64,000 nt of DNA from Sanderia malayensis (lineage: Eukaryota; Cnidaria; Scyphozoa; Semaeostomeae; Pelagiidae). Where the stretch lies: NCBI GenBank assembly GCA_013076295.1, contig RQOL01000616.1:1178001-1242000 (forward strand), in the 5' to 3' direction. The translations under genes and the position numbers were made by a program. Shown in pieces: positions 1 through 64,000 of the stretch; the stretch's first letter is position 1; each line of letters begins with the position of its first letter. A model generated the notes under the pieces. That model saw nothing but the letters and a program-made list of their open reading frames with translations, searched no databases and was not told the origin of the DNA.

Positions 1-276
1 TGAGTAGAAATATCAGCCTGGAAGGTTCTTAATCCACTGGTTTATATAATACGGGTGTTTTTGGCATTACGAGGGTGGAATATTATTATTTCCCTGCTAG
101 AACATGACATGTTACACAATTACGAGGAAGGATCATATGAACACATTAAATGGTTCTTAAAGATTTGTTGCTGACTTCCACACATTACAAATTTGTTGCT
201 GACTTTGACACATTACAAATAACTAAATAATAATTTTGTGAAAATATTGCAAAATTGATTTATAAAGTTGATCCGT
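1..276. other. 3' flank of aminoacylase-1
   Basis: AT-rich sequence downstream of the ACY1 stop codon, presumably 3' UTR and flank. A near-duplicate phrase around 160-220 (acattacaaatttgttgctg and its neighbour) is the only structure seen. Confidence 0.5.
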
Positions 277-3200
277 TCATTTAGCAGAAACATTGGCAAG
301 AGATTGTATGATTTCGTAATAAATATCAATGCCATTGAGGAAGATGTCTTCGTTTAAAAATTCATTGTGGTCGTGAAGTAAAATTGGTGTGTGATTCATC
401 GGCGAGAAACCAAGAACAGGTATGCCAAGCTGCAATTGAAAGAATAATATATACAGTGGAATCCCGCTATAACGAACCCTGTAGGGACCGAGAAAATAGT
501 TCGCAATAGCGGGAGTTCGTTATACAGAAGGGACATTTTCTTATGAAGAACCACTTCCCAGAATCCAAGGGACCGGAGTTTTAGTTCGTAATAGCGGGAA
601 GTTCGTTATAAACGGGGTTCTTTATAGCGGGATTCCACTGTACGCATAAATCATCATAATAACGCTCGCATACAGGGAGACAAGGGTCGTGCAAAGGCGA
701 CTCGGGAAGTCCTATGGGGCTCTAACACAGGGGTTCACTGTTATGTTAGAAGTGGAAACTAGCTCTAAAAACATTGCAAACATGCAATTAAGTGTGTATT
801 TAGCCGTTATTATGCTGCACACGTGTTAAAACTGTACACAAGCATAAAAGCATTGCATACATCAGTTGTGTTTAAACATACCTTCCTAATACGCGAGCTG
901 TCTGTTCCTGCGGGAAACACTTCACATTGTGTTTTGATGTTCCTGCAAAACAATTGCGAGCAATGTATTTCAGATACATACATTGTAGTGACAAAGAGTC
1001 AAACAACCCCACAAAACCCGTATGCATTATATTGCAAGCATAGCACTACAAATATAAAACTGCAATTAATGCATCATATTGCAAGAAGCGTCAGGGCATT
1101 AAAACAACGTGCATTCTTATTGTAAGAGTCACAGAAAAACCCACATATAGGAACCTGGACTTCTACATAGAGCCTGTATTGCTTATTAGCGATGAAACAA
1201 ATTTCAGAATAGGGATAGGTAGTCTAAAGTTGTATTAATGTATTAATTTCATTTTCGTTCTCTTTCTGACGTACTACTCTGATGAGTGTCAGACGAAAAG
1301 CTTTAGTATTTATTACGTTTCGCTATGTTTCCGATTTTCAAAGCAATTTTGAATTTTTGTACCGATCAAAGACTATTAATGTGAGTGTTAACTACAGCTA
1401 AGCTTCCAGAATATTTTTCATGGAATCAGGGCAACGACGTAAATTTTACAATGAAGAAATACCTGGAAATACTGGCTTAGGTTCTTAAAAAAAATACCTA
1501 GAAATGTAGGTTGTTAAAAGTGGTTGGCTCATATATGCCGGCTTTTATAGCAAAGTGCGCTACATATGCTACAATGCAGTGTAACACATGTGAATAGAAG
1601 CATACGAAAGTGCCATACAATTGCATATGGATACCCTTGCAACGTGTACTCACAGTTTTTTGCAAGCGTTGCTGAAGGCGTCCCACCACGGGTCTCCTTC
1701 TTCAATTGAGGTCAGCTCTTCGGCATCTATTTTCTATCAACAATAAAAACAATTGAGTAATGACAAGAAGAACGGTCGGAATTCAACATGCATCAAGATA
1801 CTCTGATACCTACATCCTGCAAAAGTGCTTCAACAGTCTTCAGAAACTTGAGCACCCCAAGAGGAATAAACAATAGTTTGTGCCTCTTGAAGAAGGTAAA
1901 ACAATAGTTTATGCCTGGGGGCTTATTCAGGACTCGAAGCTGGAAAAAAGGGACTTACTCGAAAAGGGGGACTTATATTCAAAACTTCAAGTTTAAGAGG
2001 AGGGGTATCGAAAGGAACTCGAGATAACTTAACTGCGTACATTAGTAAATACAACGAAATCTTTCCGTGTAAAATTGATGTACAAAGATAAAATAAAACT
2101 GGTTAATATTGACCTGAACAAATTCGTACGAGATATCACTTCCAGCATTTTGTATCCATCCTTTAACTCGCTTTTCAAATTCCTAAGAAGTAAGAACCGC
2201 TATTATATATATCCTTATATAGATTCTTGATAAAGTGAACATAATGAAAAATAGAATCACTAGACTCTATACATATCACTGGGCATCAACAATGCGTGGC
2301 TAAACTTACAACGAGTTGTTCAGAATGTGCTATCCTGATATCCACGCCTAAAATGGAAAATCCAAAAAAAATTTATAATTGAGTCACTTGTACAATGAGA
2401 GATGAAAAAGTTATATTTGATCTATAAAAGTTCAAATGCACGTGGAAACGTTTCAGGAAAGTCTATTCAAAACTTACCAACTACGAAATTTTCAGGAACA
2501 ACATTCATCGCTACGCCTCCCTGAAAAAAAAACAAAACCCCTTTTTTAATCAATCCAAATATGATAAATTCAACTCCATCATATTAAATAAGCCGCAACA
2601 TCCCTACCAAGCCCCCTCTTTGATAAGTTCCCCTTTCCCCTTTTGAAACGAGAATTTGAACTAAGCTCCTTACGTAGTAACCCCTTCTTGCCTTGGAACT
2701 TATGAACGATGATGAAATTGTGATAAATTACACAATAAAGGCTCACAACAATTATTTTCCAGTTATTTTACGCAAAAATTTTTCTGAAGTTACTTGAGAA
2801 TTCTATCAAGCCCCCTCCCTTTTAAGCCCCCTCCCTGTCAAGCCCCCTCCCTATCAAGCCTCCTCCCTATCAAACCTCCTCCCTATTAAGCCCCCTCTCT
2901 AATAAGCCCCCTTTTAGAACCTCAAAAAAATTACCCCGCCCGGGTTTAAGGGAGCTTTTACGGTATATAGTATAGCGTAACATTTTGTATGATAATCATA
3001 GCTAAATAATGTCAACAAACATTTATCATGTTGATGTTACACGTCGTTACATTTCCAAGCGTCAAACAAGAGTTGCCATCCAAGCTAAAATAAACAACCA
3101 AAGACTCTCAACAATTTTTTCTCTGAATTTTGCTCCGAAAATTGTTTTCATACATGATTAATGATATAAAGGCACATAGATATATTTTTTAAATTCCACT

Positions 3201-6200
3201 CACATGGATTTTTGACTTTCTCTGTACTCTTGAATTTGGTTGACAAGTTTCCTCTGTTCAACAAGATATGATACTGTTAAAGATAATGCCGTGATTATCT
3301 GACCAAAGACGGGCTACTATAACCCCAAAACTTAAATTCAGAAAGAAAAAAGTTTTTCCCACCACTTTTTCCACAGCTGTATCTTCAATAAATCTGGAAC
3401 CATGTCCGGGCTTTCCTTTGCAAGTAAATTTTATCCCTGAAAAACATATATTTTACAGATTTACAGTATTTTTCAAAGCAATCAAAATTTACTCCATGAA
3501 GCAACCATCGCAATCGTGACATTATTGCCATCAATGACTCAAAAATCTTCAGGCAATCTATGAACTTTGCCTGAAGATATTTGCAAACATTGCGTCAAAA
3601 TGTGCGCAGCTTTTCACCCAAATTACTTGGACACCTTAGTTAAAGATCGAAACTAGGTATCAACAAACTTTGAAATACCAGCATATAATAAATTGGTTTG
3701 AAGTGAACAAAATAAAAACGAAATATTTAACTTAAAATAGGTGTCAACTTTAGCTGAACAGTTTTGAAATATTTGGCTGCGAAAATATGTGAGATCCTGC
3801 AGAAATAGTTATGCATATTTCCTTAGATTGTCCGCATATACGTTGACTGGAAAATATGTTCACGATTTGACTCGAAATAACTGCAAACCTTGGTTAAATC
3901 CAGCTAATATATCTGATAAGCATGTATTGACGTGTCTTAGTATCACTGAGGAATAAATTCGTTTTACTCACACCAGATTGATCTCTGCCCATTGTAAACG
4001 GTGAATTCTTCACCAGGGTTTGCCAGACCTAAAACCCGAGACAAAACAACTCATTTCGACAATGATGACAAAATTAAATTGAATCATTCTGGATTCTATT
4101 TTGAAGTTCTGTACCGATCAAAGATTGTTCTATCCACTAACTTCGACGTATGAACCGGGCACCACAGTTAATGCACAGTTGAGAAGAACTAAAGTCGCTT
4201 CAGCTCGAATTTAATTGGCTGTGACATAACGTCAACGTACGAACATAGCCTTGCTGCTTAAAAATACCTTCGTCTAATCCAAATCCAACTTTCATTTCCT
4301 TAAACATGTCAGTTTTTATGAATTTGGCAATGCCTAAATGTCCTCCAACTTCTTCCTCTAACAAAAGAAACGCACAGGATGTTTCAAGCAATAGAAAAAA
4401 ATTTGATGAGGCTGGAGGGAATCTAATTGAGCGAAAATCAAGAGAAAACGGTTGAATTAACCATTTGGATTGAGAAAACTAAAAGCAAAACTTACCAGGC
4501 ATAAATGTGAGATAAATGTTTCTCAATAAATGCTTTCCTTCCTGCTTCAGTCTTCTTACAGCTTCAAGGTACCTTTACGGTGAATAGAAAAACTATCAAG
4601 CTTAAAGGCATCAAAACGTAAAAAGAACATATTCACTTTGAGAATATGTAAAGATATGCATGGTTGTGGAAGTAATTAAATGCATAGCAAAGTAGATTTA
4701 AGTATATTTGAGCAAAGGCTAAAAAATCAGCTTAATTGGTATAAAACCAGCCAAGCACAAATGTAGAATAATTTTTACAAACTTACTGAATTCCAACACA
4801 TTTCATATCCTGGATGGAAAGAAATTGTTATAATTAGATATCAAGATAATTTGACAAAATTACATCATTTTAAGGAATAAAGTCAAATACATTGATGAAA
4901 GTATGTGGTCATAGTGTCCTAATTTGGTTCAAAATATCTGAAAGCTTTCAACAAAACACCAGTTCACTCAAAATAGCACACACAATTGCTGGCTCGAACA
5001 GATGAAGATCCATATGTTGGCTCAAATTAAGTAGAAATATGTCATCAAAAAGATGCAAATTTTGCTCCAAATAGATCCACAAGACTTTCCATCATGCCTA
5101 GATAGTTACCTGTGATCCTCGGGCATAAATGTCACCATTGGCTTCCTTTACAGCTTCAAAAGGATCATGCCTCCAGGATTCCTGCATCAAAATTGAAAGC
5201 ATCAGACAAATGTCACATAAACTAGCAACAATTCATGATAATCTAGAATATTTACTAATAGGAAAGTGAGCTGAAGTATTGTGCCACCTTGTCCAAAATA
5301 GTGTCTACAAGTACGCTAAGGTCTGAGCAAAAATATTTGCTCAACAATATATAGACATCAAAAGAGCTTCAATGATAAATTCCTTGAGCAGAAATGTACT
5401 CGAAATTTCGTAAATATTTGAGTGAAAGCATAATTTAAACTATATCACAGCTTTAAATTTTTCAAAAATCTAAAATGTAATTGGTTCACTATGTAAATTT
5501 GAACAACCATTTGAAATGACAATTCAAAAGAGATATAATAACAAATACCAACTGAATACAAATATGGGTCGCATTAATGGAGCAGTCAGATTAACTGGGT
5601 TACCATGAGAGAACTTAGGTGCTAGGTTAAAATTGATAAGTACCCTTAAATGGTTAAGCAAGCTAGAGAAGACTTCATATTAAAAATTCAAGCATCAAGC
5701 AAGTTAACAGTAAAATAGTAAAGATAGATGTTTGCCATATCAAAGGAATCAAGCTAGAAGATATTAAGATGGAGATTGTGGATAAACTTACAGGGAAAAC
5801 GGGAACAACATCTGTATGACTATATAGCAAAATACTGGGCAGCGACTTGTCTTTTCCTTCCCAACCACAAACAAGCACAGGTTTCCCTGGATGCACCTGA
5901 AAATTAACATTCTCAATTTGATTTTGGTTAGGGGTTCAATATGGGGCCTGCCTAAGCAACACAAATCCTACAAAGTTGACCAAACAATACTTTTAGACAC
6001 CAGGGAGAAGTTACATGCTTTATTCCAAAAAAATATTTGGCTCCAGTTTTTTTCATTATTTTTCAATTGTTGCCAGTATATGTCACTTTTTCAGCAGATA
6101 CACAGACATTGACAAAGTGTACTATGCAAAGTGCAGCTATTAGAGTCTTGGTTTTTACTGTAGTCGGAGCCGGAAAGGAGAAACACGTTTATGTATGCAT

Positions 6201-6603
6201 TTCCGCCACACTTCAAATAATCAACTTTGTATATATACCTCAATCAATTGGACATCAAGCCCAATTTCCTGTGCAATTTTTGTGAGGAAAACCACAGCAG
6301 GATCTAAAATTTCACGATACTGATTCTTAAATCAATTAAACATGAAGCAAAATCAAGATACTCAAGGTACTATGTATAAATAAAAAAATGAACATGCAAG
6401 GTCCATCATCCAAAGAAAGGACTGGAGTTTGGCCGACCGTGGTGGGCCTAGATTATAATTAATCATCCAAAGTAACTTTTCTTACCATAATCTGGATCTG
6501 GGTGAACAGTTTGGATTCTTAGATAATCACGAAAAAGTGTTACTGCATTATCTTCGCTCAATTTCTGTCGCTTTGGGCAATGTTCAGTTCCGTTTGAGGC
6601 CAT
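277..6603 (-). CDS. ACY1: Aminoacylase-1 (N-acyl-L-amino-acid amidohydrolase), 17 exons
   Basis: Cytosolic M20-family zinc enzyme that releases free amino acids from N-acetylated ones. I assembled 17 exons with consistent phases: 6486-6603, 6239-6303, 5792-5896, 5110-5181, 4787-4809 (23-bp microexon), 4496-4572, 4268-4357, 3972-4028, 3363-3436 (donor uncertain by 3 bp), 3204-3298, 3021-3084, 2478-2520, 2310-2347, 2114-2182, 1654-1733, 882-942, 277-429. The product is about 427 residues (human about 408). Metal and catalytic motifs are present in order: SHTDVVP, GSQDMKC, PEEEVGGH, GLDEG, KPGHGSRF, GGVAMNVVP, FPAGTDSSRIRK and a C-terminal LLHDHNE. The start is the first ATG, followed by VTLFRDYLRIQTVHPDPDY, which matches the family N-terminus. 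Exon 10 adds a few residues relative to human. The gene appears intact. A large transposon begins 123 bp upstream of the start codon and may affect its promoter. Confidence 0.93.
454..640. mobile_element. Pogo/Tigger-like MITE, 187 bp, in ACY1 intron 16
   Basis: Terminal inverted repeats start CAGTGGAATCCCGCTATAAC at the left and end with its near reverse complement at the right. TA dinucleotides at 452-453 and 641-642 fit a TA target duplication. The internal halves are also roughly symmetric. There is no coding capacity, so it is a non-autonomous Tc1/mariner-pogo type element by terminus style. Confidence 0.8.
1265..1320 (+). ncRNA. Candidate hammerhead-ribozyme-like core
   Basis: The sequence holds a CTGATGA box (1279-1285), a short potential stem, and CGAAAA (1294-1299). 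The flanks GACGTACTACT and AGTATTTATTACGT can partly pair as an open stem I. This is the box order of type I hammerheads known from Penelope-like retroelements and retrozymes of animals. Stem II looks weak (two clean base pairs), so it may be decayed. Confidence 0.3.
2805..2925. repeat. C-rich minisatellite in ACY1 intron 11
   Basis: About seven imperfect copies of a 16-17-bp unit resembling AAGCCCCCTCCCTATC, preceded by related C-rich text from about 2600. It lies between ACY1 exons 11 and 12. Similar AAGCCCCC phrases recur in dispersed repeats elsewhere in the window. Confidence 0.75.
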
Positions 6604-6725
6604 TTTGCTTCGAAGAAGGAATGAAACACCTGCTATATCGTGTTGCCGACCGATTCCAAAGCGACCACGCCCCCCCCCCCAAAAAAAAACAGACGGCTAC
6701 GTCCTCTCTTCTCCCCGCCCCTAAT
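6604..6725. promoter_or_regulatory. Residual ACY1 upstream region and left target-site duplication
   Basis: Only about 115 bp separate the ACY1 start codon from the transposon. The stretch contains an 11-13-bp C run followed by an A run (6670-6689). The last six bases, CCTAAT at 6720-6725, are the left target-site duplication. Any core promoter or 5' UTR not contained here now lies beyond the 9.8-kb insertion, or has been replaced by transposon sequence. Confidence 0.5.
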
Positions 6726-6779
6726 TACCGTGGCTGATTTGGACAACTTAGTCCTTATCTAACACTTGCGGTAAGACTG

Positions 6780-6894
6780 GCGGCCGCTTATCGGGATTGG
6801 CGGCCGCCTGTTTAAAGATACGCGGCCGCTTGTTTAAAGATACGCGGCCGCTTGTTTAAGATGAGCGGCCGCTTGTTTTGAGATGAGCGGCCGC
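6780..6894. repeat. Left subterminal GCGGCCGC array of the transposon
   Basis: Six copies of the palindromic octamer GCGGCCGC start at 6780, 6800, 6822, 6844, 6865 and 6887, spaced 20-22 bp (about two helical turns), with linkers like TTGTTTAAAGATA. Two CTGGTC(T/A)GTATTTTGTTT motifs follow at about 6911-6970 and recur inverted near the right end. Regular phasing suggests protein binding, most simply by transposase; a promoter role is also possible since the transposase start codon lies about 120 bp downstream. Confidence 0.9.
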
Positions 6895-7017
6895 TTGTTT
6901 TGAGATCTCTCCTGGTCTGTATTTTGTTTGCTTGAAGAAATTTAGTCCCTTCTGGTCAGTATTTTGTTTACACGTTTTCACGTGGTTTTATTATTATTTG
7001 ATTTATACATATGGAGA

Positions 7018-8202
7018 ATGAACACAATCTTACAAGTAGAACGTGCTGAAAATGCATTAACCGACGACCTGGTAACGTACTATTCAAATCTGAAAACACT
7101 AAGCAATAAGGAAATATGTAGCTTGATTAATAATAATCATCAAAGAGATTTAACTCTTCGTCAATTGAGGTACATTCGAAAAAGGCTTTGCTTGAAAAGG
7201 TACGACGAAGTTTCATTTAACGACTTGATGGACATTGTTAACAACGAGCTTGATACATCAAATAAACACGTTGGATATCGCCAGATGACCGAATTCATTA
7301 ACGTGAAGTACAATATCTCAGTGTCAAAAGAGAAAGTAAGGCGTATATTAAGTATTGTTGATCCTGATGGTGTCGAAGAACGAAGAAGAAATGCAATTAG
7401 AAGGAGGGTTTACCAAACATCTGGCCCGAATGATGTGTGTCATGTAGACGGAAACGATAAGCTTAAAAAATGGGGATTTTGTATTCATGGAGCAGTGGAT
7501 GGGTTCAGTCGAAAATTGTTATGGTTGAAGGTTTCATCAACAAACAACGATCCCTTGGTTATTGCAAATTTTTACCTCGACAACATTAAGGAACATGGGA
7601 TTGCACCAAAGGTTGTAAGAATGGATAGAGGGACGGAGAATATTTATATCGAAGATCTCCAGATATTTTTCACAGGTAGTCAAGAAAGTTTTTTGTATGC
7701 AACTTCCACACGAAACCAGCGAATTGAATCATTTTGGTCCAGATTAAAAAAATATCGACTTTCTTGGTGGATAAACTTCCTTGATAAAATGGAAAAAGAT
7801 AGATTATTTAAGTCGTATTTAGAAACTCACGTGGAAACATTACTGTATGTTTTTCTTCCAATAATTCAAAATGAATTAGTCGAGTTTGGAAGAGTTTGGA
7901 ATTCTCGACATGTGAGACAATCTGCCGCTGCACCTGGAGGGAAACCCGAAATTTTATACACATTGCCGCATCAAATAAACTTCAGTGAACAGGGAATAAT
8001 GGTTACAAATGAAGACCTTGCCATAGCTTCAGAAGTTATCGGAATAAAACACTGTCCAGTTGCCAAGAATGATGATCTCAATCAATTACTTTCATGTTAT
8101 TGCCAAAGAGATAATATAATCAGGCCTTCAGATGCATGCACGGGATTAGACGTATATGTCACATTATTAGGGTGTTTAGAAAGTGATGGCTTTGAGATTT
8201 AA
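7018..8202 (+). CDS. DDE integrase-core transposase (IS3EU-like)
   Basis: Single-exon 394-residue protein from the ATG at 7018; the frame is open further upstream to about 6964 but without an earlier ATG. The N-terminal 130 residues are helical and HTH-like (SNLKTLSNKEICSLINNN; LTLRQLRYIRKRL). The integrase core follows with the three acidic residues in VDGNDKLKKWGFCIHGAVDG, VVRMDRGTEN and TRNQRIESFWSRLKK, matching the family of integrase core domain proteins annotated widely in fish and invertebrates. It presumably cuts and joins the element ends at 6-bp staggered sites. No frameshift or stop was seen, so it looks functional. It reads inward from the left terminal array. An AATAAA-like signal lies about 15 bp past the stop. 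Confidence 0.9.
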   Translation: MNTILQVERAENALTDDLVTYYSNLKTLSNKEICSLINNNHQRDLTLRQLRYIRKRLCLKRYDEVSFNDLMDIVNNELDTSNKHVGYRQMTEFINVKYNISVSKEKVRRILSIVDPDGVEERRRNAIRRRVYQTSGPNDVCHVDGNDKLKKWGFCIHGAVDGFSRKLLWLKVSSTNNDPLVIANFYLDNIKEHGIAPKVVRMDRGTENIYIEDLQIFFTGSQESFLYATSTRNQRIESFWSRLKKYRLSWWINFLDKMEKDRLFKSYLETHVETLLYVFLPIIQNELVEFGRVWNSRHVRQSAAAPGGKPEILYTLPHQINFSEQGIMVTNEDLAIASEVIGIKHCPVAKNDDLNQLLSCYCQRDNIIRPSDACTGLDVYVTLLGCLESDGFEI

Positions 8203-8988
8203 CCCTGTGTTATTTCTAAAATAAACGTTCAGATTTGTGAAGGTTAATTTTTCAGATTTTGATAATTTTATTCATTTCTTCCCCCTGTATTTAACTCATT
8301 CATGTTTTTAGCGCCCTGTAGACGTCGTAGCAGCAAAAACCACTAACAGACGTCATTGGATTTCTTTGTCTCAATTTTTTTAAGTGTTATTGTTTAAAAT
8401 TGCTTGCAAAATTGATGAGTTCGTACACTTTTTTTAAATAAGCAACTAGACTTTGGTCCAGCCCTGAAAGTTGCTTAAAATTTTGGATATTTTAGCCCTC
8501 AAAGTTGCTTAAAAGTTGCTTAAAATTGTTTGTACCTATAACAGCCTCTCCTGTCCCCAGGGTACCACCCCTAAGTCTGTGGGTCAAAGTCATCAACTGT
8601 AACGCCTACAACATAAGACTTAAGAGACAGTAAGTGTAAACATGTTAGTCAAGAACTTCAACAGCACAGTGAACATTCGTGCCCAGTTTTAGCATTCTAA
8701 AATAAATGACGTTTGAATTCTTAGTTGCTAACAGTAATTCAATTGAGCCCTCGAGTTGCTTAATGTTAGGGTCAATCCAGCCGTAGTTGCTTATTGAGCG
8801 GTTGCTTATTAAAAAAAAAGTGTATGACAGATGATCGTTGGATGTCAATAGTTGCTAAATGTAATAACAATAGTTATACCATAAGAAATAATTTGGCATA
8901 TGTACAAGACGAAGGCCACAAAACAGCCTAGCGTATGTTTGTGTATATTTCATGGAAATGTTTTGCACGGATCAGTTCAAAGATTATA
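8203..8988. other. Non-coding spacer inside the transposon
   Basis: No supported gene. Repeated AGTTGCTTA words occur at 8440-8530 and 8750-8830 on both strands, suggesting a degraded small repeat. The rest looks like AT-rich 3' flank of the transposase gene. Confidence 0.4.
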
Positions 8989-10853
8989 GACAGGGAAATT
9001 ACTACAACCATCTAGCAAACTGCGTAACACTAAATTTTATTTCGGATTCGGGTTTCCCATGTTAAAAACTATCTAAAACTGCCAGGGGCCATTTCGGGCG
9101 TGCTCCGATATTCACGTGATTTATGACCACACCTACTCACTGTGTGGGAAAAAATTTTTTGGACTTTTCGAAAAAATTTTCACCAATGTATAGTGCATCA
9201 TAAAGCAAGAAATAAATTATAAAACACTTACTACTTTTCTCTCACCGTTCAGGGGGTTCAGCGTCTCAGAGTTTGTGTTGTTGTTGTTGTTAGAAAACAT
9301 CAACTTTTCGATACATCGCGTACAAGCCGAAATTTTCGAATCGAAATCCATAGTTATAATAAAAATACTTAAAGTGGTGTATTTACACTATCTACAATGT
9401 ATCTTTGTCTTGTCTAGAAGGTTTTATCGAAATATCAAGCCAGCCATCCGTCGCACGAATCTTCACTGGACAGAAAGTCCGAAACTTCCCTTTCATCTGC
9501 TTCAGATAATATGGCTGTTTCTGCGTTAGATAGCGTTGTTTTATCATCAGCATTGTAAATGCTTGCCGATTCTTTATCTTCGGAGATGTCTTTCATGGCT
9601 GTGAGAATTGAAGATATCTCCCGTTTTCTTTTCTTTGTTTTTGACGCGGTGGCTTCCCTTGACTCATCTCCTGCATCGGCCGAGGCCTTTTGGGAAGAAT
9701 TTCGTTTTTCCTCTTTTTAGTAGAAAACGACCCTGGTAACTGGCTTCCAGTAAACCATACTAGCGATATGATATTTTCCACGGGATCCCATTGACATCCG
9801 TTTTCTTCAAAAAGGATTGGTGCCACTTGCAATAAATCAACATCTCCTAGCTTCTTCTTGAACTTCTGGAGAACACAAACCTTTCCAGCTTTGTAAAATT
9901 ACGACCTTGAGTCACATCCTGTTAGACAGGGCAGTGCTGGTAACGCAAGTGACAACTTCTCTCCAAGAAATTCGTTTATTGGCACTATTATGTAGGAATC
10001 CCTGCCAATTTCCTCCCTGTAACATCCTTTGCTCGAAACCTGTTACATGCACTTGGGCTCCGGGTGCACCTCAGATGAGGCATACTTGAGTACGAGAATA
10101 CAGCTATATAAAGAAATGACAGCAAAATCATCTATGGGCATACCACTAGACCCCAAGTCAGTTGAACGCGCAAGTAAACGCTGCCATCATCAAGCATTTT
10201 GTGGTATCGTTGTAACTTGCCGCAAGTGGCACCAATCCTTTTTGAAGAAAACGGATGTCAATGGGATCCCGTGGAAAATATCATATCGCCAGTATGGTTT
10301 ACTGGAAGCCAGTTACTAGCGTCGTTTTCTACTAAAAAGAGGAAAAACGAAATTCTTCCCAAAAGGCCTCCGCCGATGCAGGAGATGAGTCAAGGGAAGC
10401 CACCGCGCCAAAAACAAAGAGAAGAAAACAGAAGATATTCTCACAGATTGTAGGTAAATACACCACTTTAACTAATTTTATTATAACTATGGATTTCGAA
10501 TCGAAAATTTCGGTTTATACGCGATGTATCGCAAACTTGATGTTTTCTAACAACAACAACAACACAAACTCTGAGACGCTGAACCCCCTGAACGGTGAGA
10601 GAAAAGTAGTAAGTGTTTTATAATTTATTTCTTGCCTTATGATGCACTATACATTGGTAAAAATTTTTTCGAAAAGCGCCAAAACAATTTTTTCCCAGAC
10701 AGTGAGTAGGTGTGGTCATGGATCACGTAAATATCGGAGCACGCCCGAAATGGCCCCTGGCAGTTTTAAATACTTTTCAACATGGAAAAGCCGAATCTCA
10801 AATAAAATTTAGGGTTAGGCAGTTTGCTAGATGGCTGTAGTAATTTCCCTGTC
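8989..10853. mobile_element. Nested long-inverted-repeat (foldback-like) element
   Basis: Arms at about 8989-9835 and 10203-10853 are inverted copies; both start GACAGGGAAATTACTACA and are bounded by TA at 8987-8988 and 10854-10855. The right arm lacks about 190 bp present in the left (about 9398-9590). The inner parts of both arms encode the same peptide in opposite directions (QVAPILFEENGCQWDPVENI), a relic of an ancestral coding sequence. The spacer is about 370 bp. It is non-autonomous, of unassigned superfamily, and inserted into the larger transposon or its ancestor. Confidence 0.8.
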
Positions 10854-11777
10854 TAAATTTAAAACAGGTTCAAGTTGCTATTAAGGGCAATTATTTCATT
10901 TTTTATACAATTGAGTCATTAAGTGTCATGTAAGCATCTGAACGGGCAGGAGATTCTGAAATAACAAAAAGCACTGAAAGGCTATTGAAGTTTGCAGTTA
11001 GTGTGTCTGTGAATTGTGAGTGTATGAAACTTGAAGGGGACCTATATTTTCAGAGAAGCAACCGGCTCAGGGGAAGGACATTCCAAAATTTTGGGGATGT
11101 TGACATACTTGGGACCGACTTTTGCATGAACATTTCTTTGGACCGACTGAAATGTACCGTGGCTCAAATAATTTTGGCTACCTGAGGCGGCACCATGGTT
11201 GCTGCCGAAGGGGGAGATTTTACAAATTTGGTGCCTCAGATATCGCTGAAAAATGTATTTTTTTTGCAAATCTACTATTAGTGGCCAATACCACTTTAAA
11301 TTATGCAGCCAGTTGAACTTGAATGTTATTGTTTGAGATTCGTGAAGCCAGACTCGTTTAAAAACAATTTTTAGGGCGGGATTGATTTTAATATACCTAG
11401 TAACTAAATTCCCATTGTCTCCCCCCACATGCCCTAATGTGCGCCCCTAGTATTTCTACATTCGGTTATAACGGACAGTACGGATCACAGTTTTCAACAT
11501 TGAAGAAAGGACAGCAAAAAATCGTTTGTGTATTATTGATATAATCTACAAGTCCAACTACACTTGTAAATGATATCAATAGGACTGGAAGCAAGTTAGA
11601 TACAACCATTGAAAAACACAGTTGAGCTAGCTTTCACACACAACGAGTCATTTGAATCATCATGATTGCAAAATAAAATTAAGTTGAAAATATTTAACTG
11701 GGGGGCACTTTTGTTGAGTGGGGGGGGCACCACGAGGGCTGGGGGGTCAAGGCCGCCCAGTCTGTATGCTAAAAAAA
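10854..11777. other. Transposon interior without a supported gene
   Basis: Non-coding by inspection. A 128-codon open frame on the minus strand (11042-11428) has no recognisable domain and overlaps other open frames. G-runs of six to eight at 11700-11750 could support G-quadruplexes. Confidence 0.4.
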
Positions 11778-12164
11778 CAGTGGTGATTCCTAAAAAAATT
11801 AACAAGGGGGGCTCCAAAAGCAACACCTCCAAAGTGGGTGTGGTTTTTTGTGACCACACCCATATTTTCATTGGCGCAAATATGAAAAAGAGTGCTCACA
11901 AAAACCAATCCAGACCAAACAATGGTTTATAAACCCTCTAAAGGGATAGAAACAACTGAATAAGACACCGACGATACGAGAATTAACATCTGGCATGCAA
12001 CGGACATCAGAATCTTTACAAATGAGGCCTTTAAACTGTAACTTTTGGATAACGAGAAATTTTGCAGAGCGTAGATAGAGATTGTTTGGGGGGGCTGAGC
12101 CCCCCCCCAAAGTCATCATATATTTTAAGAAGGGGGGCTCCGTCCCCCTTAAAAATCACCACTG
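11778..12164. mobile_element. Possible small inverted-repeat element, G/C-run rich
   Basis: CAGTGGTGATT at 11778 is matched by AATCACCACTG ending at 12164. The inside holds several GGGGGGCTC-type runs, an internal hairpin TGGGTGTGGT/ACCACACCCA at about 11836-11868, and a C/G-run hairpin near 12090. No clear target duplication was found, so the boundaries are tentative. Confidence 0.45.
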
Positions 12165-12813
12165 TAAAAAAGGCCCTGAATTGATGTCCGGTCTGAAGCC
12201 ACTGTCGGAAAAATGCCCATATTGTTCTGATATGCATAACTGTGACAAAGAAGATACAAGTCCATGTTAACGGCATGACTACTATGAAGAAATTGAAAGG
12301 TAAAAACCTTAAATTACCACTGCTTGTTTTGGCAGTTTCAAACAAAGAACAGGGAAATGAACAAATCCATACCTGCACGATATACTGTACCTTTTGAGAG
12401 ATATACTTCGATTCATAAAAGAGAAATGCGCTTTGAAATTATGAAGCAACATTACGGCACGCTACGACACATGATTTCCTCAACTACTGCCGTTTGCATT
12501 TTGGTATTTTGATTTTTGGTATTTTTCAAACAAGTGATTTCCACAACAAATACAACGACAAAAATTCATTAATAAATGCAACAAAAATAAAGCTTTTTAT
12601 ATCTTAGCAATATATCCTCGAATAAAAAAATGTAACAAAACTGAAAAAAACAAAGCCTTAGCCAACAAAACGAGAAACAACCGAACTCTCGCGTAATCCA
12701 AGAAGTGGATAACTTGTAACATTTAACTAGCTAAGTGATGTAACTGTAAAAGTAACAACACCGGTTTAACAAAGGTTTCTTATTAATTATTGATTAACAT
12801 AAGTTATAAATTG

Positions 12814-15800
12814 CTAAATGCTTCCAAATCCTGCACCAAATTTCACAGCAACTTCCAAGTTTTTAATTGTATCTTCCAAAGGCAGAGTAATATATAGACC
12901 ACAGGTTGAAATGCGTAAAACATCCTTTTCGAAAAACACTTCGATAGGTTTATCGAAACCAAATAGGGGAATGCTTTCGCAGCTTGTGAATAGGAAAAGT
13001 AACTGCTCCAGAGTAACACCATCCACATCTCCATTACCAACTTCTGCAAAATACACTTCCAAATCACAAATCAAATTATTGATCGTGGAAAAGTCATTTG
13101 AACCTTTTTCCGCGGTGTTTTGAAATTTCAGCAATCCAAGGAATTCAGTTAAACTTAAACGTTTGTTGCTTGGTAGAAAGAAGGACTTCAGATGCTGGAA
13201 ATATTTGTGATCAGCAAGAACAGAACTGATACTTAAAATGCCATCCTTAAACTGTTGAATAGAACTCGCGTTTTTGAATAACACGTAGCTCAACGCAAAC
13301 AGTTTCTGGCATTCCTCTGTAGTGCCCACAGGATTTATTTCCATTTCAAACAGGTCATCTTTGTTTCCCTTGGAGATGTTGTCAAGCTTGAATTTTAGTT
13401 CCGCATCATCAACACTTAAAACTGTTGATAGTGCAGATTGGTGACCGAACAAGTAATCGACCAGTGCTTTATGAAGGCAATGTGGCCCCCTACCAATATT
13501 CAAAATAGACACAGCAACAAGCTGCCCTAATTTGTAATAATCCTGGTGAATGATTCTCTCAGGAACAGACTTTAAGCATAAGGCATTCTGATTTCCAAAT
13601 GTTATTCCTGATATCAGACAAAACCTGTTCATGGCCAAGGTCAAAAACTCCCTGAACGGACCTGCACCAGAACCAGCCTCTCCAGCAAAACGAATTTTTA
13701 CCTCATGCTTTGATAAATCAAAGTTTTGTTTAAATATCAATGACCAAAAGCGATCTTTATCCCTTTGCACGATTACATGTTTAATATCCTTCAATCGTCC
13801 TTCATATACTTCTTTTGCATCTTTCAAGTCAGGCACAGGAATGACATCATCATCTGGCAATAGTGCTTCATCTTCATTTCTACTCCTCAAGCAGGAGTTT
13901 CTCATAAATCTCTCCACTTCTGCTTGACCAAATTCGTCAGCGGCTTCCCTCAAATCGGTTTCATCTGTAGAAGTGCCTGCGCTAGGATGCCCGTTGTTCA
14001 CCAAAGCCTCTTCGTCAGTTAATTCACTTTCGGCACTGGCTTCTTCTGTAGGATACCCCTTGTTCACCACAGCATCTTCCTCAGTTGATTCCATTTCTTC
14101 CCTGGCTTCTTCTTCCGTAGAAGTGCCTGCGCTAGGCTGCCCGTTGTAATCAGACAAGGTAGGTGATCCTATGGAATGTCTGTATCGTAGCGGACGTCTT
14201 GAAGGCCTTGAGAAATATCTTACCCTCGCTTCACGTAAATTAAACTCCGGTGTAGTTTCGTATGTTGCCGCGGAAAGTTCCCCAGGTTCATTATTTGCGT
14301 CGTCATGTGCAGTTGGAGATAACTGAAATAAGTGAAATTGTCACAAATCATTATCAATGTTTTTTCAAATTCTCTAATCTGAATCTTATCTAAGGCATCC
14401 AATAAACCACTTTCATATTCACGGAAGTTCTATTCAAATACATCTTCAAACAACGTTAGCCTCGGCATGATGTGTTGCAAAATCCCAAAGCGTGCATTGC
14501 TCTCAAATTTACAAGCCATTTCAATGTGTTGCTAAAAGCCATGCACGATTTGGGATTTAGCGACACATCATGCTGACACATCATTTGGTAACAGTGCTTA
14601 AAGGTCAGCTGACCAAGTTGGAATTCATTGAAGTGATATACTTCAGCAATCAAAATGTAGATGTTTGTTAGGTAAGCTTAAACTGTTGCTTATAGATCCT
14701 GTATTATAAAGACAACTTACAATTGCTGGGTTTGAATTTTTTCTTCGGTCACAATTCAAGCTTTCCTGGAATTCTTTTTCTTGTGTGCACCTCAAACAAG
14801 CAGTTCCAGGTGACATAGTGCAGGAGCAAGCAGGACAAACCAGAGATTTGTTGCATGTTTGTCTGATAGTTGATGAGCCTGAGTTATTTATGTTTGAAAT
14901 AGGATCTACATCAAAATCTTCGTCACTTGACATTCCACAATCTTCTAGAAGTGCTTTGAACTGCAGTTTTGTGTACGCAATCGGAACAAATAGATATATA
15001 TGGACTGCTTTCTTTTTATCTTTCATTTTCAAGAAGTAATTCTCTAGGTTGGTGAATGACTCTTTGATCTTTTTACCAGAGTAGGTCCCCAAGTAAGAGG
15101 CAATATGACTGGCCACTTTAAATTTCTGTATGCATATTGAATGGATTTCATCATATAGAGCCTGCCGTTTTACTTCCATACTAAAGCCTTTATTTAATTT
15201 ATGCACATATTTGTTTTTTTCAAGACACTTCAGTCCAAATTGCACTGTAAGGTTTGGTTTAACTGTTACTGGTTTTTGTGACGTATTAAGTCTTGAAGTG
15301 TGTGTTCTCCGTATTCGCAATTTTAATTCCTCAACTTTCTCACGATAATTTGCAGTGGTAGTGGTAGTGGTAGTGGAAATCTGATCTTTAGGAAATGTTT
15401 CATGAAAAGACAAAAGATCACCATATAGTAGACCCATTTGCAATAGAATTTCATCACTGCATTTATGAGCTATACTGTCATCAATTTTGTTCAACTTGAA
15501 TTGCGGAAGTAAATAACCACATCCTCGTAGGCACAGAAATTCATCAACCTGATAAAAGCAAAAATAATTAATTTAACAATTAGAACAAACATTTGATGAA
15601 ACGTTCCACCACTAGTATGCCCAAAAATTAAAGAAATTTGCAACCTTTTAACTTTTAAACTTTTAAAATTTGGAGTGAAAATTTGATTAGCTTTCAACTA
15701 ATAAAGCTTAAAAGCACTCTTTTTTGACTTTTGGTGGTTGAGAGGTTGGTCAAAAAGTTTCTCTTCTGCAGTACATTATTAAGTCAAATTGACATATAGG

Positions 15801-16016
15801 CCTCCTAGGCTCCTACGCCTAGGCCTAAAACATAACTCTGTTCTTGTTGAATTGCTATTTGCTAAAACTAAATAAAGCACTCTTGGCTGGACAAAAGTTT
15901 ATATTATAGTCCAAATTACTGTTTTTTGAATTGCTTACCTTGTGATATAAAGGATTGTTGTCCACAAGTCCAGACACCAGCAGATCATCTGGCTGCACGT
16001 TGCTGCTTTCCGCCAT
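12814..16016 (-). CDS. Transposon-encoded zinc-cluster HECT E3 ubiquitin ligase
   Basis: Three exons join in phase 0: 15939-16016 (26 codons, from the ATG), 14721-15548 (276 codons) and 12814-14322 (502 residues plus stop), giving 804 residues. The N-terminus MAESSNVQPDDLLVSGLVDN precedes FLCLRGCGYLL. A cysteine cluster VCPACSCTM...TACLRC lies at about residues 264-280. Next is an acidic Ser/Thr/Glu linker with a repeated PSAGTST unit, then a HECT domain over roughly the last 350 residues (KIRFAGEAGSGAGPFREFL in the N-lobe). The C-lobe ends RISTCGLYITLPL...GAGFGSI, so the catalytic Cys (about residue 776) is present. It resembles the G2E3-like HECT proteins annotated in fish and cnidarians. 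It converges with the transposase gene; its ATG lies 70 bp inside the right GCGGCCGC array. Substrate unknown. Confidence 0.88.
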
Positions 16017-16085
16017 CTTGCCATCTTATCAATTGCAATCTATACCGAGTCTAATCTATACCCTCGGTGCTCGTGCGTGAAACAA

Positions 16086-16427
16086 GCGGCCGCTTATCTT
16101 AAACAAGCGGCCGCTTATCTTAAACAGGCGGCCGCTTATCTTAAACAGGCGGCCGCTTATCTTAAACAGGCGGCCGCTTATCTTAAGCAGGCGGCCGCTC
16201 ATCTTAAACAAGCGGCCGCTTATCTTTCTGCCACTTATATATATCCTGCTATTTCCAGCCAGAAGATAACTTTACAGACCATAAAAAACAATTTACAGAC
16301 CAGAAAGACAATTTACAGACCAGAAAGACAATTTATTGACTGAAAAACAACATGCATAACACGCGAGGCAAGAACAGGCGGCCGCGTATCTTTAAACAGG
16401 CGGCCGCCTATCCTGATAAGCGGCCGC
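16086..16427. repeat. Right subterminal GCGGCCGC arrays of the transposon
   Basis: Seven GCGGCCGC octamers at 16086-16219 are spaced about 21 bp with TTATCTTAAACA linkers, followed by three more at 16378, 16400 and 16420 nearer the terminus. Between them are three ACAGACCAGAAAGACAA-type repeats (16272-16335), which mirror the CTGGTCTGT motifs at the left end. The long open frame through the first array is a by-product of the 21-bp period. Confidence 0.9.
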
Positions 16428-16499
16428 TTGTTTTGCCGCTAGTCTTATTACAAGTGTTAGATAAGGACTAAGTTGTCCAAATCAGCCACGGTACCTAAT

Positions 16500-16937
16500 C
16501 CTTGGCTAATCGAGAGGCAAATTTCTTTCAAATTGAAATGTTGCACACTCCATTATAAGCCTATGCAGTATAAATATAATAATTCACTTGTTGCAGCAAG
16601 TCAGCGAGCTTAACTTTTAAACAAACTGTCCTAAGGGATGAAATTTGTTGCAAAATGGTTAGAAGGTAATAGGTTCCTGCTACTTGTGAACCAAACTTCT
16701 CCGAACTTGGAGGTTTGGAAGCTCGATTTTGAGCTTTTATGACTTATGCATATAAAAATTGACTTGCTCCAGCATATGCCAACTTAACTTTTGAACCAAC
16801 TACCTAAGAGTGCTGAATGTTGTCTCAAAATTATCAGAGAGGACAATAATTATCTTGTTTTGTCCATGTTAGAGGTATGTATATGGGGAGGGTCCAACAG
16901 ATCCAAACCAATGTAATATTCAAGAGTTGTCAATAAG
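16500..16937. other. Host spacer with a diverged tandem duplication
   Basis: No gene seen. Two related blocks (about 16570-16690 and 16750-16850) share phrases such as CTTAACTTTTAAACAAACT and CTTAACTTTTGAACCAACT, indicating an old duplication of roughly 170-180 bp. Confidence 0.5.
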
Positions 16938-18954
16938 GCATGCTACTGCGAATATGACGTATGAGTGTCCATATGGCTTAGGCATAGTAGGCATTGGTTT
17001 TAGTAGGGTAAGGGTTACGCCATGCGGAGGAAAAAGGTGGTGAGGATGCGCAGTGGCCTGATCGTTGGCACTGCGCAGGAGCGTATATGACGTATGAGTG
17101 TCCATGTGTCTGAGGCATTGGCCTTAGGGTTAGAGTTAGGGTTAGGGTTACGTTATGCGGAGGAAAAAGGTGGTGAGGATGCGCAGTGGCCTGATCGTTG
17201 GCACTGCGCAGGAGCGTATATGACGTATGAGTGTCCATGTGTCTGAGGAATTGGCCTTAGGGTTAGAGTTAGGGTCAGGGTTACGTTATGCGGAGGAAAA
17301 AGGTGGTGAGGATGCGCAGTAGCCTGATTGTTGGCACTGCGCAGGAGCGTATATGACGTATTAGTGTCCATGTGTCTGAGGCATTGGCCTTAGGGTTGGA
17401 GTTAGGGTTAGGGTTACGTTATGCGGAGGAAAAAGGTGGTGAGGATGCGCAGTGGCCTGATTGTTGGCACTGCGCAGGAGCGTATATGACGTATGAGTGT
17501 CCATGTGTCTGAGGCATTGGCCTTAGGGTTAAAGTTAGGGTTAGGGTTACGTTATGCGGAGGAAAAAGGTGGTGAGGATGCGCAGTGGCCTGATTGTTGG
17601 CACTGCGCAGGAGTGTATATGACGTATGAGTGTCCATGTGTCTGAGGCATTGGCCTTAGGGTAAGAGTTAGGGTTAGGGTTACCCTATGCGGAGGAGAAA
17701 GGTGGTGAGGATGCGCAGTAGCCTGATTGTTGGCACTGCGCAAGAGCGTATATGACGTATTAGTGTCCATGTGTCTGAGGCATTGGCCTTAGGGTTAGAG
17801 TTAGGGTTAGGGTTACGTTATGCGGAGGAAAAAGGTGGTGAGGATGCGCAGTAGCCTGATTGTTAGCACTGCGCAGGAGCGTATATGACGTATGAGTGTC
17901 CATGTGTCTGAGGCATTGGCCTTAGGGTTAGAGTTAGGGTTAGGGTTACGCTATGCGGAGGAAAAAGGTGGTGAGGATGCGCAGTAGCCTGATTGTTAGC
18001 ACTGCGCAGGAGCGTATATGACGTATGAGTGTCCATGTGTCTGAGGCATTGGTCTTAGGGTTAGAGTTAGGGTTAGGGTTACGTTATGCGGAGGAAAAAG
18101 GTGGTGAGGATGCGCAGTGGCCTAATTGTTGGCACTGCGCAGGAGCGTATATGACGTATAAGTGTCCATGCGTCTGAGGCATTGGCCTTAGGGTTAGAGT
18201 TAGGGTTAGGGTTACGCTATGCGGAGGAGAAAAGTGGTGAGGATGCGCAGTAGCCTAATTTTTGGTACTGCGCAGGAGCGTATATGACGTATGAGTGTCC
18301 ATGCGTCTGAGGCATTGGTCTTAGGGTTAGAGTTAGGGTCAGGGTTACGCTATGCGGAGGAAAAAGGTGGTGAGGATGCGCAGTACCCTAATTTTTGGTA
18401 CTGCGCAGAAGCGTATATGACGTATGAGTGTCCATGTGTCTGAGGCATTGGCCTCAGGGTTAAAGTTAGGGTCAGGGTTACGTCATGCGGAGGAAAAAGG
18501 TGGTGAGGATGCGCAGTAGCCTGATTGTTGGCACTGTGCAGGAGCGTATATGACGTATGAGTGTCCATGTGCCTGAGGCATTGCCCTAAGGGTTAGAGTT
18601 AGGGTTAGGGTTACCCTATGCGGAGGAGAAAGGTGGTGAGGATGCGCAGTAGCCTAATTTTTCGTACTGCGCAGGAGCGTATATGACGTATGAGTGTCCA
18701 CATTGCTGAGGCATTGGCCTTAGGGTTAAAGTTAGGGTTAGGGTTACGTTATGCGGAGGAAAAAGGTGGTGAGGATGCACAGTGGCCTGATTGTTGGCAC
18801 TGTGCAGGAGCGTATATGACGTATGAGTGTCCATGTGTCTGAGGCATTGGCCTTAGGGTAAGAGTTAGGGTTAGGGTTACCCTATGCGGAAGAGAAAGGT
18901 GGTGAGGATGCGCAGTAGCCTAATTTTTGGTACTGCGCAGGAGCGTATATGACG
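16938..18954. repeat. 133-bp satellite with embedded telomeric TTAGGG repeats, 15 copies
   Basis: The GCGGAGGAAAAAGGTGGTG landmark recurs every 133 bp from about 17024 to 18886, giving 15 head-to-tail copies. Each unit contains a degenerate (TTAGGG)n stretch, a TGCGCAGT...ACTGCGCA inverted repeat with a 15-base loop, and TATATGACGTATGAGTGTCC. Copies differ by scattered substitutions. The array is bounded by the same 11-mer, GTTGTCAATAA, at about 16926 and 18959. There is no protein; open frames in it simply repeat. Confidence 0.92.
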
Positions 18955-19276
18955 AGGTGTTGTCAATAAAGTGTTGAATATTGCGTAGCATATATCATTG
19001 TTATCTAACGGGTATTTCGATCCGATCTTTGTTATTTTGCAAATTTGTACTTTATCTTGATTTGACTTGATGCTCAGAATCTTATCCTGTATCTGTTGCA
19101 CCTCGTCCTGAATATTAAATCTTATTGTTCTGCGTCCTGTGAATCGTATCCTGGTGCATCTTATACCCCATGCTGTGACCCCATTAATTAACCGCGAGTT
19201 TTGAAGTTGCTTCATGAGCGAACAGTAGCAGTTCAAAAACCAAAATTAGTACCTTGTCACTTGTCGAGACTTTAAA

Positions 19277-22200
19277 ATGGACAGCACTCTTCTTCACCAA
19301 CTGTCAGACATGGTAAGTAAAGGTTTGTCTCATCATTCTGCATAAAAACATTTTTAACAGCCCTTCTCTCACGTTTGTTTCCTTTCCTCTGCTGTGACAT
19401 TTAATATATCTGAATTGTCAAACATTTCTTTCAATTGTCAGACAATCACAGAACCCAATAATACCATTGATGGAGACAAAGAAAATGTCGAAAATGCGCT
19501 TCCATCACCAACAACAATTCCCTTCAAAAGGTATAATTTAAGCCATCTCTGTGGCAGTGGTACCTCACTCACACAATGCCCACAAATGTGGCCCTGTTTA
19601 GAATTGCTTTTTTTTAAGTTTGTTGATACAGTGATGCAACATTTTTGACTTGCAGAAGAACAGGGTTGGTTTTTGATAAACAGATGACAAAACATTGCAA
19701 TGTTTGGGACAAGTATGACATGTATTACTTATGCTATTTTTTGAAAGTTGAGCCTTAGTATCATAATGCTTGCAATGTCATGTACTTGCACAAGAACGTT
19801 TATACACAAGGGTTTATTCCCCACAAGCTTTTTGGGGGTCTCAGTGATATCACTACAGTTACACAGGACCAGGAGTATAATTGTTTTGGTCTATTCTTGA
19901 TGCTGACTCAGTTGATAAAGCAGCAGTGTAGCCCGGCAGTAGTAGCACTGGATTTTGTTCTTTCGAGGATATGCTTTCACTGATTCGACCCCACATGCAA
20001 TCATGCAAAACCACGGGTCACATCCTGTTAGCCAATTCAACTCTACATCCTTCGAGGTTGGTAAATCAATACCCAGAGTTTCTAGGGTTAAGGGGTACTA
20101 TCACTTGGACCCATATTGATAACGGCTACAAAATGCAGACACCAACTTGGGTTTACCCTGCGTTAAGCTAACACGGATTTGATTTTTGTTGTGTAAATGC
20201 AATTATTGCATGTTTGCTATGTGTCAACCTAGCTTCATAACTAAGTTGAGCTTGACCTGGGTTGAGTTTCGAAAATCCCTAAATATAATAACTGATGTTA
20301 CTGAATTCAGATTTTCATTGCGTTTTACCATTGATTCAACATTGCACAGAAAGCATCAGAAACAGGCTACAGAGCTGGGTAATTGGTTTTTATGCTGGGA
20401 AGTTAAACAATCTTTGTGGCAAATGGGTTTGTTTTTAGACCCTAATACATACACGTTTTTTATTTTCTAAGAAACCTAGCTCAAGCCCTATAGTAAGGGT
20501 TTCTTAAATTTTCTATTTTCTTCTATTGTTAAGGGAAACAATAGAACAAAAGAATCCATTGTAATTTAGCACAAATTCTACTAGTAAGTTTCCTATAAAG
20601 TGGTTTCTTATAAAAGAAACGTGTAATAGCAGTTACAGATTCACAAATTAGAATGCTCAAATATCCATTTCAGGACTCACCCAGAAAGGCCAGAGAGAAT
20701 AACAAGAATATTAGAAACATTGTCTGAAGATGGATTACTAGAAAAATGTTGCTGTATACCTGTGAGTTACTTTGATTTTATTCTGAAAATTCCATTTGTT
20801 CTCTGTCACAGAGAAAGAATGTTGCAGACATTATGTCGATGCCTTGAAGCACAAGGAAATTAGCACTTTAAAATAAAAAAATTTTAAGTGCTAAATTAAA
20901 GTCTTGTTTGATTCACATGAAACTTGAAGCAAGTTTAATTATCTACTTTTAGTCAAGATTGGCAACAAAGGATGAACTACTTCTGGTTCACAGGTATGAA
21001 GTTTATTTTAATTATTTTAAGAATTTATTGGTAAATAAGCAACATTGTAATAATTACATAAAATCCAAATTGTTTGTGTTCAGCACATCATTTCAATATA
21101 TAAAGCAATAAATATAATGTTCATGTAATTTGTGCAAAAGAAGTAAATACATATGCAACGTTTCGAGCTTTACTCGTCTTCAGGTAGTAATAATTACACT
21201 TGTATCCGCAATCTTGAACTTTCAAGGAAAGGTTAAATTTGTTTGAGATAGGAAATGTTCGAAATAACGTGTGCGACAATTATACTAAACCGAAACGTGA
21301 GGAAATGGAAGGAAAATCGTCCGAGAAATCGAATTTTTGAGATCGGGTAGACCCATTTTCTTTATAAGAAACCATTTATAAGAAACCGTGGGGCCATATT
21401 TTCAAAGCGTAAGAAACTTTTGTAGGAGATTTTGTGTGACTAAAAAACGCTGAGAAACTTTTTATGTTGTCTAGCGTCTTTAGTTTTTTTGTTCTAAGAT
21501 ATTTTAGTGGTTTTCGATGGAATTTGCATTTTATTTTGCTTCTCTATCCAATTCATGTTTGGCAGTAACAAAATATAAAGAGAAGGACGATGAATTAAGG
21601 AAAATTAGGTTTGGGTGTTAAGAAACCTGCTAAGAAACTCTTCGTGACATAAATGGAGTGAAAGCTCAGAAACTCTGGTACGACGATTTTGCATAGATTC
21701 TCATAAAAAATTGGTGTAGTCGAGATAGCGGATATCAATTAGGAATCGAAGAAACTATTGAACGATGCAACTAATGAAGCAAGTAGGCAGTAAACCAAGC
21801 CAGGCACTAGAACCATATCCAAGAACTTATCTTTTGAATTTTAATTTTGAATTCTCAGCCTTGAGCATGTAGAGGAAATTGAAAAGTTGCACGAAAGGTC
21901 ACTGAGAGAACTATACAAACGAGGAGAAGATTTCGACTCAATTTATTTGAGTGAAGTGAGTACAAATATAACACACTTGAAGAATCTCATACATAGCAAT
22001 CCCTTCCATTTTCTCTTTCTCTGGAATATCTATGCAACGAGCTTCACAACGCAACGAGCTACAGTCAAATCTGCATAGTTCGAACTCATATAGCTCGAAC
22101 CCTATCTAATTCGAACTGAATCCTCTGTCCCTTCAAGGATCATTAATGAACCAATTGATGTCAAACAAACCTATGTGGTTCGAACATTTTTACGCTTCCC

Positions 22201-25200
22201 CAGGGTGTTCGAATTAGACAGAGTTGACTGTATGCACAGTTTTTAATTTCGGAATCTTGATACAATACCATGTTTCCTCGAAGGTGTTGCAATGGGCAAA
22301 TTGGAGTAAGAGCCTTGCTACTGGGGTGGGAAGGCTTTTAAGAAATGGGAGATCCTTCTTGACAACTGATTTACGCGTACTATTTAGCTGTTCATAATTC
22401 AAGGAGCTGCATATATTAAGAAAACAATTATAACACCCACATTTGCTATTAATTGTAGAAAGCTTATACAAGAGTCTGAGGAGCCAAATATGCAAGATTT
22501 TAGTATGCCATTGGTCCGTTGCTGCAACGTAGAGGAACCACGCTTAGGCAATGGCCGCACACCTACCACCAGTTGTCGTTATCATTTCTTTTTATCTTGT
22601 TTGTAGCATGCCTGGGAATCGGCTAGACTAGCTGCCGGTTGCACGCTGCAACTGCTCGACGCCATATTGACGAGTAAAGTATGCTTAATCTATTGAATTC
22701 TTATTCTGCGAGTACTCCTGCATGTTTCTTTGCAGCAATGGATACCCCTACATGCTAACTTGCATCCTGATATGCCACTATGCATGTCTGTGTTCATGCT
22801 TGTGCTGCTTTAATGCTTCGATGTGTTTCAAGCCACCCAGTGTTTTTATCTGTGTAGTCCTTGTATTTTCTCTCTTTGCAACAGGTTCAAAACGGAGCCG
22901 CAGTTGTGAGGTAACCTTTTTCTCATCATGTGAAATCATCGTTCAAAGAGTCGGAGTGAGTGAGTCTCTATTACGTCATTTCCACTTCATTACGTCATCT
23001 TCATTTTCAGACCTCCCGGTCATCACGCGTTATTCGACCAACCAATGGGCTTCTGCATCTTCAACAATGTTGCCATGGCTGCCAAAACAGCGCGAGAAAA
23101 ATACGGCATAAAAAGGTGTTTGTGGTCTTTATGTGCATTTATATGTGTGAAGTGTAAATTGGTGGCTGTACCAAAATAAATCCAAGATGTTTGTTTTTGT
23201 TCAAGGCGTCTTTCTTTATATCCGTACAGAATTTGCATTGTCGATTGGGATGTACATTGGGGCAATGGCATTGAGAAAATGTTTGAAGATGATCCGAAGT
23301 AGGTTGCCCAGTCAGCGACGGGCTATCATGATGATTTCTAATTCGATGTATTGGTTTCTCGTTAACTCGCCCCACCTTACAAGTCAGCTCGCCCCACTTC
23401 AGAAGTCAACTCGCCCCACCTTACGAGTCAACCCGCCCCACCTTACAAGTCGCCCCATACCGAATTAATTAATACTTAATAATTAATTATGCAACCAACT
23501 TGATCTTAGGAAATTTTCAATGTTAATATTAACGGTGATATTAAAACACGCGAAGAATGCTTTAATAATTATTCATTTTTAGCGTGTTGTATTTTTCAAT
23601 CCATCGTTACGACAATGGTAACTTTTGGCCCAATGATAAAGGTGCTGATTACGACAATGTTGGGAAAGGCGAAGGAGAGGGGAAAACAATTCATGTTGCA
23701 TGGAATAATGTAGGTTTACCGTCAGGCCATTATTCACCGTTTGTATTTTTTAAATTTTATTTATTAGAATCTTATATCTTGAAATTATTTCTCGCGCAAT
23801 TTCAACTTTCTGGTGAATAGGGAGAGTGAAAGTGGATGAGTTCAAATCAAAGAGATCTTTGACTTTGAAAGTAACGAATCAATGCCATGCCATGTGCATT
23901 GGTTTGTTACTTTCGTTAGTTCGTTCAAAATTCAGTTAACGCTTTGGGGAGGCTGTGATTGCTAAAGTGAGAATCAATCGGTTTAAGAGAAACATTTACT
24001 TTCATCCGGCTATCACGAAGTTACGACCGCTATACCGCAGCAATAATGATATGACATGATATGATAAAATTGCTTACACACGAACAACCCTTCAGTTACT
24101 CTGGTAGAGTCAGTTAAATTAAAGATACAATATTAAATACAATCCTAAAACAATAATAAGTAATTTAATTTCATCGAAGATCTTTTAAAATGTTAATAGG
24201 TTGGTCTTCCAGAGGGTCGTCTTCCGGGTAATATTTGCTTCACTCGAAGTTTTGCAACTGCAGCAAGCTCAACGAGACAATGTTACTCGTGTAACGAGAC
24301 TTTGGAGAAGTTTAATGATAATTTGCATTCATCATCACACAACATATAACGATCATGCTTTTTCTCGTAGATTGGCATGGGTGACTGTGAATACCTAATG
24401 GCATTCACAATGCTACTTCTTCCTGTTGCGTACGAGGTTTACAAAAACACATGTTCTACTTTCAGTTAGTAGACTCGTTACATTGAGTCCCTGTGCCTCG
24501 TTCGTTTTTTTAGTTTTCTTTACCTCGCCCAACCCGGGACCTGCGGACTAACTGTTTTAGCAAATTATCAATTTGAAGAGCGAAGACAAGAGACTTCATG
24601 TAACGAGTCTAATCCGTTAGTCCATCTTAAAACTTTGATCCCTCCCACCTTAATCTTCATATATAAACGTGAATAGAATTGGATACACACAATTTTGTTG
24701 CTTCCTTCATTGCATCGTCAGTCGAGGACTTCAAAGACGCGCTCCATTGATAAACTGCTGTAAAATTTCTGTCCAGTTTAGGCCCGAACTTGTAATCGTC
24801 AGTTGCGGTTTCGATTCAGGACTTGGTGATCCGAAGGTGAGCGGACTTTCGCGTACTTAACCCCCGGTGAAACATAATTTTGTTGGCCAAATCAGTTGTG
24901 AACGCGTTTTCGCCAGGAGTGGAGGGTGGCTAAGGAAAGTATGAAATCTCGTAACGCTGCTCTGCACGTTTCTTTCTTGTAGGGCCTGTGCAAAGTTACC
25001 CCTGAAGGTTTTGCTCAACTCACCCACTTATTGATGGGCCTTGCGGAAGGAAAGATCATGTTGGTGCTTGAGGTATTCTCTTGGTTTTCTTTATGCACAT
25101 GCAAGATTAGGCTCATTACATTGCATCCCTGTGCGTCACTCGTGTGGGTCACAGGGACGCAATGTAGTGACACGTCCCTTGTGTTGAGCGAGTGCGAGTT

Positions 25201-26235
25201 ACGAGCCAGGCGCAGGGACGCAATGTAGTGAGTCTAATGCAAGATATGCGATTAACTGTACTCACGGATGCTTTCGTGAATATCACGGCATCTTTTCCCC
25301 ACCCACACACCCCTTGCGGAATTGCAACATATGCACCCTGGATTGTAGCTAGCACACACATACAACAAAGTGTTTCGATATACAGAAGTGAATGAAACCG
25401 TGTTGTTTGTTCTTCAAGGGTGGCTATAACTTGAGCACGATTTCAGCTTCGATGTCATCGTGTGTTCAGTGTTTGCTGGGTGACGCATGTCCAGCGGTTG
25501 GAACAATGGCCCAAGTAAAAGAAAGGTGAGAGAATCGATCCCAAAATTCTTCGCGTAAAACCCCTGAATTGTCCGAGCTTCTGTTGAAAGTAATATACTA
25601 TTACCCGCTAGCTAGCTGCAAAGGGGGGGTAACGTGGAGGGGGGTTTGTCGAGGTGAAATTTACCATTGGTTGAAGTCAGTGCACAATGTTAGAAGTTCG
25701 ATTAGCTGCTATTCTGCTGTGGCGGATGAAACATCTGGTTTTTCAAGAACGTCGTCAGAGCATATATAGAAGAAGTAAATTTGAAGGCACATATGCAGTG
25801 CTGCACATTTGACTTACTTCACACCACAAACCAGCAACAAACTCCTGATGATGCTTTGAAACTCATTACATGATTGAAATTTCTCTAGCTTCAAGTAAAC
25901 TTTTTGAGGGTTGATTTCGTACACATTTCACAATAATTTGAGCTAATGCTACGTATGTGTTGCCAATCTTTGAAATCTTTATATCATTTTAAGTTTCTTA
26001 TTCCATCTCGTTGCAGTGCTGTAGAATCGATATTGAATACCGTTAGAGTGCAAAGCAAGTATTGGCACTGCTTGAAATGGGCAGGTAAATTAAATTTGTT
26101 CCCGTTGCTTTCATTTTTTAAAGTACACTGTTAGTCTTAATTATAGCTAATGTATCCACTGGTCCAGAAGGTGTCCCTGCCCTCACTCCAAACCTCTGCG
26201 CTGCCTTCCTTGTCAGCAATGGCAGCTGTATTTAA
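19277..26235 (+). CDS. Class IIb histone deacetylase, single domain (HDAC6/HDAC10-like)
   Basis: Zinc-dependent lysine deacetylase. Sixteen exons with consistent phases: 19277-19312, 19442-19530, 20674-20761, 20953-20993, 21859-21955, 22607-22678, 22885-22910, 23011-23115, 23230-23298, 23583-23709, 24371-24436, 24777-24836, 24983-25072, 25419-25525, 26017-26084, 26147-26235; 409 residues. Motifs: THPERPERI near the start, [21 protein letters not shown] (the His pair), [10 protein letters not shown] (zinc Asp and His; the next His of the usual DVHHGNG is Trp), [28 protein letters not shown] (zinc Asp) and [11 protein letters not shown] (catalytic Tyr). The Lys in GDPKG is the residue I recall at the selectivity position of HDAC6 catalytic domain 1. 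There is no second deacetylase domain or ubiquitin zinc finger before the stop. An AATAAA lies near 26692. Confidence 0.92.
20030..20370. repeat. Dispersed repeat in HDAC intron 2, related to 45640-46010
   Basis: Shares phrases with the IPO9-intron repeat at 45640-46010, for example CAGATTTTCATTGCGTTTTA here against CAGATCTTCATTGCGTTTTG there, plus GGGTTTACCC/CTTGGGTT words. It appears to be a degraded copy of one interspersed family. Confidence 0.5.
21150..21200 (-). ncRNA. Second hammerhead-like core, minus strand, HDAC intron 4
   Basis: On the minus strand, CTGAAGA (21183-21177) is followed by a GAG...CTC mini-stem and CGAAACG. The order resembles the hammerhead CUGANGA/GAAAC core associated with Penelope-like retroelements. 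It may equally be a conserved fragment of another dispersed repeat. Confidence 0.22.
22062..22230. mobile_element. TA-flanked MITE, 169 bp, in HDAC intron 5
   Basis: Begins CAGTCAAATCTGCATAGTTC and ends with the near-inverse GTTCGAATTAGACAGAGTTGACTG; TA flanks at 22060-22061 and 22231-22232. Terminus style is pogo-like, as for 454-640 but from a different family (TTCGAA-rich). Confidence 0.75.
23362..23460. repeat. C-rich minisatellite in HDAC intron 9
   Basis: Four to five imperfect copies of about 22 bp, resembling ACTCGCCCCACCTTACAAGT, lie between HDAC exons 9 and 10. Confidence 0.7.
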
Positions 26236-27109
26236 ACATATAGTGAAAAGGACAGGTCTCAATGGCAATAGAAGTGATATTAATTTAGCAATTTTGATTA
26301 GGGCAATGCTGCAAATAATCGCCCAGGGCGGTTGTTGCATTGTTAGATTCGGCGTTAAGATTGGTCATATTTTACACAGTATACAAGTCGGATATCAAAC
26401 TTTGGGAACTGCCTTAATCCTGAATTACTTCTTTTCTTTTTCACTAGAAACTTACTTGTCTTGCAAAGAGGTTGTTGATAGGAACAAGGTATGGACCGAA
26501 AAGTAGCTAGGTTTCACGGTTAGCTTTTAGATTTGTTTGAAATTCAAGGTCAGTTTAAATCAAGACGACAATTGCTGGATTGCTAATGCCATTCATTCTA
26601 AAATATCTCTCACAGTTAATTATTTTTTTAATATCTTGCAGTAATTTTTTCTTCGATCTAAAATCTAGTAATAAAGTCACGAAAATGCAGCAATAAATTT
26701 TTTTATTTACATCTCTACATACAATTTATTAATTACTTATTTTCGGTGATGTCCAGCAATAGACATCTGTTTGGTATCGAAAATGTTCACTTTTTATTTG
26801 GATTTCCGTTTGTTCAAATATCCTGAGCATATATAGAATTCAAATATCCTCCACAAAGTCTTTGTTTTAACCCCCTTGTAGCGTCTTTTAAATTGCGTTC
26901 AAATTGCAATACTGCAAGCTGCATAGCCTGGGGGTAGTGTATTAAGTTCAGTATTAAAATCCAACACTGCACGCTTCTGGAAACTGAAGTGTCAACCCGA
27001 TCCAGTTCCTTCTATCTTTTCAATTCTCCACATATCCCGCCGCAATTCCATTGGATGCCAAGGTGTAATCGCCTCCTGATCAATGGCAGTGCAATATATG
27101 AGAACAGAA
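26236..27109. other. HDAC 3' flank and intergenic spacer
   Basis: Probable HDAC 3' UTR with AATAAA-type signals at about 26671 and 26692, then AT-rich sequence up to the convergent minus-strand gene. No further gene seen. Confidence 0.5.
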
Positions 27110-29829
27110 TTAAAAGCATTCCTCTCGCAGATAATGTTCTTCTTGTTGAACCAAGAGTTTGGCATCGCTGCGACTGGATCTTTTTTTCGTCTTTATTTTT
27201 TGATTCAGCTGTTTGCATTTGGATCTGTCGTCAGCAGGAATTTCTGTTGGCGCTCTTGCCTCGTTTTGGTGCGTGCAGTAGGTGTCGTAATGAAATACTG
27301 AAGTACTGTATTCACTTGGTGCCGAGTAGTAGAAGCTTTCAGAAACTGCACAAAACAGAAAATAGTTGGGATGTACGGTTGTGTCCCTTACACTTTTCAA
27401 TGCTTCATATAATTGCCGAGTATCGGCAGAGTCAAGAAATCGAAACAAATCAAAACGTAAAATCACTAACATTGAAAAGGGGAATTATCGAGAACATAGC
27501 TCAAATTCAAACAGTTTAGAGGGAGTTACCAAAGTTTCTCACGTCGGAATTATATGTTGTATATAATATACACTTTGGCTGGGGGCGTGTAAGCTCCCAC
27601 TAGGGCCGCGGGAAAGTTATAATTACCGTATTTCCTCTAATTAGCGCCCACCCTCTTTTAACCGCCCCCTCCAATAAGCGCCCACCCTAAAATCAACAAG
27701 TGGGAACTAATTCTTAAATTTTCACTGTTTGCTTCAAATAATTTTGCAAAATGTTTTTCCAATTTTGCAAAATATTTAATAAGCCTTCGGTATCGGCCTT
27801 CAAATTTTGGAAAATTACATCACCGGGGGGTTTATTAAACTCCTGGGGGGGGGACGGGATACGGGACGTTCATTTGAAGACATAATCTACAACTGCAACT
27901 TTAATTGGTAGACAAAAAAGACCCCTTTTCACTTAAAAGACACTGCGTAAATCATATGCGTAAATCATAAAATACCTTCTTTTGTTGATTCTGCGTGATA
28001 ACTTGCGGACGAAGGAAAATGGGGTTTCGAACTGACCTCGCTATCAAGCACTGACTCTGCTTCAACAAGAAAACGAGGCTGCTGTGGTCGACTGATGGTC
28101 GTGATCGAAGATGGTAAAGGCATTCGTCTTCTCACTGCTGTCGCATCGTACCAGAGTCTCTCGCGTTGAGACGACTGCGGAAGTTTTTTCATGCTATACA
28201 CGATCGGCATTGGCATCCATGTTTGAGTAGACGCGTTTTTACAGCCAAATTGATTCTCTGGTGGAGGCCTTCTTGGTTCGACTGACTGCACCAAATCTAA
28301 AAGCAAACAGATAAATACACGGGAGGTTTCATGCAATACGTCGCCCTACTCTTAGGTGCCTAATTGCCGTCCCCCCGCTAATTAATTTTTGAAAATTTTT
28401 CCAACCCTCCCGCTCTTATTAGGACCCCCCCGCTTATTAGGTTTTTCAACTTCGCGTAAGTGACGCGTATTGAAAGTTCATATCAGAGTAATCAAAATCA
28501 CAAAATAAATAGATACCAGTCTTGCATAGACGAAATATTATAAAAATTGAGTCTGGGGGAGGAGAAAAACTTTGAAATAAATTCAACAAAAATCCAACCC
28601 CCCCCCCCCCCCCGCTAATTGGGACCCCCCGGCAATTAATTTTCAACAAAAAATCCAACCCCCCCCCGCTAATTGGGACCCCCCGGCAATTAGGCACCTA
28701 AGAGTATACGACTAAACCTGTAAAAATAGCCCATGGATGTGTAAGGACAAAGGGATGGTCTCTTGACAGCTGAAAGGTACGATTTGTTGTCGGTTCAATA
28801 ACTTGAGGGATGGGTGGTTTTTGAGAACCTCTTTATGAGGAACCCACTTGCATAAGGTCCTAAAATTTCAAGAACTTGTACTACGAAAGACAAACTGGGG
28901 AATTTTTCTAAATTGAATAATTTTATCACCGTGGTGAATAATAGACATGCTACTCCGAGAGGCCCCTGGAGATTTGACGCAATGCTTGCGAAGCTACTTT
29001 ATATTTGCAGTTTTAGAATCAGAATTTCAGCAAAAATGGTTTGTATTATATTGAATGGCGAGGATAATGCGAAGCCGGCAAAGGTTTTCCGGCAATTTTC
29101 TATTTTATCTGAGGAAAAACGGCGTAAAATATGGAGTTCTTCCCGCAATATGTGGCGTTTGAACAAAATAAAATAACATTCCACGCAATGTTATTGACGG
29201 AATAAATAACTTATGCAGACTAAAACGAATTTACTGACCTTTCCATTGCAAGCGTTTTACCTCGTAGCCAGTGCAATGGGGACAACAAACCAGTTTACAG
29301 ACGCAACGTGTTTTGCAAACCTGTTCCGATGGTTTCCCACCAAACATCATTGCATGGCGTTTCTGGTTGACAAGTCGATTCATATAGCGAAGTTGCGCAG
29401 GTATGCTATCTGATTCCTTTGATATTATTTCTTCAACTCCTTGCTCTGCTGCTGGTGTTGTTTTGTTTTGTTGTCGCTGCCAACAGTTTGTTGAATTTCT
29501 TCTCGTGTGCTTTCCCATGGTCTTTCGCGTTCTTCTTGCCGTGTCGTATCGGTGGCATGAAGCGACGAGAGCTAAAAATGCAGCCAAGAGAACCAGCGGC
29601 AATATCAATGCAAGGTTTCTGTCAGTTTTACTCCATGTTGTGTTTCCATTTGAAGTTTCGTTGTTCTGGTGGATAGAGCCATTCTTTTGTGTCGTCGCGT
29701 TTAAGTTTCTGTAATACTCGTGCAAAATTCGTTCATACTGCGACGTTTTAGCCTTGGCCTTAGTCACGACCGAAGAAACCAAAACAGGCCTTGGCAATGT
29801 GGAAGAAGTCGCTACGATAGTTGCTCTAA
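27110..29829 (-). CDS. Unrecognised single-pass membrane protein (5' end not found)
   Basis: Three exons with consistent phase-1 joins: 29239-29829, 27976-28296 and 27110-27465, about 422 residues in total. The extracellular part has N-glycosylation sequons (NATT, NETS, NTTW). A 20-residue hydrophobic segment, LALILPLVLLAAFLALVASC, is followed by a basic stop-transfer region (RRTRKTMGKHTRR). The cytoplasmic tail contains CKTRCVCKLVCCPHC and a Pro-rich stretch (RRPPPENQ). The first exon is taken from the acceptor at 29830 because its phase fits and the frame beyond it ends at an upstream stop; an exon with a signal peptide should lie between 29830 and 30466. I do not recognise the family. The matching phases argue for a real gene, but it could be partly mis-joined. 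Confidence 0.5.
27625..27860. repeat. Dispersed ACCGTATTTCCTCTAATTAGCGCCC-type repeat
   Basis: Starts with an ACCGTATTT...AGCGCCCACCCT phrase and C-rich copies (AATAAGCGCCCACCC). It is related in style to elements near 34160-34440, 39631-39742 and 41700-41960, so is one member of a MITE-like family abundant in this window. The right end is unclear. Confidence 0.5.
28348..28706. mobile_element. TA-flanked MITE with C-run interior
   Basis: CTCTTAGGTGCCTAATTGCC at the left is matched by GGCAATTAGGCACCTAAGAG at the right, both adjacent to TA. The interior has an 18-19-bp C run near 28600 and a tandem duplication of AACCCCCCCCGCTAATTGGG-type text. It lies in an intron of the minus-strand membrane-protein gene. 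Confidence 0.8.
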
Positions 29830-30466
29830 CTGGAACATTGGAGAAGTTATCAATTTTTTTCCAAACAAAACTTTTTTCAATCATAACGTTTCAAATTTAC
29901 ACCCGTGTGTTCTAAAGCAATGCTGACAGTCTTCAACAGCGTAAAGTCAATTCTCCCATCCAACATAATTGTAAACTTTAAACGAAATTTCTGAAATTAT
30001 ATGCCTGTTACAAATTCCCTATGGAGACCAAGCATAAAAATTGCTTGGTCTCCATGGGGAATTTTTGAGCGGAGAGCTAAAATCGATCGATTGTTTAAAG
30101 AATAACGATTCAATAATTTCTGGAATGAGAGCATACTTTCTTTGGAAAACCGCACCTTCGTCTCTAATGTTCCGTTACATAGGTACACGTTTTTTTATAA
30201 GAAAGTTCTAGACACCCTAAAATTTAAGAAACTTTAGAACTACAAGGAAGTATCATTAAGTAGTTTTTTCCTTTACGGATTTAACAAATATCAACTACTG
30301 TAAGTATGTTTTATGTGCAAAGCATAACATTGTCGGCTCCACATGACGTTTTTTCGCATTGACGATTTTTCTTTGTTAATAAAGAAATGCAAAAACACAA
30401 AAACACTTTTTGGATACTTTTATTGGGTCATAGCCCAAAACATTCAAGTTATGCTGTTAAAATTAT
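29830..30466. other. Short intergenic spacer containing a strong hairpin
   Basis: Lies between the membrane-protein exon and the 3' end of the collagen-type gene. It contains the hairpin listed separately at 30012-30064 and otherwise AT-rich text with an AATAAA signal (minus strand side) near the collagen gene end. Confidence 0.4.
30012..30064. ncRNA. miRNA-like hairpin candidate
   Basis: AAATTCCCTATGGAGACCAA(GCA) pairs with (TGC)TTGGTCTCCATGGGGAATTT over 23 positions with a single G-T wobble and a 7-base AT loop. Cnidarian miRNA precursors can be this short and nearly perfectly paired. A tiny foldback repeat is the alternative. Confidence 0.35.
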
Positions 30467-33400
30467 TTAGTAACATCTAAGCTTGCCGAGAGTGTGTAAT
30501 CCGTACTCCCCGGTATCTCCAGTATCTCCAAATCTAAGTTCTTTTACTGGTAAAAATTGTTTATCCTTTAACAATCCACTATCACTGCGGAGTACATTGT
30601 CATTTGCGTCACACATGCATTTACCTGTAGAGCAGGATTTATCCAAGGAACATGCACAACCTTTATTGGGGTAACTAACTCCACCCCAATTTAGCATTTT
30701 TTGGCCATCGAATGATACCCACCATGCAAATGGAGTTTTATGGTACAAATAAAAAACGCTACCATGACAATCATACTTAATAAATTGATCACAATGTTTC
30801 GAATGACGTTTCAGTGCTTCTATTTGCGTATTTGGTATAGAATATGTCACAACCTTTCGGTATCCACCACGCGCATCAATGCCAGATACTTTGGTCTTTC
30901 TTTCGCTATCATGAGATACTAACGTCACTCCAACACCATTCAAGATACTCATGTCACAATAAACTTGCACGGGTCTGGTTGAGTGATTCTCACTTGGGTT
31001 GATAAGATAATTACCAGATTTTGTTGCTCCATTCCGCTTTAAACTAGCACATGTTGCCAGATAAGATCTCGGAACAAGCTCAATGTTATGGCTTATGCTT
31101 GAAAACCTTGACGATACGCGACAGGAATATTCTCCAGCGTCATCGAGTTGAAAATCTCTTATTTCGAGTATCTGATTGTTTTGTGAAAAGTGAGAATTTC
31201 GGGGTAACTGTTTTCCTTTCCTGCTCCATGCAACGCGAACAGGGGGAACTCCGCCACTGTGAAGACACAATAACCTAAAATTCAAGAACGGCTTTGCAAA
31301 AATCTTGCTATTTGACTTGCCGAGAAACGAGAGTCTTTCACGAATAATGAGTGAAGCCTGTGCCCTTTGTTGTGCAAGAAAGTTACGTGCAATGCAAGCA
31401 TAATCACCGCTATCTTCAGGCTTTACATTATTCAATTGCAACAATCGGCTGCCATTTAATATGACTGCATTAGTAGGCATTGTACCATCAACTCGTTCCC
31501 ACGTCACAGTTGGCTCAGGAAATCCTTGTACGTCACAGACAACAGTGACATTATGCCCACTTTCTGACTGGACTAATTTCTCTCTGATCTTAGCCGCAGC
31601 TTTCACTGCAAAGGAAACATAAAAATAATGGCATTGTTGACGAGTAAAGATTATTTACACTCCTCATGACTTCATAAACCAATTTTTAGCTGAAGCAATG
31701 AAGATTTAATGTGGTATGCCGAAAAACACTGCGGAGGAGATTTACATACGGGACTTTTGCGGGAATTTACGGGACTTTGAGGGAGTAGGAAAAACGTGGC
31801 GTTCGAGGTGAACTAAAAGAACGAAAGTAAAACTAAAGGAGGGTAATGTTATTCGTTGTATAATCAAATAGTGTTTCGTTTTTATATTCATGTCGAAATA
31901 TAAACTTGGAATATTTATAGTGATGCTCTTTGGGGCGGCTAGGGTTTGCTATAATGAGTTTGCTCAGCCTACCGTTAACAGTTAAATGAGCGAGTCTTCT
32001 ATCTTCACCAATTGTACTTTTTGCAATACATTCCACAATTCCTCGGTCTGCGAATTGAACATCATTAATTGCGAGCATTCCTTTAGCAATACGTTCATAT
32101 CGTTTGTTTATCCAGTTCTTTCCTTTCAGCTGCAAGATGACCTCTGGTTCGGGATTTCCAATCGCTTCACAAGTAAAGGTCGCGTAGCCTGATGATAAAA
32201 CTGTTTGATTTGCAGGTGGGGTGATAATTTTAGGCGCAGCCACCGATCTCCCTTTCTGGCCTTTTTCTCCTTTCCTACCTGGATGTCCTCTAGGTCCTAT
32301 GTCTCCGCGGTCTCCAACTGGACCACGCGGACCTCTTACTCCCGGGTCTCCCTTGTTGCCTTTGTAACCGCGGGGACCAGCCTTTCCGCGTGGACCTCTT
32401 CCTCCATTTGAGCCCTTTTCTCCTGGTAGACCTTGTTGTCCTGGAAAACCTCTTGTTCCAGTTGAGCCCTTTTCTCCAGTAGACCTTGTTGTCCTGGAAA
32501 ACCTCTTGTTCCAGTTGAGCCCTTTTCTCCCGGTAGACCTTGTTGTCCCGGAAAACCTCTTGTTCCAGGGCAACCCTTTTCTCCCGGTAGACCTTGTTGC
32601 CCTGGAAAACCTCTTGTTCCAGTTGAACCCTTTTCTCCAGGCGGACCTCTGAGGCCAATTATTTTCGGACTATCATGTTTTCCATCACTTAAGATAGTGA
32701 CAGGAAGATAGACTTTCCACGAATTGCTTGTTGCATTTTCAGCTTGGTTGCAATAAAGAACGTCTCCTTCTTTTTCCAGACGAAACTGAAAAAGTAAAAG
32801 TACCATAAGTAAGTCCTCCATTAAACCCCCCTCAAATAAGCCCCCACCCTAAAACATTTTTTGCGAAATAAGCCCATCGGAAAGCAGGAGGGAACAGAGG
32901 GAACATGCTTCAACATGCTTAAACTCTTTTTCGGATTGAGAAAATCTGTACTTGCTTAACCTCGCTTTCGCTTGACGCATGCGTACGGAGTTTAGACTCA
33001 AATTAATCTTAGCAGCAGTGACCTCCCTGATCCTTTCTTTTTTCTGTGGGTTGTTAATATTCACGCATAAAGTTATGTGAATTTATCATGTGGAAGATAA
33101 CGAAATAAAACTTTTGAGATTTTCCTGCTCACAAATACTTACCATGCTCTGGCTCAGATTTATCAGCAAGATAAGTGGCATTAGCAATATCGACAGATAT
33201 ATGCTGTTGCGCAAGCTCCAGGGTCCCCAGTCGCTTTATTGTAGCTTTGATTTCAAGTTTGTTGTGTTTCACCATGGCTTCGAGTTGCCTCAATTTCTCA
33301 TTCAGCGGGCTTCGGTCTTCAATGAAATAAAAATATTTGATTTTTATGGTTATCAGCACACATATCATACACTATTAATTCGTTTGATGCAGAGCGAATG

Positions 33401-33936
33401 ATCTGAATTGAATAAATGCTTTTTCAATGAATTCTTTATGTTTAACGGCGTTATGTTTCCATGCAGGGGAAGGCCCTGGGTTGTTTTGCCGCTGGATTTG
33501 GGTAGATTTGATTGGCAAAACATAAGTTTTGTTTTGGAACCTATAATATATTGTCTTATCGTGGAACATTATCAAAATCATATCTTATAAAATATACCCT
33601 GATTGTTTTTATTTGCCCTTGCAATTTCTATTATTTCCTTATTATTTATGCAACTTTCTCACCATTTGTTTTTGCTCGAATTTCTGCCATGTTTTCCGCG
33701 CCGTCGATTTTTCCACCGAACTCTGTTGTTGCATGTTTTTCGCTCCAACATTCATCCTTAATCTTGATGTTTTCCTCTTCAATAATCATTATCTTCGCTT
33801 CTAAGTCTTTCACAGTTCCATACAACTTTTGCTGAGCAATTATTATGTAACAACAAGCAAAAGTAGCAACCAAGGAAGTGACCAAGTTTATTACATTCGC
33901 CAAACCCAACATTTTTGGATTTTTCGCTTTAAGCAT
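30467..33936 (-). CDS. Membrane-anchored coiled-coil/collagen/Ig/CASPR-like protein (apparent frameshift)
   Basis: Exons seen: 33663-33936 (ATG at 33936; cytoplasmic MLKAKNPK, then hydrophobic [20 protein letters not shown], a type II signal anchor, then coiled coil), 33143-33316 (coiled coil), 31973-32785 (collagen Gly-X-Y then Ig domain 1, [14 protein letters not shown]) and 30467-31605 (two more Ig domains with YACIARN and YSCRVSS, then a C-terminal fibrinogen-like CASPR-type module with [32 protein letters not shown] and [20 protein letters not shown]). Similar modules occur in contactin-associated proteins and, from memory, coral skeletal-matrix proteins. Likely an extracellular matrix or recognition receptor. 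Two problems: the 33143 to 32785 join does not keep phase, implying a missed small exon, and one 54-bp collagen repeat lacks a base near 32477, shifting frame. Confidence 0.75.
32409..32650. repeat. 54-bp tandem repeat encoding collagen units
   Basis: About four and a half copies of a 54-bp unit encode [18 protein letters not shown] on the minus strand. The copy spanning about 32463-32515 is 53 bp, missing one base in the CTCC(C/T)GGTAG segment, where it reads CTCCAGTAG. Confidence 0.9.
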
Positions 33937-34675
33937 TCTGAACCTGTTATTTCGACTTGTTATATTTTGATCATTTGTTGCTCAATTTGTTCGTTTCAAG
34001 TACGATTTCTTCCAATTTAGTCATGAATTAGACCAACAACATACAGTTGGAACGGATCTGACGGCCAAAATATGAATGAAAATCGATATAAATACCCAAT
34101 ACATTTTCTTCCGAAATTTAATATTCCGGTTTTTAATCAAAAAAGCTTCCTGTTTGACTCTACCGTAAATCCTCGAATAAGCCCTCCCCTCGAATAATAA
34201 GCCTAAGCCTCCATTCCTGATAATCATCTGCAAGGATATTGAGCCTAAGTATCGAGATATTGAAGTTGTTTAGTGAAAATGTATTGCAAATAACAGCAAG
34301 TTTAAGCCAATAACTTTATTGACTGGCTGCACCGTATAGCTTTTATATTCTTTTACTTAATGTTGAACAATAATCCAGCCCAGCTAAAATTTCGTTTTTG
34401 AAAATAAGCCCCGGGGGGCGTATTCGAAGATTTACCGTATTGAAGTTGAGTTCATTGATAATAATTACAATCATCAACAGAAGTTCCCGCCAGATTCCAT
34501 TTCGATTTTATTCATAGTGAGGCTACAACAAAATGACTTCACGAACGATGCGATATGGCGGTAAATAAAAAGTGTCTGTAGTAGGCCACGAGGAGGTTCA
34601 TGTGATGTGAAGTGGAGTCAGGAAGAACCAAGTTATTATTGTCATAAGGATTTACAATTATACCCCGTGGTAAAA
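33937..34675. promoter_or_regulatory. Divergent intergenic region between collagen-type gene and IPO9
   Basis: The two genes are head to head, 739 bp apart, so promoters for both should lie here. A MITE-like element occupies about 34160-34440, leaving roughly 230 bp upstream of IPO9 and 220 bp upstream of the collagen-type gene. No TATA box could be assigned with confidence. Confidence 0.45.
34160..34441. mobile_element. TACCGTAAATC-type MITE, about 280 bp
   Basis: Left TACCGTAAATCCTCGAATAA and right GGGCGTATTCGAAGATTTACCGTA are inverted copies. The interior has AATAAGCC(C) words. Same family style as 39631-39742 and 41700-41960. Confidence 0.75.
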
Positions 34676-37600
34676 ATGGCACAAGATGATGCAACTTTCA
34701 GGCAGTCATTGCTTAACACGTTAGCTGCAGCTTTTTCAGTGAATCAAGAGGAAAGATCGTTTTCTGAGGATCAGCTAAAAATTTTCGAAACCACCGAAGG
34801 TGAGTGGACGTTGTTGCTTGCCTTTGTAACATGTGAACCTGACCAGTCCTGTTCTGTTTCAATCAATTTCAAGTTGCAGACAATGCCCCTCTTCATTTGA
34901 TGCGAATTTGAAAGTTGTTGGTAAACTAGTTTCATCAAGCTAGGTATCCACCCAGAGGATATAAGACAAACATGAATGATATAGAGAAAAATGAAATCTC
35001 AGGATCCGGAAGGTTTTGAAGCAGATAAACAGGCTTAACTACTTGAATTGAACTTTGCTTGTTCTAAGGTTCAAATGTTGGCACCCCTTTATCCTTTATC
35101 TATATATGCATTTTAGGTTTTGGTGTTCATCTGACCAGCATCATAATTGACAGCTCTATACCCGAACCTATCCGTCAGGTAAAGAATTTTCTCCAAGCTT
35201 TTCCTCTTTCTATCTGCATTAAAATTGTACTGTAACAACAACACAACAGCTTTAGTATACTACAACGCTTTGAATAAATCCTTCCTTCTATTAGAGTCCC
35301 TCTCAAATAGACACTCTTCGAAGAAATGCCCCCTTTGAGTGGCATTTAGTAGAGACAACTCCCATTTGAAAGATTAGATTTGAAAGATATGGTTGTCTTC
35401 TTCCCTAGATTCCTCTTTTATGAACAGCTGCTTTTCAAATTTATTTCTCTGCCATTTTTTTAACTGGTTTATGGATGAAAGTGTCTATTTTTATCCAAAT
35501 GTTTTTACGAAAATGTTTTTATGCAATGCGTGTACCTTTTCTTGCTATCCTTTGTAGCTTGCATCTGTTGTCCTGAAGCAGTATGTTGAGGGCCACTGGT
35601 CACATGTTTCGGCAGAGAAGTTCAAGCCCCCAGAAACTTCGGAGGAGGTAAAATTTCACAATGTGATGCCCTTTCTCTATTTTTATAAATATTTTCAGCT
35701 TATAATATTACTTATTGCTTATATTATATTTTCAATATAGTATATTACCCAGGACCTTTTGGTATTAAGAACTCATTATTACTATTATGATCACCGCTAT
35801 ATAGTGTCTTGATGACATTGCAATTTCTCGAACTATCTAGAACCTTTAAACTTTATATCAATATAAAGTTCTGCTTCCTCTCAAAAGTCACTTCAGCAGA
35901 GAAGCACGAAAAAGGGACATTTGAAAGTGGCAACAGTTAACCCAATAAGGGAAGCAGTAGATTTGAGGAAAGACAGAATATTATGTTACAGACTGAATAT
36001 TACTCATTGACATTATATTGTGTATTGTTTTGTCAGGCAAAAGCATTAATAAGACAGAGTCTTCCAAAGGCACTGCAAGATCCAAGCAGTAAAATACGAT
36101 CCAGTGTGGTAGGCTTTGATTCATCACATTGCTGTTGTATTCTTATTTGATTTATTTTAGTGCTACTCTGGTTGAATCTAAATTCAAAGTAAGCCATTGT
36201 CTATTGATTAAGCATCCGTAATAATTTGTTCACGTTTAAGGCATATGCTCTATCCAGCATTGCACACTGGGATTGGCCAGAGGATTGGCCTGGCTTCTTT
36301 GATCTTCTTGTTCAAGCGATTAATAGCGGCGAACAAAATTTGATTCATGGAGCTGTGAGAGTTATGACGGGTGAGCTAGTTTTGTTATCTTCTTTATTTG
36401 CTGTTTTTTTTCTCTACTTTCTCTACTTTCTTTACTTCTTTTCTTTTTTACTTTCTTTACTTTTTTAACTTTCTTTACTTTCTTTACTTTCTTTACTTTC
36501 TTTACTTTCTTTACTTTCTTTACTTTCTTTACTTTCTTTACTTTCTTTACTTTCTTTACTTTCTTCACTTTCTTTACTTTCTTTACTTTCTTTACTTTCT
36601 TTACTTTCTTTACTTTCTTTACTTTCTTTACTTTCTTTACTTCTTTTCTTTTTTTTTTTTTTTTTTTTTTACTTTCTTTACTTTCTTTACTTTTTTACTT
36701 TCTTTACTTTCTTTACTTTCTTTACTTTCTTTACTTTCTTTACTTTCTTTACTTTCTTTACTTTCTTTACTTTCTTTACTTTCTTTACTTTCTTTACTTT
36801 CTTTTACTTTCTTTACTTTCTTTACTTTCTTTACTTTCTTTACTTTCTTTACTTTCTTTACTTTTTGCTTTCTTTACTTTTTAACTTTCTTTACTTTCTT
36901 TGCTTTCTTTACTTTCTTTACTTTCTTTACTTTCTTTACTTTCTTTACTTTTTTTACTTTCTTTACTTTCTTTACTTTCTATACTTTCTTTACTTTCTTT
37001 ACTTTCTTAACTTTCTCTACTTTCTTTACTTTCTCTACTTTCTTTACTTTTTTTACGTTCTTTACTTTCTCCACGTTCTTTACTTTCTCCACTTTCTTTA
37101 GATTTTCTACGCTCTTTACTTTCTCCACGTTCTTTTCTTTCTCCACTTTTTTTAGATTTTCTACGCTCTTTACTTTCTCTACTTTATTTACTTCCTTTTC
37201 TCTTCCCATTTTTAACGTATGAGTAAACGTGGATCCATTTCTTCAGAATTTGTCAAAGAAGTTTCAGATTTACAAATGCCGCACGTTGCACCGATCATAT
37301 TGCCCAACGTGCTACACATCATCCAACATCCCGAGGTGACGTCACAATGCGACTTGTTGTTATTATTGATGCGCTTTGTCGCATCGTAATTCCATTTTCA
37401 CTGTGTTGCATATTGTCTTGTGTTTTCTATTGGGCTTTGTCACTTCATTTGTTTCCAATACGAATCCCGACATCTTTGATGTTTTTGTGGACACTTCTTG
37501 GAAAAGGGATCGTGTTATGTTCTTGTATGAAGTCTGTGCTGTGCATTGTTATTTTCTGATGTGTCGTGTTTTGTTGTGCTGTGTTGGGCTGTGTTGTGTA

Positions 37601-40600
37601 TTGTCGTATTTTGTTGTGTTGTGTTGTGTATTGTCGTATTTTGTTGTGCTGTGTTGTGTATTATCGCCTTGTGCTATGTCCGGTCGTGTTATGTTCCATT
37701 GTGTTGTCTTTAGTTGTTGCCATCTCATCCCATTGATATTGATTGCCTTTTAATTTATTTCTGTTCTTGTTAGACCTATGAATTGAGAACAAGAAGTCGT
37801 GCAATTGACATATTCAATACGGTAGCAGATCTTGTGGCGCTGATGAAGGAAGTCTACAAAGTAATTGTAACATTATCCATTGTAGATAGTACAGTACAGA
37901 GCTTCCGTACTCGTTGTATAGATATTGGTTACAATACTTTATACTCAGATTTTGTAGCGCTTTAAGACCTTGCCTGCATTTGTCGTCATTTGCGCAGGAA
38001 TCATGTGCGCCGGCGACTCTTCTACTTCCTACGCTTTTAGGTCAAGTTTAAACGTGTTTTCATAAGCTATCCCCCAAGTCATCACTTCCCAGGCGAATAG
38101 AAATCAAATGAGTTTTATTTGAGACAATAAAGTCGCCAAATTATCGATTCTTATGCGTGCGAACCAGGTTAAAGTTATGATGCTTTAATCTAATCGAAGC
38201 GAAGCCGAGAAGGAACAGAAATATACTGTGCCAACCGAATATGATGAAACTTGAAAAGGATACGAAATTACGTCGTTATATCGAGGGCTCGTTAATATCC
38301 AACATTTTTTAACGAGCATCAATTCAAGCGACCTTGCAGGTGACTTTTTCTGGATGGCCATCTGAGCTGCTAAAAAATGTTGCAAAAGGGGTTTTTTACA
38401 CCAAAAAAATTTGATATGATACTGAGTTTTAACCTTGGAGAGCAATAATGCAATTTCTACTAAAGATGATGCTATTTAGTTCTAATTGATGTAAAATGAC
38501 AAGGCGTGATGTGTTATCTATCAACTTGTTTTGGCTTTAGACTGCAGGCAAAGAGCTACTATACCCGTTGCTTCCCAGCTTCGTGGCTGCTTTTGTGAAA
38601 GAATTATCTACTCCTGATGGTGACATGTCGGATTGCGGGCTCAAGAAAGAGGTTTTCAAGGTATGTTTATTTACCGAACCTGGAAGAATTGATATAATAC
38701 GGATAATCTAATCCACCCTTGGTTAGAATGATAACTGAATTAATGTTTAAAGTGTTATCGCAGCTATAATGAATACAATTATCAAAAGAATTGTCTTATA
38801 AATTACTGTAATTGACAAGAAAATTAGAGATAGATTAAAATAATGTACTAGTTTCTTCAAGCTCGGATTTTCTGGAAACAAATATATTGCTTCCTTTGTG
38901 TTTTTGCTGTTTCCTTTTTCCATTTTTATTATTATTTTCTTCCACCTTTTCTCGATCCACATTTCCTGGTTCCATTTCTTCTCATTCAATTTCTTTTTAT
39001 TCCACATTTTCCTGTCCATGTTCCATATTCCCCTTATTCATGTTCCATTTTTTTGTTTGTGTTCATTTGTGTCGTTTCTATTGACATCTAGGCCCTGCAA
39101 ACGTTGATCAAAGGCTTTCCCCGAGTAATGGCCGACTACCTGCAAATGATTTTGTCCCCTATTTGGGTGATATTCACCGAAAGCGTCGAGTTCTACATTC
39201 GTACAACTGTCAACAATGTTGTGCATCACCAAGACCCAGTAGACGAAGACGGTGAGACTCGAACCCCTGATATTCCGAAGCATCGCTAACCCCACTTTCT
39301 CGAACTATCGTTAAATCCTCTTTGAGAATCTTCTATAGCACTGGGGGTCATTTTCTTGAATTTCTTGTTTTCTGAATTCGCGATTCTCTCGAATTTAAGG
39401 AGAGGTTCTGAGTTTTGAAAATTTGATATTTGGCGTGTTTGAGTTCATAACAGCTTTGGTTGAAGTGCCCAAATACAAAAAGGCTGTGAAAGGCTATCTC
39501 GAAGACATTATATTTTACGTTTTGATGTACATGCAAATCACAGAAGAGCAGGTATTCATCTGTACTTATCATATTTTCTCTATTAGTCCCCCTGGGCGTT
39601 TATTAATTCCAGTATTTTTAGGGCGGCGCATACCGTAAATAACGAAATTAGCGCTTATTTAGAAAATAACATTTTAAAGAGGGCGCTAATTCGGCAGGGG
39701 CGGTTGTTTGGCAGGGGGCGCTAAATTCCGTCATTTACGGTATCGCAACTTCAAGGAATGGAAAAAGGCACATTTTTGAAACGAAACAGTTTTCATAATT
39801 TCTAACCAGACAATGTGCAGGATAAAATTTCATTCCAACTCAGTACTTATTGGAAGCGGGGTTCTCGTTTTGAAATATGGTCTATTGAGGGGGTGCTTAT
39901 TTGAGGGAGGGCGCCTAATCCAGGAAATACGGTACTCGTTCTTTTGGGGTGTGATTCTTTTAGGGTTTGAATTTGAGAGTTTCTCAGAGTTAAAAGTGTT
40001 AGTGGTTCATGGGTCAGAGTACAGAAGGTCAGAAATCAGGTCATAGTGTGGAATCTCAAAGGTCATAATACCAAACCGTCAGAGCTCAAGATAACTTACT
40101 GTCAGGTAAAAATTTCTTTCAAGTCTTTCAAATGTTGCTTCAAATCTTTGTATTATCTATTGCAGATAGAACTTTGGTCTGAAGACGTGAATAAATTTAT
40201 CGAAGACGAAGATGAAGAATCCTTCTCGTGCTCCGTCAGAATATCAGCTCAATATTTGTTAATGGTAAGTCAACACCACTCCCCCGTCTTCGATCTATCT
40301 TGCCATTGTAAAATTCAGTAGAAAATATCTTATACGGGGGGATGCATTGGTATAATATTCCTATTTGAAGCATACATGGGAAAACATGATATTTGTACAG
40401 GATGTACGAGTTTTATTTGCTATGGTTGATGCGCATTTTTTGTCATTTTAATGTCACCAACTATGATCAAACTCGATTTCTTCCATGATCTATGTTGATT
40501 CATTTAGTAGCAATCCTATTGGTAACCCGATGTTATCTTTCTTCAATGTAGCGTCTTTGTGAAAAGTTTCAGTCGGCTTGTGCACAATGCTTGATAAACT

Positions 40601-43600
40601 CGATAATGAAGATTCAAGAGAAAGGACGTGTGCAGAAGTCGAATGGAGACAGTCATTGGCAAGTGTTACATTTCGCCTTTGCTTGTTAAGCTGGTTCAAT
40701 GGAAAGCAAACCAACATTCACCTTTCACTTTTCACCTTTCACCTTTTACCTTTCACCTTTCACCTTTTTTTACTTCAATTTTTATTCTTTTATTACTTTA
40801 CTTTACTACTTTAAGTTGTAAACCAGGCTGAAAAAAGCTTTAGCTTAGCCCTGTAATGTATGCTAAAGAATGAATACATACATACATGCACCCTAAACCT
40901 TTAACTCCTGACCTTGACCTTTAACCCTTAACAGTTAATCTTTGAACTTTTACCTGTAATCCTCCCACTGCTTACATAGATATTGATTGCGTTAGCTCAT
41001 TTTTCTGATCTTGGCTAAAACTTCACGTCTGTGGATTCGAGGTATTTTTTACTGTGGGGGGGGGGGTTACGGTGGCTCCCAAGCCCTTCCAATATAACGT
41101 CAATATTTGGTTGGAATGAGATGTCCACCACAAGGAGACATGCGATGAAGGGTTTTTCTGGGTCGTGCGTCTTTGTTTTGCAAGGGCTAGTTATTTTGCA
41201 CAACTTGACAAGCTCATTATCTAAGTAGTGCGATTTCATTATTGAATATAATCTTTGTCTGCTCAGGTGGAAGTACCATGAAGTCTGTTGTGTTGCCCTT
41301 GGCATAGTACAGCCAAGGCTTGTTGAGATGTTGGAGAAGAATCAATTGAAATTCGACGCTGATGAAGTGATTGTTAATTTCTTGTCTGGCGCAAGGAAAC
41401 CAGAAGGTGAGACGATGATCTGAGCTTACTGTAAAAGCCCCTATAAACCCCCTTGTTTGAATGTTGGTGGAATGTTTTGTTAATTTTATGCATGCTTCTC
41501 TTTCTTATCTTGCAGCGTATCTGCCCTTCTTGCATGGTCAGGCATTGTGGTGCAGCAGTAGATATGTGGCATCATTTTCCATAGACTCAAGAAAAAGGCA
41601 TTTTTGTGAATCTTTATATTACAAACAATCCCTCCCCCCAACGCCACTACTAGATATAATCACTTACGCATCTTGCTTTTTTATTTGGCCTATGCTCTAG
41701 ATATTCCAATATACCTCCCCTCTGAATGAACCCCCATCCCGATAAAACCCCCGTCAAGATAATCATTTGCAAGGGTATTTATGCCAAGCACCAAGACATT
41801 GCAGTTGTATGGTGAATGCATTACAAGTAGCAACAGGTCTAAACTGATAATTTTATTAATTTACTGCATGCTATTATAATTCATAAACTTCATATTGAAT
41901 AAAGACGCAGCTAAAATTTTGTATTTGCAAATAAGCCCCCACCCAGCGGCTTATTCGACGACTTGCTGTAATTCAATGTACGCTATTTACCCCAAGTCTA
42001 AGGATCTCCGTGTGTAGCACGACCCTAAGTCTAAGGATCTCCATGTGTTGCACGACCTTAAGTCTAAGGACCTCCATGTGTAGCACGACCCTAAGTCTAA
42101 GGATCTCCATGTGTAGCACGACGCGAAATGTTTCTTGGGCATTTTTTGCCACGTTTAGATTCTTTTTTCAGTATTAATCTATTGTTGAGTGTGATGTATA
42201 TACTTCTCATTCGCAGTTCAATAGATGCAGCCGTCTGCTCTGTACACGAGAATCACTGCCAATTAGTCAGAATGTTCGCCGTAAAATCTCTGTTCAGGTA
42301 TGTTATATCATGCATGGGTGCTGTACGTGAGGTATATGCAATACTATGGTGTCCATTGATGTATTCCTCATTGATTTAAATTAACGCCACAGCCTTATTG
42401 AGGTCCTGAGATTCATTCGAGGCATTTATTGGTGGAGGGTATTTTGCTGAATCCAAAGAGCGTTTGAAAGAAGGATCACTTGCTGATAGAGATGTTTGAA
42501 AGAGGGACTTATTGGGAGGACGTTTAGTGTATAAAAATGTGTCTATGATACCATTTTGGTTTCTTTTCTAGCCTCTGTGATCAGCTCAAGCAAAGTAATG
42601 ACGTCAGATTGATTGAGCCTCACCTTCCCGCCATTACCAATGGCCTGGTATCATTTGCATCTCAAGTAACCGACAGTGCTCTTGCGCTCACTTTGGAAAG
42701 CCTTGATATTATTTTAACGGTTGGTGTCATGATTTTGAAGCTCTATTCGTCTTGACCTTGTAGCGTTACTATGACCTTTGGCCACTGACTTTGGCATTTA
42801 CGTGACCTTTTGAAATGCAGCATTTAGACGGGGGAAACACTTTCTGTGTTCATTTGCTTGTTACAAATGTGATGTGACCATGAGACTATATTTATGAATT
42901 TGACATTTTGATTGTTGCTTTTGATCTTTGGCCTTTGCGTGACCTTTAGGATTGTGACCTTTACAGTATAGCCTTCGCTTTGAAGGAACTCGATTACCTG
43001 CTGCATTTGCACGAAGAGATTTATACAAGGGACATATATCTCTTCCTGCAAGGTCATATCCCCAATTGTGGCCTCTGGGAAATTTATTAATTATCAACAT
43101 TTGTGATTGCAATCAAGCCTTTGCTATTCTGCTGACCATTGATATCTTCAGTGGTCTGTTAATATTCAATTAATGTTTTCCATTCCGCATTATTCCATTA
43201 ATTCACTCTCGATTGAGTTGTGAAAACTGTGCCCTGTGACTCTATGGCCTCTTGTTCATTTTAGGTTAACAAGGAATTCACAGGCAACTATGCGACTGCA
43301 GGCAACCTAATTCCACTGATCAATGCGCTTTTTCTCAAGTATGGCGCAGGTATGAGTTTTCTTTGTTGAATCGTTGTTTTTGGAAACGGGTGATTACTAA
43401 TAAGGTGGGTTTGTAGAGAAAGGAGAATATGACCGCTTTTTGTGGGGGCTGGAGAAAGAATAGAAGGCTTCGGTCTTTTGACGTCCATGAAAAAGGGGGA
43501 TTTATTCCCCACGAGAGGCAAAAGAGAAGTAGAGGGTCAGTTTTTGATAAAGTGAACGCCCACCTAAGGAATTAGATAGGTGATTGTATAATAGTCTTTT

Positions 43601-46600
43601 GAGAATTTAGAAAAAGCAGAAAGCAACTATGTTTTGGTGGATCTTGGGGGGGGGGTCTGTCGCCCGTGAAAAGATGGGGTGGGTGGAGAGGGCGTAAACG
43701 TGTCTCGATTGGTATAGTATCCAAAGTTGGACATTGATTGATTCTTTTATTCTTCTTTCTTTCAGACATCCATTTGAGCTCTGTGCTTGGGGAAATATTC
43801 GGAACTTTGTCGTCAAACAAGGGATGCTTTCAGGTAATGCTTTCTGGTAATGCTTTCAGGTAATGCTTTCTGGTGATGCTTTCAGGTAATGCTTTCTGAT
43901 GATGCTTTCTCGGTTAACAACAGGTTGATCCTTCTCAGCACACGACAGGTAGAGAGAAGGAAACATTGAGTAAACAGATTACCAAGGACGATTGACAATA
44001 ACAAACAGCTTTTATCATTCGTAGATGATTGTTGACAAGACTGTACCCATGCTTACAAGTGTTTTCGAGGCGCCTGCTGACAAGATTCCTCATTCATTGG
44101 TGCCGGTATGTTTATATGTAATGCTTTATTCAACGCCCTGGTTCATTAACCCCCCCCCCCACCCCCGCTTCAAGGAGCATGTTCCGTTTGAAACTTGAAT
44201 TAAGTACTGACCCGGGCATGTATTTGAAGTATTATAGCTTTTCAATATTATGCATTTGAATTTTGCTGTCTCGATCCCCGGGGGATTTAAACATTTCATC
44301 GATATAGCGAATATTTTAGTAGATATAGGGATGCTTAACAAGTATCATTACTGGAGAGAAATCGATCTATGTTGATTTTCAGCCCTCCTTGGATTTGATG
44401 ACAGAAATTATACGAAATTGCTCTCAGCCACTGCCAGAAGTTTTGATAACGAGGTCATTCCCCGCCACCGTCCAATGCATCCTCAAGTCTGAAGATTTTG
44501 CTGTTATCCAGGTAGGATGATTGACTTTGAATATTTTTATCTCCTGATAAGACCTGCTAAAGTCAATGAATAAGACGTATTTTAATTTATATAATAACAA
44601 TACCCTTATACGCAGTCTTCAATGATTACCTGCACAACGCACAACCCCCTTTGTATAATGGTTTATGGAACAACGAATACCACCTCCTCTCCCATGGTGC
44701 GACCTACCCTCCTACCACCCCTACTCCCTACCAACCCTACCCCCTACCCCCCTCTCTGGCGATCCTCGATATATTCATAATCGCTCTGGTAGCTTTTTTG
44801 AAGCAACATTTTGCCAGAGCGCTTATTTGATATGGAAATTTCAAATAAGCGCCATTTTTGAATCTATTTGTTCTATTGTTTATTTATTCGCTTGCTTGTT
44901 TATTAATTCGTGTTTTCTTTTTTCTTGATTAGAACGGTGGAGAATGCTTGCGAGCTTTTGTTTCGTGTGGTATTGATCAAATATCGAATTGGTGAGTTTA
45001 CATTTGCAATGAAACTCGGTTCAAAGTTCAAGACCTTTGATCTTGGACAAGCTCACCTCTGTCCTTTCGCTGTAATTATAGTAAAAGTTTAAGCCAAGTA
45101 TGTAGCACCACAAAGTAATACAACTGCATCAAACTCTCGATTTTATCAGTCCCACCACTGCCCCATTTAATAACGAACTCCCTATTATAGGAGGCGGAAC
45201 ATCTTGTCCCTTTGTGACTTTCGATTTGACAAATCAATACGCAAGCGGTTGTTTTAGCTTATCTCAATATCAGAAGTGCAGTGTCTTCTGTTTGGCTGGA
45301 TATTGTTCGATTTTGAACCAGCGATGCTTTGTTGACAATGTCTTGCTTTATTTCAGGCATGATTCGAATGGGCATAATGGCTTGGATTACGTCCTTCAAG
45401 TTACGACTTATCTCCTTGATCCGAAAGTATCCGAAAACAGTGCTGTGTTTGTCGGCAAGTTAATTAATACCCTCGTCATCAAGGTTTGTGCATTGAAATC
45501 TATATTTCTGATTGTGCTTTCGACTTTTGCCCGACAGTAGAATTTAATCTAGTAAAGTCTATTCATGACAGTGACTGATTACCCATTCCTGTTTTTGTAA
45601 CCTAATTTTATAATCGAAAAGCATCGTGCCAAACCACACTATGCCAGCTAGCCCGGGCTCCCCCCGGGTTAAGTTAACCCAGGGTAGTTTTTTGTAGTGT
45701 AAATGCGACCAACCCGGGTTCGAAACCTGGAGAAGCGGGTTAGTTTAGAACTAACCCGGATTGAACCTGGGTTACTTCCGAAAATGTAGTCTTCTTTCTT
45801 AGCTCGAACCTGGGGTAAGCTCGGGTTAGCTTTTGTCGCGAGCATGCGCACTCGGGTATAAAAAGCATTAAACAGCGTCACAGAGTTCAGATCTTCATTG
45901 CGTTTTGCTATGGACCTAGTTTTGCCCCATGTTAGTGCTCAGACTACACATAAGAAGTAACTGTGGTTAAACCAGCCCGGGTTAGTTTGTGTAGTGTAAA
46001 TAGAGCTTTATTAGAACACTTCCTTGTAACTGAGATAATAATGACGTCATTATGGCTTCTTATTCCATATGATATATCGTGAATACTGTTTTATACTGAG
46101 TTGCAATTCATCGCCCCATAGGTTGGTGCTGCTCTTGGTGACAATCTACAGGCATTACTGCGAGCTGTTCTCAGCAAACTACAACAGGCTGATTCGTTGA
46201 ACGTTGTGCAGGTAAAGTTGTTGCCCTTTGTATGCGTGTTCCCCCCCGTGCTAGCATGCGTTTTTACAGTAGGTTTTAATGGTATTTAGCTAACGTTACC
46301 GGGCGAACATTTTTTGTAGTCATTGCTGATGGTGTTCATACAGATGATTCGTTATCAGCTCGAGATGACTTTCGAATTTTTGAGCCTCGTTCCCGATCCG
46401 ACCGGCAAAGCCGCCCTCGACTTCGTATTAACAGAATGGTGCAACAAGCAGAATTCGTTCTATGGAACGTACGAGCGTAAGGCCAGGTAAATATACTCTG
46501 ATATTTTGTGTAACACACCCCCAGCTATTTACATTGGCATTCAATTGGTATTATTACTGGACACGACCCGAGGGATATGCTGATGGTCGCCGGAACTGGG

Positions 46601-49425
46601 GCTACCAGGGGCTCATACCCCTCCAACATCTCAGGAAACCAAGAACAGTGCCTCTTGGTTTTTGAAGAATTGTTTTTCTTCTATCAAAAGATGCCTTTTG
46701 TAACAACCTCCCCCTCCCAAAGTTTGAAATCCTGTTTATGTCCCTGGATGTACTCTCCTTGTTTTGCAATCTTATGCTGCAGTCTGCTATAAGCTGTATG
46801 CGATTTTACCGCTGTAATTACTCCCTGGTTCATCAATAATCTTCAGTCAAGCTCAATTTTGCTGGCCTTGCAACACGGGGGTGAAGTTGGATAATACATT
46901 TCTGTGCGTCGACCCCCTTTTTTCTTTATCAAGCATTCAAGCTCTTTCAAGGATTTTTTTCTTATTGGAAAGCATTTTATAGTATTTCTAATATCCAATA
47001 ATAGTAAGAATTAGTCTTAAATTGAATCTCAATGTGTCGAATCGCCCACCAAAGGATATTGAAATCTATTCAACAAGAGATTTTCATATATTCAAGAGCT
47101 GAACTTGCACCATGTATAATGCAAATCAAAATGTATTGACTATGAAGGTTGGCTTACTGAGCTTCGTAAGCTGTATATGCATTCCGTATGTTCCTCCCGT
47201 TCCACGTTTTAGCTGTGATGCACTCTGCAAAGTTCTTCAGTATGCACTCAACAAGCAAGATCAGCGATTTCAAGAGATTTTAGTTCCAGGCGACGAAATT
47301 AACTGCAATAAAGGTATATTTGTTTATAAGATTATTTCAGACTGTCATATTTATTTATTCTCTTGGTTTTTGGCTTTATTGGATGATACTTAAATTGGTG
47401 GAATATTTGTTTCATCTTTGTTGTTGTTGTATTTTATTTTTGTTTTACATTGTTGATTATATTTGTTTTATTTATTTGCTCCTTTCATCGTCTTCTTGTG
47501 TATTTTATTTATAATTGTTTACTTTATCAAATACTGAGGTGCCTGTTATATACAGTAAATTTTCTATTAACCCCCCCCCCTGGAGGTTTATTGATTTCAC
47601 AAGCTTTAAAGAAGGGCTTTATTGGAGAGGGGCCTTATAAGAGTTTCACAATATGCTTTGTAGCTGGTATACCAGATGCGCTGCATTGGCAAATTCTGAA
47701 TCATGCAATATATGATCTTATTTTTCTCTCAATGTTTTTCAAAGGTATTCACACAAGATCAAGAAGCAAATCAGGTTTGATAAACCACTTTTTTAGCTTG
47801 CTTGTTCATTTTTATTTTTTCTCTTTTCAACTTATGAGTTGTAGTATCTCTTTTGCTCTTTTAGGCACGAAAGAGTACACAGAAATTCCAGTTGGTATAA
47901 AAATATTTAAACTTATCGTAAATGAACTTTCTAATGAGTTGGAAAAAGACGATCCTGCCGACGAAGATGAAGACGAAGATAACGAGGTAGCTATTTACCC
48001 CCGTCGCCTGCTTCATTTTTACGTGAATATTACTTATATTTGTTAGATTTTCCGGGGGCTTATACTTTCAGCGTTCTTTGCATCCACATCTTTAGTATGA
48101 CTGGTAAGTCTGTGATATTCTGGGAGAAAGCATAGAATTCAACCTACATATAGTAAAGACCTTCGGGGAGCCAATGTCTTTGTTAGTTGTAAGGAGCTAT
48201 TCGTTGTGTGGATGTGGTCTTTACAAAATTATCAATATGTTTGGAAGACTTTGGAAGAATTTCAATTGTCCGTGTGTCTACTGTATTTTGGGACGTCCTT
48301 TAATGTAAGCTCGACTTTAGCTCGCTGAATTCTGTGTTGTTTCCAGGAGGACAGTGATTGGGAAGATGTTGATGATGATAGTGAAAATCAAAATTCTCCT
48401 CCAAAAGATTTGACTGTTCAAGGCCTCATAGAAGCAATGTTTGCGCCGTCTTCAGATTATCAAGGTACGTAAATCAGCTTGAAATTTGTTATATTCAGGG
48501 TTAGAACAGGAAAAATAACAACTGAAGCATTTTACTCTTTTCTTCACAAATGTATACAAAATATAATATCCTCAAGCTAAACCATCAGTTTAGTTATACA
48601 TCCACGACTTTACCTCCTTTCTATCTCGTTAGAGTCTATTCCTATTTACATCTCTAGAAGTTTTACTTTTAAATACCATAGATCACGTGATTGTTATTCA
48701 TAAATCCGTTTCCTTTAACAACAGCCACAACCTTTACAACGACATTTATTGATTTATTGATTTATTGATTTATTGATTTATTGATTTATTGATTTATTGA
48801 TTTATTGATTTATTGATTTTAAATTGATTTTGATATTTATACAGATTTTTTCTATCCTCCCAAGGCTTTGATTTAGGAAGCGATGATGATGCAATAGAAG
48901 ATGACCCGGATGTAAAAAGTGACCACATCAATGAAGTAGATATGAAGGTAGGTTTTCAATGTTCGCAGTATTTTTTATATTATCTTGCCTTTGATTCTCA
49001 CTTATTTCAACTTTCTTTATCTTGGACCATTTCTCATTCAAGTAAAGTCGATTTTACAATTGGTCTGGTTTGAATTATAATTTGGTATTAGACTTCACTT
49101 TCGGATGAGGTTTTATTACAATGTGATACACCACATATCCTCAATTAAACGAGCCGTTTATTTATGACAGCACTTTTTAGGGGCGTCTATTTGAGGGCGT
49201 TTAATCATGATAATACTGTAGCTAGAGATCTAGCTTTCGGGCTTATTAACAGTAGAGTAGGAAATTTATTGTTATCTAACGCAATGGCTTGTTATTGTTT
49301 TGTAGATATATTTGAGAAACTTTATTCAAGAACTCAGTAGACAATCATATTTTATGGATTTCGTTTCATACCTAAACGAGACTGAGAAGCAGTGTTTGAT
49401 TAAAGCTGGTGTAGTGGCATCATGA
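34676..49425 (+). CDS. IPO9: Importin-9 (importin-beta family nuclear import receptor)
   Basis: HEAT-repeat karyopherin, in other animals the importer of H2A-H2B and ribosomal proteins. Exons: 34676-34799, 35117-35178, 35558-35647, 36037-36108, 36241-36370, 37247-37335, 37774-37860, 38541-38660, 39092-39251, 39403-39551, 40166-40264, 40552-40658, 41267-41406, 41516-about 41605, 42217-42297, 42572-42719, 43265-43349, 43766-43833, 44025-44105, 44383-44511, 44933-44991, 45357-45483, 46122-46211, 46320-46486, 47213-47313, 47745-47774, 47865-47986, 48347-48464, 48865-48947, 49306-49425. The product is about 1,040 residues, as in human. Landmarks: [73 protein letters not shown], and an acidic C-terminal region ([21 protein letters not shown]). 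The 41516-42217 join is unresolved in phase. Exon 12 uses a GC donor. Confidence 0.93.
36408..37200. repeat. 9-bp TTTACTTTC satellite in IPO9 intron 5
   Basis: About 790 bp of (ACTTTCTTT)n with interruptions, including a pure T run of about 25 near 36645-36670 and TCCAC variants at the 3' end. It creates artificial open frames on both strands. The plus (transcribed) strand is almost entirely pyrimidine. Confidence 0.95.
39631..39742. mobile_element. Short TACCGTAAAT-type MITE, 112 bp, IPO9 intron 10
   Basis: TACCGTAAATAACGAAATTA at the left is matched inversely by TAAATTCCGTCATTTACGGTA at the right. GGGCGCTAA words are internal. Related to 34160-34441. Confidence 0.7.
40721..40770. repeat. 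CACCTTTCA microrepeat in IPO9 intron 12
   Basis: Short run of TTTCACC(TTT) units followed by a T run, in the intron with the GC donor. Confidence 0.6.
41700..41965. repeat. Dispersed AATAAGCCCC-type repeat in IPO9 intron 14
   Basis: Contains CGATAAAACCCCCGTC and AAATAAGCCCCCACCCAGCGG words, plus internal phrases shared with 34200-34420, for example AATCATTTGCAAGGGTATTT here against AATCATCTGCAAGGATATT there. It is a diverged relative of the 34160-34441 element. Confidence 0.6.
41993..42124. repeat. 34-bp minisatellite, 4 copies
   Basis: Four near-identical copies of CCTAAGTCTAAGGATCTCCA plus TGTGTAGCACGA, ending just before the IPO9 exon at 42217. Confidence 0.85.
43824..43915. repeat. 26-bp tandem repeat duplicating an IPO9 5' splice site
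   Basis: The exon 18 end TTTCAG|GTAATG (boundary 43833/43834) recurs at 43859/43860 and 43885/43886 in a 26-bp repeat of TAATGCTTTC(A/T)GG units. Using either downstream copy would add 26 or 52 nt and shift frame, so only the first is productive. Confidence 0.75.
45640..46010. repeat. CCCGGGTTA-rich interspersed repeat in IPO9 intron 22
   Basis: Imperfect inverted ends (CACACTATGCCAGCTAGCCC at the left; CAGCCCGGGTTAGTTTGTGT with TAGTGTAAAT at the right) and internal AACCCGGG/CCCGGGTT words. Shares a segment with 20030-20370. Confidence 0.6.
48745..48820. repeat. (ATTGATTT) microsatellite in IPO9 intron 28
   Basis: About nine copies of the 8-9-bp unit TTATTGATT directly upstream of the penultimate IPO9 exon. 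Confidence 0.85.
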
Positions 49426-52348
49426 AAACGAGGCTGGTAGAATAGATTTTTAATGTTTCATTTAATTGTATTAATATGTTTTTTAATGAAGGTCCAGCTC
49501 CAAGATCACGTTTTTGTTAGTGAAAGCGCGTCTATTTAGAGATGAAAGCAATTAAAACTGTTGATAAAATTCGGAAGCTAATGAAGTAATTCATTATGAA
49601 ATAAGACTATCAATAATAGCTTGAAATTAGGCCCCTGGCCTTAAGCTATGGCATTCCAAAAATTTTAAATGCATAAAGGTGACCCACTCTTTGCATCACG
49701 CATGCCGAGTTTTGCGGATCCCTGTTTTCCCGCGAGAATGATTAACTCTGTGGGACTGGGGAAGAGGAAATTTTGAAACGATGATATCAGGAACGATTGT
49801 CATTGGATAAAGAAGTAAGATCCCTGTACCTATTCCAACACTATACCCCCAATCACCCCCCCCCCTTAATTAGTTCCCAGTTCTTTGTTTTTAACTCTTA
49901 TGGAAGATATATCGCTGTTATTGACTTCTTTATCTATTGTTTATTGTTTTCGTTTTTGTTTGTCCATGACTCCGTCCCAGGTGAGAATTTGATGCTCCTT
50001 TGATGTTCCCTTGTTATTGAGAACTATTCACACGACAAACGTCATCCATGACTTTGCCAATTCTCAAAGACAGCCATATCAATACAACCTCTCTATCACA
50101 ATAGTGTTCTGGTTAACAGTAAATTGAACATGGAGGGAATTTGACATGTAAACTCAATGGTCCTTCACACAAAATGATCTTGGTCTTACAATCAATTCTG
50201 TTTATCAACCCTTTGTAGACTCCTGGAAAGGATTATCTGTTTCTTCCAGGTATTCTAGTTTGATTTGTTTTCAGGCTCCAGTCATGGATGGAATAAACCT
50301 TCATTCATTCAACACGTGTTTCAAACACGGTGGCCATCTTTAAGCTGAACAACAGAGTTCAATAAACCCAAAAAGTCACTCCTTGAGATAATTCTTTGTC
50401 TATTAATATGCATTTTGAAAAAGATGTAATTTCACCAGGTAAGGCAATTTTTTTTCAAAACTACTAATCAATGTTGAAATACAACAGTATTGCTTATATG
50501 ATTCGCCCCCCCCCCGGTACAGCACAAATGTTTCATATGATTTACATGAACAAAGTGCATAAGTCCGGAGGGTTGGAAAGTCGACGTGTTGCAGTTGTCA
50601 GGATGAAACATTTGCTGCTCTGATTTCAAAATAACTTTGTAACTAATTAAAATTGAGGAACCTGACTTTCTTGAAAAGGTCAAGTGCTTCGGTAGAAATA
50701 GACAATTGAAAGTTGTTTAAATATCTCCCAAGACTTCAGCAAAAGTTTTCGGAATCAATTTCATTGTAATCTAGACAAAACCGCAAGTAAATTTCTGAAA
50801 ACATTCGCTCGTGTCATATCTGCTTGTGTCTAATTGCCGGACCATGGATTTTGCGGACCAATTTTAAGCATCCCTGACTAATACACCTTTTGCATCGTGC
50901 GTATTTTAGAGGTCTGGCACTAGTTTTTGGGTGAAAAATTATTTCACCCTCAGCATCTTTTTCACCCAAAGTTGTATTCGTTGATAAATTCTGGTATTTG
51001 ATTGGGTAATTTCAAAGTAACCATGTTGATGAATGGAATGCATTGTTCACCCGTTGATTTCTCAAGCTCAAAATGGTCGCATTGTGTTTCGAAAATATCA
51101 TCAATCATAATTACATTTCTTCGATCTTATAGCATGGATGCAATCTTTTACATAAATTGTCCGTTATATCGAGGATGCGTTTACCTGAATCGTATGCTTC
51201 AATGCTTGATAAGAAAGTTGTCCATGTTGAACCTCTATTGGTAATTAATAACTCTGTTTTGTAATAATTCCGTTTCGTAATATTACGGTATAAAGAGACC
51301 CAACATTTTTGATAAATATAGGGTGTTATTTTTACAAGTGCTGAAGTCACAATTTAATCTAAAGTTGCAACCAAAAAGTATAGTTATTTTTGTCGAAAAT
51401 TTACTGTGCCATACCCAGGCGGCGAATTTCAGTTTTCAAGAAATTTTCTTATTGACTGTACACAAAGACAGTTTTTATGTAATCTAAATGTGTCAGAGCT
51501 ACAATTTTCCCTTGCCAAAGGGGCTTGAAACCGTCAAAATTATTACCCAGCCACTCAATAACAGCGACCTCCTGGGTCATAAATGAAATCATTTGCGAAA
51601 GCAAATGTTGCAGCGACCTCCTGGGTCATGGATGAAGTTTATAGCTGCGTTTCAGAGCGTGAGTTGTAGGTATTCTATGTCACTAGGGTTTCGAGGATGC
51701 ATGAGCTATATTAAATTAGTATACAATCAACCGATTTGTTACAAGCTTGAAATCGTCGCTGTAATTGTAAGAATAAATATGCGATAGAATATTAGCAGCT
51801 TTTACTCCAAGCGGGACAAAATGCCAAGCTTTTCAATTTAATTTCCGCCAAGAAAATATACTTTGCTTTTCGTTTTTTTTTCTATTTAATAATTCAAGCA
51901 TGAATATATTCGATTGGGATAAGAGATGCATGCTTATTTAATTCAAAATCTGCCGCTCCAATGCTTGAATTTCATTACAAAGTGCAGCTACGATAATTAG
52001 AATAAGAAGTATTTTTACGCCAGGAGAGTTGAAGAATCTTGTTTGTTTCATTATTTCCATTCACTGGTGTCAAGATTCAGATTTTGATGGGACATGAAAT
52101 TTGCGCCATGATTGTCGCAGAAGGAAACTTTGCTCGTGAAATGCTCGTGAAATCGACAATTGCCACCCCACAGGAAATTATTTTCATAGAAATCACCACA
52201 ATATGAAAATTCTGAAAATGTCTTCTCTGCTTGTTTTTGAATGGCACTTGAGAAATGGAGAAAACCAAATTTATTCTGGGTCAATCGAATCATTTGCGTT
52301 TTGCTCGTGCAAGATAAAGAGACGCGCTTGCCAAACCTTGTGAAGAAA
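49426..52348. other. Intergenic region between IPO9 and the Boule-like gene
   Basis: No supported gene. Contents: IPO9 3' flank, a 10-bp C run near 49860 and one near 50510, and a short duplication of GCGACCTCCTGGGTCAT at about 51565 and 51612. The last few hundred bases should include the promoter and 5' UTR of the Boule-like gene; no TATA box is convincing. Confidence 0.5.
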
Positions 52349-55300
52349 ATGGCGACCATGCAGGTAAGTCGTTGTTTTTAAACTTTACAGTTTTCTTCTT
52401 GCGGATACCTCAACTGTTTCATTTTAAGCTGAATAGCTTGAATTTGTTTCCCTCAATGCCTGAAATTGAAGGTTTAGAGTTTTCAGGGTATATTTTTCGG
52501 TGAATAAGATCCAGGTTTCGGGAAGCTTCTAGAACTCTCCGGGCGTGGCAGCCAAGTTTCTTTTCAAAAGAAACTTAGTTTCCTCTATATTTTTCCAGTT
52601 TTATACAACCAATATTAATTATATCATGCGAAGCAATCATTTAAATGTTGCTAAAATGTCTTCGGTCTTTGTTCTTCTACTAACAATTTTTCATGCTTGC
52701 CAGATAACATGAATAGCCTTGTCGTGCGTCGCCATCTTTTCTTCGACATCAACAATTTCAGCTTCGTAATTCCAAGCCTTTAGGTTTTCCAATTCCTAGC
52801 TTGCATCATAGATTAAATCTTACAATAAATTAATAAAATAGTTAATCATTGAAGAGTTGACTTTGGCATAGGTAAATGCAATGCCCAATAAATGAATTTT
52901 GTTGACTTAACAGCCTTTAAACATGTTCAGCGACAATAAAATGAAACGCACCGCAAAGAACCAAGCTCCCTCTTGACTTTCAAGCTTAATTTTAACAAAC
53001 TGCAATGTCTTTAAAAGAATCTTTGAAAGTATCTATGAATCACACATAGTTTGCGTTTAAATAAATGCATATTTTATTAAATTTTCGGGTTTGGGTTTTT
53101 TACATATTGTTTTTATTTTGCGTTTACATCTTCAACAATTGCATTTCGCAAAATTTGGATTTTCTTCGTTTGCATAAAATAGCGGAATTCTTTTCGTAAA
53201 CAATATTTAGACACTTTTAATTCTTTATTTTCAGGCGATAAGAATTAAAGTTCCAGTTGGAATACCAACTGATGATGGAGGTCTTGAAATTCCGAACAGA
53301 ATATTTCTGGGAGGTATTCCTGCCGACGTATGTTGACATCAATTACTATTATTTAACCATTTATATCAAGTTTATTCTTTAATCACAAGTAGTTTTAAAA
53401 CATTTATTATAACAGTCAGAACCTGGACGACTTCTTTTACTCTTTTCCCAGTGAGATGTTATGATATGTATGCTATGCCATACTGAATATATTGACTCGG
53501 GTCATTTAATTATGAAATATTTGTCCGTATCTTAACTTTAGACTACCGAACTCGAACTAGAAGTGTTTTTCTCTGATTATGCTACCGTTAAAGATGTGAG
53601 GATTGTAACAGATCGCAAAACTGGCGAATGTAAAGGGTAAGCCATTTTCTTTGAGTACTTTTTTACTCCCGAGGACTAAATTTTGCTCTATTTATAAGCA
53701 ATTTATTTTTAAACATTCTCCCTGTATCGCATTCTGAGCAATAATTGCGTTTATATAAATTGCAACTTGATATGAATTTGCAAGCTTAGTTCACAAATTC
53801 CAACTCTTGAACATTGATGAAATTAAGATACGACGATTCTCCTTGGAAACTTCAATTTATTTATATAAATTTATAAACAAATTGACATGTAAATTTATCA
53901 TTTCCTATGCCATCTGTAACTTGTCTTGTTATAATAATAATCATTAATTGTTAGGTATGGATTTGTAACTTTTGAAACTGCAGAAGATATATCAAATCTT
54001 CTGAAAAAGGTTTGTTAGATACAATGGGTGTTGTGAGAAATTATTTCATTTCTTTCTGCGCACACTTTCATAAATTTTTGATATTATTGATTTATCTCGT
54101 AGAAATCCATTGTGATGAAAGGCAAAAGACTAAGAATAAGAAAGGCAGTAAGAAGAAATGTAAGATCCTAGATTGTATTTCAATAAGTATATACACAAGG
54201 ACGCAATGGGTATTATTTTTTCGGGAGTAAAGTTGTTAGTTTTCTGACAAAACTACAATATTTCCCACCATGCTTTGTTTGCTTAGGCCTCACACCCCTC
54301 GTGCTGCACATACAGTGATGCATAATAATAGAACAATGTTGTGAATAGTACTAAAGTCGTTGGGACGAGTTGATATTGGGGGGCTGTAAGCTTATATGGG
54401 TGTCCTGGGGTCTGCCCCACGGGAACCTTTTCCGATCACGCTCTTTTTATCACTGGAAAACGCTCCAGTTGTAAAATCTATACTTGTAATTTATAAGCAA
54501 ATGGTGGTATTTTGATACTTTTCGTAATTGACTTTTGTTTTTTCCAACAGGGAAGTCAGTTTCAACCATCACCTACATCTGCTGCAGAAGGTAAATAGAT
54601 CGTTTTGAAGTTCTACGGCTCCAATTGAACCGAACCTAATCGACATAAAATATTATTACTTTTCTTCTAGAAGCTTCGCCTCCATTAAAGCCTGCTACAG
54701 TGTTTCCACAGCCACAGGCTCAAATGGAGCCCTATGTCTTGGTTCCCATGGATCCCAGTCATGTGAGTATTTGGTTATTAACAATACCAAAATGGGGAAC
54801 AAACCTTTTGGGACACTTTTCACTGTGATTAGAAAAGACTGGTGGAAGAGACAACATTTTTAGGGGGAGTGGGGGATGGAATTGTGCGCACAGGCAGAAA
54901 GATTTTCATTCGACTATTTCAAGTGCCCCATTTGTCCCATATTTAAGACATTCAACTATCCTCTTCTCTGACCCAAAAGTAGCTTTAAGTATCCTTTATG
55001 CATTTGCATCTCCCTTTCCAATTTAGATAAGCATTTACTCAGTGATATTTGTACACGTTTTACTTTCCTTTACAGTGTATGTCTTGTAACTGTGGTAAGA
55101 ATATGGGCTATCCAGTGACACCAAGTGTATGCCAGGTAGTTCGTTGCTTTCTCTATTTAGGATATGGCGTATCTATGTGCCTGTCAATTTTTTATCTTTT
55201 AATGCGCTCAATGCAATGTGTTCAATTTCATTCGCAAATTTGCCAAACTTAACAACAATTAACCAGCGAACATTTTATTAATCACAAGGGGCACGTGCCC

Positions 55301-55831
55301 TGAAATATTTCAGAAAACTGGGTGACAGACATGTTCTGTCTCTAAACTGTGCGTTTTTCTTTTAAATGTGTCTTGTGCCCCCAGATTTAGAATTTGATGA
55401 AATACCATTAACTTGTTCTTTATTCTCTTGTAGCCCTATTGTTACATAAACCCTGGCCTGGTTCCTGTTCAACAGTACAATTGGCCAATGTATCAGGTAT
55501 TATAGATTACCACATTTTCTTTCATTTCTTTCATTCACTGCATTCAATATTTCTCAAACAAGTTGAAAATGGGGTCGGTAGTTAACACTTCAGTTTGGGG
55601 ACAAATAACATCAGCCTAGTTATTGTGTTTACACCAAGCAAAATGCTTCGCTTAAAGCTTCACAATGTCCCTTTTTCTTGTTTGATTAAATTTTGTTGCT
55701 TTTTTTAAGCATGGTGGTTTCTCTTTAACAATCTTCCTGGCATATTTATTTTTTTATTACTGGTAGTTAGTAATTTTCAATATAAAAATTTATGTCGTGC
55801 ATAATCTTTTCTTTTTTGTTTGCAGATGTAA
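52349..55831 (+). CDS. Boule/DAZ-like RRM RNA-binding protein
   Basis: Ten exons with consistent phases: 52349-52363, 53235-53327, 53542-53636, 53955-54009, 54103-54159, 54551-54590, 54671-54762, 55076-55135, 55434-55496, 55826-55831 (only Met and stop); 191 residues. One RRM: RNP2 IFLGGIPAD, helix TTELELEVFFSDYATVKDV, IVTDRKTGECKG, RNP1 KGYGFVTF, and KGKRLRIRKAVRRN at the end, matching the GKKLKLGPAIRKQ block of DAZ-family RRMs. A Pro/Gln/Tyr/Cys-rich tail follows (YVLVPMDPSHCMSC; PGLVPVQQYNWPMYQ). DAZ-family proteins promote translation of germline mRNAs in the cytoplasm. The tail is shorter than in vertebrate BOLL and no clear DAZ repeat is seen, so orthology to boule rather than another single-RRM family is probable, not certain. 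Confidence 0.8.
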
Positions 55832-56774
55832 TGTGGTATATGGAGATTTTAAATTTTACATCCCCAATTTGCATCAATATTGTTTATAGAAGTTTTAGCC
55901 TTTTGCTTTCAGAAACATTTTATTTTCATCAGAAAATAGTAACTGTACAATAAGCAACATTGGGAGATATACATTTGATATAATGAATTAAGCTTCTAAA
56001 GCTATTGAATCAACAAATATACATTACTTATGAAATTATATGCTTAGGGTTGAACTTTTTATTGTATCTAATAGCAGATATTGTTATCTGAGCGTAAATT
56101 TCAGAAAAACCCTAGGAAAGTATTTTATGCGGCTCCTTATTCGTCTTGGTCTCTTTTTCAAGTAAATTAACCGATGACGTCGTTCATAGAGGTGTAAAAT
56201 TTGAAGGAATGATTCAACAAGGGATGAATTCAAGATGATTCAATAAAACATTACCCAAATCCATAAATGATCAGAGCAGAACGCACACCAGGTACATAGC
56301 CAGGAATTTTGTACTGGAACAGCAAACCATGCACGAAGTTTGTTAGAACAAAATGGACAAACAATTGACCCTGTTTAGACGTTTAATGAATCCATATCAT
56401 TTTAAAATGTATTTTTCAAAAGAAGAAAGTTTTATAAATTAATATAGCAGCAATATATCAAGCACCTTGCAGCATTTATTTGGCGCTTGAAGAGCAGTTT
56501 TGTAAAGAAAGGTATGTTGTAAAGTATAATACAAATACAAGTAAACATAAAATATAAAAGCAGATTTGATGAAGATATTTTCATTGCAAATTGCTTGCTT
56601 ATTTACTTATTTAAAAAAATGTGATCCATGCAAAATCTATGGGCTGTTAAAGAATTTGGAGAGTAACGTGTTACCTGATCACATATTAGCCCACCATGTT
56701 ACTCCACCCTCATAGAAAATGCTGTTTTCTTTCTCCAAATTATGTTATTTTACAATCGAAATGTGGATATTGTA
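55832..56774. other. 3' UTR/flank of the Boule-like gene
   Basis: AT-rich, with several AATAAA-like signals (for example 56241). No gene seen before the palindrome. Confidence 0.5.
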
Positions 56775-57747
56775 ATTAGTTGCATTGTAATCACCACGTG
56801 ACTCTTTACATTGAAATTTAATGCAAGATGATTGGCTTATTTATACAAGGTCTATTTGCATTATAACGATTCGTTGTTTAGCTTCTCGATTATGATTGGC
56901 TTGTTGAACACTGATTAAAATATCTTTGTTTCCTATTTCAATGATTTAGCTATATATGGGATGATATTTGTGATGCCCTGTGTCAACTTCTGCTGTGATT
57001 GGATATAACAACGCTCTGAAAACGTGGCAAGTCTTTTGAGTCATTCAGTCTTTGAAGTTGTAGAAGAAACATACAAATGCTGGAAAGAGAACATTTGCCT
57101 CAACTCAAACTGCCATTGGCCTAAAGTTCGGTAAGTTTTATACTAACTAGTTCTACATTTAAAAAGTTCTGTTCTATTTTGCTTTTCTTTTTCTCACTTA
57201 GGACAGTTAAAGTTGTCACTTATATTTGAAAACACTATTTTTCCACCGTTTCTGAATCACGTTGTAAATTTCGAGCCCGCCATCTTGTAAATGTTAAAGT
57301 CGGCTTCTTCGCCCTTCGAATAATTTTGGAAACTCGATTTATTTCATAAAAATTGTTGGGATTTGTCGCTTCTTTTCTCCTAAATTTGAGCTTGAGTCGT
57401 TGATATTACAATTGCAATTCTAAATGTTATCGTAATTAGGTGAAACCACATGAAATTTGTTCGCAGCTTTTAAATTTGTTCTCGTTCTTTTTTCTTCCTC
57501 AAGCTTCTTGTCAACTCGAGTGCAAGAAGAAGCATGCAGAGATGTTTGGAAACAAAATGGCGTCACCCAAGTTTCATCGGTGTTGCGTTTGGCAAGTTTT
57601 CTTATTAAATTTTTGTCATACATACATTTTGTTTCTATGAAGCTATGAGTTGATATCAGAAACTGCTATAATTAAAGAAACTTTAAACTGAAAGAATTTT
57701 ACATATTCAAGGATTAAAAATGATTGTTTCTACCCATACAAATGAAC

Positions 57748-57828
57748 TAAGCACCCACGCAAAGGCTTGAACCCGAGACCTTTATGTTACCAGCTTCATC
57801 GTTTAACTACTAACGCCATGATAGCGTT
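57748..57828 (-). other. tRNA-derived (pol III A/B box) segment, left palindrome arm
   Basis: On the minus strand, an A-box-like TGGCGTTAGTAGTTAAACG is followed about 35 bases later by the B-box-like GGGTTCAAGCC. The would-be acceptor ends (GCTATCA and GGGTGC) do not pair, so this is a tRNA-derived SINE fragment or pseudo-tRNA rather than a working tRNA. The same segment lies inverted at 59225-59302. Confidence 0.45.
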
Positions 57829-58249
57829 TCTGCAACTATAGTTTTATAGAAGCGAACTTTTTGTCAATTTACTGTTCCATTTGACTTTCTCAATTTTTCT
57901 TTTGTAACATCCAAACTATTTGATTTGATTTCATTAGGTACATTAAGAAGAAGGAAAAACTTTGATGAAGAAAGAAGAAATTTAATTTATTGTGATAAAA
58001 TTACATTTCGTTTTTGGTGTCTTGTTTTTTGCTTGTTATTATCATCTGCCATTCTATAAGTTAAGTTTAATTGCAGAAATAGTTAATATAGGCTAATTAG
58101 GTAGACTAATAATACTTGCCAAGATAAGTAAAGTTGTTCAAATACGTTTTAAGTGATAAGGTACTGCGCATGGTAGGAATAAGGATGATAGTTACATAGT
58201 TTTTGTGAGAGAAGTAGATCATAAGGCTTAGTTGTGAGATCAGTTGCGC

Positions 58250-58800
58250 AGATAGTAGATAGATAGACGGATAGTAGTATAGATAGTAGCAGATGGATAG
58301 TAGATAGACAGTAGTAGATAGACAGTAGTAGATAGATAGAAATAGGTAGTAGTAAATAGATATATATGGTAGTAAATAGATAGTAGTTAGTATAGTAGAT
58401 AGATAAGAGTAGGTAGATAGTAGTAAATAGGCGATAGTAGTAGATAGATAATAGTAGATACTAGATAGATAGTATGGGTAATATTAGTAGATAGGAGGAG
58501 GGGAGAAGACAAAGATGAGGTGCGGGGTGTGCTGGTATTGCTCAATCCCTAACCCTTGGGTGACGCCATTTGGGTTACCCAAGGCTGCGCAACTTAACTA
58601 CTCCTACTATCTATCTATCACTATCTACTACTCTCTGTCTATCTACTTACTACTACTATCTATCTACTATAATCTATCTATAACTATCTTTCTACTACTA
58701 TCTATCTACTACTGCCTACTACTACCTATCTAATACTGCCTACTACTATCTATCTACTCCTATCTACTACTGTCTATCTACTATCCGTCTATCTATCTAC
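58250..58800. repeat. Mirror GATA/CTAT microsatellites at palindrome core
   Basis: 58250-58495 is rich in GATAGATAGTA units; 58595-58800 is rich in CTATCTACTA units, its inverse. Together they form the centre of the palindrome. Confidence 0.9.
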
Positions 58801-59224
58801 TATCTGCGCAACTGATCTCACAACTAAGCCTTATGATCTACTTCTCTCACAAAAACTATGTAACTATCATCCTTATTCCTACCATGCGCAGTACCTTATC
58901 ACTTAAAACGTATTTGAACAACTTTACTTATCTTGGCAAGTATTATTAGGCTACCTAATTAGCCTATATTAACTATTTCTGCAACTAAACTTAACTTATA
59001 GAAAGGCAGATGATAATAACAAGCAAAAAACAAGACACCAAAAACGAAATGTAATTTTATCACAATAAATCAAATTTCTTCTTTCTTCATCAAAGTTCTT
59101 CCTTCTTCTTAGTGTACCTAATGAAATCAAATCAAATAGTTAGGATGTTACAAAAGAAAAATTGAGAAAGTCAAATGGAACAGTAAATTAAAAGTTCGCT
59201 TCTATAAAACTATAGTTGCAGAAA

Positions 59225-59302
59225 CGCTATCATGGCGTTAGTAGTTAAACGATGAAGCTAGTAACATAAAGGTCTCGGGTTCAAGCCTTTGCGTGGGTGC
59301 TT
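59225..59302 (+). other. tRNA-derived segment, right palindrome arm
   Basis: Inverted partner of 57748-57828, with TGGCGTTAGTAGTTAAACG and GGGTTCAAGCC retained. The two copies differ at only a few positions. Confidence 0.45.
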
Positions 59303-60290
59303 AGTTCATTTGTATGGGTAGAAACAATCATTTTTAATCCTTGAATATGTAAAATTCTTTCAGTTTAAAGTTTCTTTAATTATAGCAGTTTCTGATATCA
59401 ACTCGTAGCTTCATAGAAACATAATGTATGTATGAAAAAAATTTAATAAAAAAACTTGCCAAACGCAACACCGATGAAACTTCGGTGACGCCATTTTGTT
59501 TCCAAACATCTCTGCATGCTTCTTCTTGCACTTGAATTTGACAAGGAGCTCGAGGAAGAAAAAAGAACGAGAACAAATTTAAAAGCTGCGAACAAATTTT
59601 ATGTGATTTCACCTAATTACGATAACATTTAGAATTGCAATTGTAATATCGACGACTCAAGCTCAAATTTAGGAGAAAAGAAGCGACAAATCCCAACAAT
59701 TTTTATGAAATAAATCGAGTTTCCAAAATTATTCGAAGGGCGAAGAAGCCGATTTTAACATTTACAAGATGGCGGGCTCGAAATTCACAACGTGATTCAG
59801 AAACAGGGTGGAAAAATAGTCTTTTGAAATATAAATGACAACTTTAACTGTCCAAAGTGAGAGAAAGAAAAGCAAAACAGTACAGAACTTTTTAAATGTA
59901 GAACTAGTTAGTATAAAACTTACCGAACTTTAGGCCAATGGCAGTTTGAGTTGAGGCAAATGTTCTCTTTCCAGCATTTGTATGTTTTTTCTCCAACTTC
60001 GAAGACTGGATGATGACTCGAAAAGACTTGCCACGTTTTCACAGCACTGTTATATCCAATCACAGCAGAAGTTGACACAGGGCATCACAAATATCATCCC
60101 ATATATAGCTGAATCATTGAAATAGGAAACAAAGATATGTTAATCAGTGTTCAACAGGCCAATCATAATCGAGAAGCTAAACAACGAATCGTTATAATGC
60201 AAATAGTCCTTGGATAATTAAGCCAATCATCTTGCATTGAATTTCAATGCAATGAATCACGTGGTAATTATAATGCAACTGGAATTACAT

Positions 60291-60954
60291 TTTTGTCAAA
60301 TAGAAAAAAAGACAAAAAACTACAATTTACACCAATACTCTGAGTTGCAGCTTAAACTTCACAAATATGTAATCAAGTCATATATTTGTATCCTGTTAAT
60401 AAAAAAACATACGAAATAATGCCTACCTTGCATGTCTTTAAAATACTCAGCCCACAGAATCGCCAAGCCCAAGCAGCATACTTGCTTGTATGAAACATGA
60501 ACCAAAACCAAGTATGAAGCAAAACCACGAAACAGCTACTACAACGTATGGGTTTTGCCTTGGAGTATGCACCAAAATAATATCTGCAAAAAGTTCACAG
60601 TAACTGCATACCACAAGAATAGGTATGCAACTTTTGTAGACATGTCCAGAAATGAAGGCCCTATATAGCGATGGGTACTTGCATTTTCAGAAATAAGAAA
60701 TTAGTTCAAATTTTCATAGTGGCATCTTTTTCGGAAATTTTTACAAAAACACTTCTCGTACACTCTCACTTTTCAACTTTCAAAACAATTCCCTTTATTA
60801 AAAATATTAAACTTATTAAGATTATTAAGCTATGAAGTTGCATAATTTCAAGTTGAGCAAAGCTGAACAAAAACCATAAATTGACATTTGCATACATATG
60901 TGGTAGAATTTTAAATTCCAAATCCGAATTGAATTCCTAGCTTCCTATGCAGTT
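60291..60954. other. Spacer between palindrome and ETFDH 3' end
   Basis: No gene recognised. Likely includes the ETFDH 3' UTR (minus strand). Confidence 0.4.
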
Positions 60955-63745
60955 TCACATTCCATCATAGGCAGGACCTCCGCCACCCTCGGGTGGAACC
61001 CAGTTGATATTTTGGCTCGGATCTTTGATATCACAGGTCTTACAGTGAATGCAGTTCTGTGCGTTTATCTGCAATTTCTTTCCACCCGTCTCCTCATCGT
61101 CTACATACTCGTAAACACCGGCCGGGCAAAACCGACCCTCCGGCCCGTCGTAAACGGCTAAATTTAAATCAAGCGGTATATCATCATTCAACAGTGTTAA
61201 ATGTGCCGGCTGATCTCCTTCGTGATTTGTACCAGTCAAAGCGACCGATGACAAAAGATCAAATGATACCTTATTGTCCGGTTTGGGATATTCGATCTGC
61301 TTACATTCCTGCGCCGGTTTGAGCTTGGAAGAGTCCAGACCGCCGTGTGATAATGTCCAGGGCTCTTTGCTTTTGAAAATCCAATAGAACGTACCCGTGT
61401 AAAGCATTGTTCCGTAGACGCCGAGGGGCGAGTGTGCGGATGGACGAATGTTGCGCACGGATTTTAATTCATCAAAAATCCAACTCGATTTCATGCGATC
61501 CTCATACGATTCGACATACAATCCTGTGTTACAAACAAAACTCAGATAAGACTCAGCGTTAAATTAAAAAATATTAAACAATAATAATGGTTGATGAAAT
61601 TCGACTACCTTAGCCAATTAGAAAATGATGAAGTTTTAAGAACAAGTATAATAAATAACTAATGTCGATAATGATGTTTGCTATGTGATTATGATGATAA
61701 TGACTCCTATTATACGGCTGAACATTGACAGTTGAAACACCCAGGAAAAGGCAAAGAAATTCAACCTAGTGACAAGTTTGAGTTAAATAAGAGCACATTA
61801 ATCGATGTATAAATGTGATGATAATAGTAATGACAAAACCTCCTTGTGTCTGGAAAAATCACGTTAGGAACCAACGTAAAGTACCGGGGTGTAAAACATA
61901 ATGTACCGAACGAGAATGTACGGGGTGTAAAACATAACAATGAAATCAGCACAAACCTTCGGTCTCTGACTGTAAATTTTCATCAGTAATAGCATCATAG
62001 ATTGACTCGGCAGCTAACATTGCGCTCTTCATAGCCAAATGAGTGCCTTTGACTTTAGGTACGTTCATAAAACCAGCACTGCAACCGATCATTACCCCAC
62101 CAGGGAAAGAAACCTTTGGTAAAGACTAAGAGAAAAACAGAAAAGAAGACTTGAAAATGCACAACTGATACCCAAAAAGCTTTATTATAATGGTTGAGTC
62201 CAGAAGGGGGATTATCATAGAGGGGAAGGGGGCTTGATAAAGCTTTTAGGGTACAATGAACCTATATTGCATTGGATAGTATTGTATCGCTTACATATTG
62301 CTAGAAAATGGCTGAAGTCACAAGAGCTCGTGTAAATTACAAAAAAGATATGACTGAAGTCAATTGAAATCCGATCAAATCGAACTTGGGACACGGATTA
62401 AGCTGGATCGAATTGGATATTATTGAAAAATTCTGAAGGGATTATTGAAATGAAGTCGATTAAATATGATCGATTCGATGTGAATCAAATCAGATAGAAT
62501 CAAGCTAAGCTAACTGAATGAAGCTAAGCTAGCTGAATCAAGCTAATCTAACTGAATCGAGCTAATCTAACTGAATCGAGCTAATCTAACTGAATCAAGC
62601 TAAGCTAATCTAACTGAATCAAGCTAAGCTAACTGAATGAAGCTAAGCTAGCTGAATCAAGCTAATCTAACTGATTCAAGCTAATCTAACTGAATGAAGC
62701 TAATCTAACTGAATGAAGCTAAGCTAATCTAACTGAATCAAGCTAATCTAACTGAATGAAGCCAATCTAACTGAATCAAGCTAATCTAATTAAGCTAATC
62801 TAACTGAACCAAGCTAAGCTAACTGAATCAAGCTAATTTAACTGAATCAAGCTAATCTAACTGAATCCAATGAAATAAGTACTACTAACCTGAAATCCTC
62901 CTTCGTTGAGAGCTCTTGCGCCATATCCTATCCTTGTTCCACCTTCAAATAACGGCCTGATTTTTGGGTGTGTTTTGAAGCGCTGTGAATGTATGAAAAC
63001 ATGAAGCATTAATATGGCACGTCTCCACTAAACATCCAATAGACCCAATGTATATATATCCGGCGAAATCCAATGTTCAAGTGTGAAGATCTAAATCATT
63101 CAAGAAGTAAAGTGTGTAATAAAATCAATATTACATCTTACAAACCTGGAATTCTTGAAATGGGCTGAGGTAGGGATTTGGATAATCCAAGCCGACCTGG
63201 AGAACAATATAATCAAACTTAATACAAATTAATTAATACAAAAGCAAGTGGAATATAAAGATGTTAAATGTCGATAACGTTAAATAAGGTTTACAGCAAA
63301 AATGTAAATTTCAACCTCATTAACTTAAATACCAATAAAATCATGTTAATATGGATATTTATGGTTGATAAGGTTGATATGGGTATTTATGGTTGATAAG
63401 GTTGATATGGGTATTTATGGTTGATAAGGTTGATATGGGTATTTATGGTTGATAAGGTTGATAAGTCATGAAGAATATGTTCAACACATTCAGTGATTCT
63501 GCTTGCAACATTTGACTCAACAATTACTGAGATAAAATTGTTGTCTTATTTGAAAAAACAGAACGAAAAAGCTGTTGCTCAGGTAAATCAATAATTTGCA
63601 AAACCTTGTGAATGTGAGTGAAATCTTATTCGGGTGACAAGTATAAGGTAGACAGATAAATACTTGCCACAAATCCAGCAGCCACGAGAGGGGCATCACC
63701 TTCGTTCAAATGATAAATAAATGATCCACCATACGTAGATTTATC
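60955..63745 (-). CDS. ETFDH: ETF-ubiquinone oxidoreductase, C-terminal exons (gene continues past window)
   Basis: Inner-mitochondrial-membrane FAD and 4Fe-4S enzyme passing electrons from electron-transfer flavoprotein to ubiquinone. Exons seen, 5' to 3' in gene order: 63668-63745 ([26 protein letters not shown]), 63146-63196 ([17 protein letters not shown]), 62890-62982 ([29 protein letters not shown]), 61957-62125 ([27 protein letters not shown]), 60955-61523. The last exon carries the ferredoxin-like cluster, with Cys in [10 protein letters not shown] and [19 protein letters not shown], and ends [10 protein letters not shown]. The intron after 63668 uses a GC donor. N-terminal FAD-binding exons lie beyond 64000; I could not place an exon in 63746-64000 confidently. 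Confidence 0.93.
62480..62870. repeat. 19-bp minisatellite in ETFDH intron
   Basis: About twenty imperfect copies of GCTAATCTAACTGAATCAA and shorter variants (GCTAAGCTAACTGAATGAA) just downstream of an ETFDH exon. Confidence 0.9.
63351..63465. repeat. 28-bp minisatellite in ETFDH intron
   Basis: Four copies of a unit made of ATATGGGTATTTATGGTTGA and TAAGGTTG, nearly identical. Confidence 0.9.
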
Positions 63746-64000
63746 CTGGAAAGATACAAAAGATGATTCTATGGAAAACATATCAGTGACGAGTTGTTAA
63801 TTCCTAAAGAATATGCAAGAAAGATTATGCCAAAAAGAATAATCATTATTTTTCATATAAGAGATTGTTTGTAAGACTATGCAAGCAAGAGAATTCAAAA
63901 TGCAGAAAGATTTTGCATGGCGAAGTTTACAGACCAACATAACAGGCAAGTAGGAACTCACCCAACTGATCTACAATAAATACACACCCGCAGTGAATGC

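Follow-up and report, generated by a model that had tools for sequence, protein, structure and literature searches.

A 9.8-kb jellyfish DNA transposon that pairs a DDE transposase with a predicted HECT ubiquitin ligase gene

We analysed a 64,000-nucleotide stretch of Sanderia malayensis DNA (the window) and conclude that the element at positions 6726–16493 is very probably an IS3EU/GingerRoot-type DNA transposon with two genes, complete and recently mobile, whose HECT ubiquitin ligase would help the element to survive or move. Both of its reading frames are intact, the two-gene unit has transposed recently as a whole, and the same pair of genes recurs across deeply diverged families. Taken together, the genome-wide pairing, the divergent families and the correlated distances of the two proteins indicate that, in this animal, HECT is a core second gene of the IS3EU/GingerRoot-type lineage, in which the ligase seems to be a fixture and not a chance passenger.

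The first 43 nt of the two ends are identical as an inverted repeat starting TACCG, read from 6726 onward and as the reverse complement from 16493 backward. They belong to longer terminal arms of 59 nt at 93% (6726–6784 on the plus strand, 16435–16493 on the minus strand), and a CCTAAT target duplication stands on both sides (6720–6725 and 16494–16499). The exact ends starting TAC and the 6-bp duplication that the initial annotation had pointed out are thus both present. Inside the element lie 16 GCGGCCGC sites, against 0 in the remaining window: 6 form a left subterminal array (6780–6894, spacing ~21 nt) and 10 a right one (16086–16427). The related element at C688 has 15, and we regard these arrays as candidate transposase-binding sites. 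DDE transposases with such ends make a staggered cut, and insertion leaves a target duplication. In the mechanism that we propose, the transposase would bind the end repeats and the subterminal GCGGCCGC arrays, and would move the element by staggered cleavage that yields the 6-bp duplications. The transposase and the HECT gene are encoded on opposite strands, tail to tail, and between them lies a large imperfect palindrome (8987–10855, arms 91–95% complementary), perhaps a nested insertion, that is present also in the C326 and C900 copies. The 9.8-kb length is partly due to this palindromic stretch; the C688 element measures 5.5 kb.

The transposase is encoded on the plus strand by an intact open reading frame (ORF) of 394 aa, from an ATG at 7018 to a stop at 8202, in which Pfam recognizes an rva_4 integrase core (E 8e-37). 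Its acidic triad (D144, D203 and E237, spacing 58/33), already read as complete in the initial annotation, is intact, and the acidic residues are found in every aligned row covering those positions. Pfam scans of this and further transposases gave rva_4 and weak helix-turn-helix (HTH) matches, and a zinc-binding integrase domain (HHCC) in none; the C45 transposase had a weak N-terminal zinc-ribbon match under the cut-off.

The HECT gene is predicted to comprise three exons on the minus strand (16016–15939, 15548–14721 and 14322–12814), with its start codon at 16016–16014, and to encode the spliced 804-residue protein that had been proposed. Both predicted introns run GT...AG, and the final stop is the sole stop in the 804-aa frame. 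P0001 and P0002, gene models of close copies, end exon 1 and begin exon 3 at the same points but skip exon 2. Exon 2 carries an N-terminal region, SAM-like by eye, and a Cys cluster, and Pfam returned no match for either; exon 3 carries an acidic linker and the HECT domain, with the codon of the putative catalytic Cys776 at 12901–12903.

In the genome from which the window comes (184 Mb in 918 contigs), the element's ends were found again at C326, C900 and C577. C326 supplies a further copy with both genes between the same ends: the whole element sits at another site, differing from the window copy by 6 substitutions and 45 indels across 9.77 kb. Its transposase is identical to that of the window; its HECT frame is broken by a cluster of 40 of the 45 indels, nearly all single bases, in 13384–15857 that looks like unpolished sequence. 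This copy has its own target duplication, ATTTGC, and flanks that we identify by eye as LINE reverse transcriptase. When joined with a single ATTTGC, the flanks match eight other places at 97–100% identity, unbroken at the junction, and six of these matches span all 269 bases; the eight uninterrupted matches are related empty sites. Because the C326 copy is near-identical, has its own duplication and lies in a LINE with uninterrupted sister copies, it records a recent move of the two-gene unit. The C900 insertion is older and decayed, with its own CCTCGA duplication, aligned pieces 85–97% identical and stops in both genes. C577 is a partial copy in which the HECT region survives, interrupted by stops, and no window-type transposase was matched; it has the same right flank as C900 and is therefore likely to be an allele or duplicate. 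Among the window-family copies in the assembly, both frames are intact only in the window copy. No empty site was found for that copy, whose left flank matches itself only and whose right flank is a dispersed repeat. Full-length copies lacking HECT, which the initial annotation had named as fatal to a stable pairing, were looked for in the element's own family in this genome and none was found.

We delimited four more, divergent families in which TA...TA inverted repeats enclose both genes. At C688, 95-nt inverted repeats at 95% enclose the transposase and HECT genes and are flanked by a perfect 16-bp repeat; the HECT gene lies in two overlapping frames and must therefore be spliced or shifted. 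The mutual homology of C571 and C781 stops at TATGGCACGCCAT repeats, which are flanked by GAGATG at C781 and by a 10-bp repeat at C571. C686 at 4.43 Mb has TATGGGGCGCCAT ends (30/30 nt) with a flank match of 5/6, and C613 has TACGGTGGCCCAC ends with a GATGAC duplication; the 6 kb retrieved for C45 showed no ends. The transposases of the delimited families range from 49% (C688) down to 23% identity with that of the window over aligned columns, and far-apart families have open HECT frames of 670, 735 and 782 aa (stop to stop). Overall, the termini read TACCG (window, C688), TATGG (C571, C781, C686 at 4.43 Mb) or TACGG (C613). Of the eight insertion sites examined, five have duplications of 6 bp (CCTAAT, ATTTGC, CCTCGA, GAGATG and GATGAC), the exceptions being 16 bp at C688, 10 bp at C571 and one mismatch in six at C686 4.43 Mb.

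IS3EU/GingerRoot transposons are described in the main text of PMC10045372 as having TA...TA ends, usually 6-bp duplications and a DDE core without an upstream HHCC motif, and the text of PMC12730594 gives the rust IS3EU end as TAYGG...CCRTA with inverted repeats >30 bp. Judged by these described features, the window element fits this class, since it has TA...TA ends, the usual 6-bp duplications and a DDE core without HHCC. It differs in carrying a HECT gene, a word that occurs 0 times in the main text of PMC10045372 and of PMC12730594. A literature search, with Repbase Reports and most subscription papers outside its reach, found no paper that mentions IS3EU together with HECT and none recognizable as a description of the pair; PMC4255032, considered as related literature, was set aside as the relevant passages concern retroviruses. 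A close parallel is in rust fungi, where, as PMC12730594 states for the TET-bearing families, IS3EU elements have a gene for a protein-modifying enzyme opposite to the transposase. That enzyme is an alpha-kinase and not a ubiquitin ligase, the elements are fungal, and they also carry TET/JBP dioxygenases thought to counter silencing (PMC12730594). IS481EU elements share a related integrase-like transposase and discrete duplication lengths, which the 16 bp of C688 recall, but as outlined in PMC10045372 they encode a single protein and have TGT/TNT ends and ~4-, 15- or 25-bp duplications, whereas the elements here have TAC/TAT ends and 6 bp in 5/8 sites.

HECT loci from searches with the HECT protein, the HECT Pfam family and three divergent-family HECTs were merged (193 loci, ordinary host HECT genes included), and transposase loci were collected with the window transposase and rva_4 (224 loci). 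A transposase lies within 5 kb of 105 of the 193 HECT loci, and 101 of these pairs are convergent (median gap 731 bp), 3 divergent and 1 tandem; 500 random placements of the transposases gave a mean of 4.0 and a maximum of 10 convergent pairs. If the count is restricted to contigs that have hits beyond 1 Mb, the 113 HECT loci divide into 57 convergent, 1 divergent and 55 unpartnered (random control: mean 0.8 convergent, maximum 4), and a smaller set of HECT queries, which yielded 128 loci, gave 72 convergent and 3 divergent pairs. The 101 convergent pairs are spread over 55 contigs and count places, not independent families, because some are near-identical copies or haplotypes. The two members of one divergent pair, C686b, lie 324 bp from each other and are probably adjacent fragments, the HECT being window-like and the transposase C613/C45-like.

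Counted by transposase instead, there are 65 intact ORFs (≥400 aa, free of stops); a convergent HECT lies within 6 kb of 43 of them, and none was detected for the other 22. The 43 are a floor: in the only one of the 22 whose tail side was read (C781 at 1.04 Mb), a convergent ORF encodes a divergent HECT with an HTC motif (29.7 bits against a divergent-family profile, 8.9 bits against the window-type one), and another ORF precedes it on that strand. For three others of the 22 (C866 at 0.31 Mb, C305 and C686 at 4.73 Mb), the exon-2 Cys-cluster region has a weak match in convergent orientation (E 1e-5 to 8e-5) at ~3, 3 and 8 kb, respectively.

The two genes have also diverged together. Transposase and HECT-domain distances correlate across 11 families (r 0.83, p 5e-5) with C686b left out; r is 0.78 with all 12 families, 0.74 without C686b and C704, and 0.71 (p 0.001) in 9 spaced families. 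Maximum-likelihood trees, from which C686b was dropped, share three clades. C571 is discordant, its HECT grouping with C613 and C45 and its transposase with C686a, C675 and the C824 group; at least one exchange between transposase and HECT lineages is therefore likely. The dN/dS of the HECT domain among copies, a check suggested in the initial annotation, is 0.43–0.72, near that of the transposase (0.45–0.53), and within-family values, with few changes, range from uninformative to mildly purifying. Exon 2 of the window family gave 0.11–0.17, the acidic linker 1.2–1.3, and N-terminal ORFs of the C688 group 1.25–1.35, from one to three synonymous changes. Constraint is better reflected in the length of the open HECT frames of distant families than in these ratios.

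HECT enzymes pass ubiquitin via a Cys thioester. With its catalytic Cys kept, the product of the second gene would be an active ligase that serves the element's survival or movement by ubiquitylating either a host silencing or repair factor or the transposase complex. Host silencing, chromatin or repair proteins are the leading candidates, held tentatively and at somewhat less than an even chance. The ligase may instead act on the transposase, limiting its level or disassembling the transposase-DNA complex after strand transfer (turnover, product release), a possibility that we consider real and yet rather unlikely. ClpX, which unfolds the Mu transposase complex, is a precedent for such a target, and the tight linkage and co-divergence of the two genes are consistent with it; however, a host target fits the same genetics, and, to judge from the C571 swap, a HECT of one lineage can function with a transposase of another. 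That swap, and the other modifiers carried by fungal IS3EU, incline us to a host target, as a leaning. Some third kind of target is a little less probable again.

We also weighed whether the HECT protein might be a catalytically dead adaptor or decoy, which we consider improbable. The window domain scores marginally in Pfam (22.7 bits versus a cut-off of 23.9) and lacks one residue of the N-lobe DAGGP motif, and two divergent-family HECT ORFs have no Pfam HECT match. The HECT sequence by itself matches no solved structure; a profile of 23 HECT relatives, on the other hand, matches E6AP (4.6e-9) and places Cys776 of the window protein on its catalytic Cys, with the STC motif of the family opposite the HTC of E6AP. 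The Cys is present in all 11 of the own-genome rows that reach the position, among 13 aligned, and in all five outside proteins aligned with them; the two short rows are C686b, which is partial, and C704, whose frame stops before it. Although very divergent from E3 ligases of the E6AP and NEDD4 kind, and with an N-terminal Cys cluster that Pfam does not match, the protein shares their N-lobe GE-G-D-GG motif and C-lobe catalytic TC motif. It therefore appears, from alignment, to contain a HECT domain with its catalytic Cys, as first annotated.

Transposons do capture host genes, and fungal transposons passively pass TET/JBP genes between families, as the text of PMC12730594 has it, so a piece of a host gene might have been captured once by this element. 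Such a chance passenger is very unlikely, given 101 tail-to-tail pairs that include families with transposases only 22–32% identical to that of the window (aligned columns), a conserved catalytic Cys and the correlated divergence of the two proteins. The near-identical copy elsewhere and the four divergent families likewise support the initial annotation in calling the HECT a stable second gene. Least credible is a multiplication of few insertions by assembly or haplotype duplication: C571, C618, C737 and C781 are 99.97% identical across the compared 3.5 kb, C372 and C704 have near-identical search scores and C900 shares its flank with C577, but flanks and duplications differ at C569, C326 and C900 and at C571 and C781, and the pairs occupy 55 contigs with the pattern kept on those with hits beyond 1 Mb.

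With modest confidence we extend the reading of HECT as a core second gene beyond this animal. HECT may be an ancestral, near-universal second gene of animal IS3EU that turns the host's ubiquitin machinery against silencing or repair, and a large share of the G2E3-like HECT genes and integrase-core genes annotated in cnidarians and fish may be copies of such elements. If so, an animal transposon family brings its own ubiquitin ligase, which would offer a handle on how host protein turnover is manipulated, and many annotated HECT genes could be reclassified as transposon genes. G2E3, presumably the name under which many such HECT genes are annotated, has PHD/RING domains ahead of HECT. The likeness to G2E3 drawn in the initial annotation holds for the shared HECT C-terminus and not for the rest, as Pfam found no PHD or RING domain in the HECT proteins scanned; the HECT proteins of the transposon are therefore a type of their own, and the G2E3 link is partial.

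Relatives of the element outside its own genome were absent from prokaryote and viral contigs, and a protein search seeded with P0009 returned itself only. P0122 and P0016 (adjacent gene numbers), considered as an independent pair in another genome, were left out of the count: P0122 shares with L059 a fusion of transposase to reverse transcriptase, and P0122 and P0016 most likely represent the C704/C372 element of the same species. A close named relative of the transposase is P0025 from the hydrozoan Clytia hemisphaerica (72% over 83%). A hint of wider spread comes from Cottus fish, among whose unclassified repeats one has a blastx match to G2E3 (PMC5638112).

Target-site duplications differ in length among the related two-gene elements of the same genome. 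The divergent element on contig C688 (with flanks, L015 4335-9848) is bordered by a perfect 16-bp repeat, AGCCATTTTCCATTAT, in place of 6 bp, a gap of about one helical turn that recalls the discrete duplication lengths of IS481 and IS481EU. A 10-bp repeat, CAACAGTAAC, flanks the C571 element (with flanks, L062 about 1527-6306), whereas its near-identical copy on C781 carries a 6-bp duplication, GAGATG. At the window insertion, sequence searches with the left flank found no match besides itself, and the right flank (16494-16993), with 58 match rows, consists of dispersed repeat sequence.

Between the transposase and HECT genes of the window element lies an imperfect palindrome of ~1.9 kb (8987-10855), with arms 91-95% complementary that also match the near-identical copy C326 and the older, decayed copy C900; it is perhaps a nested foldback insertion. 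Opposite window positions 13384-15857, C326 has 40 indels, mostly single-base, in 2.5 kb, and only 6 substitutions separate the two copies across the whole element; we infer that the indel cluster reflects unpolished assembly, not decay. In the HECT-bearing copy C704, the transposase is split by a reverse-transcriptase-like open reading frame (ORF; L059 4369-5736), which by eye appears Penelope-like, and the annotated protein P0122 is a fusion of transposase and reverse-transcriptase-like ORF.

At four loci (C866:314023, C305:14227, C686:4727691 and C45:1259345), long ORFs of 343-545 aa that are convergent with other transposases show weak similarity to the Cys-cluster region in exon 2 of the HECT gene, and no HECT domain was detected beside the transposases at these loci. 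Separately, in the pair at 1.04 Mb on C781, the start of the second ORF (L068 1878-3083) resembles, by eye only, the SAM-like start of the window HECT protein.
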